Positions 1 to 64,000 of a DNA stretch of 64,000 nt are shown here, in pieces. Both the position numbers and the translations under genes were made by a program. The stretch lies in the NCBI GenBank assembly GCA_947066955.1, contig CAMTAF010000001.1, positions 55,575 through 119,574 on the forward strand. Direction: 5' to 3'. The notes beneath the pieces were generated by a model that had not been told where the DNA came from, ran no database searches, and saw only the letters and a list, made by a program, of their open reading frames with translations. How positions within the stretch are numbered: position 1 is the first letter of the stretch; the number at the start of each line of letters is the position of its first letter. The stretch is from an uncultured Hungatella sp. GTDB lineage: Bacteria; Bacillota; Clostridia; Lachnospirales; Lachnospiraceae.

Positions 1-64
1 TCCGCATACCCCAGCAGAACATTGACATAATGAATCACGATTTGTCAGCCCGGCAAATGGGAAG

Positions 65-619
65 TTATTCATAATGTTCTAATGAATAATCTAGTTCCTC
101 AAAAACATAAGTATCATCAATCAATTTCATGCTTGCGTCTCTATATATCTCGGCTTCTTTTTGATTCAGCGCGCTGCGGGTTCCATTTCCCCAAAAGTTT
201 CTGCTGTCTGAACCAGGCGGCCGGTTGTAATCGTCCAGCCAATCCGTTATCAGAATCGCGCGGGTCGTTTCAATCAGGGATTCGACGCTTTCTGTAAAAA
301 GTGACAGATTATCTTTATCCTCTTGATATACGCATTTATCTTGCATCCAGGCCATTACATTGTGAAACTCTGTTTTCCACACACCCCGGTAGGTATCTTG
401 CAGTTCCCTGCGTTCACTCTCACTGGAAGCGTTTTCAATACGGGGTATAAAATACGCGTCGATTGGATTTGAATATTCTCCATGATTCTGTTCTGATAAA
501 GCAACCGCTGTCTCCGCGCGATCCTTTGGTTGAGCATTGGCCTCCACATTTATATTACAGCCTGCCGCTGACATTAATACACAAGTATACATAATACCAA
601 TCAAATATTTATTTTTCAT
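65..619 (-). CDS. Putative lipoprotein of unknown function
   Basis: A 184-residue protein with no domain I recognise. It opens with a short basic stretch, a hydrophobic segment and a lipobox-like LMSAAGC, so it is probably lipidated at Cys19 or so and anchored outside the membrane. I chose the ATG at 619 because AGGAAC lies just upstream and the signal sequence then begins at residue 1; an in-frame start 39 bases earlier would bury it. The mature part is hydrophilic and rich in Asp, Glu, Arg and Asn. It is followed at a distance by other minus-strand genes, but no functional link is visible. Confidence 0.7.
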   Translation of the reverse strand: MKNKYLIGIMYTCVLMSAAGCNINVEANAQPKDRAETAVALSEQNHGEYSNPIDAYFIPRIENASSESERRELQDTYRGVWKTEFHNVMAWMQDKCVYQEDKDNLSLFTESVESLIETTRAILITDWLDDYNRPPGSDSRNFWGNGTRSALNQKEAEIYRDASMKLIDDTYVFEELDYSLEHYE

Positions 620-675
620 AAAAATTGTTCCTAACAGTATGGACGGCAATGCCGCCAAGATGGGGATTGCACGTT

Positions 676-996
676 TTATTTTTTGTATTTCTTCTCAATC
701 ACAAGAGAATAAACAACCATAGCAGCGATGCACTCCGCCATAACTCCTACTTCAGAAAGCAGGATCCACGCTGACCCCATGAGAAGCGGAACCCCCAATC
801 CGATCAGCACCACGCCAAAGGCCCCAAAAAGTTTGGCCACGGCCCGGTTGTACCTTCTCACATCCGTAACCTCAGGCGCCTTGATGTTGGCCCAAAATCC
901 CACCGGCTTCTCGGCAAACCACGCATACCCGGCCAGGCACAAAAAGATTCCCCCCACAGCGCACCAGATCACAAACCCCAAGACTCTGCCTTCCAT
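676..996 (-). CDS. Small membrane protein, DUF3784-like
   Basis: A 106-residue protein with three hydrophobic segments (about residues 4-24, 55-75 and 78-100) and a polar loop containing VTDVRRYNRAVAKLFG. This layout, with a mid-loop YN/K motif, resembles the small DUF3784 membrane proteins of Firmicutes. The family assignment is by pattern only. The start at 996 is preferred over one nine codons upstream because GGAGGCG sits seven bases before it. Function is unknown. Confidence 0.7.
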   Translation of the reverse strand: MEGRVLGFVIWCAVGGIFLCLAGYAWFAEKPVGFWANIKAPEVTDVRRYNRAVAKLFGAFGVVLIGLGVPLLMGSAWILLSEVGVMAECIAAMVVYSLVIEKKYKK

Positions 997-1055
997 TTTC
1001 ACGCCTCCTTCTGATTCAGCCACTGCATCCGCAATCGCTTTAAAAATCCTGTCTG

Positions 1056-1535
1056 TCAGCCTCCATGCCTAAGCAAATACTTCTCTATCCCTCTCCTGGT
1101 ATCCTCATATCTGGACTCATTTTCCTCACAGCTTTTGTCACTCCAGACAAACCCAATCAAATCCAGACTTAGGTTCCCATTTAGCAAATCAATTATATCA
1201 GTAAACTCATATTCCCTGTCAGCCTCCAGCCCCAGCCTGTCAATCAGCCGCCTGTCCAGCTCTTCATTATAACTGTTCTTATTATGCTCCACTCCCCTAT
1301 ACACAAACCTGTCCCCGCAGACTCCCTGCTTCAGGCAGACACAAGGCCTGCAGATATCATCATTTCCACAAGTAAACTCCACTGCCCTGACCCTGTTCTC
1401 GATCACCCTGTTTCCAACCCTGTAAAAATCATGATTGTACCTCTCGTCAGGCACAAACTTCTCCACACCCTTCCCATACAGTTTAAAAATATCTAAAAGA
1501 TGATGAGGTTTTATCACCAAACCGCCTCTGTCCAT
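1056..1535 (-). CDS. DUF1284 domain protein
   Basis: A 159-residue soluble protein. The N-terminal half carries a KPHHLLDI motif and a cysteine cluster (C..DDICRPCVCLKQGVC) typical of DUF1284 proteins, which are thought to bind an Fe-S cluster or metal. The C-terminal half is charged and less conserved. A strong GGGGAGGAA lies about ten bases before the ATG. It sits in a run of minus-strand genes for small accessory enzymes. The biochemical role of the family is not established. Confidence 0.8.
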   Translation of the reverse strand: MDRGGLVIKPHHLLDIFKLYGKGVEKFVPDERYNHDFYRVGNRVIENRVRAVEFTCGNDDICRPCVCLKQGVCGDRFVYRGVEHNKNSYNEELDRRLIDRLGLEADREYEFTDIIDLLNGNLSLDLIGFVWSDKSCEENESRYEDTRRGIEKYLLRHGG

Positions 1536-1592
1536 TTCTATTCCTATTCCTCCCCAAAGTCAAATTTTCCCCAGCCCTGTCCATTTCCCCGC

Positions 1593-1964
1593 TTACTCGT
1601 CAATACAATCCCCCAAAACCGGCGCCGTCAGCTCCACATGGTTTCCCTCCGAGTCAACAAACTCCACAACCCAGTTGTCCTTAATCCTCGTCAAGGGAAA
1701 ACACAACTCCAGATTCCTGATCTTCCCTTTCAGCGCCTCAAGACTGTCAACACTGACACTGGGCAGACAATTGCTGCCAAAGCTGTGCTCCTCGTGCATT
1801 TTTTCAAAAGCAAACAACCCCAGCCGAAACCCGTCAATCAAAAACACACTGTAAATCTCATCCCTTACCGCAGCCTTTGTCTCAAAAAAATCCTCATAAA
1901 ACCTCACCGCCCTGTCCATGTCCCTGACACACAGATACAACGATTGAATCCGGCAATTCATCAT
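1593..1964 (-). CDS. VOC (glyoxalase/bleomycin resistance) family protein
   Basis: A 123-residue protein with the beta-alpha-beta-beta-beta layout of vicinal oxygen chelate enzymes: an opening SLYLCVRDMDRAVRFYEDF and a closing DSEGNHVEL. VOC proteins form metal sites from paired modules and act as glyoxalases, dioxygenases or drug-binding proteins; the substrate cannot be read here. Its start codon overlaps the stop of the upstream acetyltransferase by one base (TAATG), so the two are probably translationally coupled. Confidence 0.85.
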   Translation of the reverse strand: MMNCRIQSLYLCVRDMDRAVRFYEDFFETKAAVRDEIYSVFLIDGFRLGLFAFEKMHEEHSFGSNCLPSVSVDSLEALKGKIRNLELCFPLTRIKDNWVVEFVDSEGNHVELTAPVLGDCIDE

Positions 1965-2650
1965 TATTCAGACACACCCCCGCGCTCTTCTCCTGTCCTC
2001 AGAAAATCCGGTCGTCGGAAGGCATCCTCAAAACGCTCCGCGTCACCGTCCAGGCTCTCCACATAATGCACCGCTGAATTTTCCCAATATTTCCTGTAAA
2101 CCCTGTCCTTCTGCCCGTCAAGATTCAGCTGATACAGGCGAAACGTAACCAATATGTTCTTAGGCTGCCATTGCTCCTCATAAGAATAACAATATTTCAT
2201 GCCCAGCCGCTTCATCACCCCTCCGCTCCCAGGGTTCTTCACGTCATGAGTGGCAGTAACATAGGGAACCCCTTCTCTCCTAAGCTGTTCCACCACCGCC
2301 CCGGCCGCCTCCGTGGCAATGCCCCTGTGCCAAAACTCCCGGCAAAGCCCATAGCCCAAGTCATAGCTGTCATTCAAGGTGAGATTCACATACCCAATGG
2401 GGCAATCCGTCCCTCTCAGACAGATTCCATAGTAAGATTCTGTTTCATAATAAACCCCCGCGCCCCCGGCGGCAGCTCCTTTAAGCCTCTTCTCATAAAA
2501 ATCCCCCGCCTCCTCCATGGTCCTCACAGGAAACCAGGGAAGAAACCGGTTCACCTCCAAGTCTCCGAAAATCTTGTACACAGCCTCCAAATCCTGCTCC
2601 AGAAACGGCCTTAAGACCAGCCGTTTCGTCTCAAGCTTTGACATGCTCAT
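1964..2650 (-). CDS. GNAT acetyltransferase, RimJ/RimL type
   Basis: A 228-residue protein. The N-terminal 160 residues are a classic RimJ/RimL-type GNAT domain: the opening LETKRLVLRPF, a central GYGLCREFWHRGIATEA acetyl-CoA binding segment and VKNPGSGGVMKRLGM near the end. It should transfer acetyl from acetyl-CoA to an amine, but the target is unknown. The last 60 residues go beyond the usual fold. The stretch encoding residues near AERFEDAFRRP resembles the dispersed repeat found elsewhere in this window. It is coupled to the following VOC gene. Confidence 0.88.
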   Translation of the reverse strand: MSMSKLETKRLVLRPFLEQDLEAVYKIFGDLEVNRFLPWFPVRTMEEAGDFYEKRLKGAAAGGAGVYYETESYYGICLRGTDCPIGYVNLTLNDSYDLGYGLCREFWHRGIATEAAGAVVEQLRREGVPYVTATHDVKNPGSGGVMKRLGMKYCYSYEEQWQPKNILVTFRLYQLNLDGQKDRVYRKYWENSAVHYVESLDGDAERFEDAFRRPDFLRTGEERGGVSE

Positions 2651-2672
2651 TTTTTACTCTTATCTCCTTTTA

Positions 2673-3167
2673 TTATAACCTGTGGACATACATTCTCGAC
2701 AGTTCCGGCTCTCCGTCCCCCTGAACCATACAGAAGAACTCCCACCCATATCTCTCATAAAAAGAAGTGTGATCCGTCAGGAGATACAGCGCATCAATCC
2801 CCCTCGCCTTCATATCCCGGCACACCCGCTCCAGCAGCGCCCCGGCCACACCCCTGCGCCTCCACCTCTCCTCTGTATAGACCGCGCACACATTGGGAGT
2901 CAGATCACGCCTGTTGTGGAAATCATTCTCGATCACTCCCAGTCCCCCGATTATCTCCGTATCCCCGGCCACAGCCAGATACCACTGAGGAACTGTCCCA
3001 TTTCCCTTCACACACTCCTCCATGCTCTCCGCATAGGCGGCCAGCGGGATTCCCCATTTGTCGTGAAACCACTGCGCTGCCTAATCTTTCATCTCCGGCC
3101 TGTCTGCCAGAGAGACGATCTGTATGCCAATGTCCGCTCCCTTATTCTCCCCAAACTCACCAATCAT
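2673..3167 (-). pseudogene. GNAT acetyltransferase interrupted by an in-frame TAG
   Basis: From an ATG at 3167, preceded by GGGAGGA, a 164-codon frame reads as one GNAT protein but is broken by TAG at 3081-3083. The segments on either side (IVSLADRPEMKD, then AAQWFHDKWGIPLAAYAESM) fit without gap to the start of a common clostridial GNAT family in which a Glu or Gln occupies the stop position. The rest carries the acetyl-CoA motif RRRGVAGALLERV and a C-terminal FYERYGWEF. A GAG or CAG to TAG change is the simplest explanation. An internal ATG at 3023 would give a fragment lacking about 48 residues, probably inactive. Confidence 0.8.
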
Positions 3168-3193
3168 CTGTGTCCTCCCAAGAATATGCTCCG

Positions 3194-3814
3194 TTAATCC
3201 AGCAGCGTGACCCAATCCTTCCGCCCATATGCCTCAAAACACATGCGCACCTGTTCCTCATTATTTTTCTCCTCCGCCAAAGCCGGCAGTTCCCCGATCC
3301 CGAAATACCCGCTGTCCACGGTCTCAATATTCTTCTCAAAAGAACCGCCCGCCACAGAGCACAGGACAAATATTTTGCAAACCTTGTAAGCATAGACAGG
3401 CAGATTGTGCTTCTCCCTGTCCTGAACCGCGATCACCCTCTCCGGCCTCACGTCAAGGCCTGCCTCCTCTTTTACTTCCTTCACCACGTTCTCACTGACC
3501 GACAGGCCCACGTCCACCCAGCCCCCAGGCAATGACCAGGTGCCGTTATTTTCCTTCACCAGCAGAATCTTGTCCCCCTTAAAAATCGCCGCCCTGGTGT
3601 CAATCTTGGGAGTCTGATACCCTATATCACCGCAAAACAGATCCTTCACCTTTTCCAGAGAAATGTCCCCCTTATAGCTTATGATCTCCGCCGCGATTTC
3701 CCGAACCCGCTCGTAGCGCTCCATGTCAAAGGGATCTTTTCCATAAAATAACCCCGCCTGCGCGATGCTCTGCAGTTCCACGGCCCACTTAAGCCATATC
3801 TCTTGTTTGTCCAT
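3194..3814 (-). CDS. Nudix hydrolase with Nudix_N_2 domain
   Basis: A 206-residue protein. Residues about 1-60 form the helical N-terminal domain found before Nudix domains of this type (ELQSIAQAGLFYGKDPFDMER). The Nudix domain follows, with PGGWVDVGLSVSEN and VVKEVKEEAGLDV. The catalytic KEVKEE core is intact, while the first Glu of the classic box appears to be Leu. It should hydrolyse a nucleoside diphosphate derivative; related proteins act on ADP-sugars or CDP-choline-like substrates. The start at 3814 follows GGAGGAGACC. It overlaps the upstream YunG-like gene by 26 bases. Confidence 0.88.
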   Translation of the reverse strand: MDKQEIWLKWAVELQSIAQAGLFYGKDPFDMERYERVREIAAEIISYKGDISLEKVKDLFCGDIGYQTPKIDTRAAIFKGDKILLVKENNGTWSLPGGWVDVGLSVSENVVKEVKEEAGLDVRPERVIAVQDREKHNLPVYAYKVCKIFVLCSVAGGSFEKNIETVDSGYFGIGELPALAEEKNNEEQVRMCFEAYGRKDWVTLLD

Positions 3815-4253
3815 CGAGGTCTCCTCCAAACCGCCGCTCCAGCTCATCCTTGAGAAACTGATACCGCTGCCTCTTCTCCTCCTTGGCAAAATGCACCTCC
3901 CGAAACTGCTCCGGATTGTTCTCATAATTCAGAACCTCATCGCCGAACTGCTCGCTGGTTAAGTCAAACACACAGTCTCCCACTACATTATAGCAGTGAT
4001 AATTTCCGCCTGGACGCAAAATTCCATAGACCTTTCCCCCAAAAATGTCCTGAGCCAGAAAGGCCGTAATAGAGCACTGCCCCACGGTCCGGTTGTCCTC
4101 GCTCCACTGCCCCCGCAGCCGCGGCGCGCAGGTATACTCGCACCAAATGTCCGAGAGCGCGTCATAAAGCTGGCAGGGCGTCCAGCTCCTTTTGTACTCG
4201 CCCGTCACTTCCCTGATATCTCCATGATTCCATCCATAAAAAGCATATCCCAT
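3789..4253 (-). CDS. YunG-like protein of unknown function
   Basis: A 154-residue protein resembling Bacillus YunG and related short proteins: it has WTPCQLYDALSDIW, then QWSEDNRTVGQCSITAFLAQDIFGG and HCYNVVGDCVFDLTSEQF. The conserved Gln-Cys and His with an Asp late in the chain suggest a papain-like or transglutaminase-like fold, but that is inference. The 3' end overlaps the Nudix gene by 26 bases, so the pair is an operon. An extra in-frame Met lies near the start; AAAGGATGG precedes it. Confidence 0.75.
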   Translation of the reverse strand: MGYAFYGWNHGDIREVTGEYKRSWTPCQLYDALSDIWCEYTCAPRLRGQWSEDNRTVGQCSITAFLAQDIFGGKVYGILRPGGNYHCYNVVGDCVFDLTSEQFGDEVLNYENNPEQFREVHFAKEEKRQRYQFLKDELERRFGGDLDGQTRDMA

Positions 4254-4260
4254 ATGATTT

Positions 4261-4292
4261 TTCCATCCTTTCTAGGTATCGGCACGCGCCGG
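4261..4292 (-). repeat. Right end of the dispersed element, partial copy
   Basis: Read on the minus strand, CGGCGCGTGCCGATAC followed by CTAGAAAGGATG matches the right ends of the copies near 43.4 and 45.5 kb. It supplies the stop codon of the VOC gene and the Shine-Dalgarno of the next gene. Only this end is recognisable here. Confidence 0.5.
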
Positions 4293-4643
4293 TGATCTCA
4301 CCTCAATCAGATTCCCGTCCGGATCATAAAACCGAATCCTCCTCCCGCCCCGCGGATCCTCCTCCGGCCTGTTCACAAACTCCACACCCTCCCCGTATCT
4401 CTCAAGCCTTCTCACAAACCCTTCCAGATCCGGCTCCTCAAAATACAGTTCACTGCCAAGATTCTTAGGAATCACCTTCCCACCCACTGCACTCTCCCAC
4501 ACCACCCGCTCCTGGAGCACCAGCCCCTCGGTGAGGATCACATTTTCCTCGCCATCCAGAACCACAGAAAGGCCGAACAAATCCCTGTAAAAAGCCTTCG
4601 CCCGCTCCAGGTCACTGACCACAATCAACACATTTTTCAGCAT
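4272..4643 (-). CDS. VOC family protein
   Basis: A 123-residue vicinal oxygen chelate protein (opening LIVVSDLERAKAFYRDLFG, closing YDPDGNLIEV). Substrate unknown. The last residues (PARADT) and the stop codon are encoded by a sequence, GGCGCGTGCCGATACCTAG, that matches the right end of the dispersed element described in the findings; the natural C-terminus may have been replaced. The YunG-like gene starts 18 bases downstream, and its ribosome binding site also lies in that element. Confidence 0.88.
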   Translation of the reverse strand: MLKNVLIVVSDLERAKAFYRDLFGLSVVLDGEENVILTEGLVLQERVVWESAVGGKVIPKNLGSELYFEEPDLEGFVRRLERYGEGVEFVNRPEEDPRGGRRIRFYDPDGNLIEVRSPARADT

Positions 4644-4783
4644 GTCAATCCAACACTCCCTTTATTCTTCACGCCTTTTAGCCACATCATCATTATATCT
4701 CATAAGGAAATTATATTCCACAAATTTCTACAGTTCCAGGACTGTAAGCCGCAATCGAGTTTGTCACGCCGCTGCATTCCTGG

Positions 4784-4812
4784 TTGACAGCCCCGGGCAG
4801 GTGTGATAAAGT
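4784..4812 (+). promoter_or_regulatory. Sigma-A type promoter of the hydrolase gene
   Basis: TTGACA at 4784-4789 and TAAAGT at 4807-4812 are separated by exactly 17 bases. The promoter points at the alpha/beta hydrolase gene, leaving a leader of about 200 bases in which I see no clear riboswitch. The stretch 4644-5025 otherwise holds no convincing gene. Confidence 0.6.
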
Positions 4813-5025
4813 AATGCGCATAAACGGAACCCATATTGCATGGATCCCGGAGAACGAACTTTTGATTACAGATGTAGAGGAACTTTGCCAGTAAACATTT
4901 TCCCTTGGCCTGCCTCTGCGGTTCCAGGGAAACAGGCAGACAACCCAGCCGCTGCCTATTTTCGTCCCATTCAGCCTGTTCCAGCAGACCGGAAAATAAA
5001 ATTTCTATATTTGAAGGAGATACTT

Positions 5026-5649
5026 ATGGCAGCAAAAATCCTAGTTCATGGTTCAGGACACAAAGCAGCAAGCTGGAATGAAACCATTTCATTTATGACA
5101 GACAATGATGACATTATGTGCCCAAACCTGTCCTCTATTCTTGATGGAAAAAAGGCAAGTTACGAAAATCTATACTCCTCATTCACAAAATACTGCAACA
5201 AAATCGACGGACAAATTCATCTGTGCGGACTTTCATTGGGCGGCATTTTGGCATTAAATTATGCTTTGGATTTCCCGCAAAAAGTAAAAACATTAGTATT
5301 AATCGGAACGCCGCACAAAATTCCAAAGATTGCATTTGGTTTTCAAAATATGGTTTTTAGAGTTCTGCCCAAATCTGTTTTTGAAACCATGGCGTTTAAT
5401 AAGGAAGATACTTTTTCTTTAGGAAATACCTTGAAGAATTTAGATTTCAGCGGCAAGGTGAGGAATCTCAATTGCCCCACTCTAATCCTTTGCGGAGAGA
5501 AAGACGGCGCAAATATGAAATCCGCACATTACTTCTCGCAGAACATTAAAAACGCGGAATTGAAAATTATTGAAAACGCCGGTCATGTTGTAAATGAAGA
5601 GAACCCAAAAGCTTTGGCAAAAATATTGAATGAATATTTTGATGGCTGA
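5026..5649 (+). CDS. Alpha/beta hydrolase
   Basis: A 207-residue protein of the alpha/beta hydrolase fold. The nucleophile elbow is GLSLGG (Ser about 73), the acid is probably the Asp in CGEKDG, and the base is the His in ENAGHVVNEENP. An oxyanion strand LVHGSGH lies near the start. Such short hydrolases are esterases or lipases of unknown substrate. The ATG at 5026 follows AAGGAGATACTT; the frame is open much further upstream but has no other good start. The gene is more AT-rich than its left neighbours. Confidence 0.88.
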   Translation: MAAKILVHGSGHKAASWNETISFMTDNDDIMCPNLSSILDGKKASYENLYSSFTKYCNKIDGQIHLCGLSLGGILALNYALDFPQKVKTLVLIGTPHKIPKIAFGFQNMVFRVLPKSVFETMAFNKEDTFSLGNTLKNLDFSGKVRNLNCPTLILCGEKDGANMKSAHYFSQNIKNAELKIIENAGHVVNEENPKALAKILNEYFDG

Positions 5650-5671
5650 TTTTAATGGCTGTATGCGTGCC

Positions 5672-5995
5672 TCATAAGAATTCGTCCCCCCAAGATTTCA
5701 TATGGTCGAGAACAGATAAAAAACTTTTTCCCAGATCTGACAACGTATACTCCACCCGCGGAGGGTTCTCACAAAAATCATGCCGAATAAGGAAGCCGTC
5801 TGTCTCCAGCTCCTTAAGCTGCTTTGCAAGAGAGCTCTCTGTTATCTCGCCTATCTGGCGGCGGAGCTGTCCGAAACGCCGGACATCACACTTTCCGATA
5901 TACCAGAGAAGCTCAATCTTATATTTTCCTCCCAGGATCTTTTGCACCATAGAAATGGTCTTGCAGCGATTTACTGCTTCTTCTGATTTTCTCAT
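5672..5995 (-). CDS. HxlR-family transcriptional regulator
   Basis: A 107-residue winged-helix protein. The family signature is clear: an N-terminal Cys (NRCKTISMVQKILGGKYK), then LLWYIGKCDVRRFGQLRRQ, LAKQLKELETDGFLIR and YTLSDLGKSF. HxlR regulators often sense redox or electrophiles through the N-terminal cysteine and repress an adjacent divergent gene. I chose the Met at 5995 because GGGGAG lies about 11 bases upstream and the length then fits the family; two in-frame Mets lie further upstream. A palindrome at 6041-6057 between this gene and the radical SAM gene is the likely operator. Confidence 0.88.
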   Translation of the reverse strand: MRKSEEAVNRCKTISMVQKILGGKYKIELLWYIGKCDVRRFGQLRRQIGEITESSLAKQLKELETDGFLIRHDFCENPPRVEYTLSDLGKSFLSVLDHMKSWGDEFL

Positions 5996-6040
5996 TTTCC
6001 CGTCTTCTCCCCTTAACATTATGCTCTGAAGGCACTCCAA

Positions 6041-6057
6041 AAAAGTACAGTACTTTT
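6041..6057. promoter_or_regulatory. Palindromic operator, probable HxlR site
   Basis: AAAAGTAC-A-GTACTTTT is a perfect palindrome with 8-base arms around one central base. It lies between the divergent HxlR and radical SAM genes, just upstream of the -10 box of the latter. Confidence 0.6.
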
Positions 6058-6073
6058 CTTTTTAGTGCGCTCT

Positions 6074-6081
6074 GCTATAAT
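6074..6081 (+). promoter_or_regulatory. Extended -10 promoter of the radical SAM gene
   Basis: TATAAT at 6076-6081 is preceded by TG-C, an extended -10 element. The -35 region is poor and falls on the palindromic operator, so repressor binding should block polymerase. Downstream, GTGCAC occurs twice (6087 and 6097) with four bases between. Confidence 0.55.
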
Positions 6082-6148
6082 AGGAAGTGCACTGATGTGC
6101 ACGCAGGTCAGCGCGTTCCCAATTATAATTTGATTTGAGGTGTTTATC

Positions 6149-7084
6149 ATGCATTACACAGGAACAATTTGGCGTCCGCCCTATGAGGCAGACTCGCTTC
6201 TGCTGGAAGTGACAGCGGGCTGTACTCATCATAAGTGCAAGTTCTGTACTCTGTACAGCGACCTGCCGTTCAAATTCAGAATGTCACCTATGGAAGACAT
6301 GGAAAGTGATTTGCTGGAAGCTCAGGTTCTGCGCGCAAATCCCTATTCCAAGATGCTCACCCGCCTGCAGGGGAAGGAAAAACCAGAGCCCATTCAGCGC
6401 GTTTTCCTAACCGGGGCCAACCCTTTTATTTTGAAGACAGAGAAGCTGCTGGAAATTGCATCACTCATTCAAAAATATTTTCCCTCTGTCAAGTCCATAG
6501 GCTGTTTTGCCCGCATTACCGATTTTGTAAATAAGACAGATGACCAACTGATTCAGCTCCGCCTGGCAGGTTACAACAGGCTGACCGTGGGCGTGGAAAC
6601 AGGAGATGATGCCGCGCTCGCCTTTATGCGCAAAGGTTATACAGCCAACGATATTCTGACCCAATGCAAAAGACTGGAGCAGGCCAAGATCGAATACGGT
6701 TTCTTCTATCTGACCGGCATCTCCGGCAAGGGACACGGTGAAATGGGGGCAAAAGTTTCCGCTGAGATATTCAATCAGCTGCACCCATTCCTGATTGGCC
6801 CCAATATGCTAACGATTTATCCGGAATCCGATTTATATCAGGAAATCCAAAATAAAAACTGGGAAGAAGAAAGCGAACTTGAAAAGTACCGCGAGCTCCG
6901 CGCCCTTGTGGAAAATCTCAATATATCCACATTCTTCGCCGCAATGGGGGCTTCCAACGTTTTCCAGCTGAGAGGACATTTGCCCGAAGATAAGCCGAAA
7001 TTATTGGACACCCTTGATCAAATCCTCTCCCAAGTCAGCGAGGAAGAGCTGCGAAATTACCGTGAAAATCTTCCCCATCTGTAA
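6149..7084 (+). CDS. Radical SAM protein, Elp3-like fold
   Basis: A 311-residue radical S-adenosylmethionine protein. The Fe-S cluster motif CTHHKCKFC (Cys-x4-Cys-x2-Cys) near residue 25 is followed by RVFLTGANPF, VGVETGDD and YLTGISGKG, the usual SAM-binding strands. Proteins of this kind start with a conserved GTIWRPPYEA and are common in Firmicutes; their reaction is unknown. I start at the ATG at 6149, with GAGGTG seven bases before it; a GTG nine bases upstream is also open. The divergent HxlR regulator suggests stress-responsive control. Confidence 0.85.
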   Translation: MHYTGTIWRPPYEADSLLLEVTAGCTHHKCKFCTLYSDLPFKFRMSPMEDMESDLLEAQVLRANPYSKMLTRLQGKEKPEPIQRVFLTGANPFILKTEKLLEIASLIQKYFPSVKSIGCFARITDFVNKTDDQLIQLRLAGYNRLTVGVETGDDAALAFMRKGYTANDILTQCKRLEQAKIEYGFFYLTGISGKGHGEMGAKVSAEIFNQLHPFLIGPNMLTIYPESDLYQEIQNKNWEEESELEKYRELRALVENLNISTFFAAMGASNVFQLRGHLPEDKPKLLDTLDQILSQVSEEELRNYRENLPHL

Positions 7085-7123
7085 CTCTGATATCCTGGCA
7101 GGGAACCATCGATTCCCTGCCTG

Positions 7124-7666
7124 CTATTCTTTTTCGCGGCTGGGCAAATGGTTTCCTCCGCGGACAGCCACATATCTGTCATGAGGCATATCTACCCCCT
7201 TGTAATGCTTTGTCCAGCTATCCTTTACACTCATCCCGTTCCTGACTGCCACCTTTTGGGAGGCTGTATTGGTGTCCCGGATGATCGAACAGACCTCCTC
7301 TGCACCCAGTATCTCAAAAGCATATTCTTTGCATGCTCTCGCAGCCTCCGCCGCATATCCCCTGTGCCAGTATGTCCGGTTAAAAAGATAACCGATTTCA
7401 AGCACCTCCCCGTCTTTCCACGGCTGCATGGTAAGCCCGCACTGCCCAATCATCTCATCTGTTTCTTTCAAGATCACTGCCCACAGGCCAAATCCCCACT
7501 TCCGGTAGCGGGAAATCTGCCTGTCCAGCCATTCCTGCGCTTCCTCACTGCCAAATGCCCCCTCATAGGCATACATGGTCTCATCATCCTGCAAAATTCT
7601 GCACAAAGCCTGATAATCCCCTTGGTTCATCTCCCTTAAGTATAACCGTTCTGTTTCCAGTATCAT
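7124..7666 (-). CDS. GNAT acetyltransferase, RimJ/RimL type
   Basis: A 180-residue GNAT protein: MILETERLYLREMNQGD at the start, EIGYLFNRTYWHRGYAAEA for acetyl-CoA binding and NTASQKVAVRNGM near the end, all typical of ribosomal-protein-acetyltransferase-like enzymes. Target unknown. The frame extends 15 codons upstream to an ATG at 7711 that overlaps the AbiEi stop as ATGA; I prefer 7666, with AAGGATT before it, because the GNAT fold starts there. The upstream 15 codons may be a relic of a lost toxin start (see findings). Confidence 0.85.
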   Translation of the reverse strand: MILETERLYLREMNQGDYQALCRILQDDETMYAYEGAFGSEEAQEWLDRQISRYRKWGFGLWAVILKETDEMIGQCGLTMQPWKDGEVLEIGYLFNRTYWHRGYAAEAARACKEYAFEILGAEEVCSIIRDTNTASQKVAVRNGMSVKDSWTKHYKGVDMPHDRYVAVRGGNHLPSREKE

Positions 7667-7707
7667 AATCCTTGTCCGGCTCCCTTTCACAAATCCCCCT
7701 GTTTTTA

Positions 7708-8317
7708 TCATAAGAGTACCTCCAAATACTGCCCTAACTTTCTCTCTACCCGAAACAAACCGGCATAATACATCAATGTCCTTAAATTTTTATCTCTCCT
7801 GCGGACATAGGCTTTGAGCGCCCCCCTGGAAGGTCTGGATTTCAATACTGCTCCGACTCCGAAGCAGATCGCAGATTGTGCGCTCCATATCATAAACTGG
7901 CACCGTATGGCCAAAAGGTGTCTGGCCGGTGGTTCGGCCAATCTCATAAAGCCCTGGCTTTACGGTGTAAACAGAAAGCCCCTCCGCTTTTAAGCGGGTT
8001 GTACTGTAACCTCTGCGCACCGTAACGGAGTATGGTGACGGTTCCCGGTCTGTCAGATCGTGAAAAAACAGCGCCGATTCATGGGAAAATACTGTCTGAC
8101 CGCACCGCAGATGCAAAAGGAGCATCGCATCTATCCAGGCATTTTCAGAAACATAAATACCGTGGGCAACCTGTTCCAGCTTTTTCTCTTTGACATATTC
8201 ATAAAAAATCGGTTTTACAATTCCACTGGCAATTACCTGAGAAGTTTGCAACATTCCATCATGCTCTGCCAGAAGTTCATCTAATTGCTCAAATCGTTCT
8301 GATTTCGTCATACCCAT
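7708..8317 (-). pseudogene. AbiEi-type antitoxin, frameshifted
   Basis: The first frame (start 8317 or 8311, GGAAGAG upstream) gives a winged-helix N-terminus (FEQLDELLAEHDGMLQTSQV) and the central AbiEi region (GQTVFSHESALFFHDL, VPVYDMERTICDLLRS), then terminates early. The expected C-terminus (KAYVRRRDKNLRTLMYYAG, KLGQYLEVLL) continues in another frame to the stop at 7708. The break lies near a run of six C at about 7819-7826. AbiEi is the antitoxin and autorepressor of type IV abortive-infection modules; no AbiEii toxin gene follows. A sequencing error in the C run cannot be excluded. Confidence 0.82.
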
Positions 8318-8320
8318 CTC

Positions 8321-8364
8321 TTCCTTTCGTGCTACTATTATATTCTAATGTAGCACGAAAGGAA
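8321..8364 (-). promoter_or_regulatory. AbiEi operator-promoter: 15-bp inverted repeat around a -10 box
   Basis: Perfect 15-base arms at 8321-8335 and 8350-8364 (TTCCTTTCGTGCTAC and its complement) flank a 14-base spacer. The spacer contains TATAAT on the minus strand (8337-8342), just upstream of the abiEi start. AbiEi proteins are known to bind inverted repeats in their own promoter, so this is the likely autoregulatory site. Confidence 0.7.
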
Positions 8365-8552
8365 ATATGGGATAATTTCTTATAATTGACTGCCATGCCG
8401 CACCTCCACCTTTCTTCTTATTGCCATAAGTCTTTACATAAAATACTATAAATGAGCAAATTGGAAATATTATCAAAATTGTAAAAATTTTCTAAATTTG
8501 CTTATTTATAGATACTAATAGCAACGGTTAATGAACCGGCATTTTGCAAGAG

Positions 8553-9116
8553 TCATTTCTTCAGTTTTGAGGGTTTTCTATTCCATTTCAGCACCACACC
8601 TCTCTGCTCCGCTAATGACTGGAACTGCTTTACCACATAAGTTGACTTTTCTTTCATCGTAAGACTTTCCAACTTTTTTTCTTCCGCAAGATGCTCCATC
8701 ACAGTTTTCAAATCTTCTAAATCCAGGAGATTGACCGCCAGGCAAAAGAAGCTTTTTCTTCTTCCATCATTATAGCCTTCCAACAGAAGCTTCAGTATTT
8801 GCAGCTTCTGCATTTGCTCAGAATTATAGGCTTTCACACCCATTTTCTTCATTTTTTCAAAATCCTGCTTCCAATTTCGATGCGTGATAAAAATATCATA
8901 CTCATCTGCCTTCCCATATTTATCACAGGGAAACTTCTGACATTGATTGCAGTATTCTATCTTATCGTGCCGGATACTACACTTTGCTATTACACAGGAT
9001 TGGTTTCCTTCTCCGCCTCCGCAGCCCGGACAATGGCCGTCCATCTTCATAGGGCACAGCCCACAATTCAAGCCACAGAGGGAAAACCATAGGTTGTCTC
9101 TTATGAAATCCTTCAA
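8553..9116 (-). CDS. DUF3795 domain protein
   Basis: A 187-residue protein whose N-terminal third is a cysteine-rich DUF3795 segment: FSLCGLNCGLCPMKMDGHCP, GCGGGEGNQSC, KCSIRH, YCNQCQKFPCDKY. The remainder is a helical, charged region. The cysteine pattern implies metal or Fe-S binding; the role of the family is unknown. The start is a TTG at 9116 with a strong GGAGGAGAAGG ahead of it. Upstream, 9117-9519 is an AT-rich gap without a gene. Confidence 0.82.
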   Translation of the reverse strand: MKDFIRDNLWFSLCGLNCGLCPMKMDGHCPGCGGGEGNQSCVIAKCSIRHDKIEYCNQCQKFPCDKYGKADEYDIFITHRNWKQDFEKMKKMGVKAYNSEQMQKLQILKLLLEGYNDGRRKSFFCLAVNLLDLEDLKTVMEHLAEEKKLESLTMKEKSTYVVKQFQSLAEQRGVVLKWNRKPSKLKK

Positions 9117-9406
9117 TTTCCTTCTCCTCCATTTTAAATCATTCCTGTTCTTTTCATGTCTGCTTCTAAAACTTCAACCGACAGCCCATAACCGACAAAT
9201 CCTGCCAGCCCTTTGTACAGGCTATCTCCGCAAAGGATTCATTCAATGTCTGATTACTCTGCAAACCTAATTTTCACATGCTCCCCTCCCTCGTATAGCA
9301 CATTCCAGTTTATCCGCCCTTCACTGCTTTTCCATTAATTATAGCATAATGACATATAAGTAAAATATTATATCTATCTGTTTCATGGACTATTTTCCTT
9401 TTTATA

Positions 9407-9428
9407 TGAAAAAGCAATTACTTTTTCA
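9407..9428. terminator. AT-rich hairpin downstream of the AraC gene
   Basis: TGAAAAAG-CAATTA-CTTTTTCA forms an 8-bp stem in the gap 9117-9519. It may terminate the minus-strand AraC gene that ends at 9520, but the stem is weak. I see nothing else in this gap. Confidence 0.35.
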
Positions 9429-9519
9429 GTAAAATAATGAATATTATTCAACTATACTTTTATCCAATTGGTCATATATAACAATGCTGTCCCGGGTCAT
9501 GTAAAACTCGGGCAGGCTT

Positions 9520-10527
9520 CTATGATGGGAGAAACAGGCCGGAAGTGTGTATTTTCCGGTACTCTTGTGGAGAGCATTGAAACATTTCCTCAAAAACTCG
9601 GTAAAAAAAAGAACTGTTTTCATAACCGATGTCATTCATAATCTGCACAATAGAGATGGAGGTATTTTCCAGAAAGTAGGCTGCCTGCCTTAGCCTTCTC
9701 AGGCGAAGCAGCTGATTAAACGTATTTCCGGTCTGCTCCTTTAACAAATGGCTCAGATAGTTGGCAGTATATCCGTTTCGCCGGGCTATTTCCTGCAGTG
9801 TGGCTTCCTTGTAGTCGCAGTCTATATATTTTAAGATTTTTAATACCAGAGCCTGTTTGGGGTCTCGGCTTCTGACCTGCAATTCAGACGCGAATTCAGA
9901 CAGGTTCATTAGCAGCAGGCCCATAGTTGTCTGATTGATTGTATTTATCCCAGGCCGTTTTTCGATCAGGTTCCAGATTATATTTTCCAAAAGATTTTCG
10001 ATAGGAAGTATTTCTTTTGTATGAAACAGAAGATAATTGTTCGGTTGTTTCGCGGAAGAAAGCAGTGAAAAAATAAAATCGCGGAGAATGTCCGGCTTCT
10101 CAAGCATAGCCATGGGATGCAGAAAAAATTCAGGCAGCATAATGATATTAATAATGATATCCTCTTCTTTGCATGGAAAAATCTCATGTTTGGCATACTG
10201 GTTCAGGAGCAGCAGATCTCCTTCCTTCAGCGTCATTTTTTTCAAATATTCATCCCGCATGGTAAATTCTCCTGACAAGACGCAGACAAGACTAATAAAA
10301 TTATGAGAATGCATGGGAAAATACAAAAACCGGGGATGCTGGTGGATTTCAATCAAATGTCCCTTTTCAAGCAGTTTGCGAATATCTATCATATATTCTT
10401 CGCGCTCCGCAACCAGTCCGTATTCCTCAGGAAATTTATCTGAACGATTATGAGTCCCGGCCATTTCCCTGTGTGCCGACTCTGTTTCTGAGAGTGGGCG
10501 CAATCTGTCAATGATGTGATGGTACAT
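9520..10527 (-). CDS. AraC-family transcriptional regulator
   Basis: A 335-residue regulator. Residues about 60-150 form a cupin-like sensor domain (IEIHQHPRFLYFPMHSHNFI, then LKEGDLLLLNQYAKHEI). Residues about 235-335 carry the two AraC helix-turn-helix motifs (LQEIARRNGYTANYLSHLLK and MNDIGYENSSFFYRVFEEMF). The start at 10527 has GGAGGATATT directly upstream; a Met four codons earlier lacks a site. It lies divergent from the decayed Fe-S gene and the 2-hydroxyacid dehydrogenase gene, which it may control. Confidence 0.9.
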   Translation of the reverse strand: MYHHIIDRLRPLSETESAHREMAGTHNRSDKFPEEYGLVAEREEYMIDIRKLLEKGHLIEIHQHPRFLYFPMHSHNFISLVCVLSGEFTMRDEYLKKMTLKEGDLLLLNQYAKHEIFPCKEEDIIINIIMLPEFFLHPMAMLEKPDILRDFIFSLLSSAKQPNNYLLFHTKEILPIENLLENIIWNLIEKRPGINTINQTTMGLLLMNLSEFASELQVRSRDPKQALVLKILKYIDCDYKEATLQEIARRNGYTANYLSHLLKEQTGNTFNQLLRLRRLRQAAYFLENTSISIVQIMNDIGYENSSFFYRVFEEMFQCSPQEYRKIHTSGLFLPS

Positions 10528-10772
10528 AATATCCTCCATTCAGAAGCGGTGAAGCTTTTATTCCGTTTATTCCTGTGGGCAGCGAGCCAGGCGGGCATTC
10601 TCGCATGCACATTTGGCAACTGCCGAGGGAGTAAACCCCCGCTGCCTGCAGAGGGGGTCTTGACTCCTGTTTGAGTATAGCAAAAAAATATTTTGATGTC
10701 TACAAAACATATACGGTCCTATTTTAGCACACATAATGTTATAGGCGGTTTGCGCTCATGGATTTACAATGA

Positions 10773-11236
10773 ATTCCGGAGGCAAGCCGAAAACTGGCAG
10801 CCTATATAAAAGAGCGTTTGGGGGCAGAGCCGATTGGCTGTTGCAAACTGAACAATCAAAGGCTCACGAAAAACGACAGAGCCGTTATTCTTTGCTTAAA
10901 TTGTGCCAGAGTCATAGAAAAACAGGCAGTTTACGGCAGTATGGTATTTGTATGGGAACTGATCGACCAGGATGAAAACTTCCATTTCCCGGATTATGGC
11001 GGAAGAACTGGACGAAAGCTATGACCAGAGGAATTTCTGTGCCGGGGCGGATATCCTGTTGGGAGGGAACCAGAAAACAAAAATGAGCAGGACAGAACAG
11101 GAGGCGTTTTTTCATAACAGGTATGATTCCGTACCTACGGATAAAATCGTATCCTAATTGTAAATTCTGCAATGACGGCGTAAGCATGAGCGCTAAAACA
11201 GGAAAACACATTTTGGAACTGCTGTTTCCAGAATAG
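10773..11236 (+). pseudogene. Decayed cysteine-rich Fe-S (CCG-domain-like) protein gene
   Basis: Three frames together read as one protein. The first, up to about 11005, gives EPIGCCKLNNQRLTKND, ILCLNCARVIEKQ and DQDENFHFPDYGG. A second frame gives EELDESYDQRNFCAG and EQEAFFHNRYDS, ending at a TAA at 11155-11157. A third gives NCKFCNDGVSMSAKTGKHI and LELLFPE, ending at the TAG at 11234. Paired cysteines (GCC, CLNC, CKFC) match a family of cysteine-rich Fe-S proteins of clostridia related to heterodisulfide-reductase domains. The 5' end is missing, an internal segment has been lost and at least one frameshift is present. The dehydrogenase gene starts 29 bases downstream. Confidence 0.72.
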
Positions 11237-11264
11237 ACTTACTAATTAGAAAGAGGAAAAGAAG

Positions 11265-12206
11265 ATGAAACTGGTATTTTTAGAGCCTTTGGGAATTTCC
11301 CAGAAGCAGTTAAAGGGGATGGCCGACTCGGCTTTAGGGAATCGGGCTGAGGTGGTCTATTATGACACAAGAGTGGAGGACACGGCTGCGCTGATTGAGA
11401 GAAGCAAAGACGCTGATTGCGTGGTACTGTCCAACTTTAAGTATGGGAAGGATGTCATTTCCCAGTGCCCGAACCTTAAGATGATTTGTGTGGCATTTAC
11501 AGGGGTTGACCATGTGGACGTAGGTTACTGCAGAGAAAGGGGGATTACGGTATGTAACTGTGCCGGATATTCTACGGAGGCAGTGGCTGATCTGGTATTT
11601 GGGTTTGCCATTGATCTGGCAAGGAATGTGATTGCCTGTGACAGAGCGGTAAGGGAAGGCAGGACAAAAGAAGGTCTGGTCGGGTATGAGCTGGAAGGGA
11701 AATCCTTTGGCGTTATTGGAGCCGGAGCCATCGGCGCCCGTGTAATCCGCATTGCCCAAGCTTTCGGATGTCGGGTATATGCGTTTAACAGAACAAAGAA
11801 AGAGATGGAAGGCGTTACGTTTGTATCCCTGGATGAACTTCTGGAAATAAGTGATATTGTATCCTTGCATGTTCCTCTCAATGACGCGACTCGGGGGCTG
11901 ATTGGAAAAGAGCAGTTGGCAAGGATGAAAAAAACCGCTTTTTTGATTAATACGGCCAGAGGCCCTATCGTGGACAGCGCCGCTTTGGCAGAGGCATTAA
12001 AGAATCATGTAATTGCCGGCGCGGCTGTGGACGTGTTTGAGATGGAGCCGCCGGTATCCTCTGATCATGTACTTTTTGACTGTCCCAATCTGATTGCCAC
12101 ACCCCATGTGGCATTTGCGTCAGAACAGGCATTTGAAAAGAGGGCCATGATTGTCTGTGAGAATATTAAACAGTGGATGGATGGTACACCCCAGAATGTG
12201 ATTTAA
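11265..12206 (+). CDS. D-isomer-specific 2-hydroxyacid dehydrogenase
   Basis: A 313-residue NAD(P)-dependent dehydrogenase. The Rossmann motif GVIGAGAIGARV lies near residue 150, followed by the substrate Arg in INTARGPIVDS, the Glu in DVFEMEPP and the catalytic His in ATPHVAF. It should reduce a 2-keto acid to the D-2-hydroxy acid or the reverse; the substrate is not evident. AAAGAGGAAAAGAAG precedes the ATG. A FadR-type regulator gene follows after 150 bases, and a decayed Fe-S gene precedes it, suggesting a former organic-acid pathway. Confidence 0.93.
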   Translation: MKLVFLEPLGISQKQLKGMADSALGNRAEVVYYDTRVEDTAALIERSKDADCVVLSNFKYGKDVISQCPNLKMICVAFTGVDHVDVGYCRERGITVCNCAGYSTEAVADLVFGFAIDLARNVIACDRAVREGRTKEGLVGYELEGKSFGVIGAGAIGARVIRIAQAFGCRVYAFNRTKKEMEGVTFVSLDELLEISDIVSLHVPLNDATRGLIGKEQLARMKKTAFLINTARGPIVDSAALAEALKNHVIAGAAVDVFEMEPPVSSDHVLFDCPNLIATPHVAFASEQAFEKRAMIVCENIKQWMDGTPQNVI

Positions 12207-12354
12207 ACTCCAAAAGCTCATTTAATTCCATGTCTTGCTCAAAAAATGTGTCAAAAATTTACTTCTTGCCTGAAAGCAAAAACCGTGATATCCTTAGAAA
12301 GAAATTATTTCCAAATAATAACATAAGGATTTCATGATGTAAGGAGAATACAAT

Positions 12355-13050
12355 TTGACACAAAAAAATCAAAGCCTTGTCAGTCATACGGTGGAACGCC
12401 TGCTTTATATCCTCACTGAGGAGCAGGCGTTTCAGCCCGGGGAGCGGCTGCCTAATGAAGTTAAGCTTGCGTCTTCTTTAAACGTAGGCCGCTCTACGCT
12501 TCGAGAGGCCATAGCGCTCCTGAAAGAAAAAGGGATATTAGAGTCTAAAAAGGGAAGCGGAACCTACTTAATCGATATGAATGCTAACCGAACAACAACC
12601 ATTGACGCAGAGAAGGGCACTTATAAGCTGCGGGATATCATGGAACTTCGTCTTCAATTAGAACCCGGTGCCATTGCGCTTGCAGTACAGCGCGGGGATG
12701 ATGCTGAGATTGAAAGAATCGTTGAAACTGGTGAGGAATTGTGCGCATTGATTGCTGAAAGCGAAAATCGGATCGAATGTGAGCAAAGTTTTCACCGGCA
12801 GATTATAGAGGCCACTAAAAATGAATTGTTTGAAAATATGATTCCCATGATTTCATGTTCAATCGAAGACGCCATTACCAGTAAGCGGTCCATTGGAAAA
12901 CTTGCAACCGATACCGCTATGGATGTCATGACCATGGTGGAGACTTTTCGGCAGAAAGACGCGCTTGCAGCACATCATGCCATGGAGATTCATTTACACC
13001 ATATTGTGGATGCCCTTAATCTGAATTGCGGAAAATACAAGCTATACTAA
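12355..13050 (+). CDS. FadR-subfamily GntR transcriptional regulator
   Basis: A 231-residue regulator: N-terminal winged helix (GERLPNEVKLASSLNVGRST, then LREAIALLKEKGILESKKGS) and a C-terminal all-helical FCD ligand domain (RDIMELRLQLEPGAIALAV, HRQIIEATKNELFENM, HHAMEIHLHHI with the metal-binding histidines). FCD regulators usually sense organic acids, which fits the neighbouring 2-hydroxyacid dehydrogenase. The start codon is TTG at 12355, with AAGGAGAATACAA just ahead. Confidence 0.9.
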   Translation: MTQKNQSLVSHTVERLLYILTEEQAFQPGERLPNEVKLASSLNVGRSTLREAIALLKEKGILESKKGSGTYLIDMNANRTTTIDAEKGTYKLRDIMELRLQLEPGAIALAVQRGDDAEIERIVETGEELCALIAESENRIECEQSFHRQIIEATKNELFENMIPMISCSIEDAITSKRSIGKLATDTAMDVMTMVETFRQKDALAAHHAMEIHLHHIVDALNLNCGKYKLY

Positions 13051-13061
13051 TAGGATACAAA

Positions 13062-13116
13062 ATGCCGATTTGCGGCGTGATTAAAACCACATCGCAAATC
13101 GGCATATCTTCTTTTT
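13062..13116. terminator. Bidirectional rho-independent terminator
   Basis: A perfect 13-bp stem (13062-13074 with 13093-13105, ATGCCGATTTGCG and its complement) lies between the convergent regulator and aldo/keto reductase genes. T-rich sequence follows on the plus strand (TATCTTCTTTTT), with a short T run on the minus strand. Confidence 0.8.
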
Positions 13117-13127
13117 GAACGCTTATT

Positions 13128-14159
13128 TTATTCATATCCCCAGGATTTCATACCCGGCTCATAACCTTCCTGATCAAGGACTTCTTTCAGCTTAAATACA
13201 GCGCTTTCATCCCACTTTCCATACAACGTTACCTTTGAAAGGGCTTCATCAAAATCTGCCAAATCCTTTTCTGAAAATGCTATATCCGGCACGGCACAGT
13301 TTGACCGAACAAATTCTTCCTTCATTGCGCCGGCAATAGGAACAATAAAATCTCTGCGATAGAGCAGCCAGGCCAAAGCAGCCTGTGCATAAGAACAGTT
13401 TTTCAAGGCAGAGACCTTATCTAAAACGTCCAGAAGCGGCTGATTCTTAAGAATTGTCTCGTCACTGTAACGGGACGAGAACCGCTTCGCATTATCATTT
13501 TCATACACCATACCCGGCTTTATCATCCCCGTCAGGAAACCGCCGCCAAGGGGCATATAGGGCACAAATCCAATTCCGTACTTTTCACAGGCATCCAGGA
13601 CGCCATCTGTCTCCGGGTCTCTTTCCATCAGAGAGTATTCATTTTGAATCGCAGAAAGCGGTGTGACTGCCTGGGCAATTTCAATATGCTCCGCCGTCGC
13701 CCGGGACATGCCCCATCCCCGAATTTTTCCTTTTTTAATGAACTCACCCATATAACCGGCAACTTCATCCAACGGCACATCATCAGTTACCCGGTGCATA
13801 TAATAAATGTCGACATAATCTGTTCCCAGCCGTTTTAAAGAATCGTCAAGTCTACCTTCGATCTGTTCTTTTACCGTCCCCTTGCTCGGATCGGTAACCG
13901 GCCGGAGCTCCGGATTATACTTTGTGGTAAGAACAACCTGATGGCGAATCGGTTTCAATGCTTCCCCCACTAAAATCTCATTGTGGCCATCTGCATATGC
14001 GTCTGCCGTATCAAATAATGTTGTACCCAGCTCATAGGCGAGACGCATCAGCCGAATACTTTCTTCTCTCTTTGGCGGATTGCCATGACCATGAGAATAA
14101 TCCATACAGCCTAAGCCCATTTCACCGACTTCAATTTGACCCAATTTTCTTGTTTTCAT
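13128..14159 (-). CDS. Aldo/keto reductase
   Basis: A 343-residue NADPH-dependent aldo/keto reductase of the plant-auxin-induced/YakC-like branch. The catalytic tetrad is visible: Asp in FDTADAYADG, Tyr in the same motif, Lys in LTTKYNPE and His in IYYMHRVTDDVP. The substrate is unknown. The ATG at 14159 has GGAGGTCGATT in front; a TTG one codon earlier is less likely. The promoter with a large inverted repeat lies 40-110 bases upstream. Confidence 0.93.
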   Translation of the reverse strand: MKTRKLGQIEVGEMGLGCMDYSHGHGNPPKREESIRLMRLAYELGTTLFDTADAYADGHNEILVGEALKPIRHQVVLTTKYNPELRPVTDPSKGTVKEQIEGRLDDSLKRLGTDYVDIYYMHRVTDDVPLDEVAGYMGEFIKKGKIRGWGMSRATAEHIEIAQAVTPLSAIQNEYSLMERDPETDGVLDACEKYGIGFVPYMPLGGGFLTGMIKPGMVYENDNAKRFSSRYSDETILKNQPLLDVLDKVSALKNCSYAQAALAWLLYRRDFIVPIAGAMKEEFVRSNCAVPDIAFSEKDLADFDEALSKVTLYGKWDESAVFKLKEVLDQEGYEPGMKSWGYE

Positions 14160-14198
14160 CAATCGACCTCCGATTTTTCATAGAATTTTGATAAGTCC

Positions 14199-14268
14199 AT
14201 CATAAATGAATTTGAGGAATTTGTCAATATTAATCAGACAAATTTTCAATTTTGTCTGTTTAATATTG
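14199..14268 (-). promoter_or_regulatory. Promoter and large inverted-repeat operator of the aldo/keto reductase gene
   Basis: On the minus strand TTGACA (14222-14227) and TATGAT (14199-14204) are 17 bases apart. The -35 box overlaps an inverted repeat whose 18-base arms (14225-14242 and 14251-14268) match with a single mismatch around an 8-base spacer. The core CAGACAAA/TTTGTCTG is a plausible TetR- or MerR-type site, but no regulator gene is adjacent; the DNA beyond is IS debris. Confidence 0.65.
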
Positions 14269-14344
14269 CATCAAATTGTAGTGCACAAGTCATATTTGCA
14301 TATCCCATCAGAACTGCTTTCTTATCCTGTATTTCCAGTACCTT

Positions 14345-14590
14345 GTGCAGTTCTTCTACAGGGAACTCCTAAAACGGAACTTCCTGATGATGGATAAGAC
14401 ACCGATCCAGGTGCTGAAAGAGTCGGACAAAAGGACACAGAGCAAATCTTATGTGTGGCTGATGCGTTCCGGTAAGGATGGCCTTGAACCCTTGCTGCTA
14501 TACCAGTATTCCCAGGCCAAGAATAGAGATAATGCAGTGGAGCTGCTAAAAGGCTCCCAGTCGGGGCTGTACCTGATGGTGGATGGTTTC
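14345..14590 (+). mobile_element. IS66-family transposase fragment
   Basis: The translation MMDKTPIQVLKESDKRTQSK followed by SYVWLMRSGKDG and YLMVDGF matches the central DDE region of IS66 TnpC transposases. Both ends are missing, and at about 14588 the homology stops and becomes antisense ISAs1-like sequence. Non-functional remnant. Confidence 0.7.
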
Positions 14591-14680
14591 CTTTCAGCGC
14601 CAGCACATAGTCCGCCCTTCTTGAATGGATTTTTTCCGCTATTTTGATCTGGGTTCCCATGGCGTCAATTTTAAGGCAAA
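14588..14680 (-). mobile_element. ISAs1-family transposase fragment
   Basis: About 30 codons on the minus strand read IDAMGTQIKIAEKIHSRRAD and YVLALKGNH, a conserved DDE block of ISAs1-type (H-repeat-associated) transposases. It sits between the IS66 scrap and the truncated HD-GYP gene. Confidence 0.68.
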
Positions 14681-15187
14681 AGCCGGAGCGCTGCAGCACA
14701 AACCAGGGGCAAACTGTTTCCCGCTGTTCACGGCCATTTCCTGATAGATTTCCTCGTCCGTATATCCTTCCCTGTATGGCCTCCCAAACTTCATGGCGTC
14801 ATAGGAGTCAGCGGCGCAGAGGATTTTTGCCAGAATGCCAACCTCCCGCCTTCCACCATATCCCCTCCCGTCATAGCGCTCATGATGAGCCCTTACGGCT
14901 TCGCAGACTGCGGGAGGGTATCCATAGACGGTATGGCATTTCACCAGCCGGTACTCTTCCTCTGACAATCCGTCGGATTTGTCTAAAATGCAGGCCGGTA
15001 TTGCTAACTTTCCAATATCATGGAGCCTAGACGCCATGGACAGTTCTTTTAATGTTTGGGATTCCACGCCCAGAGTACACCTGATTTTCATAGCATGATC
15101 CATGACCCTCAGCGAATGCCTGTAGGTCCAGTCACTGTGTTTCTTTAATCTCTTCAATTGACATCTTGTTATCTTCTCATAATCCAT
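14639..15187 (-). pseudogene. HD-GYP-like domain protein, 3' end replaced by IS sequence
   Basis: An open frame of 182 residues with an HD-type phosphohydrolase domain: HSLRVMDHAMKI, then SRLHDIGKLAIP (metal ligands) and AHHERYDGRGYGGR in place of the usual HHE..DGxGYP. Such domains degrade cyclic di-GMP or related nucleotides. The expected C-terminus ends at NSGKQFAPGL; the last 20 or so residues (from CCSAPAF) are the antisense reading of the ISAs1 fragment. The core may still fold, so activity is uncertain. GGGAGGC precedes the ATG at 15187. Confidence 0.7.
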
Positions 15188-15309
15188 TCATCCTGCCTCC
15201 CTGTTACAATGTTATGGAAACCCGTAGACCAATTAAGAAAACACCGGGATAAAGCATGAAAAAAGGACCCCCGTTTCCAGGAATCCTGTTTTTCTAATCC
15301 TATTTGATT

Positions 15310-15425
15310 TTAACTTTCCGTTTCATCAAACCATTCCCTGATGACGGAAACCCCAACTTCGACAGCACTGACTATGATTTCTGCTGCCTGGCCTGGCAGG
15401 AATCTGACATTGCAGAACATATTCC
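15310..15425 (-). pseudogene. 3' fragment of an unidentified gene
   Basis: In a frame different from the DUF1016 frame, the minus strand reads FLPGQAAEIIVSAVEVGVS and VIREWFDETES with a stop at 15310. It looks like the natural C-terminus of a protein, joined to the DUF1016 gene at about 15425. I do not recognise the family. Confidence 0.35.
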
Positions 15426-16037
15426 AAAAGGAATTTTTGCAAATGTGTAATTAACGCTTGCTCTAAATCACTTTCATAAAAATCATCATTAGGTGTCAGC
15501 CCAAGAAATTCCAACACATAAGGGTCACGAATAAAATCTTCTGGTTTCTTCGCTGACTCTAATGTCTGTATTTCCTGTGCAACTTGCTTTTTATTTTTAC
15601 TGGATAATAACCTTTCATAAAAGAAGGAATTTATCTGACGTTCAAGCTGCCTAGTACTCCATTGGGATTTTACAGCTTCCTGCATATAAAATTCTCGTGC
15701 ATTTTCATTCTCTACTCGCATCAGAAGCCGATAATGTGTCCAACTCAACTCAATTCGCTACGCAATGCGTAGCTATTTGGAAATGTTAAATAAAATTGCC
15801 GCATATTTTTCAAGTTTGCAACGGTAAATCCTTTTCCAAAATCTTGAGTCATTTGCTTTGACAATTCTTTCAATAGACCTGTCCCATACTCCGCCTTTTC
15901 ATTACCGCCCTGTTCTTCAATGATTGATTTTCCTATATTCCAATAAGCTTCAACCATTGCAAAATTAGCTGTTTGATAGACTTTATTTCTTGCCGAAATT
16001 AAAATTTCTTTGATTTCGTTTAAAAAGATGCATTCAT
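15326..16037 (-). pseudogene. DUF1016 (YhcG-type) PDDEXK nuclease, frameshifted and truncated
   Basis: The start at 16037 is preceded by GGAG and begins the DUF1016 N-terminal domain (ISARNKVYQTANFAMVEAYW, GFTVANLKNMRQFYLTFP). At 15741-15752 a 5-base tandem duplication (TTGAG on the minus strand) shifts the frame. The following frame resumes as SWTHYRLLMRVEN and RDPYVLEFLGL. The gene then stops at FLLE, before the PDDEXK catalytic domain, where unrelated sequence takes over. YhcG proteins are mobile-element-linked nucleases. This copy cannot be active. Confidence 0.82.
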
Positions 16038-16106
16038 CTTGTCAACTCCATCATTTCATTTACAGATTATTTATTAGCACTTCTTTTTGAATTATCAAGT
16101 AATAGT

Positions 16107-16375
16107 TTACAGCACTTCTGCAACAGCAATTTTCGTAAGAGTATCCGCTTTTTCTCGCCCTTCAGTATCACTTACCTCTGCCATTAATTCATTTGCCACC
16201 CGCTCTCTATCATACTTCAATCGTTCTAGCATCGGCTTATGCTTTATTTCAAAACTTTTAAATATATCATCCCAAGTAAGCGCATATACTTCACAATTAT
16301 CTACCTGGAATACTAACCCAACTTTTCCTTTATCTTCAAATGCTTTATATAGATACAAGAACCAAGCGCCGTTGC
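16107..16375 (-). pseudogene. 3' fragment of a gene of unknown family
   Basis: About 88 codons read FQVDNCEVYALTWDDIFKSF, KPMLERLKYDRERVAN and so on to EVL at 16107. It resembles the extreme C-terminal tail of a large protein, possibly an ATPase or nuclease in which a TWDD motif precedes a helical end, but I cannot name it. The 5' side is fused to the truncated PIN toxin gene. Confidence 0.4.
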
Positions 16376-16444
16376 TGTGTCGGTTCTTTTGGTCAGCAGA
16401 GAAGAAATAAGGACATTCGTATCGAAAACTGCGTAATACCTCAT
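16313..16444 (-). pseudogene. PIN-domain toxin, truncated
   Basis: The ATG at 16444 overlaps the antitoxin stop as ATGA. The first 25 residues (RYYAVFDTNVLISSLLTKRT) are the start of a PIN-domain ribonuclease, including the first catalytic Asp. After about 16370 the homology ends and the frame stops at 16313. The remaining acidic residues are missing, so the toxin is dead. Confidence 0.72.
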
Positions 16445-16743
16445 TCTCTTGCCTTCCTTTTTGCTCTCGATGCGCGGATTTCGGCATTGATCTCATCAAG
16501 TGACATCTCCGGAAGACCTGCCGCCTCTGCCCGGAGATCATCAATTGCCCTTTGTGCCTCAATTCTCGTCATACGGGTTTCAGGCAATACCGCCGGAAAA
16601 GGAAGTCCTCTTACCATTCGTGTGCGTTCCATGAACATACGGAATGCCGTATTCAGATCCATACCAAGCGATTCATAGATTGCGACACACTCCTCTCTAA
16701 GCTCTTTATCTGAGCGAAACTGATTTAAAACCTGTTCAGCCAT
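16441..16743 (-). CDS. RelB/DinJ-family antitoxin
   Basis: A 100-residue protein with a ribbon-helix-helix start (AEQVLNQFRSDKELREECVA, then SLGMDLNTAFRMFMERT) and a charged C-terminal tail, as in DinJ antitoxins. It would neutralise a toxin and repress its own promoter. GGAGGTGTTAAT precedes the ATG at 16743, which is better than a Met seven codons upstream. Its partner, a PIN toxin gene overlapping by four bases, is truncated, so the antitoxin is now an orphan. Confidence 0.85.
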   Translation of the reverse strand: MAEQVLNQFRSDKELREECVAIYESLGMDLNTAFRMFMERTRMVRGLPFPAVLPETRMTRIEAQRAIDDLRAEAAGLPEMSLDEINAEIRASRAKRKARE

Positions 16744-16814
16744 ATTAACACCTCCATATCTCAACTACAAATCAAATACAAAAATATTTGATTTGTAGTT
16801 ATAATATATCCCAT

Positions 16815-17560
16815 TTAGAGAAAATAGTCAACCTTGCGGGAATTTTTTGCTTCTTTTTTCGTTGCCTGATTTGTGACCGCGCAGATCTGATCGTCCAGGA
16901 AGCGCATCATGTCCTCGATCCTGTCCCGTGTATTCTTTTTTAATGCTGCCTCCGTAAGGATCTCCTGCCGGGATTCACGGAGATAGGTTATGGCATCACC
17001 GATTTTTTCAATCTGCTTATCGCTGTTCCCCGGCCTGTGAAGTTCATCCTCGCGGACAGTTCTCGCCTTACAATCCGGTCCGCCCTTCTCCACCCAGCTA
17101 CGCATCGCCAGACGATTGACTGATAGCCCCTGTTGTTCCATTTGATTCTGCGGTAAATATCTCCGCAAGGAGCGCAGTAAACAATGCTGGACAAAGCATA
17201 TTTCCCACTGTAGACTCTCTTTTTCCCGACCGTTGACAGGTTCGCCCTGCGCCTCATTTCTGACTGTACCTGCAGGAATATATCTCTTGAAATTATAGCC
17301 TCGTGACAGCCTTCTACATAATATTTCGGAAGAGCGCCGTTATTCTTTGCTCTTTTCTTTTCCAAAATACTTACTGTGCAGGTTTTCTGCAGGAGCGCAT
17401 CCCCAATATACTTCTCATTGGTAAGGATTTGCTTTATATTCGACTCGCACCACTTCTGCCTGATCGGGATCGATGATAAGTTTTCCTTCCTCATCTTCGT
17501 CGAGGTCATTCCATTCCTCAGTTTAAAAGGCGTCCATGTCCTCCTGTGTCCCAATCTCAC
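16815..17560 (-). pseudogene. Large serine recombinase, C-terminal remnant
   Basis: Several frames preserve pieces of a large serine recombinase of the kind found on clostridial conjugative elements and phages. One frame has [20 protein letters not shown], the next [38 protein letters not shown] and the zinc-ribbon part [19 protein letters not shown] third continues [16 protein letters not shown] to 16815. The catalytic resolvase domain is absent, a segment between AEVVR and SNIKQ is lost, and there is a frameshift near 17090. It marks a former integrated element. Confidence 0.78.
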
Positions 17561-17574
17561 AGTATTTCCATTCA

Positions 17575-17889
17575 TCACCTCCCGATTTTATTCCTTCTGA
17601 ATTTAGGCAATATCATAAATTCTGCTATACTATGGCCAGAATCCCATTTCCGCACATAGGTATTTATCATAACAAATCCCAGAAGCCTGCCTGTTCCCCG
17701 CTCTCTTATAAAACAGGCATCTCTTCCTTCTTCCGTAAAGTAATTTTCAAACCACGGATATTCAAATAATGCATCTTCGTTCATATCATTCTGATCGCTG
17801 AGACTTTCTTCAAATAAAGAATATTGTAAGAGCCTATATAAAAAAACATCCTTTTTACTTTCTTCCACTTTTTCCAATGTAATGTCCAT
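17575..17889 (-). pseudogene. GNAT acetyltransferase, N-terminal fragment
   Basis: A 104-residue frame starting MDITLEKVEESKKDVFLYRL, with [14 protein letters not shown] at its end, the point where acetyl-CoA binding normally begins. The C-terminal half of the fold is missing; the sequence joins the recombinase remnant there. Inactive fragment. Confidence 0.6.
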
Positions 17890-17900
17890 GTATGCTCCTT

Positions 17901-18293
17901 TTACAAACGGTCTTCCGGCAGTTCCATCTCATCCTTCATGCCCACAAAACCATATCGTTCATACAAAAGCCTTCCCATATCCGTTGCCTCTAATGAGATA
18001 TGCTTTACACCTTTTTTCTTCGCTTCTTCTATCAAAAGCTCCAACTCCTGATATATGCTTATTTTCTCATCCAGGTTCTGCAGGTACTCAGCCCATTTCC
18101 TTTGCTCCTCCACTACAGATTTTCTGTGCTGTATCAGCAGATCCATCCGCTCCGTCATCGTGTCGTCTCCCTGATACCGCAGATCAGAATAATGTTTAAT
18201 ATCCCTAACCCGGATAAACCGGAAAAGTTTTTTGCAATTCCTCCAAGTTTCAAGTTTCTTTCCATCTGACATAAGACTGACAGTATGCAGCAA
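17901..18293 (-). pseudogene. Chimera of a MerR regulator tail and a GNAT C-terminus
   Basis: The frame fuses two unrelated pieces. Residues about 30-90 (IKHYSDLRYQGDDTMTERMD, LLIQHRKSVVEEQRKWAEYL, DEKISIYQ) are the coiled-coil end of a MerR-family regulator. Residues about 90-130 (KGVKHISLEATDMGRLLYER and YGFVGMKDEMEL) are the C-terminal half of a GNAT acetyltransferase. No promoter or good start is obvious, so this is read as recombination debris rather than a working fusion. Confidence 0.6.
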
Positions 18294-18501
18294 ATGCTGA
18301 TCTGTCGATCTCTGTCAGAACTCCCATCTGATTCAGTTTTTCACTTAGTCGTTTCCACTCTTCCCGTGCATCCGGGAGCAGCCACTTCGGACAGTCGGGC
18401 ATTCCCTTACCCGGAACCGGTTCTTTTGTGTTCAGCTTTCTCTTTCCCGGATTGCCTTCCAGCTTTTTCACAGCTGTAGGCTTCGGCTTTCTACCTGCCA
18501 T
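18250..18501 (-). pseudogene. Phage terminase small subunit (P27 family), truncated
   Basis: An 83-residue frame with the P27-family start (AGRKPKPTAVKKLEGNPGKR), then PDCPKWLLPDAREEWKRL and LTEIDRSAFAAYCQSYVRW. Intact members are about twice as long; this one breaks off where the MerR fragment begins. AAGGAGGGTGATG precedes the ATG. Together with the HNH nuclease near 20.2 kb it points to a prophage packaging module, where HNH and small terminase genes are usually neighbours. Confidence 0.75.
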
Positions 18502-18591
18502 AGGGCATCACCCTCCTTCCTTCATTTTTCCATAATAAAAGGATCATGCTCTTCACATGATCCCTCGTAATACTCTTTATATATGATTGCT

Positions 18592-19644
18592 TTATACAGC
18601 TATCTCATATTTTTCCTTTAAATTATTCAGCATACTGTACTTGATCATTCCTTCAAGTTGCATTCTTCCAACTACTATTCCGGGAGCAATCCCCTGAGCT
18701 TTTGCAAACTGAATTACACCTCTCTCTGAATAATCTCTATCCTTTCTGAAGGCTTCGAAATCTTCAGCTGTGATCAGTGTATCACCAGACCATTTATCAG
18801 CAGCTTTCTCATCGTCTTCAGATGTTCCGTTTGGCTGTCCTACATGACCCAGCGCAATATGCGCCAATTCATGGAATAAGCTGAACCAGAACTTATCCGC
18901 ATCCTTTCCTCTTGCAGTAAGCCCTACAACAATCTTGTTTCCATCCATAAAGGATGCCCCTTGAAGGAAGGATCCCTTCAAATGAGGAAGAAACACCAGT
19001 GCTATGCCACAGTCCGCCAAGCATTTTTTTATCTGCGGGCAAAAGTCCTTCGGCTTAAGCACTGTCATTTTACGTATCTCAGGCATTGCCGCAATCAGAC
19101 CTTTAATATTGATCGGAGCTGTTTGGATATCACGTGCCTTGATCTTTGCTTCCTGAGCCCACGCCATCAGCGCAAGATCACTCTTTTCTGTGATTGCAAG
19201 TCTTCTGCATGCGATTCTTGTAATCTGATCACTTCCAAGAAGTGAAAGTTCCACAACTTCAAAATACTTCCTGAGATAAACAACTTTTTCCTTCGCATCT
19301 CTGGTTTCCGGAACCCATCCGAATTTTGCCATTTCGCTGTATGGAAATTGTTTCGCCATTTCGGCATCAGCATCCATAGCATTTTCAGCCTCTGCCTTAA
19401 TGACTTTCTCCCTATAGATTGCCTCAAGATTATTCCAGAACTTAGCCGGAACGCCAAGCACCATTTCCAATCTGACCGCAGTCTCAGGAGTAAGCTGCAC
19501 ATCGCCATTGATGAGCTTGCTGATATGCTTCTCTGACATATCCATCCTGGCTGCAAACTCCTTCTGGCTCATGCCTCTGTCATTTAACTGTTCTTTAATT
19601 GTCGCCCCAGGTGGCGTTGCAATATAACTGCGACTTCTCACCAT
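18592..19644 (-). CDS. higA: HigA-type antitoxin with ImmA/IrrE metallopeptidase domain
   Basis: A 350-residue protein. Residues about 10-90 form an XRE helix-turn-helix of the HigA type (PGATIKEQLNDRGMSQKEFA, MDMSEKHISKLINGD). The C-terminal part is an ImmA/IrrE domain with the zinc motif FHELAHIALGHV. It should bind and neutralise the HigB toxin encoded 32 bases upstream and repress the operon; the peptidase-like domain may respond to damage or phage. AAGGAGGTAGCACT precedes the ATG at 19644. The gene looks intact inside a region of decayed neighbours. Confidence 0.9.
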   Translation of the reverse strand: MVRSRSYIATPPGATIKEQLNDRGMSQKEFAARMDMSEKHISKLINGDVQLTPETAVRLEMVLGVPAKFWNNLEAIYREKVIKAEAENAMDADAEMAKQFPYSEMAKFGWVPETRDAKEKVVYLRKYFEVVELSLLGSDQITRIACRRLAITEKSDLALMAWAQEAKIKARDIQTAPINIKGLIAAMPEIRKMTVLKPKDFCPQIKKCLADCGIALVFLPHLKGSFLQGASFMDGNKIVVGLTARGKDADKFWFSLFHELAHIALGHVGQPNGTSEDDEKAADKWSGDTLITAEDFEAFRKDRDYSERGVIQFAKAQGIAPGIVVGRMQLEGMIKYSMLNNLKEKYEIAV

Positions 19645-19676
19645 AGTGCTACCTCCTTGACTTGTCATCTTGACCT

Positions 19677-19973
19677 CTAATGATAATCGACTATTTCCAA
19701 AATGTTTGCTATTTGGATCTCGTCGCCATTCTTCTCGAATACCAATCTGTACGGATGAACCAAATCCACCGCGTATTGCCCTTTTCTATTCTGCGTAAGT
19801 GGATGACATCGTCCGATATGGAACTGTATCATCATCTCAACAGTATCTGCTGCACCAATTTCATCTATACGCTGATGTATTTTTTCGGCCATTTCTCGAC
19901 CGTAGGTTCTCTCTGCAGTTTTGGCATCCGTACAAACCTTTTTGATTTTGTTGTTCTTGTACGTGATATCCAA
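19677..19973 (-). CDS. higB: HigB-type toxin (RelE/ParE superfamily)
   Basis: A 98-residue protein typical of HigB: ITYKNNKIKKVCTDAKTAER, MIQFHIGRCHPLTQNRKGQY and DLVHPYRLVFEKNG. HigB toxins are ribosome-dependent mRNA interferases. The toxin gene comes first and the antitoxin second, the usual higBA order. The promoter region has two copies of a palindromic operator. All expected segments are present, so the module may be active. Confidence 0.9.
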   Translation of the reverse strand: MDITYKNNKIKKVCTDAKTAERTYGREMAEKIHQRIDEIGAADTVEMMIQFHIGRCHPLTQNRKGQYAVDLVHPYRLVFEKNGDEIQIANILEIVDYH

Positions 19974-19992
19974 ACCATCACCTCTCTTTCGG

Positions 19993-20067
19993 ATTTACCT
20001 TTGAGGTAAATTTATGATAGCACAGATATCTTAATCAGTCAAGATGTCTGTTTACCTCAGAGGTAAA
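19993..20067 (-). promoter_or_regulatory. higBA promoter flanked by two palindromic operators
   Basis: ATTTACCT-TTG-AGGTAAAT (19993-20011) and TTTACCT-CAG-AGGTAAA (20051-20067) are perfect palindromes 57 bases apart centre to centre. Between them, on the minus strand, TTGACT (20037-20042) and TATCAT (20014-20019) form a promoter with 17-base spacing. Two HigA dimers could bind either side of the polymerase site. Confidence 0.75.
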
Positions 20068-20166
20068 TTCTCTTTAGTTCGAATTTCACTTTTCATTTCG
20101 CGATTTTGCACGCGTGACCCCCGCGCCGTTCCCTGGGAGCCTTACGTATAGAGATTTCACCACCCC

Positions 20167-21138
20167 CTACCCGCGGCGGTTCCCCCAGTAGTCCCCTCTC
20201 TTCGCGTGTATGTGTGAGTGACACGACTTGCACAGCGCGATCAGATTACTACGATCGTGCGTGCCACCTTCACTCAACGGTTTCTTGTGGTGTATCTCTT
20301 CTGTCGGCACTATGATCCCACGATCAAAACACAGCTCACAGAACGGATGCTCTGCAGCATACTTGTCGCGGATCCTCTTCCATGCACGGCCATATCTTTT
20401 CTTCGTGGCTTTATCCCTGCCGTACTTCTCATAATTACTGTTTGGAAAATAATCTCCTAAAACTTCTCCCCATTTTTTTATTGCATTTTTTTGATCTTTA
20501 TTAGAGGTTTCTAAAGCAGTTGCCTCTGACGCTTTATCATAAGCATTTTTTAAGGCTTCACTTATTTTTACCTTTTCACTATAGCTAAAGGTATTCAAAT
20601 CCCCTTGAATCCCCTTTGGATCATTTACACTATAATATATCGCCGAAGATAAGTAGTTTAACGTATTTCTAAACTGTAGATCAATCCACCACTTTTCAGG
20701 CGTAATCATATTTTCATATCGTTGAAGGATCATACATTCCAGCATATATGATCCTACTGTATATGTAATGCGCCTATTATTCCAGTATTTAACAAGTCTA
20801 ATAAGTGCTAACAAATTTCCATTATGCTCTTGATTGATTGTTGTTATCCTTTGATTATCAATTCGAGGATCAGTTTTTTTCCAATTTCCTTTTCCATCCG
20901 GAATTAAATAGAAATCGCCTTTGCAGTAGAAACATGGAACAATGTCAAAATTCCAATCATAAGACTTAAGTTTCTATGTTGCTGCCTCATGATTCTTATG
21001 CATCTCTGCTTTTCTATAGTCATTAAGATCTGAAAGCAAATTATCTCTACTCTTTCTTGCCGTCTGCGTTTGAGTCTTATCTAAATTTACAGTATCATTC
21101 ATAAACTCTGTAAATACTCCATTTACTGTTATCGCCAC
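20167..21138 (-). pseudogene. CBASS-type CD-NTase remnant fused to a phage HNH endonuclease
   Basis: A GTG at 21138 with AGGAGGATAATT ahead opens VAITVNGVFTEFMNDTVNL and QTARKSRDNLLSDL, the start of a DncV/CD-NTase nucleotidyltransferase. Next comes RKAEMHKNHEAAT, a TAG at about 20976, then KSYDWNFDIVPCFY with the third catalytic Asp and the family C-terminus (DGKGNWKKTDPRIDNQRI, YSVNDPKGIQGDL, AIKKWGEVLGDYFP). The central GS...DxD catalytic segment is deleted. From about 20420 the same frame continues as a phage-type HNH nuclease (RYGRAWKRIRDKYAAEHPFC, EEIHHKKPLSEGGTHDRSN, LIALCKSCHSHIH). The HNH part looks complete in its core. Confidence 0.82.
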
Positions 21139-21310
21139 AATTATCCTCCTCAAAATTTATGTATATAAGACATTCTTCTAATATCTGCTTATTCATGCAC
21201 AACGCCTTTTCAGTTCTTCTACCTCATTTAAAAATGACTTTTGTTAGTATGTAAAAAGCAATGGTATTATACCACATGATTTCAGATCCATAAAGCATAA
21301 TAAGAGGGTA

Positions 21311-21374
21311 TGCCAATAGCTACCTATACATTCCTCGAAAATCGGCTCCGCACATGCGGTATCTCATATTGGCA
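21311..21374. repeat. Nested inverted repeat (cruciform-like) in an intergenic gap
   Basis: TGCCAATA (21311-21318) pairs with TATTGGCA (21367-21374), and inside it CCGCA-CA-TGCGG (21348-21359) forms a second stem. The gap 21139-21612 contains no gene I can support. The structure could be a remnant of a mobile element end or a structured transcript. Confidence 0.5.
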
Positions 21375-21612
21375 CAAGGCACTGTTTTTCTGATTTCCTT
21401 CAAATGTCAATACTGTCAACTCAACATCCCATTTATCAATCCTGTCTCCACAACACCCCCAATATCTATCCCGTCCGCTCAACTCTCCGCCGCTTTTTAC
21501 AGTAGACCAGTTTCCACAGAATGATTAAACGTAAAAGATATGGAAACCGGAACCGTTGTCCAAACAGTCCCAACTCCCGGAAATCCCTTGTTTTCTACAC
21601 TTTTTCAGTTCG

Positions 21613-23052
21613 TTATTTCTCAGCCCGTGACATCAATACCACGCACTCCACATGAACCGTAGCAAAGAACATATCACAGCACCGAACCTTCTTCACCTCA
21701 TACCCCCTGTCGCACAGAACTCTCACATCTCTGGCCAAGGTAGCCGAGTCGCAGCTGACATACACCACCCTCTCCGGCCCCATCTCCACGATGGTATCCA
21801 AACACTTCTCATCGCACCCCTTCCTGGGCGGGTCCACCACGATCACATCCGCATAGATCCGGTTTTTCTCATACTGCTCAGGCAGCACCTCCTCTGCCCT
21901 GCCCACAAAAAACTCCACATTCTCTATCCCATTAATCTCCGCGTTCCTCCTGGCGTCATCGATAGCCTGGGGAACGATCTCAACCCCAAACACTTTCCTG
22001 GCCTTCTGCGCCAGAAACAGCGAGATGGTCCCGATGCCGCAGTACAGATCCCACACCACCTCGTTCCCCGTGAGCCCCGCGTATTCCAGGGCCGTGCTGT
22101 ACAGCTTCTCCGTCTGGGCCGGGTTCACCTGATAGAAGGACAGAGGGGATATCTGGTACTTTACATTGCCGATAAAATCTGTGATATACCCAGGCCCAAA
22201 CACAGGGATAATCTCCTTCCCCATGATCACATTGGTCCGCTCTGTGTTGACGCTTAAAGAAATGCTTGTCATCCCCTCGATTTTTCTCAAGCTCTCCACC
22301 AGCTCCTCCTGGCGGGGCAGAGCGTGTCCGTTTATCACCAGGCACACCATCAGCTCCCCCGTGGCAAACCCCTTGCGGATCAGCGCGTGGCGCACCAGTC
22401 CTCTGTGCTGTGCCTCATCATAGGGCTGGATATGGAACCTGTCCATAAAATCCCTGATTGTTCTTAAGATTTCCCGGTTCTCCTCCACCCCCAAAAGACA
22501 GTCCTCCTGAGGGATAATCACATGGGTGCGCCCTGCGTAAAATCCTGTCACCACATTTCCCTCTTTGTCCACGCCGAATGGAAACTGAGCTTTATTGCGG
22601 TATCTCCAGGGGTCTTCCATGCCCATGATCGGAAGAAAAACCGCCCGGGCCTGCGCCTCTTCTCCGGCCGCCGTCTCTGCCCCTGACTGCGCCTCTTCCC
22701 CCTCCGCTCTCCAAAGCCCCTCCAGCCTGCCGATCCGCACAAGGTTATTGTACACCTTGTTCTCCTTGAATTTCAGCTGCTCCTCATAGCTCATGGCCTG
22801 GAGCTGGCATCCGCCGCACTGGCGGGCCACAGGGCAGAGGGGTTCTGTCCTTGCCGGGGAGGGTTCCAAAACCTTCTCAAGCCTGGCGAACCCGTAAGAC
22901 TTTTTCGTCTTCATGACCCGGGCTTCCACCTTGTCCCCGATGACGGCATCCTTGATAAACCAGATGTAGCCGTCACTTTTTCCGATGCCTGCCCCGTCGT
23001 CGCTCATATCCTCTATAGTCACCTGAAAAATGTCGTTTTTCTTCCAATCCAT
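21613..23052 (-). CDS. rlmD: 23S rRNA (uracil-C5)-methyltransferase, RlmD/RumA type
   Basis: A 479-residue enzyme that methylates uracil C5 in 23S rRNA using SAM. Residues 1-60 are a TRAM RNA-binding domain (FQVTIEDMSDDGAGIGKSDG). The Fe-S ligands are in CPVARQCGGCQLQ, with a fourth Cys in QEDCLLG. The C-terminal methyltransferase domain has VWDLYCGIGTISLFLA, VVDPPRKGCDE and VVYVSCDSATLARD, the Cys being the nucleophile. A Glu/Ala-rich insert (about residues 118-136) is unusual but is in a loop. Gram-positive genomes often call this RlmCD, so the exact target uracil is uncertain. Confidence 0.93.
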   Translation of the reverse strand: MDWKKNDIFQVTIEDMSDDGAGIGKSDGYIWFIKDAVIGDKVEARVMKTKKSYGFARLEKVLEPSPARTEPLCPVARQCGGCQLQAMSYEEQLKFKENKVYNNLVRIGRLEGLWRAEGEEAQSGAETAAGEEAQARAVFLPIMGMEDPWRYRNKAQFPFGVDKEGNVVTGFYAGRTHVIIPQEDCLLGVEENREILRTIRDFMDRFHIQPYDEAQHRGLVRHALIRKGFATGELMVCLVINGHALPRQEELVESLRKIEGMTSISLSVNTERTNVIMGKEIIPVFGPGYITDFIGNVKYQISPLSFYQVNPAQTEKLYSTALEYAGLTGNEVVWDLYCGIGTISLFLAQKARKVFGVEIVPQAIDDARRNAEINGIENVEFFVGRAEEVLPEQYEKNRIYADVIVVDPPRKGCDEKCLDTIVEMGPERVVYVSCDSATLARDVRVLCDRGYEVKKVRCCDMFFATVHVECVVLMSRAEK

Positions 23053-23436
23053 CTCTGATCTCTCCTCACGCCATTATAGATCTCGCTTCTCTTTACGCCC
23101 CCGGAAACAGGCTGCCTCCGTGTTTTCCGGCCTCTGGTATCATTCTATTTGTTTTCCCCACTGAGCGCAAGAAATTCTTTCAACCTTTCTTAAGAATTAA
23201 TTCCAGAATTTTACACTTCCTTTATGGAATACACAAACTCTATTCACAATTACCTGTTATTATATAACCATGATATCGATAAGATATGAAATGGCCCGGG
23301 GAAGACGGACAGGCTCCTTTCCCCAAGGCTAACCCCATACAATGAGGCAGGCGGCAACAAGCGCGCAACCGCTGTCAGCCTCGACAAACAATTCAAGCGG
23401 CCCTCCTGCTTTTTACATAGATTCAGCAATACAACA

Positions 23437-23493
23437 AAAGAGGAGTCCTGGAAAAAGTGATGTATTTCGTCTCTTTTTCCAGGACTCCTCTTT
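23437..23493. terminator. Perfect 21-bp hairpin, probable terminator
   Basis: Arms 23437-23457 and 23473-23493 are exactly complementary around a 15-base loop. On the minus strand the stem is followed by TTTTGTTGT, so it can terminate the RNase gene that ends at 23552. The rest of the gap 23053-23551 holds no gene I can support. Confidence 0.7.
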
Positions 23494-23551
23494 GCCGTTA
23501 TTGCCGCGGCAGCAAATAGGGAATCCGCCCTCCGGCGGATGGGCCGCGCTC

Positions 23552-24499
23552 TTAAGTCTCCACGGTCTTCCTTATATTGGTCTCCAGATGGCGGTTGTAT
23601 CCGGCCCATGCCTGATTCTCATTGATGCCTCTGAGAGCCTCGATCATGGTTTCCAGCTTTGCGTCTGCATTGTCCGCGAAGTTTAAGGCAAGGGCCTCCA
23701 GGATGGCAGGCTTCTTGGGTGAGCCGTACTCCAGCTCGCCGTGATGGGCCAGGATGCAGTGCTTCAGCTCCAGCTCCAGCTTGGGCGGGAAGTCCGGGAT
23801 CCCGCGGATCTTCTCTGACAGCATCTCCGTGCCGATCATGATATGGCCCAGGAGCTGCCCCTCGTCCGTATAATCATTCTCCGGAAATCTGGACAGCTCC
23901 TTCAGTTTCCCGATATCGTGAAACATGGCAGCGGCCAGCAGCAGATCCCTGTTCAGCTCCTGATAATAGCCGGCAAAATAATCGCACAGCTTCACCACTC
24001 CCAGAGTGTGCTCAAGAAGCCCGCCTACAAAGCCGTGGTGGACGCTCTTGGCCGCGCTGTGGAACTGAAATGCCCTGGCGAACTCCGGGTCTTCTATGAA
24101 AAATTCGGATGCCAGTTTGTTCAGGTACGGATTTTTTATGGATCTGGCATACTGGACCAGCTCCTGATACATCTTGCCCATATCTTTGGAGGACACAGGC
24201 AGGTAGTCGGCCTCCACATACTCGCCCTCCTCTGCCCGGCGGATCCTCTTTACATTCAGCTGGTTGGAGCCCTGGAACACCGTCACATCCGCATCCACCC
24301 GCACATAGTCCATAACTTCAAAGCTGCCTATGCCCGGCGATCCCAAGTCCCAGATCTTGGAGTCAATGGTCCCCGTCTTGTCCTGCAGCAACAGATTGCC
24401 GTATTCCTTTCCTGATTTGGTCAGCGCGATCTGCTTGTTCTTGCACAGATACACCTCCGATATGCGCATCCCTTCTCTCAGGGTGTCAATATACTTCAT
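23552..24499 (-). CDS. YhaM-like 3'-5' exoribonuclease (OB fold plus HD domain)
   Basis: A 315-residue protein. Residues about 10-110 form an OB-fold nucleic-acid-binding domain (KYGNLLLQDKTGTIDSKIWD in close form, then VMDYVRVDADVTVFQG). Residues about 140-290 carry the HD domain (HHGFVGGLLEHTLGVVKL, AAMFHDIGKLKELSRF). This matches YhaM/CBF1, a 3'-5' exoribonuclease in RNA turnover. The ATG at 24499 follows AAGGGAGAGGCG. The HtrA-like gene ends 87 bases upstream in the same direction. Confidence 0.88.
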   Translation of the reverse strand: MKYIDTLREGMRISEVYLCKNKQIALTKSGKEYGNLLLQDKTGTIDSKIWDLGSPGIGSFEVMDYVRVDADVTVFQGSNQLNVKRIRRAEEGEYVEADYLPVSSKDMGKMYQELVQYARSIKNPYLNKLASEFFIEDPEFARAFQFHSAAKSVHHGFVGGLLEHTLGVVKLCDYFAGYYQELNRDLLLAAAMFHDIGKLKELSRFPENDYTDEGQLLGHIMIGTEMLSEKIRGIPDFPPKLELELKHCILAHHGELEYGSPKKPAILEALALNFADNADAKLETMIEALRGINENQAWAGYNRHLETNIRKTVET

Positions 24500-24586
24500 C
24501 GCCTCTCCCTTCTTAAACTCTCCCGCGCCCCATATGGACGCTCCTCTACACAACAGCGCGCCGTCCCGTGTGCACAAACGGGCCTC

Positions 24587-25996
24587 TCACCTGGCCCCCA
24601 CGGTCACCTGGTATTCTAATTCTTTATACTCCTCAACGGCTTTTCTCTGAACCGCTACAGTCACCACCGCGCCGGGATTCATTGTTTCCACCTGGCTCTG
24701 ATAATCTTTTATTGTTAAAATATCTTCGTCATTTATCCGGATAATAATATCTCCGTTCTGTATACCGGCATTATATGCCGGGCTGTCAGGCACGCATTCC
24801 CCCACATAGACTCCCTGAGGAATTCCCTGTTCTGCCATAGAATCGGTGACCTCCTGGCCGTATATCCCCATGTAAGGCGCCGCGTAACCGTTGAACATCC
24901 GCTCCAGCACGGATTTATAATCCGATATGGCCATTGCCACCGTAATCCCTGTCTGGCCTTCCTCATAGATGTCAGCTACCCATCCAATGACCTCCCCGGC
25001 CATGTTCAGCAAAAAAGTCCCCGACTTGGCGTCGCTTCTCACATCCGCATACAGGAACCGGGAAACCCCGTCAGCCACCTGTACATTGCGGGCAACGTAG
25101 GAAATGCTCCCATAAGCGCTGGAGTGGACCAGCCCCGCAGGGGCCCCGAGGGCAGCCACCAGGTCGCCTTGCTTCACACTGTAGGAATTGCCCAGCTGGA
25201 GCACGGATATGTTCATAAGGGTAGTTTCATCTAACTGCCCCACATCCACGCCTACAACGGCCACCCCGGATATGGTGTCGGTTCCCTTAATCACGCCGTC
25301 TGCCTGGGTACTGTCCTCAAATGTCACTTTTATGGAATCCGCGTTCTCTACAGCCTCATCCGGCGTCAGGATCAGCAGCTCCTGTCCCGTTGAGGCGATA
25401 ACTGCCCCTGCGTAGAGACCTGCCGTCTCCACGGGATTGTCAAACCAGTCTGTCTCCTGCTTAAGGGAATGAACCTCCACAATCCCTTTATCTGCCTCCC
25501 GAACCAGGCTGCGGAGGCCCCCGTAAAGGTCGTCTAAATCCTGGGCAGAGTAGGCGCGGGTCTCCAGCACCGACTCTATAACCTCCTCGATAGGCGCGGT
25601 TTCTTCTTCTGTCTCGGTTTCCGGTTCTGTTTCTGTCCCGGTCCCGCTCTCTTCCGGGCTGCTCTCTGTCTCCTCCGCCTGTCCCTCCCCGCCGGGAAGG
25701 CTTTCCTCCTGAACCGTCATAGTCTCCTCTGCTCCGGAAGAGGACTCCGGCTCATCTTTGGGAATTGTAACAGGGACTGTACCCTTCTCGGGCTGTTCAA
25801 CCAGATATTTTTCCGCCAGCGGCCTCACCACTGCGAAACTGGCCCCTGCGGCCGCTCCCCCCAGAGCCGCAATAAAAACAAAGGCAGCCATCCTTTTTAT
25901 CAGCTGCCGTTTTGTTAACGGCGGTCTCACGATCTTTTCCCGTATAAACGGGCGCTTTTCACTGGGTTCCTGCCCGGGACCATTGATATCCGGCAT
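24587..25996 (-). CDS. HtrA/DegP-like PDZ protein with degenerate protease site
   Basis: A 469-residue membrane-anchored protein. A single membrane segment lies near residues 35-58 after a basic cytoplasmic start, followed by an acidic Glu/Thr-rich linker (about 65-145). A trypsin-like domain (about 165-355) and a C-terminal PDZ domain (GVYVGECVPDSPAYNAGIQN, then GDIIIRINDE) follow. The catalytic His position reads LTPDEAVENAD, and the Asp position reads TISGVAVVGV, so both appear to be replaced, while a Ser remains in AKSGTFLLN. It is probably a non-proteolytic scaffold or sensor. AGGAGGAAAGGT precedes the ATG. Confidence 0.85.
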   Translation of the reverse strand: MPDINGPGQEPSEKRPFIREKIVRPPLTKRQLIKRMAAFVFIAALGGAAAGASFAVVRPLAEKYLVEQPEKGTVPVTIPKDEPESSSGAEETMTVQEESLPGGEGQAEETESSPEESGTGTETEPETETEEETAPIEEVIESVLETRAYSAQDLDDLYGGLRSLVREADKGIVEVHSLKQETDWFDNPVETAGLYAGAVIASTGQELLILTPDEAVENADSIKVTFEDSTQADGVIKGTDTISGVAVVGVDVGQLDETTLMNISVLQLGNSYSVKQGDLVAALGAPAGLVHSSAYGSISYVARNVQVADGVSRFLYADVRSDAKSGTFLLNMAGEVIGWVADIYEEGQTGITVAMAISDYKSVLERMFNGYAAPYMGIYGQEVTDSMAEQGIPQGVYVGECVPDSPAYNAGIQNGDIIIRINDEDILTIKDYQSQVETMNPGAVVTVAVQRKAVEEYKELEYQVTVGAR

Positions 25997-26026
25997 ACCT
26001 TTCCTCCTCTCCTGGGCCTGCGCCTC

Positions 26027-26902
26027 CTAAAAATTCATTGAGAGCACCCTGTCCGCTGCCTCGGCAAAACCATCCTCCTCATTGCCGGCCACAATCTCCC
26101 TGGCCAGCCCCTTGATGGTCTCCTGGGCATTAGACGGGGCAAAAGAGACTGGAAAGATCTGAAACATGGACAGATCGTTCATGCCGTCTCCCACCACCGC
26201 TACCTCTTCTCTGGAAATCCCCTTCAGGCGGATTACTTTGTCCAGAATATAGCCCTTCTGGGCCTCCTGGTCCGTAACCTCCACGTTGTCGTCAAAGGAG
26301 GATAGGTATGAAATCCCCTCTATGTCTTTGAGCCGTTCTTTCGCGCCGGCGACCCTGTACGCCTCCTCCGGGCTTCTGACAAAGGCCTCCACTTTCATAA
26401 TCTCCATATCGCGCCGGAGAAATTCGTCAAAATCCTCCACCTTTTTCAGCTGGTTGCAGGGCAGGTAGGCGTACTTGCCGCTGTCTCCGAAGTCCTCCTT
26501 TTCCCGGCCAAACCGGATTCCGCTTCTGTATATAAACGCGTCCCTGACAGCATCAGGGCTGTCTCCTGTATAAAATCCGTCTGTGGCAAAGATCATATGG
26601 GGGATTCCGGCATCCATGAAAATCTTTACAATCTCTTTCACAAGGGTCTTTTTCAGGTAACAGCTCATAAGCAGCTTTCCCTGGCTGTCCACATACTGGG
26701 ATCCGTTTCCCAGAATCGCCTCGCACTTGAGACCGTATCTGCCAATGATGGAATATACTCCCTGGTAATCTCTCCCCGAAGCGATCACAAATTCTATGTG
26801 GTTTTCTACAAGACGGCGGATCGCCTCCAGATTCTTCTCAGACACCTCCGCCTTTTTGTCCAAAAGTGTTCCATCCATATCAGTAACTACCATCCGGATC
26901 AT
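26027..26902 (-). CDS. Cof-type HAD-IIB phosphatase
   Basis: A 291-residue haloacid dehalogenase-superfamily hydrolase: motif I VVTDMDGTLLDKK, motif II FVIASGRDY, the Lys of motif III in AQKGYILDKVIRLKG and motif IV VAVVGDGMNDLSMF, with the C2B cap between. It dephosphorylates a sugar phosphate or cofactor; the substrate is unknown. The frame continues 40 codons upstream through the dispersed element, but the fold starts at the Met at 26902, served by AAAGGAGGAAC from the element. Confidence 0.9.
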   Translation of the reverse strand: MIRMVVTDMDGTLLDKKAEVSEKNLEAIRRLVENHIEFVIASGRDYQGVYSIIGRYGLKCEAILGNGSQYVDSQGKLLMSCYLKKTLVKEIVKIFMDAGIPHMIFATDGFYTGDSPDAVRDAFIYRSGIRFGREKEDFGDSGKYAYLPCNQLKKVEDFDEFLRRDMEIMKVEAFVRSPEEAYRVAGAKERLKDIEGISYLSSFDDNVEVTDQEAQKGYILDKVIRLKGISREEVAVVGDGMNDLSMFQIFPVSFAPSNAQETIKGLAREIVAGNEEDGFAEAADRVLSMNF

Positions 26903-26910
26903 GATTCTAT

Positions 26911-27005
26911 GTTCCTCCTTTGTCCGTATATGGGCACACAGCGCGAAGCGCCGCCTGCCAGGTCGTGGGAAGGCATCCTGAAAATGCTGCGCATTTGCCT
27001 TCCTC
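26911..27005 (-). repeat. Dispersed element, copy A
   Basis: On the minus strand it begins GAGGAAGGCAAATGCGCAGC, continues through CAGGATGCCTTCC and ends in GTGTGCCCATATA with AAAGGAGGAA. It is nearly identical over its left half to the copy at 43355-43450. It contains AAATGC-GCA-GCATTT and GCGC-GAA-GCGC hairpins and provides the ribosome binding site of the phosphatase gene. Confidence 0.75.
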
Positions 27006-27080
27006 AAAGGAAATTTTAACATGACTGAGGGAGAATGGCAATGATTTTACGGTGTTTTTCGACATTCATCCGGCAAACCT

Positions 27081-27157
27081 CGTAACAGTTCAGATAACCC
27101 TTGAACTGTTACGGCATACGGCCATTTAGAATCGCCTGCGGCGATGGGCCGTATGCC
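27081..27157. repeat. Two adjoining hairpins, one nested
   Basis: CGTAACAGTTCA pairs with TGAACTGTTACG (27081-27113, 12 bp). Directly after, GGCATACGGCC pairs with GGCCGTATGCC (27113-27157), enclosing ATCGCC-TGC-GGCGAT. They lie in the gap 26906-27346 between the phosphatase and the flavoprotein genes, where I see no coding sequence. Confidence 0.55.
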
Positions 27158-27291
27158 CGCGACCACTACGTTTTCTTACGGTCAGCGCGGTGAACGCGCA
27201 GACCTATCTGAACTATTACTAAACCTCCTCTCAGGGCCCGCGCGCTGCTTTCGCGGCAAACTTCCGCTGCGGGGGCCTGCTCATAAAAGCA

Positions 27292-27334
27292 AGCAGCCCC
27301 GGCTGCTGATGCCATGCCTGGGGCTGCTGTTTTT
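27292..27334. terminator. Rho-independent terminator after the flavoprotein gene
   Basis: AGCAGCCCC (27292-27300) pairs with GGGGCTGCT (27320-27328). On the minus strand TGCTTTTAT follows, and on the plus strand GTTTTTATG follows, so it can work in both directions. It lies 19 bases beyond the stop of the flavoprotein gene. Confidence 0.75.
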
Positions 27335-27346
27335 ATGCTGATAAAA

Positions 27347-29245
27347 TTATTTTGCCTCCTCAAGGGCTGCCGTGACAGCCTCTATGATGCCCTTGCTGGT
27401 GTTGGTGGCGCCGGACACGGTGTCAACCTCCGCTGTCTGGTTTTTGATGATCTCTTCCACCACGCCCTTTTCCGCGGCCTCATAGATTCCGGCTGTCTCG
27501 CCGTGCTCCTTTAAGGTTACAGAGACAATGCTGCCGCCCTCCACGGTCACTTCCACGGTGATGTCGCCGTTGTTGCCCTTGCCGGTGCCTTCATAGACGC
27601 CATCTTTATAGTTTCCCTGAACTGCGGGGGCCGCCTGGCTGTCATCTTCCTCAGCCGTGATCTCTGCCTCGGTGTGGCCGCCGTTGTCTGCTACATAATC
27701 CTCTGCCTTGGAGCCCGCGATGCGTCCGAATACTACAATGTCCGTAACCGCGTTGCCGCCTAAACGGTTTCCGCCGTGAACGCCTCCCGTAACCTCGCCG
27801 GCTGCGAATAAGCCTGGGATGGGGCTTCCGTCCTCTTTGAGCACCTGGGTCTCGGTGTTGATCTTAACGCCGCCCATGGTGTGATGAATCGCGGGCGCGC
27901 ACAGCGCGGCGTAGTACTTGGGCTGGTTCAGAGGAAGCTCCATGCTCTCGCGGCCAAACTCTTCATCCTTGCCTGCTGCCTGATAGCCTGCGTAGGCTTT
28001 CAGGGTCTCTGCCAGAGCCGCCCCGTCCACGCCGATGGCCTCTCCCAGCTCTTCAGGTGTGTCCGCCTCTGTGACGATGCCTGCCTTTATGTAGGACTCG
28101 ATGGCTGCCAGGCTGTCTCTCACCGCCTGGTCAAATACAAGATAGCACACCTTGTCGGTCTGCTCCAGGATGGCTGCGGATACCACATCCCTTGTCTCCA
28201 GCTCATCCACAAAACGCTTGCCTTCTTTGTTTACCAGGATAGCGCCGTTGCCCCGGACGCCTTCTGTGTACATGGTCTGTGTATCAGGATTTACAGTTGG
28301 GTGGGTCTGGATCTGCTCCATATCCACAAAAGCCGCGCCCAGCTCCTTTGCCATGGCGATTCCGTCGCCGGTAGCCCCGCTGTGGTTGGTGGTGCAGAAA
28401 CCGGCCAGATCCGGCTTGTACTCTACTACCATCTCGGAGTTGGCCCCAAAACCGCCTGTTGCCAGAACCACTGCCGTACAGTCGATGGTAAATTCCTCGC
28501 CGTCCTTGTTGGTTGCGGTCACGCCCCGCACCTTGCCGCTGTCATCTACCAGGATCTTCTCTGCCTTGGTTTCCAGAAGAACCGGGATCTCCAGCTCTGC
28601 CACTTTGTCATTGAGCGCCTTTACCAGCATGGGACCCACCGCCGATGTGTCGCTGGGCCTGTGGATACGCTTTACGCTGGCTCCTCCGAACATGCCTACA
28701 ACGCTTAAGTCCCCGCCGATTTCATTTACCCAGTCTACCGCAGCGGCAGAATTCTCTGCCATCACGGTCACTAAGTCTTTATCATTTAACTCTTTGCCGC
28801 CTTTCATGGTGTCTTCGACAAACAAATCTACAGAATCTTCAATATTGTCGGCCTTCTGATAAGATGTCCCCGCCGCGTTAAGGCCGCCTGTGGAACGGGT
28901 GGTGTTGCCTCCCGTGATGGGCATCTTTTCCAGTATTACCACATCCGTAGCGCCGTCCTGGACTGCCTGGATCGCCGCTGTCATCCCTGCTCCGCCTGCT
29001 CCGATAACCACGATATCCGCCTGCTGGCTCTCTCCGGCAGCTGCCTCTTTCTCGGCCTCGGTTGTCTCTTCTGCCGTGGTAGTCTCTTCCGCTGTTGTGG
29101 TCTCAGCCGCTGTTGTAGTCTCGGCCGCCGTGGTGGTCTCGGCCGCTGTGGTGGCGTCCGCGCTCTGTCCGCCGCAGGCAGCCAGAGACAGGGCCATGGC
29201 GCCCGCCAGCACCGCTGACACCAGTTTCTTACCTGATTTTCTCAT
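27347..29245 (-). CDS. Secreted flavin-dependent reductase (fumarate/urocanate reductase type) with FMN-binding domain
   Basis: A 632-residue lipoprotein: signal peptide with lipobox SLAACG, a Thr/Glu-rich spacer of ETTTA repeats (about residues 33-65), a FAD-binding fumarate-reductase-like domain (IVVIGAGGAGMTAAIQA, GGNTTRSTGGLNAAGT, VVLATGGFG, GLFAAGEVTGGVHGGNRLGG) and a C-terminal FMN-binding domain with DTVSGATNTS. The Thr of SGAT is the residue that ApbE-type transferases flavinylate. Such proteins take electrons at the cell surface and reduce an external acceptor such as fumarate, urocanate or related compounds. The acceptor cannot be decided here. No cytochrome partner is nearby. Confidence 0.9.
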   Translation of the reverse strand: MRKSGKKLVSAVLAGAMALSLAACGGQSADATTAAETTTAAETTTAAETTTAEETTTAEETTEAEKEAAAGESQQADIVVIGAGGAGMTAAIQAVQDGATDVVILEKMPITGGNTTRSTGGLNAAGTSYQKADNIEDSVDLFVEDTMKGGKELNDKDLVTVMAENSAAAVDWVNEIGGDLSVVGMFGGASVKRIHRPSDTSAVGPMLVKALNDKVAELEIPVLLETKAEKILVDDSGKVRGVTATNKDGEEFTIDCTAVVLATGGFGANSEMVVEYKPDLAGFCTTNHSGATGDGIAMAKELGAAFVDMEQIQTHPTVNPDTQTMYTEGVRGNGAILVNKEGKRFVDELETRDVVSAAILEQTDKVCYLVFDQAVRDSLAAIESYIKAGIVTEADTPEELGEAIGVDGAALAETLKAYAGYQAAGKDEEFGRESMELPLNQPKYYAALCAPAIHHTMGGVKINTETQVLKEDGSPIPGLFAAGEVTGGVHGGNRLGGNAVTDIVVFGRIAGSKAEDYVADNGGHTEAEITAEEDDSQAAPAVQGNYKDGVYEGTGKGNNGDITVEVTVEGGSIVSVTLKEHGETAGIYEAAEKGVVEEIIKNQTAEVDTVSGATNTSKGIIEAVTAALEEAK

Positions 29246-29386
29246 AAATCTTCCTCCTCATATATGGGCACGCCCCAACTCTGTGTGAACTCCGGGGCTG
29301 TAACTGTAGTCTATCACTCCGTTAAATTAATGTCAATCCATACAATCAAATCTTAAGAAAAAATCCCCCTTAAAAAATACATTTTA

Positions 29387-29395
29387 TGGTATAAT
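29387..29395 (+). promoter_or_regulatory. Extended -10 promoter of mutS2
   Basis: TATAAT at 29390-29395 is preceded by TG-G, giving an extended -10 element about 80 bases upstream of the mutS2 start. No good -35 is seen. Confidence 0.5.
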
Positions 29396-29474
29396 AAAAA
29401 GTAACGCGGATTTTGGGTTCCCGTCCAAATCTTTAAAACCCGGAATAAACCATGCAAAAAAGGACTTTAATTTT

Positions 29475-31856
29475 ATGAACAAAAAATCATTAATCACGTT
29501 AGAATATGACAAGATCATCTCCCAGCTGGCGGAATACGCCTCATCTCCCTTAGGCGCCCGTCTGTGCCGCGGCCTTCTGCCTTCCACTGACATCGGCCAG
29601 ATCCGCAGGACCCAGGCAGAGACCTCCGACGCCCTCACCAGGGTGCGCTTAAAAGGCAGCGTTTCTTTTTCCGGGCTGAGAGATGTGGGGGACTCCCTAA
29701 AGCGCCTGGAGATCGGCAGTTCCCTAAACATCACGGAGCTTTTGTCCATCAGCGCTGTCCTCACAGTGGCCTCCCGGGCCAAGGCCTACGGGCGGCACGA
29801 GGAGTCGGAGCTTCCCGATGACTCTCTGGAGGAGACTTTCCGCCTTCTTGAGCCCCTGACCCCTTTAAACACGGAGATCCGGCGGTGCATTATCTCGGAG
29901 GAAGAGGTCAGCGACGACGCCAGCCCGGGCCTGCGCCATGTGCGCCGCTCCATGAAAGTGGTCAACGACCGGGTTCACTCCCAGTTAAACTCCATCCTCA
30001 ACTCCAACCGCTCCTATCTCCAGGACGCGGTGGTGACCATGCGGGATGGCCGCTACTGTCTGCCTGTGAAGTCTGAGTACAAGAACCAGGTGTCAGGCAT
30101 GGTCCACGACCAGTCCGCCACCGGTTCCACCTTGTTCATCGAGCCCATGGCCATTATCCAGTTAAACAACCAGCTCCGGGAGCTGGAGATCCAGGAGAAG
30201 AAGGAAATCGAGGCAGTCCTGGCAGACTTAAGCAACCAGACCGCGCCCTTTGTGGAGCAGATCCGCCTTGACCAGGAGCTTTTAGCTTCCCTGGATTTCA
30301 TCTTTGCCAGAGCCGCCCTGTCCAGACACCACAAATGCAGCCAGCCCGTATTCAACACCAACGGATATATCAACATTAAGGAAGGACGCCATCCCCTTCT
30401 GGACCCGGCAAAGGTGGTTCCCATCAACATCCACCTGGGCAGAGAATTTGACCTTCTCATCGTCACCGGACCCAACACAGGGGGGAAAACCGTTTCCCTA
30501 AAAACCGTGGGCCTGTTCACCCTTATGGGACAGGCCGGGCTCCATATCCCGGCTTTTGAGGGCTCGGAGCTGGCCGTGTTCGAGGATGTGTTTGCCGACA
30601 TCGGGGACGAGCAGAGCATTGAACAGAGCCTGAGCACCTTCTCCGCCCACATGACCAACATCGTGTCCATCCTGGACCAGGCGGACAGCCGCTCCCTGTG
30701 CCTCTTCGACGAGCTGGGGGCAGGCACGGACCCCACGGAGGGCGCCGCCCTGGCCATCGCCGTGCTCAGTTTTCTCCACAACATGAAGTGCCGCGCCATG
30801 GCCACCACCCACTACAGCGAGCTGAAGGTTTTCGCCCTGTCCACTCCTGGCGTGGAAAATGCCTGCTGTGAGTTCAGCGTGGAGAATCTCCAGCCCACCT
30901 ACCGCCTCCTCATCGGTATTCCCGGCAAGAGCAACGCATTTGCCATCTCAAAGAAGCTGGGGCTTCCGGACTTTATCATCGAGGATGCCAAAAGCCGCCT
31001 GGAAGCCAACGACGAGACCTTTGAGGACTTAATCGCCCACTTGGAGGAGAGCAGGCTGACCATAGAGAAAGAGCAGGCCGAGATCAAGGCCTACAAGGAG
31101 GAAGCGGCGAAGCTGCGGGCCCGCCTCTCCCAGAAGGAGGAGCGCCTGGACCAGCGCAAAGAAAAGCTCCTTAAGCAGGCCAACGAGGAGGCCCAGCGGA
31201 TCCTCAGGGAGGCAAAGGAAACCGCGGACCAGACTATCCGGAACATAAACCGCTTAGCCTCCGCCTCCGGCGTCAATAAGGAATTGGAGGCAGAGCGGGC
31301 AAAGCTGCGAGAGAAGATGAACCAGGTGGACCAGAAACTGGCCGTGAAGACCAAGGGACCCAAAAAGACCATCTCCGCCAAGACCCTTCAGATCGGAGAC
31401 ACGGTCAAAGTGCTGTCCTTAAACCTGATCGGGACCGTCAGCACTCTCCCCAACGCCAAGGGCGATCTGTACGTCCAGATGGGCATCCTCCGCTCCCAGG
31501 TCAACATAAAAGACTTGGAGATGGCCGAGGAGCCAAAAGACAGCAGCGCCGACGCTTCCCGCTCCAGGGAGAAGACCGGGAGCGGCAAGATCAAGATGTC
31601 CAAATCCTTCTCCGTGTCCCCTGAGATCAACCTAATCGGCATGACCACCGACGAGGCGGTCCCTGTGCTGGACAAGTATTTAGACGACGCCTATCTGGCC
31701 CATCTGCCCCAGGTCCGGGTGGTACACGGCCGGGGAACAGGAGCCCTGCGGGCCGCGGTCCACAAGAAACTGAAGAAATTAAAATACGTCAAGGAGTTCC
31801 GGCTGGGCGAGTTCGGCGAGGGAGATTCCGGTGTAACCATTGTGGTTTTTAAGTAA
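29475..31856 (+). CDS. mutS2: Endonuclease MutS2
   Basis: A 793-residue MutS2. The N-terminal and lever regions precede an ABC-type ATPase with Walker A (TGPNTGGKTVSLKTVG), the signature SIEQSLSTFSAHM and Walker B (SLCLFDELGAGTDPTEGAAL). A long coiled coil (about 510-620) leads to a KOW-like segment and a C-terminal Smr nuclease domain (INLIGMTTDEAVPVLDKYLD, VRVVHGRGTGALR). MutS2 limits homologous recombination and rescues collided ribosomes. It heads a run with the two-component genes 15 bases downstream. Confidence 0.96.
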   Translation: MNKKSLITLEYDKIISQLAEYASSPLGARLCRGLLPSTDIGQIRRTQAETSDALTRVRLKGSVSFSGLRDVGDSLKRLEIGSSLNITELLSISAVLTVASRAKAYGRHEESELPDDSLEETFRLLEPLTPLNTEIRRCIISEEEVSDDASPGLRHVRRSMKVVNDRVHSQLNSILNSNRSYLQDAVVTMRDGRYCLPVKSEYKNQVSGMVHDQSATGSTLFIEPMAIIQLNNQLRELEIQEKKEIEAVLADLSNQTAPFVEQIRLDQELLASLDFIFARAALSRHHKCSQPVFNTNGYINIKEGRHPLLDPAKVVPINIHLGREFDLLIVTGPNTGGKTVSLKTVGLFTLMGQAGLHIPAFEGSELAVFEDVFADIGDEQSIEQSLSTFSAHMTNIVSILDQADSRSLCLFDELGAGTDPTEGAALAIAVLSFLHNMKCRAMATTHYSELKVFALSTPGVENACCEFSVENLQPTYRLLIGIPGKSNAFAISKKLGLPDFIIEDAKSRLEANDETFEDLIAHLEESRLTIEKEQAEIKAYKEEAAKLRARLSQKEERLDQRKEKLLKQANEEAQRILREAKETADQTIRNINRLASASGVNKELEAERAKLREKMNQVDQKLAVKTKGPKKTISAKTLQIGDTVKVLSLNLIGTVSTLPNAKGDLYVQMGILRSQVNIKDLEMAEEPKDSSADASRSREKTGSGKIKMSKSFSVSPEINLIGMTTDEAVPVLDKYLDDAYLAHLPQVRVVHGRGTGALRAAVHKKLKKLKYVKEFRLGEFGEGDSGVTIVVFK

Positions 31857-31871
31857 CAGGGAGGTAATCAA

Positions 31872-32585
31872 ATGGCAGAAAAACAGCGGGTGCTCATTGT
31901 TGACGATGACGCCAACATTGCGGAGCTGATCTCGCTCTATCTGATAAAAGAATGTTATGAAACACTGATCGTGAATGACGGGGAGGAGGCCCTGCGGGTG
32001 TTTCCCGAGTTTAAACCCAACATCATACTGCTGGATCTGATGCTCCCCGGCATTGACGGGTACCAGGTATGCCGGGAGCTGCGGACCTCCTCCCAGGTTC
32101 CCATCATTATGCTGTCCGCCAAGGGTGAGATCTTTGACAAGGTCTTAGGGCTGGAACTGGGGGCCGACGACTATATGATCAAGCCTTTTGACTCCAAGGA
32201 GCTGGTGGCCCGGGTCAAGGCGGTTCTGCGCCGGTGCCACGCCACGTCTGCTTCCGCCGCGCCGCCGGGCACGGACCAGCAGGGGGATTATGTGGAATTC
32301 CCGGATCTGATCGTGAACCTGACCAACTATTCCGTGACCTACAACGGCCACTCCGTGGACATGCCCCCCAAGGAGCTGGAGCTCCTCTATTTCCTGGCCT
32401 CATCCCCAAACCAGGTTTTCACAAGGGAGCAGCTTCTGGACCACATCTGGGGATATGAGTACATCGGCGACACCAGGACCGTGGATGTGCACATCAAGCG
32501 CCTCAGGGAAAAGATCAAGGACAACGCCAACTGGGCCCTGACCACGGTGTGGGGCATTGGCTACAAATTCGAAGTGAAACGGTAG
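31872..32585 (+). CDS. OmpR-family response regulator
   Basis: A 237-residue response regulator. The receiver domain has the acidic pair VDDDANIAE, the phosphoacceptor Asp in IILLDLMLPG, Ser/Thr in IIMLSAKGE and Lys in DYMIKPFDS. The C-terminal winged helix is of the OmpR/PhoB type (TREQLLDHIWGYEYIGDTRT, VDVHIKRLREKI). The histidine kinase gene starts four bases after its stop, so they form a cognate pair. Its position after mutS2 suggests co-transcription. The signal is unknown. Confidence 0.95.
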   Translation: MAEKQRVLIVDDDANIAELISLYLIKECYETLIVNDGEEALRVFPEFKPNIILLDLMLPGIDGYQVCRELRTSSQVPIIMLSAKGEIFDKVLGLELGADDYMIKPFDSKELVARVKAVLRRCHATSASAAPPGTDQQGDYVEFPDLIVNLTNYSVTYNGHSVDMPPKELELLYFLASSPNQVFTREQLLDHIWGYEYIGDTRTVDVHIKRLREKIKDNANWALTTVWGIGYKFEVKR

Positions 32586-32589
32586 TTTT

Positions 32590-33996
32590 ATGAAGCATTC
32601 TCTCTACTACAAATTTATACTGGGCTACTTGGTCTTCGGTGTCCTGGGCTTTTTCGCCGTGGCCACCACTGCCTCGGAGCTGACCTACAACCAGCTGATC
32701 CGGCAGGAATCCGAGACCCTCTACGATGAGGCCAATTTCCTGGCAGCCCGCTACAGCCAGGTCTACAAGGGCAGGAACTTGAACATGGACTCCGCCCGCC
32801 CTCAGCTGGAGGCCGTGGCCACCTACTTAAGGGCAGAGATCTGGGTGGTCAACAGCAGAGGCGCCATTGTGGTTGACAGCCGCGGCTCCTCCAGGGTCGG
32901 CGTGACCATAACAGGCTTTGACCCCACCTTTAACGGCAACCGCCACTACGCCATCGGCACCTACAACGACTGCTTCACCGAGGATGTGCTCAGCGTCTGC
33001 GCCCCCATCACCGGCAACTACACCACTTACGGGTATGTGCTTATCCACCTGCCCTTAAGCCAGATCGCGGACTCCAGAGACGAATTTCTCAATATCCTCT
33101 ACATTGTGTCAGGGATCATTTTCGCCCTGTCCCTGATCATCCTCCTGGTGTTTACCAAGACCGTGTACCTGCCTCTAAAAAAGATCACAGAGGCCGCCAA
33201 CCAGTACGCGGAGGGCAACCTAAAATATAAGACCACCATACATACCCAGGATGAGATGGGGTATCTTGCCGCCACCTTAAATTACATGTCCGACGAGCTG
33301 GACAAGATGGAGGAGTACCAGAGAACCTTTATCGCCAACATCTCCCACGATTTCCGGTCCCCTCTCACCTCCATCAAAGGGTACTTAGAGGCCATCTTAG
33401 ACGGAACCATCCCCCCTGAGATGTACGATAAATATTTAACCCGGGTGATCTCCGAGACCGACCGCCTGAACAAGCTGACCCAGGGGCTCCTCACCTTAAA
33501 CTCTCTGGACAGCAAGGGGTATCTGTCCCGGACCAATTTTGACATGAACCGGGTGATCAAGGACACTGCCGCCTCTTTCGAGGGGACCTGTGACGCCAAA
33601 AACATTGTCCTGGATCTGACCTTTTCGGAGAATATCACCATGGTCTACGCGGACCTTGGAAAGATCCAGCAGGTTCTCTACAATCTCATCGACAATGCCA
33701 TCAAGTTCAGCCACCCGGACTCAGTGATCTACATTCAGACCACAATAAAGTACGAGAAGGTCTTTGTCTCTGTGAAGGACACGGGCATCGGCATCCCCAA
33801 GGGAAGCCTTAAGAAGATCTGGGAGCGGTTCTACAAGACAGACCAGTCCCGGGGAAAGGACAAGCGGGGCACCGGCCTTGGGCTGGCGATTGTGAAGGAG
33901 ATCATACAGAATCACGGGGAGACCATAGATGTGATCAGCACCGAGGGGGTTGGGACGGAGTTTATCTTTACCCTGCCCAGAGCCGTAATCACGTAA
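32590..33996 (+). CDS. Sensor histidine kinase
   Basis: A 468-residue membrane kinase: a first membrane segment at about 9-29, an extracellular sensor domain of about 130 residues, a second segment at about 170-192 and a HAMP domain. The dimerisation domain has the phosphoacceptor His in ISHDFRSPLTSIKGY. A HATPase domain follows, with the N box NLIDNAIKFS, G1 VKDTGIGIPKG and G2 GKDKRGTGLGLAIVKE. It should phosphorylate the response regulator encoded four bases upstream. Confidence 0.95.
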   Translation: MKHSLYYKFILGYLVFGVLGFFAVATTASELTYNQLIRQESETLYDEANFLAARYSQVYKGRNLNMDSARPQLEAVATYLRAEIWVVNSRGAIVVDSRGSSRVGVTITGFDPTFNGNRHYAIGTYNDCFTEDVLSVCAPITGNYTTYGYVLIHLPLSQIADSRDEFLNILYIVSGIIFALSLIILLVFTKTVYLPLKKITEAANQYAEGNLKYKTTIHTQDEMGYLAATLNYMSDELDKMEEYQRTFIANISHDFRSPLTSIKGYLEAILDGTIPPEMYDKYLTRVISETDRLNKLTQGLLTLNSLDSKGYLSRTNFDMNRVIKDTAASFEGTCDAKNIVLDLTFSENITMVYADLGKIQQVLYNLIDNAIKFSHPDSVIYIQTTIKYEKVFVSVKDTGIGIPKGSLKKIWERFYKTDQSRGKDKRGTGLGLAIVKEIIQNHGETIDVISTEGVGTEFIFTLPRAVIT

Positions 33997-34002
33997 GACT
34001 CT

Positions 34003-34055
34003 GCCCGGAACCGCCGCTGTCTTCGCGGAGGTTCCGGGCAAAGTCTTTTATTTTA
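34003..34055. terminator. Bidirectional terminator between convergent genes
   Basis: GCCCGGAACC (34003-34012) pairs with GGTTCCGGGC (34030-34039). AAGTCTTTTATTTT follows on the plus strand. It separates the histidine kinase gene from the convergent ABC permease gene. Confidence 0.8.
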
Positions 34056-34893
34056 CCGCTCCGTTGACCACACCGTTAAGAATCTGCTTCTGGCAGAACA
34101 GATAGAAAATCAGAATCGGCAGAAGGGCCAGAAGGTAGGAGGCAAACGCCAGGTTATAGTTGGTTCCGAACTGGGTCTGGAAGGTCATCTGAGCCAGGGG
34201 AAGGGTGTTCATCCCGCTCCCCGACATGATGACAAGGGGCGTCATAACGTCATTCCAGGTGCCCAGGGCCGTCAGGACGGCCACAGTGGCGTGCATGGGC
34301 TTCATGATGGGGAAGATGATGCTCCAGTAGGTCTTCCATGTGCTGGCGCCATCCACCCTTGCCGCCTCTTCTAAGGACAGGGGGATGTTCACCAGGTACC
34401 CGGAATAGAGCATCATGTTCATGGGCATGTAGAAAACCACATAGCAGCAGATGACTCCCACAATGTTGGCAATGCCCATCTGGGCGGTCTGTTTTACCAG
34501 GGGCATCATCAAAATGGCAAAGGGCACAAACATTCCGCTGACAATGTAAAGGTACACAAAGCTGTAGAATTTGCTGCTTCCCCTGTTCCGGCCCAGGACA
34601 TAGCCGATCACAGAGTGGAGGGCAATGGAGATGACCAGGTTCACGGCTGTGATCAGAAAGCTGTTGAACAGGGAGCGCCAGAAGTCGGTCACTCTCATGG
34701 CTTCTCTGAAATTGTCAAGGCTGAAGGTCTTTGGCAGGGAGAGGATCCCCGCGATGCTGTTTGTCATCTCCGACGGCTGCTTTAACGCGATCATGAGCGC
34801 CATGTACAGGGGAAATATCACTGTTACCAGGCCCAGGATCAAAAGAATCGTGACAGGCCAGCTGACCCGCTCTGTTTTATTTTGTCTTTTCAT
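34048..34893 (-). CDS. Sugar ABC transporter permease, MalG/LacG type
   Basis: A 281-residue inner-membrane permease with six predicted helices. The EAA loop that contacts the ATPase reads LEEAARVDGASTWKTYWSII. It belongs to the CUT1 family for oligosaccharides. Its start overlaps the stop of the other permease by one base (TAATG). No ATPase gene is present, which is normal for CUT1 systems that share one MsmK-type ATPase. The neighbours suggest alpha-glucosides as cargo. Confidence 0.93.
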   Translation of the reverse strand: MKRQNKTERVSWPVTILLILGLVTVIFPLYMALMIALKQPSEMTNSIAGILSLPKTFSLDNFREAMRVTDFWRSLFNSFLITAVNLVISIALHSVIGYVLGRNRGSSKFYSFVYLYIVSGMFVPFAILMMPLVKQTAQMGIANIVGVICCYVVFYMPMNMMLYSGYLVNIPLSLEEAARVDGASTWKTYWSIIFPIMKPMHATVAVLTALGTWNDVMTPLVIMSGSGMNTLPLAQMTFQTQFGTNYNLAFASYLLALLPILIFYLFCQKQILNGVVNGAVK

Positions 34894-35744
34894 TACAGCT
34901 GCTCCTCCTTACTGCTGCCAAATTTCGTCTGCGCCACAGACAGGGCTACGATGAGGACAAAGAACACCACCGCGTTGGCGCTCTGGAAACCGAACTGGCC
35001 TCCGGCCATGCCGTTGTTGTAGATCAAGTAGGATATGGACTCTGTGCTCTGGGCCGGCCCGCCTTTGGTCAGCGCCATGATCTGGTCAAACACCATAAGG
35101 AAGTTTTTCATGCACAGAACCATGTTGATGGTGAAAAACGGCATGATCAGGGGGAATGTCAGGTTCTTAAATTTAAACCACCCCGTGGCCCCGTCGATGG
35201 CCCCGGCCTCATAGACTTCCTCGGGAACCGTCTGGATGCCGGAGATGTAGATGATGGTGTTCATAGCCACGGACTGCCAGGCGCACACCGCCACGATGGC
35301 CACCCAGGCCCAGCTGGTGCTGGCAAGCATGCTTGTGGTCTTTGTCACGGCCGGAAGGATGTAGGTGAAAAAGTAGTTGAAAATATAGCCCACCACCAGG
35401 GCGCCCAGGATATTGGGGATAAAGTACAGCCCCCTGAGAGCGCTTTTAAACTTGATCTTGCTGCTTAGGCCCAGGGCCAGAAGCAGGCTTAGGACATTGA
35501 CCACAATGGTGGAAGTCACTGCCAGCTTGACGGTGAACAGATAAGATTTTCCCACCCTCACATCCTGGAACAGATCCACGTAATTGCGTAGGCCCACCCA
35601 GTCGTAGGAGCCGTAGCCTTTAAAGTTTGTAAAGCTGTATATGACGCCCTTGATCAGAGGCAGCGTGTTAAAGCAAAAGAACAGCGCCAGTATGGGCAGC
35701 GTCATGAAAAAATAAGTTCTCTCTCTGTCATTGATCTTCTTCAT
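34893..35744 (-). CDS. Sugar ABC transporter permease, MalF/LacF type
   Basis: A 283-residue permease with six predicted helices and the EAA loop EEVYEAGAIDGATGWFKFKN. It pairs with the permease encoded directly downstream to form the membrane channel of a CUT1 transporter. The binding-protein gene ends 13 bases upstream, so the three genes are one operon. Confidence 0.93.
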   Translation of the reverse strand: MKKINDRERTYFFMTLPILALFFCFNTLPLIKGVIYSFTNFKGYGSYDWVGLRNYVDLFQDVRVGKSYLFTVKLAVTSTIVVNVLSLLLALGLSSKIKFKSALRGLYFIPNILGALVVGYIFNYFFTYILPAVTKTTSMLASTSWAWVAIVAVCAWQSVAMNTIIYISGIQTVPEEVYEAGAIDGATGWFKFKNLTFPLIMPFFTINMVLCMKNFLMVFDQIMALTKGGPAQSTESISYLIYNNGMAGGQFGFQSANAVVFFVLIVALSVAQTKFGSSKEEQL

Positions 35745-35757
35745 ATTTTATTCCCCC

Positions 35758-37041
35758 CTATTGTCCCTGCTGCCGCTCATAGTCTTTTACCTTCTGGATG
35801 ATATCCCGGTTGTACCGAAGCCAGTCCTTATCAAACTTGGCCAGGAAGGCATCTACGTCCTGGTTGATGAGGAACGTCTGGATCTGGGCGTCCACAGACA
35901 TCTCGGAAGGGTAATAGTGGTCCTGATAGTCAACCATCTTCCCCGCGGAGATGTAGTCTTTCATGCCGTCCAGCATGGAGGCCAGCTGAAACTCCTCGTT
36001 TTTGCAGGAGATGGCGTTCTGATTGTCCAGGTACATCTGCACGTTCTCGTGTTCCAGCAAAAAGTCCAGCACCTCATAGGCAGCCTCCTTGTTCTCGCAG
36101 GCTTCCATGACAGAGAACAAAAGATCCACGCCGGAGTTTAACACATTGCCGTCAGCGCTGTCGCTTCCCGGCATGACGAAGGAGTCGATGTCCATGTCAG
36201 GATTCACGGATTTGATCTGGGGCACAGCGTAGCTTCCGATGGTGAACATGGCGGATTCCCCGTTGGCGAAAGCGGTGCAGGCATCGTTGTAGCCGTAGGC
36301 AAAGGGGCCCTCCTGACCGTAGCCCACCAGTTCTCTGATCTTCTCGGCAACCTCCCTGTACTCCTGGGTAAAGGTGGTCTCCCCCCGGTTCACCTGGCGG
36401 CACACGTCAGCCGGCGCTAAGTCCACGGCCAGGGCGTTCCAGGGAGCCAGGCAGGTCCAGGTGTCCTTAAATCCAAAATATAAGGGCTGTATGCCTGCTG
36501 CCCTGATCTCCTCACAGAGAGCGGTAAACTCGCCCCATGTCTCCGGGATCTCCCAGCCGTGTTCCTGGAACATGGTCCGGTTATAGAGTACCCCGGCAGC
36601 GTTGGCCGCGTAGGGAACTCCAAAGGAGCCCTGGGTGGGGACAAATTCCAGGCCATCCAGGATCTCTAAGTAAGCCGGCTTGATGGAGGAAAGTCCAGAA
36701 TATCCTGACAAGTCTGCCAGAATATCGGAGTCAACGAAATAGGAATAATTAATGTCGCCGCCGATTCCGATGATGTCCGGATAATCCTCCCGGATAAACC
36801 GTGTCTTTAAGATTGTGGTCGCATCGTTGGGAGAGTCGATGGTCAGGTGAATGTTGTCGTGGGTCCTGTTAAACTCCTCTTCCAGGCGTTCAAACACTTC
36901 GATTGCCTCTGGCTTAAACTGAATCATCTCGATCTGGATTTTTCCGTCATTTTGGGCTCCCCCTCCGCACCCTGTCAGGACAAGACCTGCTGCCACGGAG
37001 CCGGTGAGGAAAAGTCCCAGCGGGCTTTTTTTGTTTTTCAT
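35758..37041 (-). CDS. Sugar ABC transporter solute-binding lipoprotein
   Basis: A 427-residue extracellular binding protein of family SBP_bac_1. The signal peptide ends in VLTGCGG, so the mature protein is lipidated. The chain then has the usual two-lobe layout: RLEEEFNRTHDNIHLTID, YNRTMFQEHGWEIPETWGEF and a tryptophan-rich middle. It captures an oligosaccharide, probably an alpha-glucoside, and hands it to the permeases downstream. I start at 37041 with AAAGGAA before it; a Met eight codons upstream is less fitting. Confidence 0.93.
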   Translation of the reverse strand: MKNKKSPLGLFLTGSVAAGLVLTGCGGGAQNDGKIQIEMIQFKPEAIEVFERLEEEFNRTHDNIHLTIDSPNDATTILKTRFIREDYPDIIGIGGDINYSYFVDSDILADLSGYSGLSSIKPAYLEILDGLEFVPTQGSFGVPYAANAAGVLYNRTMFQEHGWEIPETWGEFTALCEEIRAAGIQPLYFGFKDTWTCLAPWNALAVDLAPADVCRQVNRGETTFTQEYREVAEKIRELVGYGQEGPFAYGYNDACTAFANGESAMFTIGSYAVPQIKSVNPDMDIDSFVMPGSDSADGNVLNSGVDLLFSVMEACENKEAAYEVLDFLLEHENVQMYLDNQNAISCKNEEFQLASMLDGMKDYISAGKMVDYQDHYYPSEMSVDAQIQTFLINQDVDAFLAKFDKDWLRYNRDIIQKVKDYERQQGQ

Positions 37042-37182
37042 TTCCTTTGAACTCCCTTCCTTCATACTGTTTTTGGTGATATTGACAGTATATCATAGGA
37101 AAAAGACGGAATAAATATCATGATTTTTATGACTTTATACCATTTTGCTAGATTTTCAGAAACGATTTGCCTGTTTTTACCG

Positions 37183-38085
37183 TCATGCCTCCTGGATCTT
37201 TCGGCGAAATTCTTTGGGCGTGCATCCCTTCGATTCTTTGAATTTCCGTATAAAGTAACTGACGTTCTCAAATCCGCAGTCTAAGGATACCTGGAGGATG
37301 GGGATGGTGGTGTTGGCCAGAAGGGCGCAGGCCCTCTCCAGGCGGCAGTTGATCAGGTACTGGATAGGGGACAGGCCGGCGATCTCCTTGAAGAACCGGC
37401 ACAGATAGTTGGGGCTGCAGGGGATCACCTCCGAGAGCTGCCCCAAGGTCACCGGCTCGTCAAAATGTTCCTCGATATAGCCTGCAATGGTTTTGTAGTG
37501 GGCGATTTTCCTCAGATCAGAGGATGAAGCCGTCTTCCCCGGGGGAACCAAAAGACCCTGGCCGGCCATAAAGGCGAACAGCTCCAAAATCCCCAGCTTG
37601 CAGGTCATATACCACCCCTCCTCCTTCTCCAGGCCTGCCTTGAGAATCCTGTCAAACAGCTCCAGGACTCGGGGATAAGCGGCGTGGCCGGGAAGGAGGC
37701 GGAAGGGAAATTCCAGTTCATGGTTTAAAAAAGGGCGACTCCACTTCTCCTGCCACTCGTCAAGGTAGGCAAAGTCCAGAAGGTCCGGGCTGAACAGCAC
37801 CACGTCGTGCACCGTGTCCGGCCCATTCCCCGTGAGCTGGTGGAGCTCCTCGCTGTTGATGACCACCAGGTCCCCCTCTGCCAGCTGCCAGGTTTCTAAG
37901 TTCCGCTCACACAGGTAGACCCCCTTCCGGACCAGAATCAGCTCCACGTCGGGATGCCAGTGGCGCTCCACGAAAAAATGGTCCGGATAACCTGTGCCCG
38001 GCCCTGTGGTAAAATGGATGGACATCAGAGGATTTTTTCTTGTGCCGTGGACAGCGGCTTCTTTCAGGGTGATATCGGGGTACAT
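37183..38085 (-). CDS. AraC-family regulator of the sugar locus
   Basis: A 300-residue regulator. A cupin sensor domain (HHWHPDVELILVRKG-like region at residues 40-60, then LAEGDLVVINSEELHQL) precedes two helix-turn-helix motifs near the end (LGQLSEVIPCSPNYLCRFFK and SLDCGFENVSYFIRKFKE). It probably senses a sugar and controls the transporter operon downstream and perhaps the divergent glucosidase operon. GAGAGGAGTT precedes the ATG. The promoter is at 38155-38183. Confidence 0.92.
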   Translation of the reverse strand: MYPDITLKEAAVHGTRKNPLMSIHFTTGPGTGYPDHFFVERHWHPDVELILVRKGVYLCERNLETWQLAEGDLVVINSEELHQLTGNGPDTVHDVVLFSPDLLDFAYLDEWQEKWSRPFLNHELEFPFRLLPGHAAYPRVLELFDRILKAGLEKEEGWYMTCKLGILELFAFMAGQGLLVPPGKTASSSDLRKIAHYKTIAGYIEEHFDEPVTLGQLSEVIPCSPNYLCRFFKEIAGLSPIQYLINCRLERACALLANTTIPILQVSLDCGFENVSYFIRKFKESKGCTPKEFRRKIQEA

Positions 38086-38154
38086 AGGCCAAACTCCTCT
38101 CTAAGCTTTCGGGCGCCCTGCCCATTTCGGGAAAATGTCAATATTGTGTTATCT

Positions 38155-38183
38155 ATTATAGAAAATAATGCAAGATTTCGCAA
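38155..38183 (-). promoter_or_regulatory. Promoter of the minus-strand AraC gene
   Basis: On the minus strand TTGCGA (38178-38183) and TATAAT (38155-38160) are 17 bases apart, about 70 bases upstream of the AraC start. The divergent AraC gene begins 64 bases away on the other side. Confidence 0.6.
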
Positions 38184-38246
38184 CAGAAAGAGGATATTAT
38201 GTAATTACAAAACATCGCGCGCGCAAAAATTTGGAGAGTGATTTCG

Positions 38247-39074
38247 ATGAGTGTCGAGACATTTGTGGATCTGAACCTGTACCGTCTTGGACAGGAGAAA
38301 TGTGAGACGGGACATGTGGACATCCTGGCGCGGGAGGAGCACTTTTTATTTTGCTATATCCTGTCCGGCAGAGGAGTTTTGTCCGCCTTAAGCCCTGACG
38401 GCAGGCAGGGTGGCTGGAACCTTGCAGGCGGCCAGGGGTTCATGGTATTCCCGGGCCAGGAGCGCCGGTTTCAGGTCAAGGCGGGCCTGTGCGAGTACGC
38501 GTGGCTGGAGTTTGGAGGGCTCAGGGCCGGGGGAGCCGTAAAGGCGGCGGGCCTGTGCCCGGAAGATCCCGTATACCGCTGTCAGGTTCCCGGCGGGGAG
38601 GAGCGGGTGAAGGAGGAGATGATCTATCTGATCCGCCACAGGGACATGGCGCCCCACCACCTCATGGGCCATCTGTACCTGTTTCTGGATGCCCTGTGCC
38701 CGTCAGAGGCTGCTTCCGGCCAGGAAGTCCGGGAGGGAAGCAGGCAGGAGAGCTATGTGCGCAAGGCCCTGGGATTTATTGAGGAAAATTTTCAAAATGA
38801 CATTTCCGTGGAGGATATCGCGGACACCTGCGGTTTAAACAGAAGCTATTTCGGAAAAATCTTCAAGGAGACCATGGGGAAAACCACCCAGGAGTTTTTG
38901 CTGCGCTACCGGATGGCCAGAGCCGCGGAGCTGCTGAGACAGCCCCAGTACTCTGTGGGGGATATCGGCACTGCCGTGGGCTACCAGAATCCTCTGCATT
39001 TTTCCAGGGCATTTAAAAATACATACGGGATTTCTCCCAGAAAGTGGAGAAATCAGCAAAGGAGGTCATCATGA
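38247..39074 (+). CDS. AraC-family regulator heading the glucosidase operon
   Basis: A 275-residue regulator with a cupin sensor (LFCYILSGRGVLSAL, GQGFMVFPGQERRFQ-like) and two helix-turn-helix motifs (VEDIADTCGLNRSYFGKIFK, GTAVGYQNPLHFSRAFKNTY). The ATG at 38247 is preferred over an upstream GTG because GGAG then lies ten bases away. Its stop overlaps the GH31 start as ATGA, so regulator and enzyme are translationally coupled. It likely activates the operon when the sugar is present. Confidence 0.92.
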   Translation: MSVETFVDLNLYRLGQEKCETGHVDILAREEHFLFCYILSGRGVLSALSPDGRQGGWNLAGGQGFMVFPGQERRFQVKAGLCEYAWLEFGGLRAGGAVKAAGLCPEDPVYRCQVPGGEERVKEEMIYLIRHRDMAPHHLMGHLYLFLDALCPSEAASGQEVREGSRQESYVRKALGFIEENFQNDISVEDIADTCGLNRSYFGKIFKETMGKTTQEFLLRYRMARAAELLRQPQYSVGDIGTAVGYQNPLHFSRAFKNTYGISPRKWRNQQRRSS

Positions 39075-41482
39075 AGGAGCTTTACAAAATCCACACACAG
39101 CCGCTCCCGCCCCCAGCCAGCGTCATCGAGGGGGAGGGATACCGGATCACCGTTCTCACGGAAGGTCTGCTCCGTCTGGAGTACAGCCCGGGCCGGAGCT
39201 TTGAGGACCGCCCCACCCAGATGGTTCAGAACCGGGATTTCCCGGAGGTCTCGTTCCGGGTGGTCAGGGGGGAGGGTTCCATCGAGGTTCACACCTCACG
39301 CCTTCACTTAACCTACAATGAGAAGGAATTTTCCTCTCACGGCCTGAGCATCCAGGTAAAAGGCAATCTAAGCAATTACCACAGCATCTGGCATTACGGC
39401 GACGAGATCAAGGACTTAGGGGGCACCGCCAGAACCTTGGACGAGGCGGACGGAGCCGTGGACCTGGACCACGGGGTTGTGTCACGGTACGGCTTCTCCC
39501 TGCTGGACGACTCCAAATCCCTGGCGATTCTCCCGGACGGGTGGGTGGAACCCCGGCAAAAGGGGGGACAGGACTTATATTTCTTCGGCTACGGCCACGA
39601 CTACCGGGAGGCCCTGGCCGCGTTTTACCACCTGTGCGGCAAAACTCCCATGCTGCCCAGATTCGCCCTGGGAAACTGGTGGAGCCGGTATTATCCCTAC
39701 ACGGAGGAAACCTACGGACATCTCATGGACCGGTTTGAGGCGGAAAACCTGCCTTTTACGGTGGCGGTTCTGGACATGGACTGGCATCTGGTAGATATTG
39801 ATGAGAAATACGGCAGCGGCTGGACAGGGTACACCTGGAACCGGGATTATTTTCCCGACCCTGCCGGTTTTCTCCAGAGCCTCCACAAAAGAGGCATGCA
39901 CGTTACCTTGAATGTCCATCCCGCGTCAGGAGTGAGGGCCCACGAGGAGATGTACGGGGAAATGGCCCATGCCATGGGGATCGACGCGTCCGGCGAAGAT
40001 CCCATCAACTGCGATGTGGCGGACCCCAAGTACATAGAAAACTATTTTTCCTGCCTTCACTACCCAAGGGAGAAGGAGGGAGTAGATTTCTGGTGGGTGG
40101 ACTGGCAGCAGGGCACGGACAGCAAGGTGGAAGGCTTAGACCCTCTGTGGGTCTTAAATCACTATCACTACCTGGACAACGGCAAGGGCGGCAACAGACC
40201 CATGACCTTCTCCCGGTACGCGGGGCCGGGGAGCCACCGGTATCCTGTGGGATTTTCCGGGGACACGGTCATCTCCTGGAAATCCCTTGATTTTCAGCCC
40301 TATTTTACTGCCGCTGCCTCCAACATCGGCTATGGCTGGTGGAGCCACGATATCGGCGGCCACATGATGGGGTACAAGGACGACGAGCTGGCGGCAAGGT
40401 GGTATCAGTTTGGGACATTTTCCCCCATTAACCGGCTTCACAGCTCCTGCAGTCCCTTTAACGGGAAGGAGCCCTGGAGGTTTAAAAAGGAGTCAGAGGA
40501 TGCCATGGCCCAGACCCTCCGCCAGCGCCACCGGATGATCCCCTACTTATACTCCATGAACTACCGGAATTTCGCGGAGGACCTTCCCCTCATACAGCCC
40601 ATGTATTATGAGCACCCTGAGGAGCCCATGGCATATGAAGTAAAAAATCAGTATTATTTTGGAAGCGAACTCATAGCCGCGCCTGTCACGGTTCCCAGAA
40701 TCCCCGGACTCAACGTGGCGGGAACCACGGTTTGGCTCCCTAAGGGAACCTGGTACGACATCTCCACAGGCATGATCTATGAGGGAGACCGGAGCCTTAA
40801 GATGTACCGTGGGCTGGAGAGCATCCCGGTTCTGGCGAAGGCCGGGGCGATCCTCCCCTTTACAGAGGAAATCTCGGCCCCAAAGGCGTCGAAAAACCCG
40901 GATTCTCTCACCATCTATGTCTACGCCGGAGCGGACGGGGAATTTACCCTGTACGAGGATGACAACGAGAGCCAGGACTACCTGGAGGGAATCTGCGTCA
41001 AGACCCGGATGACCTACCGGGAAACCGAGGGGCAGGCCGTATTTGCCATAGAACCTGCCAGGGGCCGGCTGTCCCTGATTCCCCAGAGCCGGTCCATTAC
41101 CGTAAACCTCACCGGATTTCTTCCCCAGGCCGCAGAGAAGGCCAGAGTCCGGACAGGCCAGAAAACCCTGGAACGCCAGGATATCGTCATCTCTTATGAT
41201 CAGAAAAAGAAGTCTCTGGCCTTCTGCGTAAAGTCTGTAGAGGCCGGGAAGGGGCTGGAGATCGCTGTGCCTCTGGAATACCGGACAGGGGACAATCAGG
41301 TGGAAGAGCGGGTGTTTGAGTTTTTGGATCAGGCGGAGCTGCCCTTTGACACAAAGGACTGGGCGTACCGGCTGATTCAGAGCAGGAAGCCAACCCCCAT
41401 ATTGTTGGCAGAGCTTTTGGGAAGCGGCGCGGGGCGGGAACTGACAGAGGTCCTCACAGAGCTTTTGACCGCTTCCATATAA
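39071..41482 (+). CDS. GH31 alpha-glucosidase
   Basis: An 803-residue glycoside hydrolase of family 31. The N-terminal beta-sandwich precedes the catalytic barrel with the nucleophile Asp in DFWWVDWQQG and the acid/base Asp in VGFSGDTVISW. Further landmarks are FTVAVLDMDWHL and SHDIGGHMMG. There is no signal peptide, so it acts in the cytoplasm on imported alpha-glucosides, releasing glucose by a retaining mechanism. Some GH31 members act on alpha-xylosides, so specificity is inferred from the adjacent GH13 enzyme. AAAGGAGGTCATC precedes the ATG. Confidence 0.94.
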   Translation: MKELYKIHTQPLPPPASVIEGEGYRITVLTEGLLRLEYSPGRSFEDRPTQMVQNRDFPEVSFRVVRGEGSIEVHTSRLHLTYNEKEFSSHGLSIQVKGNLSNYHSIWHYGDEIKDLGGTARTLDEADGAVDLDHGVVSRYGFSLLDDSKSLAILPDGWVEPRQKGGQDLYFFGYGHDYREALAAFYHLCGKTPMLPRFALGNWWSRYYPYTEETYGHLMDRFEAENLPFTVAVLDMDWHLVDIDEKYGSGWTGYTWNRDYFPDPAGFLQSLHKRGMHVTLNVHPASGVRAHEEMYGEMAHAMGIDASGEDPINCDVADPKYIENYFSCLHYPREKEGVDFWWVDWQQGTDSKVEGLDPLWVLNHYHYLDNGKGGNRPMTFSRYAGPGSHRYPVGFSGDTVISWKSLDFQPYFTAAASNIGYGWWSHDIGGHMMGYKDDELAARWYQFGTFSPINRLHSSCSPFNGKEPWRFKKESEDAMAQTLRQRHRMIPYLYSMNYRNFAEDLPLIQPMYYEHPEEPMAYEVKNQYYFGSELIAAPVTVPRIPGLNVAGTTVWLPKGTWYDISTGMIYEGDRSLKMYRGLESIPVLAKAGAILPFTEEISAPKASKNPDSLTIYVYAGADGEFTLYEDDNESQDYLEGICVKTRMTYRETEGQAVFAIEPARGRLSLIPQSRSITVNLTGFLPQAAEKARVRTGQKTLERQDIVISYDQKKKSLAFCVKSVEAGKGLEIAVPLEYRTGDNQVEERVFEFLDQAELPFDTKDWAYRLIQSRKPTPILLAELLGSGAGRELTEVLTELLTASI

Positions 41483-41523
41483 AAAAATATAGAAAAGAAA
41501 ATAAGGAAAGGGGAAACACAGGT

Positions 41524-43191
41524 ATGAACACACCCTGGTGGAAAGAATCAGTTATTTACCAAATTTATCCCAGAAGCTTTATGGACAGCAACGGGGACGG
41601 GATCGGAGATCTTCAGGGCATCATAAGCCGCCTGGATTACCTTAAAAAGCTGGGCATTGACGTGATCTGGCTCTCCCCCATCTACCAGTCCCCCAATGAC
41701 GACAATGGCTACGACATCAGCGATTACCAGGCAATCATGACAGAATTCGGAACCATGGAGGATTTCGACCAGCTGCTGTCCCAGGCTCACATGAGAGGGC
41801 TCAAGATCGTCATGGACCTGGTGGTGAACCACACTTCCGATGAACACAGATGGTTTGTGGAGAGCCGGAAAGGGGGAGAGGGCCCTTACAGGGACTACTA
41901 CATATGGCGGGATGGAAAAGAAGACGGAAAAGCCCCCAACAACTGGGGGAGCTGCTTTGGCGGTCCCGCCTGGCAGTTTGACCAGGAGCGGAACCAGTAT
42001 TACCTCCATCTGTTCTCCAAAAAGCAGCCAGACTTAAACTGGGACAATCCCGCTGTGAGAAAAGATGTTTTCGACATGATGACTTGGTGGTGCGACAAGG
42101 GCATTGACGGCTTTCGCATGGATGTGATCAGCCTGATCTCCAAGACAGCGGAAATGCCTGACGGCGAGATCCGGGGCCTGTACGGGGATTATTCCCCCTA
42201 CTGCGTCCACGGCCCCAGGGTCCACGAGTACCTGCGGGAGATGAACCAGAAGGTGCTGTCCCGGTACGACTTAATGACCGTGGGGGAGACCGCCGGTGTG
42301 ACCCCAAAGGAGGCCTGCCTCTATGCCGGAAATGACACCGGGGAGCTGAACATGGTGTTCCAGTTCGACCATGTGGGAAACTGCGGTCCTTATGGAAAAT
42401 GGACAGACAAGCGCAGACCCTTAACCCAGCTTAAGGAAATTCTCTCCACATGGCAGACCTCGCTGGAGGGCAAAGCCTGGAACAGCCTGTACTGGGATAA
42501 TCACGACCAGCCAAGGGCCGTTTCCTGGTTCGGAGACGACAGACCCCTCTACCGGGTCCTGTCAGCGAAAATGCTTGCCACCTGCCTCCACATGATGCAG
42601 GGAACCCCCTACATCTATCAGGGGGAGGAGCTGGGCATGACCAACTATCCCTTTAAAGGGCCGGAGGATTTCCACGATATCGAGAGCATCCACGCCTACG
42701 AAGAGTGGTGTAAGAGCGGCCTGGTGTCCCACCAGGAGTTCTGGCCCTGCATCACGGCTGTGAGCCGGGACAATGCCAGAACCCCCATGCAGTGGGATGA
42801 CACCAGCCAGGCCGGATTCACCACCGGCACCCCCTGGATGCCAGTAAACCCCAATTACAAGGAGATCAACGCCCAGGCCCAGCTGGCAGATCCGGACTCT
42901 GTGTTTTATTACTACCAAAAGCTTATCGGCCTGCGCAAGAAGTACCCGGTGATCGTCCACGGAAGGTATTGCCTCCTGATGCCTGACAGTCAGGAACTGT
43001 TTGTCTATGAGCGCATCCTTGGGGACGAAAAACTTCTGGTACTTTGCAGCTTTGCGGACCACGAAACCAGCTTCCCGGTTCCGGAGGAGTTCGCCGCCGG
43101 CTCCTGCCTCATCAGCAACTATGAAGGAGGGCCGAAAAACGGGGCCCTGAGACCCTATGAAGCCGCCGTAATCCGGAAAGCCTCTGTCTAA
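41524..43191 (+). CDS. GH13 oligo-1,6-glucosidase or alpha-glucosidase
   Basis: A 555-residue GH13 enzyme of the oligo-1,6-glucosidase group. Region I is MDLVVNHTSDEHRWF, region II GFRMDVISLI with the nucleophile Asp, region III TVGETAGVTP with the acid/base Glu and region IV YWDNHDQPR. No signal peptide is present. It should cleave isomaltose-type alpha-1,6 bonds, possibly also trehalose-6-phosphate-like or sucrose substrates in related enzymes. It lies 41 bases after the GH31 gene in the same operon. Confidence 0.94.
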   Translation: MNTPWWKESVIYQIYPRSFMDSNGDGIGDLQGIISRLDYLKKLGIDVIWLSPIYQSPNDDNGYDISDYQAIMTEFGTMEDFDQLLSQAHMRGLKIVMDLVVNHTSDEHRWFVESRKGGEGPYRDYYIWRDGKEDGKAPNNWGSCFGGPAWQFDQERNQYYLHLFSKKQPDLNWDNPAVRKDVFDMMTWWCDKGIDGFRMDVISLISKTAEMPDGEIRGLYGDYSPYCVHGPRVHEYLREMNQKVLSRYDLMTVGETAGVTPKEACLYAGNDTGELNMVFQFDHVGNCGPYGKWTDKRRPLTQLKEILSTWQTSLEGKAWNSLYWDNHDQPRAVSWFGDDRPLYRVLSAKMLATCLHMMQGTPYIYQGEELGMTNYPFKGPEDFHDIESIHAYEEWCKSGLVSHQEFWPCITAVSRDNARTPMQWDDTSQAGFTTGTPWMPVNPNYKEINAQAQLADPDSVFYYYQKLIGLRKKYPVIVHGRYCLLMPDSQELFVYERILGDEKLLVLCSFADHETSFPVPEEFAAGSCLISNYEGGPKNGALRPYEAAVIRKASV

Positions 43192-43307
43192 ACCTTCCTG
43201 TGCCTGGAAATGGACGCGCCCCTGCCCATGAAAGTCCGGCGGGCGCACTTGGTCTTTTTATAAAAACAAGGACAGAACCAGGTTGAATGCCGTGGCCGAC
43301 AGCACGC

Positions 43308-44642
43308 TTATGGGAACCGCCACAAACAGGAGCCTGGGGAACATGGCATTTCTCTCCTCCTTTTTCTAAGGAATCGGCACGCGCCGCTTTGCGGCACCTG
43401 CCAAGACGTCGGAAGGCATCCTGAAAATGCTGCGCATTTGCCTTCCTCCTCTGTGCTGCAGGATCCCAGCACCAGGCTGCCTCCTGAGGAGAAGGGGGAT
43501 ATAGCCGAGCTCTGAGCCCCCACCACGATACAGGTGTACAGCACCAGAGGACTGAGCCCCGTGGTCGCCGCCAGCCCCGGCACCAGGGGGTACAGGGCCG
43601 GGCACACCACTCCCAGGGTGCTGGAAAAGAAGCTCATGACAGCCCCGATGAGACTGAAAGCCATGGGCACGATCCATGCAGGCAGGCTGCTTCCCGCCCA
43701 GGCTGACAGCATCTCGATGGTCCCGGCCTCAATGGCCACATTGATCAGCATCCCCACGCCGCAGATCATGATGATGGTGTTCCAGGGCACTTTCCCGATC
43801 ACGTCCTTCTGGGGCGCCAGATCACAAAACAGCGCTATGACCGAAAACACAACAGCCACCAGACCCACGTCGATCTTTCCGTTGATAAAAGTGATCAGCT
43901 CTGCCCCTGGCAAAATGATGTGCAGGATGGGGAAGATCAGCACCACCGCGATCATAGCCAGCATCAGGTACAGATTGATCTTCTGTTTGTCCGTAAATGC
44001 CTCCGGCTTCTCAAAGGTCATATCCTTGCCAATATTCCGGTTGTTCTTGGGTATGTACCGGAAAGCCGCGATCAGCAGAAGGGAAAATACCACGCTGGCC
44101 GCAAAGATCACTGCGGAATAGGAAAATGACACTTCTGTCATGCCTCCCTCGTCCATGAGGCCCCGAAAGATGATGCCGCTTCCGCTGGTCATAAAGTTGG
44201 CCCCGGAGAGGGCTCCGCAGTTGATCGCCACGGCCCCTGTCAGCTGATCCATCTTGGCCTCCTTGCAGATCAGGATGGTGATAGGCGCCATAAATGCCAT
44301 AACCGTAAAAAATCCAGCCCCCAGGGCCGCGATCCCCGCGCTCGCTAAGTACAGGGCAAAGGGAAGCAGCCCGGGAAACTTCCGGCATGCGTAGAGAAGA
44401 TACCTGGCAGTCTTCTCCAGGGTCCCGTTGACCAGGGCAAAATTATAAAACAGAGATACCGAAAAGAAGACAAACATGGTGCTCACAGGCCACCCGGCGA
44501 TCACGTCCCTGGTCCTCATCCCCAGGGCGAAGCAGCCGATGAGATAGGCAAACATCATGGCGAAAAATCCTGTGTTGAACTTTGTCTTGTAGCCGATTGC
44601 CACAGAGACGGCGATGGAGCCGATGATCAGTATACTCAGCAT
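43308..44642 (-). pseudogene. Ion-transporter-family carboxylate carrier with C-terminus disrupted by an insertion
   Basis: A 444-residue frame with about 11 membrane helices, related to the SLC13/MatC-type carriers for organic acids (NCGALSGANFMTSGSG, SSTLGVVCPALYPLVPG, SAISPFSSGGSLVLGS). After SCSTEEE the normal last helix (MFPRLLFVAVPISVLSATAF) is out of frame: an 89-bp insertion at 43355-43450 changes the end to unrelated residues, with a stop at 43308. The original stop is at 43258-43260. Loss of the last helix probably inactivates it, though read-through of a shortened carrier cannot be excluded. The DUF6282 gene is 12 bases upstream. Confidence 0.82.
43355..43450 (-). repeat. Dispersed element, copy B, inserted in the transporter gene
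   Basis: TCCTCCT occurs at 43355-43361 and again at 43444-43450, a probable 7-bp target duplication. The DNA between contains the element: GGCAAATGCGCAGCATTTTC, CAGGATGCCTTCCGACG, GCCGC-TTT-GCGGC and GGCGCGTGCCGATTCC on the minus strand. The net 89-bp gain breaks the reading frame. Confidence 0.82.
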
Positions 44643-44653
44643 AAGCGTTCCTC

Positions 44654-45514
44654 CTACTCAATTCCAAGCAGGCCTGCCTGGATGGTGTGGGTCATGTGGT
44701 AAAGCTGGCTCTCCGTGACGCCGTGGTCTGCCAGATATTGCATGTACTCCTCCAGGGCTGCCTCCCAGTAGGGATTCTCCACCTGGCCCCCGTCAGTGCA
44801 CACCATCACATGCTCATAGCCGCAGGCCTCGATGGCCTCTAAGTTCATCTCCAGATTGCTCTTGTACTTCCCTCCCCCCAAGGGCTGGGCGTAGCAGTGC
44901 TCTAAGATCACGTCATAATCTCTCACGATTCTCACCTGGTCCTCCAGGCTCATGCCCACCAGCCACCACTCCGGATGAGTCACCACGATCTTCTTCACCC
45001 CCGCGTCCCTGGCCGCCTCGGTCACAATAAAACACTCCTCAGGCGACACATGGGCTGTGCCCAGAACCGCGTCATAATCCTTGATGAGCCGGAACACGTC
45101 AAGCAGCTCCGGAACCACCTTCCCGTCTCTCACCACCTCCACGCAGTTGGCCGCGCTTGCCTTGTTCTTTTCCAGATGATTTCTGGCAGACTGGGTGGGC
45201 AGCCAGATCACCTTGGCCCCCAGCTTCAGACCGCTCTCCACTGCCGCCGGGTTGATCCCTCCCATCTGCCGGTTCAGGGTCACTCCCCCGAACATAGTAA
45301 AATCATTGTCCCCTCCATGTACCCTCTCATTGTACCGGTTGCACAGATACGCCCGGTCCACCGTGGTCCCCTGATGGGTTTTGATGACAATCGCCCTGGC
45401 CCCCACCCGGATAGCTGCCTCTGTCAGTTCAAAATCATCATAAGCCCGGTGACGGATATCCGGGTTGGAGTGGACATGCATGTCGATCACTCCCTTTAAA
45501 GAAACCTTGCCCAT
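44654..45514 (-). CDS. DUF6282 (amidohydrolase-like) protein
   Basis: A 286-residue protein resembling metal-dependent amidohydrolases or PHP-type barrels: GVIDMHVHSNPDIRHRAYDD near the start supplies His ligands, and VIKTHQGTT, GTAHVSPEEC, VVTHPEWW and VMVCTDGGQ supply further ones. This matches the DUF6282 family, likely a cyclic amide or lactone hydrolase; the substrate is unknown. Its coupling to an organic-acid carrier suggests the product or substrate is imported. The ATG at 45514 has AAGGAGG from copy C of the dispersed element in front of it. Confidence 0.82.
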   Translation of the reverse strand: MGKVSLKGVIDMHVHSNPDIRHRAYDDFELTEAAIRVGARAIVIKTHQGTTVDRAYLCNRYNERVHGGDNDFTMFGGVTLNRQMGGINPAAVESGLKLGAKVIWLPTQSARNHLEKNKASAANCVEVVRDGKVVPELLDVFRLIKDYDAVLGTAHVSPEECFIVTEAARDAGVKKIVVTHPEWWLVGMSLEDQVRIVRDYDVILEHCYAQPLGGGKYKSNLEMNLEAIEACGYEHVMVCTDGGQVENPYWEAALEEYMQYLADHGVTESQLYHMTHTIQAGLLGIE

Positions 45515-45521
45515 AAAAAAT

Positions 45522-45590
45522 ACCTCCTTCTTAAAGTATCGGCACGCGCCGCTTCGCGTCACCTGCCAGGTCGTCGGATGCCTAACCTCC
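45522..45590 (-). repeat. Dispersed element, copy C
   Basis: On the minus strand: GGCATCCGACGACCTGGCAG, then GACGCGAAGCGGCGCGTGCC and GATACTTTAAGAAGGAGG. The right half matches copy B almost exactly. It lies in the leader of the DUF6282 gene and provides its ribosome binding site. Confidence 0.75.
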
Positions 45591-45613
45591 GGCCGCCGTT
45601 CTCGACTATTTTT

Positions 45614-45679
45614 ATCATATAGGAATCTTGTTATTGCCGAAATGGAAAATAAGAGATATACTGTATCGGAAAAACCGAT
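45614..45679 (-). promoter_or_regulatory. LysR-type box and -10 element of the DUF6282 operon
   Basis: ATCGG-AAAAA-CCGAT (45665-45679) has the T-N11-A form of LysR recognition sites. On the minus strand a -10 box TATGAT lies at 45614-45619; the expected transcription start near 45607 puts the box centre at about -65, the classic LysR position. A LysR gene is present at 46606. Confidence 0.6.
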
Positions 45680-45707
45680 GGATAGACGCGGAAATTTCTG
45701 CAGACCA

Positions 45708-45736
45708 TTGACATATTTTATCCGTATGTCTATAAT
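45708..45736 (+). promoter_or_regulatory. Perfect consensus sigma-A promoter
   Basis: TTGACA (45708-45713), 17-base spacer, TATAAT (45731-45736). It reads toward the PBECR4 gene, whose start is about 240 bases downstream. Confidence 0.85.
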
Positions 45737-45742
45737 AATAAT

Positions 45743-45980
45743 GTAAGGCAGGCAACGGCGTGTGTCTGTTTAAGCGTTGAAGCATAACAGCGTACCGGAA
45801 AGCCTTGTTATGCGGAGCTTTCGAGAGGGGTTGTGCAATGAAACCTCAAACCGGAGTAGGTGTAAACTGAAAGAAAATGCTCAGGGCCGCTTTGTTTCTG
45901 CAAAGCGGCTCTTCCCGTATCTCTTCTTTCATCCATGGAATACTGAGAACGCGGTATGGGGGCTGGGAAAGGATATACTT
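45743..45980 (+). ncRNA. Candidate structured leader or small RNA
   Basis: Between the consensus promoter and the PBECR4 start the transcript can form several stems in order: CAACG/CGTTG (45753-45779), GCATAACA/TGTTATGC (45782-45813), GGGGTT/AACCTC (around 45837-45847) and GCCGCTTTG/CAAAGCGGC (45886-45909). I do not recognise a named RNA family. A coding frame open across part of it lacks a ribosome binding site. Confidence 0.45.
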
Positions 45981-46580
45981 ATGGATCAATTATGGAAATG
46001 CGCCTCCGCTTATGAGAAATTGCTGGATATAACCTACAAGATCATTTTAGGTCGAAAGGGAAAACTGGCAGAGCTGCAGATTTCTTTTGAAGCAGTTTAT
46101 TTTCATCACCTAATGGGACTTCACAAATTAACAGATTTACGGATTTCGCGGGCAAATCGCCAAAAGATATTTCAAGATATTCTGATAGGCAAGATTTCTT
46201 ACGATTCTATAGCACGAAGCAGATATTTCTCTGAGATTGAATGCCGTTTTCACCCTTTCTTATCACTGGAATCCCTTCTTGATCAGAACAAACTGATTTT
46301 TCGCTATAATCAAAAAGCAAACTATTTTTCCCTTATTAAAGCGGATTATTTATTGTCTACACCTTTTGAGGGGAATGATATCTATGTGTTCATTGCAAAA
46401 AACCATGATACAGACCTTTATTTTTGCCGTTCATTCTTTCCAAAAGGGCAGCATGATTATACCAAAGGACAAACGATATACACTATGCTGTACAAAGAAA
46501 AAATATTTCTTCACAAAGGATATTCTGAGGTACAGTATGACCGTCTCACCCCCAAATCCATCGCTTCAAATAATCCATAG
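45981..46580 (+). CDS. PBECR4 domain protein
   Basis: A 199-residue protein. From the Met at 45981 (AAAGGATATACTT ahead) it reads CASAYEKLLDITYKIILGRK, FHHLMGLHKLTDLRISRANR, IECRFHPFLSLESLLDQNKL and YFCRSFFPKGQHDY, the pattern of PBECR4, a domain of the barnase/EndoU/colicin-like nuclease group linked to phages and mobile elements. It may be an RNase-like toxin or effector; no immunity gene is evident. It is more AT-rich than its neighbours and separates the LysR gene from its likely target operon, so it is probably an insertion. Confidence 0.78.
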   Translation: MDQLWKCASAYEKLLDITYKIILGRKGKLAELQISFEAVYFHHLMGLHKLTDLRISRANRQKIFQDILIGKISYDSIARSRYFSEIECRFHPFLSLESLLDQNKLIFRYNQKANYFSLIKADYLLSTPFEGNDIYVFIAKNHDTDLYFCRSFFPKGQHDYTKGQTIYTMLYKEKIFLHKGYSEVQYDRLTPKSIASNNP

Positions 46581-46605
46581 GAACTAACGAAAAGAGGACA
46601 TGCCC

Positions 46606-47505
46606 ATGCATTTAAAAGAACTTACCTACATCGTCACCCTGGCGGACGAGAAGAGCATCACCAGAGCTGCCGACAAACTTTTTATGGCCCAGTCCAGCCT
46701 CAGTGAATTCTTAAGGCAGTACGAGTCCGAGCTGGGGATCGAGCTTTTTGTCCGGACCTCCCGGGGAATACGCCTCACCTCTGCCGGGGAGGTCTTTGTA
46801 GATAACGCGCGCTCCATCCTGACCCATTACCGCCTTGTCCAAAACGAGCTGTCCGATATGGCCCACCTAAAAGGCGGACGGGTTATCCTGGGAATCAGCT
46901 CCTTCCGGGGAGAATACATGCTTCCGAAAATCCTGAAAAAATTTTATGAAAAATACCCCGGCGTGCGGGTAGATATAGTGGAGGCCAACAGCATGGCCTT
47001 AGAAGACCACCTGGTCCGGGGCTCTGTGGATCTGGCTATCGTAGCCCTCCCCCTGACCAGGGTGGATCATGAAGTAGAATTTTTAAAAAGAGACGAGATC
47101 TTTCTTGTGGCGAACCGACACCACCCTGTGATGAACCACGCCCGACAGCGCGACGGCTCCCCCTACTACTGGGTGGATTTAAAAGACACCGCAGAGTATG
47201 AATACATCTTAAGCGACTACGACACTATCCTGGGCAGCATCAGCCGCCGGGAATTTAAAAAGGCCGGAATCCGGGTAATCTCCCACAATTCCAATATCAC
47301 CGCCGCCATGGGGGTGGCTATGGCCAGAGAGGGCCTGGGGCTGGCGTTCACCTACCACTCCTGCGCCATCGACTACGAGGACGCGGTGTACCTGTCCATC
47401 GGGGAGGAGGGAGTATTTCTGGACCTGGCGCTGGCCCATCCATACTCCACCTACCAGTCCCGGGCAGCGCTGGCCCTGGCCAGGGTGATACGGGAGACGG
47501 TTTAG
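46606..47505 (+). CDS. LysR-family transcriptional regulator
   Basis: A 299-residue LysR regulator: N-terminal winged helix (ELTYIVTLADEKSITRAADK, then SLSEFLRQYESELGIELFVR) and a periplasmic-binding-protein-like effector domain (VILGISSFRGEYMLPKIL, VDLAIVALPL). It probably activates the DUF6282-transporter operon at the box centred on 45672. I start at 46606, eight bases after GAGG; an ATG two codons upstream is too close to it. Confidence 0.9.
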   Translation: MHLKELTYIVTLADEKSITRAADKLFMAQSSLSEFLRQYESELGIELFVRTSRGIRLTSAGEVFVDNARSILTHYRLVQNELSDMAHLKGGRVILGISSFRGEYMLPKILKKFYEKYPGVRVDIVEANSMALEDHLVRGSVDLAIVALPLTRVDHEVEFLKRDEIFLVANRHHPVMNHARQRDGSPYYWVDLKDTAEYEYILSDYDTILGSISRREFKKAGIRVISHNSNITAAMGVAMAREGLGLAFTYHSCAIDYEDAVYLSIGEEGVFLDLALAHPYSTYQSRAALALARVIRETV

Positions 47506-47562
47506 ATATGATATCTTACAAGAAAACGGCATGGGTCTACCATACCGTTTTCAAACGCTCAA

Positions 47563-50500
47563 TCACTGTATCCATGCTCCATCTATACCTACCATATAAT
47601 TATCTGGAGTCATTGTATTGGCAAGCATAGAACCATCAGAATTTAAATAATACCATTTTTCGCCAACTTGAATCCAACCTGTAGCCATTGTACCATTTTC
47701 ATTCATATAGTACCATATTTCTGCTACTTTTATCCATCCAACTGCCATAGCACCAGAATCAGGTATAAAATAATACCATTGTTTATCCAACAGCAACCAG
47801 CCTTCTACCATATACCCATCGCTATTAAAACGATAGATTATCCCATTAATTTGTGCCCATTGGTTTTTGGGATAACTTTTATCTGCCATCTCTAGCCACC
47901 AGCCAATATCATCTTTTAACCAAATACCCGAAAGGACTGGGACAGAATCAAATGAACCACCTTTTGCAAAATTCTCTCCTGGTCCACTATTACCTTTGGT
48001 TCCGCTTCCTCCTCCGGTTCCTTTAGTTCCACCTCCCCCTCCGGTTCCATTTCCTCCTTCGGTTCCGTTTCCTCCTCCGGTTCCATTTCCTCCTTCGGTT
48101 CCACTTCCTCCTCCGGTTCCATTTCCTCCTTCGGTTCCACTTCCCCCTCCGGTTCCATTTCCTCCTTCGGTTCCACTTCCTCCTTCAGTTCCACTTCCTC
48201 CTCCGGTTCCATTTCCTCCTTCAGTTCCGCTTCCCCCTCCGGTTCCATTTCCTCCTTCAGTTCCATTTCCTCCTTCAGTTCCACTTCCCCCTCCGATTCC
48301 ATTTCCTCCTTCAGTTCCGCTTCCTCCTTCAGTTCCATTTTCTCCCCCAGTTCCACTTTCCTCCTCAGAATCTGCATATTTCTGTTTTAAAACTACCTTG
48401 TTTACTTCAATATCAACAGCATCACCAGGATATTCTGCTGGATAACTATAAAATATTAAATTTCCACTATCTGTATCTACCCCATCTGTAACATACCATA
48501 CTACCTCACCATCTTTCACGATAGGCTGACAATCTGAAAGATTCCCCTCAAAAGTTCCTATGTCATCATTATTTAATCGGTTTCCATAGCCGTCAAAAAA
48601 CAAAATCTTTACATCCCCATTTGTCTCTGTATATCGAGTATAAAAAGTTTCATATAAAGACGCACTCTTATCAAAAGCTTGTTCCTCCCACATTAAGGCA
48701 AATAAATCCTCTGAGATTTTAACTAACTGTGGAGTCGATGCACTATAAGTACTGCCTTCCTCATAATCCGAAATCTGAATATATTTTACATTAGCTAAGT
48801 TATCTTTATCCACTACTGAGAGAAATACATTCCTTGTATGACTATCAGAAAAATTATCCTGATTAATAGTACTTCCTGCTATCAGATAACTGCTATCAGA
48901 AAATTCTAATCCTCCTACAGTAACTCCTGTATAATTATAATTGTAACCATTATTACCATACTTATAAATCTCATCATCACCTTCAGAAATAGGAAGAATC
49001 ATAACATTATCTGATTCCTCCGACATATCATCCGCTTCATACACTACCAAAACTACTGCCCTTGGATATGCGTCACCATGATCTACTGTAATTACTTTGC
49101 CGCCGTCAACCTTAACAAACTGATTAAAAGAATGCGAAACATATCCTGTTGAGATATTAGAAATACCATACCTTATATACGATGGTATCATGCTCTCCTT
49201 ATTAACAACTATTGTCAAATTAGCCTGATGGTTTACTCCGTCTCCACTTTTGTACATTCTGTGTCCTGTGTGTACGTATAAATAAGTATCATTTTCATCT
49301 ATACGGAGACTGCTTGAAGAAAATGGTAGTTCTGTATTAAGACCGTATAGTTCAACAGAATCTAAACGATTCATTTCTCTTCCGTATTTAACAATGCGGA
49401 TCACCTCCTTTTCATCACTCTCTTCTTCATTTCGCTGACCAAATACAACATAAAAGTTCTCTTTTCCTACATAAAAACCACCAAACAAGGATAATTCCAT
49501 AGGAATATTCCAGCTTTTAAGAAACTCTTTCTCAGAATTATACTGCTCAATTATAACCCCATCCTCCCTAGATACATATTCTATTCGGTAAAGATTTCCA
49601 TCTTCCCCTCCATATAAGTACGAGGTTACTATATCTTTCGTATTTCCCCAATAATTCTGATCATGTTGATTTCTTGAAGCTATAAAATTATTATTCTCTG
49701 TCAAGTTCAAAGGTGTCTCTGAAATGTCATCTATTCTTTTATAAGTATATTTTGTCTCTTTAGGGAATGCTCTTTGTCCCAAAAAATTAACTGTTTTAGG
49801 AATGACCACAGAGTTAATCGCTGTATTATAAAAAGCATACCCTGCAATCTCACGGAGACCATCCGACATCATCACCGTTTCAAGTTTACTGCACCCTTCA
49901 AATGCCCCCCTTTCTATACTCTCCACACTCTCCGGTATCCTTATATTGGTCAGGCTCACGCAGCCATAAAAAGCCCACTCCCCTATCTTTGTCACGCTCT
50001 CTGCTATCTCCAACTCAGACAGATTTTCACACTCGTAAAATGCGTATGCTCCTACACTCGTTACTCCCTCCTCTATCACTACTTTCTTTATCGTTTCTCT
50101 GGACCCATACCATGGCATTGACCAACTATACCAGTCAGACATCTCTCCTTCCCCTCGGATTGTCAGCGTCCCCTCATTATCCAGTTCCCATTTCATGTTA
50201 TCTCCACACAGGCCCTTTTCTATCGTAACCACCCCCGACAGACCATCACACCCTTCAAATGCACCTCTTCCTATACTTATCACACTCTCCGGTATCCTTA
50301 TATTGGTCAGGCTTACGCAGCCATAAAAAGCCCACTCCCCTATCTTTGTCACGCTCTCTGCTATCTCCAACTCAGACAGATTTTCACACTCGTAAAATGC
50401 GTATGCTCCTACACTCGTTACTCCCTCCTCTATCACTACTTTCTTTATCGTTTCTCTGGACCCATACCATGGCATTGACCAACTATACCAGTCAGACATC

Positions 50501-52578
50501 TCTCCTTCCCCTCGGATTGTCAGCGTCCCCTTATTATCCAGTTCCCACTTCAAGTTATCTCCACACAGGCCCTTTTCTATCGTAACCACTCCTGACAGAC
50601 CATCGCACCCTTCAAATGCACCTCTTCCTATACTTACCACACTCTCCGGTATCCTTATATTGGTCAGGCTCACGCAGCCATAAAAAGCCCACTCCCCTAT
50701 CTTTGTCACGCTCTCTGCTATCTCCAACTCAGACAGATTTTCACACTCGTAAAATGCGTATGCTCCTACACTCGTTACTCCCTCCTCTATCACTACTTTC
50801 TTTATCATTTCTCTGGATCCATACCATGGCATTGACCAACTGTTCCAGTCAGGCATCTCTCCTTCCCCTCGGATTGTCAGCGTCCCCTCATTATCCAGTT
50901 CCCACTTCATGTTATCTCCACACAGGCCCTTTTCTATCGTAACCACTCCCGCCAGACCATCACACCCTTCAAACGCTCCTCTTTCTATACTCTCCACACT
51001 CTCTGGTATCCTTATATTGGTCAGGCCCACGCAACCACAGAAGGCCCATCTCCCTATCTTTGTCACACTTTCTGCTATCTCTAATTCGGACAAATTTTCA
51101 CACTCGTAAAATGCATATGCTCCTACACTCGTTATTCCTTTCTCTATCACTACTTTCTTTATATTTTCCTTGGACAGATACCACGGTGCTGACTGACTAC
51201 TCTCGTCAGGCATTATTCCTTCCCCACGGATTATAAGTGTGCCCTTATTATCCAATTCCCACTTTAGTTTATCATTATAATATGTACCTTTTTCCACTAC
51301 AACTGTCCCCGTCAGATTGATACATCCTTCAAATGCTTTTGCACCTATATAGGTTACACTGTCTGGTATCTCTATATCAGATAAACTGACACATTTATAG
51401 AATGCCTGGATTCCTATACTCGTTACGCTTTCCGGTATATCGACACTAGTCAGATTTTCGCAACCAAAGAATGCATATGATCTTATATTTGTTACTCCTT
51501 CTTCTATTACAACCTTTTTTATACGATCATTAAAAGAATACCATGGACTATACCACTCCTGAGTCTCTGGCATTGCTCCTTCTCCCCAGATTATCAATAC
51601 ACCTTCATCATTCATCTCCCATTTCAAATTTCCGTAATCGGCTGCTTGCACAATTGTCTCTTCTGTTACAGAAATTCTGTTTTCTACTGAAAAATAATTA
51701 TCTTCTTTCCCTAAAGCATCACAAGTATTAATAAAATAGACTGTTCCTCCTTCTTGTACTGTAAATGTCATCTTATATTCTTCCCCAACTTTTGCTATGT
51801 CTGGGGAAATCATATTCATATTTCCATTATCCCTTTTGTGGATCGCCATTATCGGTTTTTCCCCATCAAGGCTCTCCTCTGGGACTGTCATTGTGACAGT
51901 AATATCCTTCCTTTTTCCTACAATCTCAAGTGTCATTGCCCATATATTTTCTTCATCAATTTTTAAATCAATTTTGTCCAGTTCTTCTACCACCAATTTT
52001 TGAATATCTTTTTCTACCTCAATTTCATTGGCAACCAAATATCTATCCTCCAGGCCAATGGGAGTTAACTGATAAGGATCAACAATATTGCCACTAACCT
52101 GTTTTGGATTATACCACTCTCCTTTTAGCACAACATCACTATAAATTTCTTTCTCATCGCTGACCAATATCGGTATATCCCCGCCATAGTAATACCATCC
52201 AGCAAACCTTAGATCGTCAATATCATCCTCGTTATCATTTGCAATATTGGCAATAGATTTCCACACAGGCTTTTGATGATTCCTCTCTAACTCTTCTTCA
52301 CCTAACAATAAACTGGTAAAACTGCCTCGGCTATTTTCCTTTAAATTATAAAATGTCTGCACCCATCTTGTACGAGTTGCATCAGACTCTGTAGAATCTG
52401 AGTCTTTGTCAGAAATATCGACAAAATATCCACCTTTACCTGTCTGAAAGGTCACTTTTATTGGTTTTTCCTCTGTAGATGGTATTCCAATATCCACCGC
52501 TGCCATTGACGTAGTATTAGTCGTCAACATCACAGCCGCTAAAACCAATGCTGCCCTAGCTTTTAATTTTCGTCCCAT
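47563..52578 (-). CDS. Giant BspA-like leucine-rich-repeat surface protein with cell-wall-binding repeats
   Basis: A 1671-residue secreted protein. A signal peptide (about 1-31) is followed by a unique region, then LRR_5/BspA-type repeats (about 310-900) of the form SVTKIGEWAFYGCVSLTNIR. Within this, 119-residue blocks repeat almost identically at least three times, with further diverged copies. A region of about 500 residues of unknown fold follows, then a Gly/Thr/Glu linker (about 1400-1530) and choline-binding-type repeats at the end (GWLLLDKQWYYF, GWIKVAEIWYYM, GWIQVGEKWYYL). It should sit on the cell wall and bind host or bacterial ligands. The start follows GGAGGAATATTGT. Confidence 0.93.
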   Translation of the reverse strand: MGRKLKARAALVLAAVMLTTNTTSMAAVDIGIPSTEEKPIKVTFQTGKGGYFVDISDKDSDSTESDATRTRWVQTFYNLKENSRGSFTSLLLGEEELERNHQKPVWKSIANIANDNEDDIDDLRFAGWYYYGGDIPILVSDEKEIYSDVVLKGEWYNPKQVSGNIVDPYQLTPIGLEDRYLVANEIEVEKDIQKLVVEELDKIDLKIDEENIWAMTLEIVGKRKDITVTMTVPEESLDGEKPIMAIHKRDNGNMNMISPDIAKVGEEYKMTFTVQEGGTVYFINTCDALGKEDNYFSVENRISVTEETIVQAADYGNLKWEMNDEGVLIIWGEGAMPETQEWYSPWYSFNDRIKKVVIEEGVTNIRSYAFFGCENLTSVDIPESVTSIGIQAFYKCVSLSDIEIPDSVTYIGAKAFEGCINLTGTVVVEKGTYYNDKLKWELDNKGTLIIRGEGIMPDESSQSAPWYLSKENIKKVVIEKGITSVGAYAFYECENLSELEIAESVTKIGRWAFCGCVGLTNIRIPESVESIERGAFEGCDGLAGVVTIEKGLCGDNMKWELDNEGTLTIRGEGEMPDWNSWSMPWYGSREMIKKVVIEEGVTSVGAYAFYECENLSELEIAESVTKIGEWAFYGCVSLTNIRIPESVVSIGRGAFEGCDGLSGVVTIEKGLCGDNLKWELDNKGTLTIRGEGEMSDWYSWSMPWYGSRETIKKVVIEEGVTSVGAYAFYECENLSELEIAESVTKIGEWAFYGCVSLTNIRIPESVISIGRGAFEGCDGLSGVVTIEKGLCGDNMKWELDNEGTLTIRGEGEMSDWYSWSMPWYGSRETIKKVVIEEGVTSVGAYAFYECENLSELEIAESVTKIGEWAFYGCVSLTNIRIPESVESIERGAFEGCSKLETVMMSDGLREIAGYAFYNTAINSVVIPKTVNFLGQRAFPKETKYTYKRIDDISETPLNLTENNNFIASRNQHDQNYWGNTKDIVTSYLYGGEDGNLYRIEYVSREDGVIIEQYNSEKEFLKSWNIPMELSLFGGFYVGKENFYVVFGQRNEEESDEKEVIRIVKYGREMNRLDSVELYGLNTELPFSSSSLRIDENDTYLYVHTGHRMYKSGDGVNHQANLTIVVNKESMIPSYIRYGISNISTGYVSHSFNQFVKVDGGKVITVDHGDAYPRAVVLVVYEADDMSEESDNVMILPISEGDDEIYKYGNNGYNYNYTGVTVGGLEFSDSSYLIAGSTINQDNFSDSHTRNVFLSVVDKDNLANVKYIQISDYEEGSTYSASTPQLVKISEDLFALMWEEQAFDKSASLYETFYTRYTETNGDVKILFFDGYGNRLNNDDIGTFEGNLSDCQPIVKDGEVVWYVTDGVDTDSGNLIFYSYPAEYPGDAVDIEVNKVVLKQKYADSEEESGTGGENGTEGGSGTEGGNGIGGGSGTEGGNGTEGGNGTGGGSGTEGGNGTGGGSGTEGGSGTEGGNGTGGGSGTEGGNGTGGGSGTEGGNGTGGGNGTEGGNGTGGGGGTKGTGGGSGTKGNSGPGENFAKGGSFDSVPVLSGIWLKDDIGWWLEMADKSYPKNQWAQINGIIYRFNSDGYMVEGWLLLDKQWYYFIPDSGAMAVGWIKVAEIWYYMNENGTMATGWIQVGEKWYYLNSDGSMLANTMTPDNYMVGIDGAWIQ
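47996..48362 (-). repeat. Tandem 18-bp-type repeats encoding the Gly-rich linker
   Basis: About twenty copies of a degenerate 18-base unit encode (GG-N/S-GT-E/G)n. The units differ by a few bases. This low-complexity tract links the adhesive part of the giant protein to its cell-wall-binding end and is likely to vary in length. Confidence 0.8.
49890..51300 (-). repeat. Near-identical 357-bp tandem repeats in the LRR region
   Basis: Long identical runs recur at a spacing of exactly 357 bases (119 codons), for example starting near 49925, 50282 and 50639, with a diverged unit near 50996 and a weaker one beyond. Only a handful of substitutions separate the central three units. Confidence 0.88.
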
Positions 52579-52731
52579 ACAATATTCCTCCAATTTTCAA
52601 AAATAAGTTGTCTTTTCCCAATATGTAGGTCTCGTCCCTATATCCTCCCCCTCGTTATCTCGAAAGTAACTTGTGACAAAATTCCATATATCTCATAAAT
52701 TTGTCATGACTATATAATTTTAAGATATTAA

Positions 52732-52790
52732 ATATCGTATGTCAACATATTTATGATATAAATTATCCTAATTTATCATTTATACGATAT
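52732..52790. promoter_or_regulatory. Inverted repeat between the surface protein and XRE genes
   Basis: ATATCGTAT (52732-52740) and ATACGATAT (52782-52790) are exact complements 41 bases apart in an AT-rich divergent gap. They may be the operator of the XRE regulator. Confidence 0.45.
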
Positions 52791-52815
52791 ATAATATCTA
52801 ATAGGTGGTGATATA

Positions 52816-53121
52816 GTGGATAATAATTATATTGCGGAAAGAATTGCCCAACTTCGTAATTTAAAAAATGTCTCAGCAAGAGAGATGAGTCTGGCCATCG
52901 GGCAAAATGAAAGTTATATCAATCGTATCGAAAACCATAAGGCATTCCCGTCTATGCAGTGTTTTCTCTATATCTGTGAATACTTAGATATAACTCCTAA
53001 AGAATTTTTCGATAAGGAGACCCCAAATCCCGAAAAATTAGGTTCTCTTATTATTGAATTACAAAAGCTAAATCCTTATCAACTAGATATATTGACAGAA
53101 TTAATAAAGGAAATGACTTAA
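52816..53121 (+). CDS. XRE-family helix-turn-helix regulator
   Basis: A 101-residue DNA-binding protein with an XRE domain in its first 65 residues (IAERIAQLRNLKNVSAREMS, LAIGQNESYINRIENHKAFP). The start is GTG at 52816, with AGGTGGTGATATA ahead of it. It faces the giant surface protein gene across 237 bases and may control it; that is inference from position and the inverted repeat between them. Confidence 0.85.
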   Translation: MDNNYIAERIAQLRNLKNVSAREMSLAIGQNESYINRIENHKAFPSMQCFLYICEYLDITPKEFFDKETPNPEKLGSLIIELQKLNPYQLDILTELIKEMT

Positions 53122-53164
53122 TTGTAGAAACAATAAGAATTGCCATCTTTTTAGACAACAAAAG

Positions 53165-53186
53165 GGAGCCAGGCTCTTCTGGCTCC
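53165..53186. terminator. Hairpin after the XRE gene
   Basis: GGAGCCAG-GCTCTT-CTGGCTCC forms an 8-bp stem. A T run follows it only on the minus strand (CTTTTGTTG). In the gap 53122-53605 I see no intact gene. Confidence 0.45.
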
Positions 53187-53605
53187 TAAAAGTTATTTCA
53201 AAGAAATTTGCGCATATTTTTTACTACTCTCTTGTAAAACTCTATTGCCTATATGACAACCAGATCTCCTTTTCCATTTTGGCAAAAAACTAGATCTACT
53301 GTCTTTCTGCATGTATCAGCAATCTCCCAATAGTTTCAACGGAGATTAGTGGATGGATAGATATTCTCAAAAATCGGTCACAGCGAAATTAATTCTATTC
53401 ACTATTTCATTGAAAAATACCGCCAAAGATGCTATACTATCCTCAAAGCAATGATTTCTGCGGCAGTCCCCAAAGGGCACAAAGCCGATTTTGCAGCCGA
53501 TGGCTGTATCTTTGAGAGTTCTTATCTTTCTATCGAAATCCTGCTTTTAAATTCCAAAAACTAAGAAAAAGCAGGAGGCTGACAGACCCCGGCGACAAGA
53601 ATAAC

Positions 53606-53911
53606 GTGGAAGCCGTTTTGCAGGTAAGCATCGCGGCAAATCAGGAGTTGTATGACAAGATCAGGAGGAATTCGATTATGTGTGACGCGTTGAGACAGTT
53701 ATTAAATGAAGAGATTGAGGAAGAAAAGCGGAATGCGGTACAAAGCGCAGTTCAAAGTGCGGTCCAAAATGCCGTTCAGAAGACAGAGCAGGACACTCTG
53801 CTCGGGACAATAAAAAAATTGATGGCAAACTTAAAGCTGACTGCCGACCAGGCCATGTCTGCCATGGATATTCCTACAGAAAAGTGGGCGGAATACAGGG
53901 CGAAGCTGTGA
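53606..53911 (+). pseudogene. Rpn/PDDEXK-type transposase-nuclease, C-terminal fragment
   Basis: A 101-residue frame (GTG start) reading LQVSIAANQELYDKIRRNSI, MCDALRQLLNEEIEEEKRNA, then VQSAVQSAVQ repeats and MANLKLTADQAMSAMDIPTE. This is the C-terminal tail of Rpn-family recombination-promoting nucleases/putative transposases; the PDDEXK domain is missing. Sequence just upstream (53340-53600) has no readable homology. Probably a remnant. Confidence 0.65.
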
Positions 53912-54056
53912 GGGCTACGTTTTGGAAAGAGACTTTCATATATACGGGAGCCGGCGACCGGACAGGGGGACTTTTCCCCCTGCTCGCCGCGCCGCCCCAG
54001 CCAGCCCTGCTGGCAAACCTCCTCTCGGGGTTCATGTATATAGAGAAGGGCAGACC

Positions 54057-54275
54057 CTAATACTCCTTCTCCACCCTCTCCACCCCGTACATCTCCATAA
54101 ACCGCTCAAGGTCGCCGCTGCCCTTCACAGCCATGACCTCCGTAAATTTTCCGGTCTCTCTATCTTTAAACCCGGCCACCTGCTCCCCTGTACAGATGCT
54201 GCACCTCACCACAGCTTTCTGTTTTTCCCTGTCAAAGGGGACCTTGTACGCCGCCTTTTTCTTTTTCCAAAACAT
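54057..54275 (-). CDS. Small conserved hypothetical protein
   Basis: A 72-residue protein: basic start (MFWKKKKAAYKVPFDREKQK), two cysteines in VVRCSICTGEQ, then a charged tail. It starts nine bases after the PRPP synthetase stop, so it is the last gene of that operon. The Cys-x2-Cys could bind metal, but I do not recognise a family. Confidence 0.65.
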   Translation of the reverse strand: MFWKKKKAAYKVPFDREKQKAVVRCSICTGEQVAGFKDRETGKFTEVMAVKGSGDLERFMEMYGVERVEKEY

Positions 54276-54284
54276 GCCCTCTCC

Positions 54285-55457
54285 CTACCGGTTCCGGTAC
54301 TTGTCCAGCAGCCGGTTGATCCTCCCGGCCGGGTTCAGCAGTTCGCTCAAGGAGGCGTCATGGTTTAAGTTGTCGATGATCAGGGCAATGTATTTGCTCA
54401 TGTCCACGCTTCCGTAGTAAGGCCTGGAGAGAAGCTCCGGGCTCTGATACACCAGGTTGGTAGTGAGGATCCTGTCGATTATACCGTCTTCATAGAATTT
54501 GTCAAACTTGTCAAGGCCGTTGGTAAACAGGCCGAAGGTTGAGAAGATGAACACCTTTCTTGCCTTCCGCCGCTTAAGCTCCGAAGCCACATCCATCATG
54601 CTCTCGCCGGAGGAGATCATGTCGTCCACGATGATCACGTCCTTGCCCTCCACGCTGCTCCCCAGGAATTCGTGGGCCACAATGGGATTCCGCCCGTCCA
54701 CGATGCGGGTGTAGTCCCGGCGCTTGTAGAACATGCCCATGTCCAGCCCCAGCACATTGGCGTAGTACACGGCCCGGCTCATGCCGCCCTCGTCAGGGCT
54801 GATGACCATCATGTGGTCGCTGTCGATCTGAAGGTCTGTCTCCACTTTCAGCAGATGCTTGATAAACTGGTATGTGGGCTGTACGGTCTCGAAGCCTTTC
54901 TCCGGGATGGCGTTCTGAACCCTGGGGTCGTGGGCATCAAAGGTGATGATATTCTCCACCCCCATGTTGGTCAGCTCCTGGAGAGCCAGAGCGCAGTCCA
55001 GGGATTCCCTGCTGGAACGCCTGTGCTGCCTTCCCTCATAGAGGAAGGGCATGATCACATTGATCCTGCGGGCCTTTCCCGCCGCTGCCGCGATGATCCT
55101 CTTTAAATCCTGGAAATGGTCGTCCGGCGACATGTGGTTGGTCATACCGCATAGGGAGTAGGTGAGGCTGTAGTTGCACACGTCCACCATGATATACAGA
55201 TCATCGCCACGGACAGATTCCTCCAGAGTGCCCTTGGCCTCCCCCGAGCCGAACCGCGGGGTCTTGGCGCCGATGATATAAGAATCTCGCTGATATCCGG
55301 CAAACGCGATAGTAGATTTATGTTCGCTTTCTCGTTCTCGTCTCCAGTTTACAAGATAATCATTTACTTTGCTTCCCAACTCCGTGCAGCTTTTGAGGGG
55401 TACAAGCCCAAGGGGCCCAACTGGAATCGTTTCAATGGTCTTCTCTTCGTATATCAT
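54285..55457 (-). CDS. prs: Ribose-phosphate pyrophosphokinase
   Basis: A 390-residue PRPP synthetase, longer than the usual 315 residues and of a divergent type common in Lachnospiraceae. Markers are INVIMPFLYEGRQHRRSSRE for ATP binding, ITFDAHDPRVQN, and the PRPP loop VIIVDDMISSGESMMD. It makes PRPP from ribose 5-phosphate and ATP for nucleotide, His and Trp synthesis. It lies downstream of dnaD and the dnaC-like gene in the same direction. Confidence 0.92.
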   Translation of the reverse strand: MIYEEKTIETIPVGPLGLVPLKSCTELGSKVNDYLVNWRRERESEHKSTIAFAGYQRDSYIIGAKTPRFGSGEAKGTLEESVRGDDLYIMVDVCNYSLTYSLCGMTNHMSPDDHFQDLKRIIAAAAGKARRINVIMPFLYEGRQHRRSSRESLDCALALQELTNMGVENIITFDAHDPRVQNAIPEKGFETVQPTYQFIKHLLKVETDLQIDSDHMMVISPDEGGMSRAVYYANVLGLDMGMFYKRRDYTRIVDGRNPIVAHEFLGSSVEGKDVIIVDDMISSGESMMDVASELKRRKARKVFIFSTFGLFTNGLDKFDKFYEDGIIDRILTTNLVYQSPELLSRPYYGSVDMSKYIALIIDNLNHDASLSELLNPAGRINRLLDKYRNR

Positions 55458-55529
55458 GTTTTTCCTCCATCTATGCGGTTTTGTTCGACAAATTCTTTAT
55501 ATCATTATGATTTCAAATAGTCAAGATGC

Positions 55530-56510
55530 TCAGCGTTTTTTTGTTCTGATGTCCCCTCCGTACAGAGGGATAATAGAATACTGGCTGATGATCCTGGACG
55601 AGATTCGGTCCGAGTAAGTGTCCCGGAGCATGTCCATGGACAGGTTGGTGGAGATGATGGTACTCTTCTTCCGGATCAGTCTCTCGTTGATGCAGTAAAA
55701 AAGCTGAGAAGAGACAAAGGTGTTGTTCAGCTCTGTCCCCAGATCGTCAATGATCAGCAGATCGCAGTCCAGGATATGCTGATACATGTCCTGCATGTCC
55801 TCCTCCGTGTCATAGTGGAATTTGTTTTTGGAGAAAATATCAAACAGGTCATTGGACGATAAATAGATCACCGAGTGGTACCGGTCAATCAGCTCCTTGG
55901 CAATGCAGTTGGTGAGAAAGGTCTTTCCCACCCCGGTGCTCCCTGTAAAGATCAGGTTGCCGCCTTTTTCCTTAAAACCCTCCACATACTCTTTGCACCA
56001 GCCGTAGACCTGCTTCATATAGTCCGCCACAGTCATCCCGATCTGGGAGATCACCTCCCGGTTGTCATAGTAGGCAAAGGTAAAGGTGGAAAAATTCTCT
56101 CTCTTCAGCACCTCCTTAATGTTGGACTGAGCGTAGAGAAGGCTGATCTCTTCTTTCTTAAAACAGCGGCATTTTTTTCCGTTCACATACCCTGTATCCT
56201 GACAGTCCGGGCAGTGGTAGCGCATCTCCATGTAGTCGGCGCTGTAACCGCAGGCCTCCAGGAGCACTGCCTTCTGCTCTCTCAAATCCTCAAGATGCCG
56301 CTTAAGCACTTCCATGGCCCTGTCGTCCCCCTCCAGGAGGCGCTTTCCGCAGGCCACCGCCTGGGTGCTGATGGTGTCATCAATCTGCCGGATCTGGGGA
56401 ATTCGGCTGTAAACCTCCTTCACACGCTTGTCCTGCTCATATTTGTTCTGAAACTGACGCTGATTGTAGATCCGCATAATCGCGTCATACTGGGAATTGC
56501 TCAGTGCCAT
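55530..56510 (-). CDS. DnaC/DnaI-like helicase loader ATPase
   Basis: A 326-residue AAA+ protein. The N-terminal part has a small cysteine cluster (YHCPDCQDTGYVNGKKCRCF). The ATPase has Walker A (FTGSTGVGKTFLTNC), Walker B (LLIIDDLGTEL) and sensor residues in TIISTNLS. It should load the replicative helicase together with the DnaD-like protein encoded ten bases upstream. The names DnaC and DnaI are both used for such proteins. Confidence 0.9.
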   Translation of the reverse strand: MALSNSQYDAIMRIYNQRQFQNKYEQDKRVKEVYSRIPQIRQIDDTISTQAVACGKRLLEGDDRAMEVLKRHLEDLREQKAVLLEACGYSADYMEMRYHCPDCQDTGYVNGKKCRCFKKEEISLLYAQSNIKEVLKRENFSTFTFAYYDNREVISQIGMTVADYMKQVYGWCKEYVEGFKEKGGNLIFTGSTGVGKTFLTNCIAKELIDRYHSVIYLSSNDLFDIFSKNKFHYDTEEDMQDMYQHILDCDLLIIDDLGTELNNTFVSSQLFYCINERLIRKKSTIISTNLSMDMLRDTYSDRISSRIISQYSIIPLYGGDIRTKKR

Positions 56511-56520
56511 ATCTCCCTCC

Positions 56521-57831
56521 TCACTTTTTGTCCTCCAGCCTCTCCTTCAGGCGCTCCAGCACCATGGCGTCATAGTTGGTGCTGCGCTGTTCAAAATTGT
56601 GGAACTGGTTTTTGGATGGCTTCACCGCGCCTGTGCTCCTGTCATTTTTCCTGTTCTCCCTCTTCTCATCCAGCTTTGCCACATCAGCCAGAACCCTGAC
56701 CCCGCCCTTTTTCCAGTCTGACAGGATCTTGTCCGCGTAGGAAAAACTGGGCTTGTGGATCGCCTTCAAGGTCCTGTCGCAGGCCTCCAGGACGATGTCC
56801 CTGGTAAATCCATACTCCCGGAACCATTTGCGGATCATGGTCTGCTCCGAGTCTCCCGGCCTTCTGTCGCTGATTCCGAAGGCTTTCATCACCGCAAAGC
56901 CTTCTTTGGAAAAGGTTGCCGTGTACTCCTTAGCCATGTCCACGGTGCGAATCCCCTTCTCATGCCAGTTGAGCGCCACAGACTCCAGATACCGGATGCT
57001 GGTGTGCCCTCCCTGGACGCAGTACTCTACCAGATATTCCAAAAGCTCCGCCGACATGCCCAGACCGTCGTAGAGATAGGCGAAGACCTCGCACTCCCTG
57101 GGGGTGAAGACCTTGTTCATATATTTCTGGGAGATGTACAGAAGCTGGGTGAAATCCTCCTGGTCCGCCAGACGGCTCACCTGCTCCGGGGTGTACAGCT
57201 TCCGCCTCCCCCCGGTCATCTCCCCGGCCGCCGTCTCCGCCGCGCCTTTTCCAAGTCCCGGCACCTCTGCTGCCCCGGCGCTGTTTCCGGTTCCCGGCAA
57301 TCCTGCTGCCCCGATGCTGCTTTTGGTCCCAGGCGCGCCCACGGCTCCGATCCCGGCGCTGCCTCCGGATCCCGGCAATCCCGTTTCTCCGGCTCCGGCG
57401 GCGCCCCCGGAACCCATCCATATCCCGGATCCCGGGAGCTTTCCCTGCAATGGCATGCCGCCTGCCGCCGCGCCGTACCGGTCTTTTGCCTCAAACACGA
57501 TTCCCGGGCCGCTCCCGCTGCCAGAGGTTTTTCCGGCCTCCGGGCCTGGGGACGCTCCGGCCCCGCTTCCCGCTCCCGGCCCCGCTGCCGCCTGGTTCCC
57601 GGCCTCCGCCAGCACGCCCTGCCGCACCCAGTACCCAAGAGCCCTCTTCACATCCGACTCCGTGTGGTTCAAGGCGTCGGCGATCATCCCAATATCCCAA
57701 TCCTCTCCCTGGTGCCTCAAAAGATACAGATAGACCTTCACATATTCCCCGTTGGCCGAGGCCATGTGCCTGTCTATAAACTCGTTGGCAACCAGGGTGG
57801 CATTTATCTCCAGACAGTTTTTCATTTCCAC
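56521..57831 (-). CDS. dnaD: DnaD-domain replication initiation protein
   Basis: A 436-residue protein. Residues about 10-80 form the DnaD N-terminal winged helix (NEFIDRHMASANGEYVKVYL, LNHTESDVKRALGYWVRQGV). A low-complexity Gly/Ala/Pro-rich insert (about 85-205) follows, then DnaD C-terminal domains (FTPRECEVFAYLYDGLGMSA, EKGIRTVDMAKEY). It acts with DnaA and the helicase loader at initiation. A cluster of DnaA boxes lies directly upstream. Confidence 0.9.
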   Translation of the reverse strand: MEMKNCLEINATLVANEFIDRHMASANGEYVKVYLYLLRHQGEDWDIGMIADALNHTESDVKRALGYWVRQGVLAEAGNQAAAGPGAGSGAGASPGPEAGKTSGSGSGPGIVFEAKDRYGAAAGGMPLQGKLPGSGIWMGSGGAAGAGETGLPGSGGSAGIGAVGAPGTKSSIGAAGLPGTGNSAGAAEVPGLGKGAAETAAGEMTGGRRKLYTPEQVSRLADQEDFTQLLYISQKYMNKVFTPRECEVFAYLYDGLGMSAELLEYLVEYCVQGGHTSIRYLESVALNWHEKGIRTVDMAKEYTATFSKEGFAVMKAFGISDRRPGDSEQTMIRKWFREYGFTRDIVLEACDRTLKAIHKPSFSYADKILSDWKKGGVRVLADVAKLDEKRENRKNDRSTGAVKPSKNQFHNFEQRSTNYDAMVLERLKERLEDKK

Positions 57832-57851
57832 AATTCACCCAATCCTTCCTC

Positions 57852-58095
57852 TTATCCCCATCATACCACATGTGGATTCAAAAGAAAATAGGCGGGATTT
57901 ATCCACCATGGGATTGTGGATAATGTGGATAATGTGGACAGCAAGTCTACATAATCAGGCGAAATCTGTCGTATTTTGTAAAATCCCCTGTAAATCAAGG
58001 CTTTCAAAATTCACAGACGATTTATTATGTAAATCAAGAAATCCACAGAGGTTTTCCCCGAAAAATGTTGAAAACTCTGTGGATAATGTGGATAA
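57852..58095. promoter_or_regulatory. DnaA-box cluster between murC and dnaD
   Basis: Perfect TTATCCACA boxes (minus strand) lie at 57915-57923, 57924-57932, 58078-58086 and 58087-58095, arranged as two head-to-tail pairs with a 9-base period. Near matches are at 57852, 57871, 57899, 57933 and 58039. The gap 57832-58096 contains no gene. Confidence 0.85.
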
Positions 58096-58096
58096 C

Positions 58097-59482
58097 TCAC
58101 CCTCCAAGGAGATTTTCCCCCACTTTTACAATGTCTCCAGCCCCCATAGTTATCAACAGATCACCGTGAACACAATTTTCTAAAATAAATTTTTCTATCT
58201 CGTCAAATGTGGAAAAGTAGTGGGCCTGTGTGCCCTTTTGCCGGATCCTCTCTGCGATGTCTAAGGAGCTGATCCCCAGATCATCTGTCTCCCTGGCCGC
58301 GTAGATGTCCGCCAGGATCACCTCGTCGGCTGCCGACAGGCTCTCCGCGAACTGATCCAGGAAGGCTTTTGTCCTGGTGTAGGTGTGGGGCTGGAACACG
58401 CACCACAGCTTTCTGTGGGGATAATTTTTCGCCGTGGCCAGGGTGGCCGCGATCTCCCTGGGGTGATGGGCATAGTCGTCGATAATGGTGACGCCGCCGA
58501 TCTCCCCTTTCTTCTCAAACCTCCGGTTGGTCCCTATAAAATGCTCCAGGCCTTCCTTGATATCTTTCATGTCCACCCCAAGCTCCCGGCACAGGGCGAT
58601 AGCGGCCAGGGCGTTGTACACATTGTGCTCCCCCGGAACTCCCAGGGTGATAACCTCCGCCTTCTCCCCGCGGATCATCAGGTCAAAGGTATCTCTGGCG
58701 TATTCGTCATACACAATATGCCCGGCGCTGTAATCACTCCCGGCACTTTTCCCCACAGTCACCACCCGGCACTCAAGGCCGTCCGTGATCTCCTCATAGT
58801 TTTCAATGTCGCTGTTGATCACCAGCACCCCGTCTTTTGGAAGGAGTTTGGCGAAACGATGGAAGGAGCGGCGGATATCGTCAATATCCTTAAAGAAATC
58901 CAGATGATCCTCCTCAATGTTTAAGATCACCTCCATGTTTGGGCAGAAGGACAAAAAGCTGTTGGTGTACTCGCAGGCCTCTGTCACAAACAGCTCAGAC
59001 CCGCCCACCCGGATATTGCCGCCAATGGAATTCAGGATCCCGCCTACGGATATGGTAGGATCCCTGTGGGCAGTTAAAAGGATCTCCGTGACCATGGAAG
59101 TGGTGGTGGTTTTCCCGTGGGTGCCGGCGATCCCTGCGGCGTATTTGTAATTCTTCATCATCTGGCCCAGAAGCTGTGCCCGGCTCAGCATAGGGAGGCC
59201 TTTCGATGCCGCCCTGGCATACTCCGGGTTATCCGGGTGCACGGCCGCCGTATATACCGCCACGTCCATATTGTCCGTAATATTGTCCGCCCTCTGGCTG
59301 TAAAAGATCCGGGCGCCCTTTGCCTCCAGATGGTCGGTGAGCCCTGACCTCTGGGAATCAGAGCCTGATACCTGAAAGCCCTCTTCCATGAGGATCTCCG
59401 CCAGTCCGCTCATGCTGATCCCGCCGATTCCGATAAAATGCACATGGCATGGTTTATGAAAGTCTATCTGATACATACTCAT
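58097..59482 (-). CDS. murC: UDP-N-acetylmuramate--L-alanine ligase
   Basis: A 461-residue Mur ligase. The N-terminal domain binds UDP-MurNAc (VHFIGIGGISMSGLAEIL), the central ATPase has GTHGKTTTTSMV and the Mg-binding region around NIEEDHLDFF, and the C-terminal domain has DDYAHHPREIAATLA. It adds L-Ala to UDP-MurNAc in peptidoglycan synthesis. Length is typical for MurC. It heads the minus-strand group murC, dnaD, dnaC-like, prs. Confidence 0.96.
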   Translation of the reverse strand: MSMYQIDFHKPCHVHFIGIGGISMSGLAEILMEEGFQVSGSDSQRSGLTDHLEAKGARIFYSQRADNITDNMDVAVYTAAVHPDNPEYARAASKGLPMLSRAQLLGQMMKNYKYAAGIAGTHGKTTTTSMVTEILLTAHRDPTISVGGILNSIGGNIRVGGSELFVTEACEYTNSFLSFCPNMEVILNIEEDHLDFFKDIDDIRRSFHRFAKLLPKDGVLVINSDIENYEEITDGLECRVVTVGKSAGSDYSAGHIVYDEYARDTFDLMIRGEKAEVITLGVPGEHNVYNALAAIALCRELGVDMKDIKEGLEHFIGTNRRFEKKGEIGGVTIIDDYAHHPREIAATLATAKNYPHRKLWCVFQPHTYTRTKAFLDQFAESLSAADEVILADIYAARETDDLGISSLDIAERIRQKGTQAHYFSTFDEIEKFILENCVHGDLLITMGAGDIVKVGENLLGG

Positions 59483-59540
59483 TTCCGCCTTTTCTTATTC
59501 TAAGAACCCTGCCTTTGACAGAGCTTCTTTCTTATTATAA

Positions 59541-59577
59541 TAAAAAAAGGTGAGAAAATCTACTGATTCTCTCACCT
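59541..59577 (-). terminator. Terminator of the binding-protein gene
   Basis: AAGGTGAGA (59546-59554) pairs with TCTCACCTT (59569-59577). On the minus strand a run of seven T (59541-59547) follows the stem. It lies ten bases after the stop of the sugar-binding gene. Confidence 0.82.
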
Positions 59578-59586
59578 TCTTTTCTG

Positions 59587-60885
59587 TCAGTCTTCCTCTG
59601 CCAGAATCTCGTTCATGTCCCTGGTTATATTGGCGCAGGCCTCATCCATGGTAATGTTCCCATTCCATGCCTCTTTTAAGTCCTCGGAAATCTTATTCTC
59701 CCAAGTTACCGTGGAACTGCTGTAAGGGCGGAACTCCACATCCTGGCGCATGTCTAAGTAGGGCTGGAGGTCGAACACATCCGTGTTGCTTTTCCATCCG
59801 TCCGACACCCCTTCATAGGCTGACATGGATACTCCTAACTGCGCCTGTCTGGTCTGCCCCTCCTTTGAGCCGAACCATTCCACCAGCTGCCATGCCCCCT
59901 GGGGATTCTCGGTTTTAGCGCTTATTGCCCATCCCAGGCCGTTGTAAATCGATACCCTTCTGCCTGTCTGGGCATCTTTCGGAAGAACTGCCACAGCGCA
60001 GTTGGCCACGATATATTCATTGTTTTTCATGGGCGCTACCATCCATGAGCCCAGGGGAAGCATGGCGATCTTGCCTGAGCCGAAGAGCACATCGTTGGCG
60101 TTTTCCGCCATGGTGGAGGCCGGGGGCATCCCGTTTTTCACCAGCTTGTCCACATATTCCATAGCCCTGACTGTTGCCGGGTTGTCGAAGCCGGAAGATT
60201 TTTTGTCCTGGCTGATGACATTTCCTCCCATGGAATACACTACATTCATCCATCCGTCCTGGTTGTTGGTGGGGCTCATGGCTGTCCCATACTGTTTTCC
60301 GTCTCCGCTGGTCAGGGCCACCGCAGCCTCATAGTAATCATCCCATGTCCAGCTCTCGTCCGGAAAAGAGATTCCCGCCTCTTCAAACAACGTCTTGTTA
60401 TACCAAAGAGCGATGGTGTCCACATCTTTCGGTATGGCGTACACCTTACCGTCATATTGATACAGTTCCTTGATCTCCTCCGGAAATTTGTCCATCTCTA
60501 TGCTCTCGCTGGAGGCAATCCGGTCTGTCAGGTCCAGAAGAATATCATTTTTCATGTAGCGCTCCGCTTCATTGGAGTGCATCCAAAATACATCCGGAAG
60601 GTCGCCGCCTGATGCCCCTGCCTCCAAAAGGGTCCAGTACTGATCCCATGTGACCACCTGAATCTGCGCCTCCACGCCTGTAGCAGCCGTAAAGTCTTCG
60701 ATAATCTGATCCAGCCCTTCCTTTTGTCCGGAATCCCAGATCGCCACTGTCAGCGCTTTCTGGTTCCCCCCTTCTGAAAATTTTCCGGCATCTGTTCCCC
60801 GACTGTCTGCTGAATCGGAACAACCGCAGATTCCAAATGCCGCTGCCCCTAAAATGATTCCCGCCACTGTCATCTTACCCTTCAT
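59587..60885 (-). CDS. Sugar ABC transporter solute-binding lipoprotein, orphan
   Basis: A 432-residue SBP_bac_1 lipoprotein with lipobox FGICGCS. Typical segments are VTWDQYWTLLEAGASGGDLP, DVFWMHSNEAERYMKNDI and WYNKTLFEEAGISFPDESW. It captures an oligosaccharide outside the cell. No permease or ATPase gene accompanies it: a terminator and murC follow, so it must use permeases elsewhere or be a stand-alone sensor partner. The divergent AraC genes are the likely regulators. AAGGAGGAGC precedes the ATG. Confidence 0.92.
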   Translation of the reverse strand: MKGKMTVAGIILGAAAFGICGCSDSADSRGTDAGKFSEGGNQKALTVAIWDSGQKEGLDQIIEDFTAATGVEAQIQVVTWDQYWTLLEAGASGGDLPDVFWMHSNEAERYMKNDILLDLTDRIASSESIEMDKFPEEIKELYQYDGKVYAIPKDVDTIALWYNKTLFEEAGISFPDESWTWDDYYEAAVALTSGDGKQYGTAMSPTNNQDGWMNVVYSMGGNVISQDKKSSGFDNPATVRAMEYVDKLVKNGMPPASTMAENANDVLFGSGKIAMLPLGSWMVAPMKNNEYIVANCAVAVLPKDAQTGRRVSIYNGLGWAISAKTENPQGAWQLVEWFGSKEGQTRQAQLGVSMSAYEGVSDGWKSNTDVFDLQPYLDMRQDVEFRPYSSSTVTWENKISEDLKEAWNGNITMDEACANITRDMNEILAEED

Positions 60886-61054
60886 GTTCTTGCTCCTCCT
60901 TGCCTCTTGCAGGCTCTTTCTTTTGGCTATATTATATGGCTTAAAACCGGAGGCTGGGAGAGGCGAATGTAATTCCTCTCCGTCAAAATGTGGTATTACT
61001 TGCTTTTTGTGGGACCTTTATGTTATATTTTCTATATAGGGGAGGGAAAATGTT

Positions 61055-61957
61055 ATGGAACACGCTGATGTGGCGCTTCCGGCTGTACCGGTTTTTCAGG
61101 ATCTGTACCTGTGTACTGCCGGAAGGTCCGTATGTTGTCCCGGCCACAGCTTTGGGCCGGATGTAAGACTTAACTACCTGATCCACTATATTCTTTCCGG
61201 AAAAGGGATTTTTGAGACAGACCAGGTCCGGTACCGCCTGGGACAGGGACAAGGCTTTCTTATTGAGCCTGGTCAGACCACCCGCTACCAAGCCGATGAA
61301 AAGGAGCCGTGGACTTACATCTGGGTGGGATTTAACGGGACGCTTGCCCCGGCTCTTCTTGCGGCCCTGGGGCTGGGACGAAAATCCCCCATATTTTCCT
61401 CGGCGGCGGCGAGAGAACTGACCCAGATCACGGATCGACTGCTGTTTCTGGCAACCTCCGGAATCCAGCTTTCTCTAAATCAGCAGTCCTGTCTCCTGAC
61501 ATTTTTCCGTGTCCTGGCAGCCCGGGATTCTCTTGCTCCGGAGATCTCAGTGCCGGACACCAAAGCTAACTACCACATGGAGAAAGCCCTGGCCTATATC
61601 CGGGACAATTACGCTCTACCTATCCGGGTAAGCGATGTGGCAGACTATCTGGGAATCAGCCGTTTTCATCTGCGCAGCCTTTTTATGGACATGGTAAAAC
61701 AGACGCCGCAGCAATACATGGCCGGATTCCGCCTGGGGCGGGCCAGAGAGTTTCTCACCACCACTGATTACCCTGTGCGCCAGATCGCCCAACTGTGCGG
61801 CTACTCCAACCCCGACGTGTTCTCCAAGGCTTTTAAAAGGAAATACTTAGCTTCCCCATCCTGGTACCGACAGTACGCCCTCGATCATCCAGGGGAGAAT
61901 CCCTCTGAATCTCTAAGGCTCGCCCACCCTCAAGGAGATGCCCATGAAGGAGACTAA
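61055..61957 (+). CDS. AraC-family transcriptional regulator
   Basis: A 300-residue regulator. A cupin sensor (LNYLIHYILSGKGIFETDQV, GQGFLIEPGQTTRYQADE) precedes two helix-turn-helix motifs (VSDVADYLGISRFHLRSLFM, IAQLCGYSNPDVFSKAFKRK). GGGGAGGG precedes the ATG. It is divergent from the orphan sugar-binding protein gene and overlaps the next AraC gene by 14 bases, so both are made from one transcript. Confidence 0.9.
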   Translation: MEHADVALPAVPVFQDLYLCTAGRSVCCPGHSFGPDVRLNYLIHYILSGKGIFETDQVRYRLGQGQGFLIEPGQTTRYQADEKEPWTYIWVGFNGTLAPALLAALGLGRKSPIFSSAAARELTQITDRLLFLATSGIQLSLNQQSCLLTFFRVLAARDSLAPEISVPDTKANYHMEKALAYIRDNYALPIRVSDVADYLGISRFHLRSLFMDMVKQTPQQYMAGFRLGRAREFLTTTDYPVRQIAQLCGYSNPDVFSKAFKRKYLASPSWYRQYALDHPGENPSESLRLAHPQGDAHEGD

Positions 61958-62783
61958 ACCAATCTATTTCCGTAACCCGTTTTTTACAGGTTTATACCTG
62001 CATTTTTTCAGCCGCATCCAGACCGCGGACAGTCAGGCTTATGCCCCTTCTCCTTCCTGTTTCACTGTCTGCGTTCTCTTCTCAGGCAGGGGGAACTTTC
62101 AGGTTAACGGCGCTGACTTTTGTCTTGTGCCCGGCCAGGGTCTCCTTGTACCTTGCGCCAGCCCTTTCGTCTGCCGCCCTGCACCTGGCGAAACCATGGA
62201 TTATGCCCGCATGGGATTTGCCGGGGAGGAGACCGGCCAGGTCTTCTCTTCCCTGGGAATTTTTCACGGTGAGGCCTCCCTCTTTCAAACAGACTGCAGG
62301 CAGATGGAGGTTCTCATAAGACAGCTTCCTGCAGGCTCCTCCCTTGAACAAACCCTGGAACGTCAGGCTGTGGTCTGCCAGATCCTGGCGGCTCTTGGGG
62401 CGAACGCCCTGTTAAAACCAGGTGACAGCCGCCGGTCCGGATTAAACTCCTATGTATCCCGGGCCATAGAATACATTATTTATCACTACCAGGAACCTGT
62501 GTCTGTCCGCCAATTGGCCAATGATCTGGGGATTACCCGCAACTATCTGTTTTCCCTGTTCAAAGAAGAGCTGGGCTGTTCTCCCCGCCAATATCTTATG
62601 TGCTTCCGGATGGAACAAGCCCTGATTCTGTTATGCCAGACAGAATATTCCGCAGAGGATATCGCCCTCTCCTGCGGATACGAAGACCCTGTTGTTTTCT
62701 CCAGAGCCTTTAAAAAGTATTATGGGATGTCTCCTGCTGCCTGCAGAAAATCACTGCCATTCCCAGGAGCCTGTGGAACGTAA
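61944..62783 (+). CDS. AraC-family transcriptional regulator
   Basis: A 279-residue regulator with the same cupin plus double helix-turn-helix layout as the gene before it (VCVLFSGRGNFQVNGADF, VRQLANDLGITRNYLFSLFK, DIALSCGYEDPVVFSRAFKK). It starts inside the upstream AraC gene, with AAGGAGATG seven bases ahead of the ATG. Sequence between the two is clearly divergent, so this is an old duplication or independent recruitment. The M20 hydrolase gene follows after 40 bases. Confidence 0.9.
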   Translation: MKETKPIYFRNPFFTGLYLHFFSRIQTADSQAYAPSPSCFTVCVLFSGRGNFQVNGADFCLVPGQGLLVPCASPFVCRPAPGETMDYARMGFAGEETGQVFSSLGIFHGEASLFQTDCRQMEVLIRQLPAGSSLEQTLERQAVVCQILAALGANALLKPGDSRRSGLNSYVSRAIEYIIYHYQEPVSVRQLANDLGITRNYLFSLFKEELGCSPRQYLMCFRMEQALILLCQTEYSAEDIALSCGYEDPVVFSRAFKKYYGMSPAACRKSLPFPGACGT

Positions 62784-62823
62784 CCGTATAACAGTATTGA
62801 AGATGAAAAGGAGGACCACTGCC

Positions 62824-63999
62824 ATGAAAGAATTTGTGAAAAATCTAACCAGAGACTATACAGACCTGCTGCTGAAACATTTTCATCATCTCCACTCCCA
62901 CCCGGAGCTGTCCTTTGAGGAGTACGAGACCAGCGCCTACATCAAAGAACAGCTGACGAGTCTGGGCATCCGCCTTCAGGATGGAATCCGCGGCACCAGC
63001 GCAGTCGGTATCCTGGAGAGCTCTGTTCCCGGGCCTGTCATCGCTTTCCGGGCAGACATGGACGCCCTCCCGATCCAGGAGGAGACAGAGCTTCCCTACA
63101 AGTCCGTGAACCCCGGGGTCATGCACGCCTGCGGCCACGACAGCCACGCGGCCGCCCTTCTGGCCTTTGCGGCCCTCCTGGCCGGACACCGGGAGCTTGT
63201 AAAAGGAACTGTAAAATTCATCTTCCAGTGCGCAGAGGAAAAACTTCCCGGCGGAGCCAAGGGACTGTGCGAGGACGGCGTCATGGATGACGTGGATGCC
63301 GTCTACGGGCTTCATTGTTCCGCCAACATGGCCATGGGAGAGATTGTCTCCAACATCGGGGCCGACTCTGCCTGCATAGGGGTATATGAAGTCACGGTCC
63401 AGGGCAAGGGCGGCCACGGAAGCGCCCCCCAGAACGCAGTGAATCCTGTCCCCGTGGCCTGCCTTGTGGCTTCCGCCATCAACCAGATCCTGGCGGAGAA
63501 AGCCAGCCCTTTGGAGAAAGCGGTTTTGACCGTATCCTACATACGGGGCGGCGAGTATCCCAACATCATCCCCTCGGAGGTGACCCTGGGCGGGAACTTG
63601 AGAACCTTCAGCAACGATCTTACAGACTCGCTGCTGAAACACCTGAACAAGATCTGCGAGGGAATCTGCGGCGCTTACGGATGCACCTGCCAGGTGACCA
63701 CCGCCATCGGCTATCCCTCCACCATAAACACGGAGGCCGAGACTCTCCTGGTCCGCCGGGCCGCGGAGGACATGGGCTATGCCTGGAAAACAGAAGAGCC
63801 GGGACTTGGAGGAGAGGATTTCAGCTACTACCTCCTCAAAAAGCCCGGCACCTTTTTCCATGTGGGGATGGCGGACCCGGACCTTGTTGACCAGGCCGCC
63901 CCCCACCACAACTGTAAATTTGAACTTGATCAGAGAGGGCTGGCTATTGCCCTGGAACTGGAGCTTGCCGTATATCTGAAAGCAGTGGCGGATTGTTAA
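62824..63999 (+). CDS. M20 family amidohydrolase (N-acyl-amino-acid hydrolase type)
   Basis: A 391-residue metallohydrolase of the M20D group. Metal ligands are in MHACGHDSHAAA, CAEEKLPGGAKG, GLHCSANM and HHNCKF; the dimerisation insert (KGGHGSAPQNAVNPV) is present. It should cleave an N-acyl amino acid or indole-conjugate-like amide in the cytoplasm. The ATG at 62824 has AAAAGGAGGACC ahead. It lies downstream of the two AraC genes, perhaps in one operon; whether it is linked to the binding protein is unclear. Confidence 0.93.
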   Translation: MKEFVKNLTRDYTDLLLKHFHHLHSHPELSFEEYETSAYIKEQLTSLGIRLQDGIRGTSAVGILESSVPGPVIAFRADMDALPIQEETELPYKSVNPGVMHACGHDSHAAALLAFAALLAGHRELVKGTVKFIFQCAEEKLPGGAKGLCEDGVMDDVDAVYGLHCSANMAMGEIVSNIGADSACIGVYEVTVQGKGGHGSAPQNAVNPVPVACLVASAINQILAEKASPLEKAVLTVSYIRGGEYPNIIPSEVTLGGNLRTFSNDLTDSLLKHLNKICEGICGAYGCTCQVTTAIGYPSTINTEAETLLVRRAAEDMGYAWKTEEPGLGGEDFSYYLLKKPGTFFHVGMADPDLVDQAAPHHNCKFELDQRGLAIALELELAVYLKAVADC

Positions 64000-64000
64000 A

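Follow-up and report, generated by a model that had tools for sequence, protein, structure and literature searches.

The murC–dnaD junction and its DnaA boxes

The window analyzed here is a 64,000-nucleotide (64-kb) stretch of DNA from an uncultured Hungatella sp. On its minus strand, murC (58097..59482; TIGR01082) is followed by dnaD, which encodes a DnaD/DnaB_2 domain protein (56521..57831; PF07261, TIGR01446), by the gene for a replicative helicase loader of the AAA+, DnaC/DnaI-like type (55530..56510; NF005304, E 7e-115) and, next in a conserved gene order, by a prs-like gene for PRPP synthetase (54285..55457; NF005299). A long low-complexity region rich in Gly, Ala and Pro forms the middle of the DnaD protein (window positions 57216-57640); matches in relatives frequently leave it out, and open-frame lengths vary widely.

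The gap between murC and dnaD contains four exact copies of the DnaA box TTATCCACA, at 57915-57923, 57924-57932, 58078-58086 and 58087-58095. Each of them is on the minus strand and oriented from murC toward dnaD. They form two tandem pairs, each an identical minus-strand 18-mer, TTATCCACATTATCCACA, at 57915-57932 and 58078-58095. Array 1 (58078..58095, minus strand) consists of two abutting exact boxes and lies one base past the murC stop codon. Array 2 (57915..57941, minus strand) adds to its two exact abutting boxes a third 9-mer with two mismatches (CTGTCCACA) directly upstream. An earlier note on this DNA had reported four perfect boxes as two tandem pairs in the gap, with genes for DnaD and a helicase loader next in line; the positions are confirmed, with the boxes on the minus strand, and the domain matches agree with both gene assignments. 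The two-mismatch third box, the hairpin described below and the family-wide conservation are additions to that note.

Exact boxes are expected by chance about 0.7 times in the whole window and 0.003 times in the 265-bp murC–dnaD gap. No other tandem pair with a 9-bp period is present in the window, even with one mismatch allowed per box. Boxes with at most one mismatch number 26 in the window, as compared with 14.5 in shuffled sequences (sd 3.7, max 23), and the 4.22-Mb genome contains 82 exact boxes versus 18 for the backward control. The 9-mer of the gap is the same as the box found at dnaA in this genome as well as in relatives. With one A/T permitted per box, the 18-mer has four sites genome-wide, two of them in the murC–dnaD gap, one near hpf and secA (contig C15) and one in a pseudouridine synthase gene (contig C44).

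The last two sites have features of their own. The cluster by hpf and secA (L034:7638-7745 in this genome) is a second conserved tandem cluster in Lachnospiraceae, seen at ten further loci, and often has a Spo0A-like box (TTCGACA/TGTCGAA) within ~150 bp. On C44, a tandem pair and three exact boxes lie inside the pseudouridine synthase gene (L035:7326-7636). A third tandem site is found by a gene for an SH3-like NlpC/P60 hydrolase at five loci from several genera, with a mecA-like gene or truA opposite in some.

Conservation and layout in the Lachnospiraceae

We compared the dnaD region of 21 genomes of the same genus and 59 others, 80 Lachnospiraceae genomes in total. The order murC–dnaD–loader–prs is kept in 80 of 80 Lachnospiraceae loci, as far as each sequence stretch extends. 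The junctions contain 231 exact boxes in 25.7 kb and the flanks 19 in 542 kb, a density difference of about 250-fold. Of the 81 junctions, 78 have one or more exact boxes and 69 an abutting tandem pair. As the loci are related by descent, these counts do not represent independent events. Among the best 80 loci from GTDB representative genomes, a set that partly overlaps with the first, 76 of 78 complete murC–dnaD junctions have at least one box and 69 have a tandem pair; Hungatella hathewayi, [Clostridium] symbiosum, Lacrimispora and Mediterraneibacter are among those with boxes. Conservation in relatives had been named in the earlier note as a test that could refute its reading, and the result is strongly positive. 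The four boxes are neither a chance occurrence nor a feature of a single genome.

Orientation is also strongly biased, with 341 boxes in the junctions pointing toward dnaD and 38 away from it. The module is dispensable in some lineages, as three genomes (G053, G088 and G017) have zero exact boxes at the junction, and in about 15 genera the gap is short and holds array 1 alone. Outside the family, dnaD in 40 genomes from other Clostridia families and orders (two from the same order) has neither a murC neighbor nor tandem boxes upstream; one such locus has a single exact box ~100 bp upstream of dnaD on the opposite strand. No boxes were found downstream of murC in 26 genomes of other Clostridia families. 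These dnaD and murC loci rule out an ancestral Clostridia feature. Since both the boxes and the murC–dnaD linkage are missing in other Clostridia, the module and the linkage are features of the Lachnospiraceae, and the two may have originated at the same time.

The geometry of the arrays is well preserved. Array 1 starts 0–1 bp past the murC stop codon in 58 of the 81 loci, and array 2 follows array 1 at a spacing that is mostly 153–157 or 163–167 bp, a difference due in part to one extra box unit. Five loci have 26–203 bp between murC and array 1, yet their array spacing is 153–174 bp; three of the five have another strong terminator for murC, so that termination of murC is not the whole reason why the module is retained. 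The last box of array 2 ends 83–92 bp before dnaD in most of the genus and the nearest genera and 71–374 bp elsewhere. Outside the nearest genera the array–dnaD distance is thus more variable than the inter-array distance, and the position of the module is therefore not fixed relative to the promoter.

A second conserved element lies between the arrays. The motif TTTACATAA (58025..58033, minus strand) occurs 45 times in 22.2 kb of junctions versus 8 times in 538 kb of flanks, which are 24 times longer. It follows array 1 at 61–63 bp (32 loci), 72–74 bp (nine loci) or 52 bp (one locus), and at no other distance. These values differ by about one helical turn (10–11-bp steps), as expected if two proteins share one face of the helix. 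The motif is largely missing from oriC and from the hpf/secA cluster; of 12 loci downstream of dnaA, two have it. Some few copies have the sequence TTGACA, and a role as promoter -35 element was considered and rejected, as by eye no matching -10 is present downstream. The alignment also revealed TTATGTAGA (57946..57954, minus strand), a partial inverse of TTTACATAA that lies upstream of array 2 and is conserved in the genus.

Some junctions have, in addition, candidate sites for Spo0A, whose box consensus TGTCGAA is the complement of TTCGACA (PMC5295017). TTCGACA occurs 24 times in 22.2 kb of junctions versus 32 times in 538 kb of flanks, with a strand bias of 24:2. It is present in 22 of 80 junctions, between the arrays and often at +113 and/or +123 from the murC stop codon. 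The window itself has a degenerate version with one mismatch, TACGACA (57967..57973, minus strand), where relatives have TTCGACA. Spo0A is present in 25 of 26 genus members and 50 of 60 family members. We considered whether arrays are lost along with Spo0A and set the idea aside as weak: tandem pairs are missing in 4 of 10 Spo0A-negative versus 6 of 50 Spo0A-positive genomes (hypergeometric p ~0.05, ignoring descent).

DnaA sink, terminator and origin as rival explanations

The fixed spacing of the two arrays and the phased partner site resemble an assembled complex, and could belong to a pure DnaA sink or timing site near the origin that holds DnaA or, as datA does, promotes its inactivation, the adjacency of dnaD being incidental. 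We see this as a possible explanation, though clearly a less probable one than control of dnaD. Genome position agrees with it: where dnaA and the junction share a contig (eight genomes), they are 3–22% of the genome apart, and <14% in seven of the eight. The existence of a second conserved cluster at hpf/secA also speaks for a sink, as does one locus in which a gene for a 516-aa membrane-transporter-like protein has been inserted between murC and dnaD; there array 1 remained by murC despite the insertion and no array is near dnaD. Among known systems, joint removal of the six extra-oriC clusters of B. subtilis leads to early initiation (PMC5295017), and E. coli datA likewise lies behind an operon terminator, where DnaA and the terminator limit read-through (PMC10950094). 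However, a free sink needs neither a single gene junction nor a tie to a gene linkage found only in Lachnospiraceae, and the distance from array 2 to dnaD is largely constant within the genus.

The position of array 1 raises the question of how far termination of murC accounts for the boxes. A hairpin with a T-tract, similar to an intrinsic terminator, occupies 58041..58084 on the minus strand, and its basal stem, ATCCACA/TGTGGAT, pairs box 2 of array 1 with a degenerate box in inverted orientation. The layout is ATCCACA, a variable stem, a loop, the other side of the variable stem, TGTGGAT and the T-tract. In many genera the loop holds a weak third box (TTWTCAACA or similar) at +21. The window hairpin has a predicted RNA fold of -21.9 kcal/mol (z -4.2), and a hairpin followed by a T-tract is found in 72 of 81 loci, some of these being unrelated weak hairpins of short-gap genera. 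Of 39 genus-level loci, 38, 36 and 34 can form the first, second and third inner pair, respectively, with many pair types, versus shuffled means of 22, 18 and 17, a somewhat optimistic count as the choice of pairs favored long stems. A stable hairpin, a T-tract and structural conservation, the features that define an intrinsic terminator, are all found here. With box 2 of array 1 as the hairpin base and a covarying inner stem, the boxes might be mainly a by-product of the murC terminator, its stem containing the 9-mer by chance, but we regard this as very unlikely. Box 1 of array 1 and the whole of array 2 lie outside the stem and are still conserved, covariation of the inner pairs means that the stem is free to vary while the box part stays unchanged, and short-gap genera keep the pair without a clear terminator hairpin. 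The conserved boxes outside the stem, together with retention of the module at loci with another strong terminator, rule out the terminator as the sole explanation.

A second or auxiliary replication origin in the gap, which the tandem boxes, the AT-rich spacer and the adjacent helicase-loader genes might suggest, is scarcely credible and can be dismissed, since dnaA is found on a different contig (C171), where it has boxes of its own, the DnaA-trio element is missing from the window junction and no GC-skew switch occurs within the window, the skew being negative on both sides of the site. A trio-like motif is present in 1 of 81 junctions, and the sequence downstream of dnaA in the majority of 12 relatives has a box, CCCC and DnaA-trio-like repeats (CCCCTACTACNAATAC...). 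By the same evidence, the option raised in the earlier note that the site is part of an origin is not supported.

Proposed control of dnaD and relation to known systems

By its sequence, the murC–dnaD gap is best read as a conserved extra-oriC DnaA control region for dnaD and the loader gene, with some titration, a reading that we favor with moderate confidence. A putative dnaD promoter, consisting of a conserved CTATTTTCTTTT block and an extended -10 element TGGTATGAT, was located by alignment at 57860..57891 on the minus strand; a simple sigma-70 scan makes no call for it. TGCTATAAT occurs in 22 of 62 genus-level junctions. If transcription starts near 57853, as predicted, array 2 would cover roughly -61 to -87. 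Sequence, conservation, hairpin covariation, spacing and the limits of the lineage are observed directly; binding by DnaA, the promoter, regulation of either sign and sequestration at the junction are inferred.

In the mechanism that we propose, DnaA would bind the two head-to-tail arrays around the terminator hairpin, the TTTACATAA partner site and, in some species, Spo0A-like boxes. Both arrays and the partner site could then join in a single nucleoprotein complex that adjusts how strongly dnaD and the helicase-loader gene are transcribed, according to the level of free or active DnaA. Protein bound at array 2, just upstream of the putative promoter, could activate it, or could repress it by looping with array 1, while array 1 within the terminator may act as a DnaA roadblock that blocks or tunes read-through from murC. 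As such a complex would hold several DnaA molecules near the origin, some titration is expected. DnaA-dependent control of dnaD and the loader remains the favored reading over pure titration or inactivation, which is possible at best. A DnaA-regulated promoter and a titration or timing locus are mutually compatible. Two observations count against a role as promoter element alone, namely the array that remained by murC at the locus with the inserted gene and the variable array–dnaD distance outside the nearest genera. Boxes placed before dnaD and the loader gene probably let DnaA control those genes and/or soak up DnaA away from the origin. More speculatively, and with doubt outweighing belief, the junction could be a Lachnospiraceae-specific checkpoint at which DnaA arrays, a box-built terminator, a phased putative DNA-binding protein and, in sporulators, Spo0A jointly gate helicase-loader synthesis. 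If so, DnaA level and sporulation state would set the capacity for starting replication at one non-origin site.

The best-studied extra-oriC clusters are those of E. coli and B. subtilis, which lie at unrelated genes, and our search of the open-access literature (subscription papers being outside its scope) found no description of a murC–dnaD module. The presence of such a cluster at the helicase-loader operon in most members of a major gut family would couple the initiator directly to synthesis of the loading machinery. The junction also provides a well-defined site for experiments in organisms in which the control of replication has hardly been studied.

Several consensus DnaA boxes lie close together outside oriC and above chance expectation, which is the sequence feature expected of an extra-oriC cluster. 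The murC–dnaD module is therefore a DnaA-box cluster by sequence, and by analogy it may work like a B. subtilis-type cluster or datA; it represents a known kind of module in a new place and with a new architecture. Six such clusters are described for B. subtilis (Okumura et al. 2012, as relayed in PMC5295017 and PMC13220808), the strongest regions being ywcI/vpr, gcp/ydiF, ywlC, sda, yydA and trmE (PMC4447404). Like them, the Lachnospiraceae junction has exact, intergenic boxes outside oriC, and in most genomes checked it is also origin-proximal. Unlike them, it is located at the helicase-loader operon and has two arrays of abutting head-to-tail boxes together with a phased partner motif and a terminator that contains a box. 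In E. coli datA, DnaA box 2 and the upstream terminator reportedly hold down read-through and a DnaA roadblock is documented (PMC10950094); the two sites share DnaA boxes behind an operon terminator, but they are unrelated by descent. The DnaA-controlled sda promoter of B. subtilis similarly has boxes upstream of a cell-cycle gene, whereas the putative targets at murC–dnaD are the helicase-loading genes themselves. Finally, B. subtilis oriC has overlapping DnaA and Spo0A boxes (PMC5295017), and DnaA boxes and Spo0A-like boxes likewise occur in one region at the junction, which in contrast is not an origin and has its Spo0A-like boxes between the arrays, in some species only.
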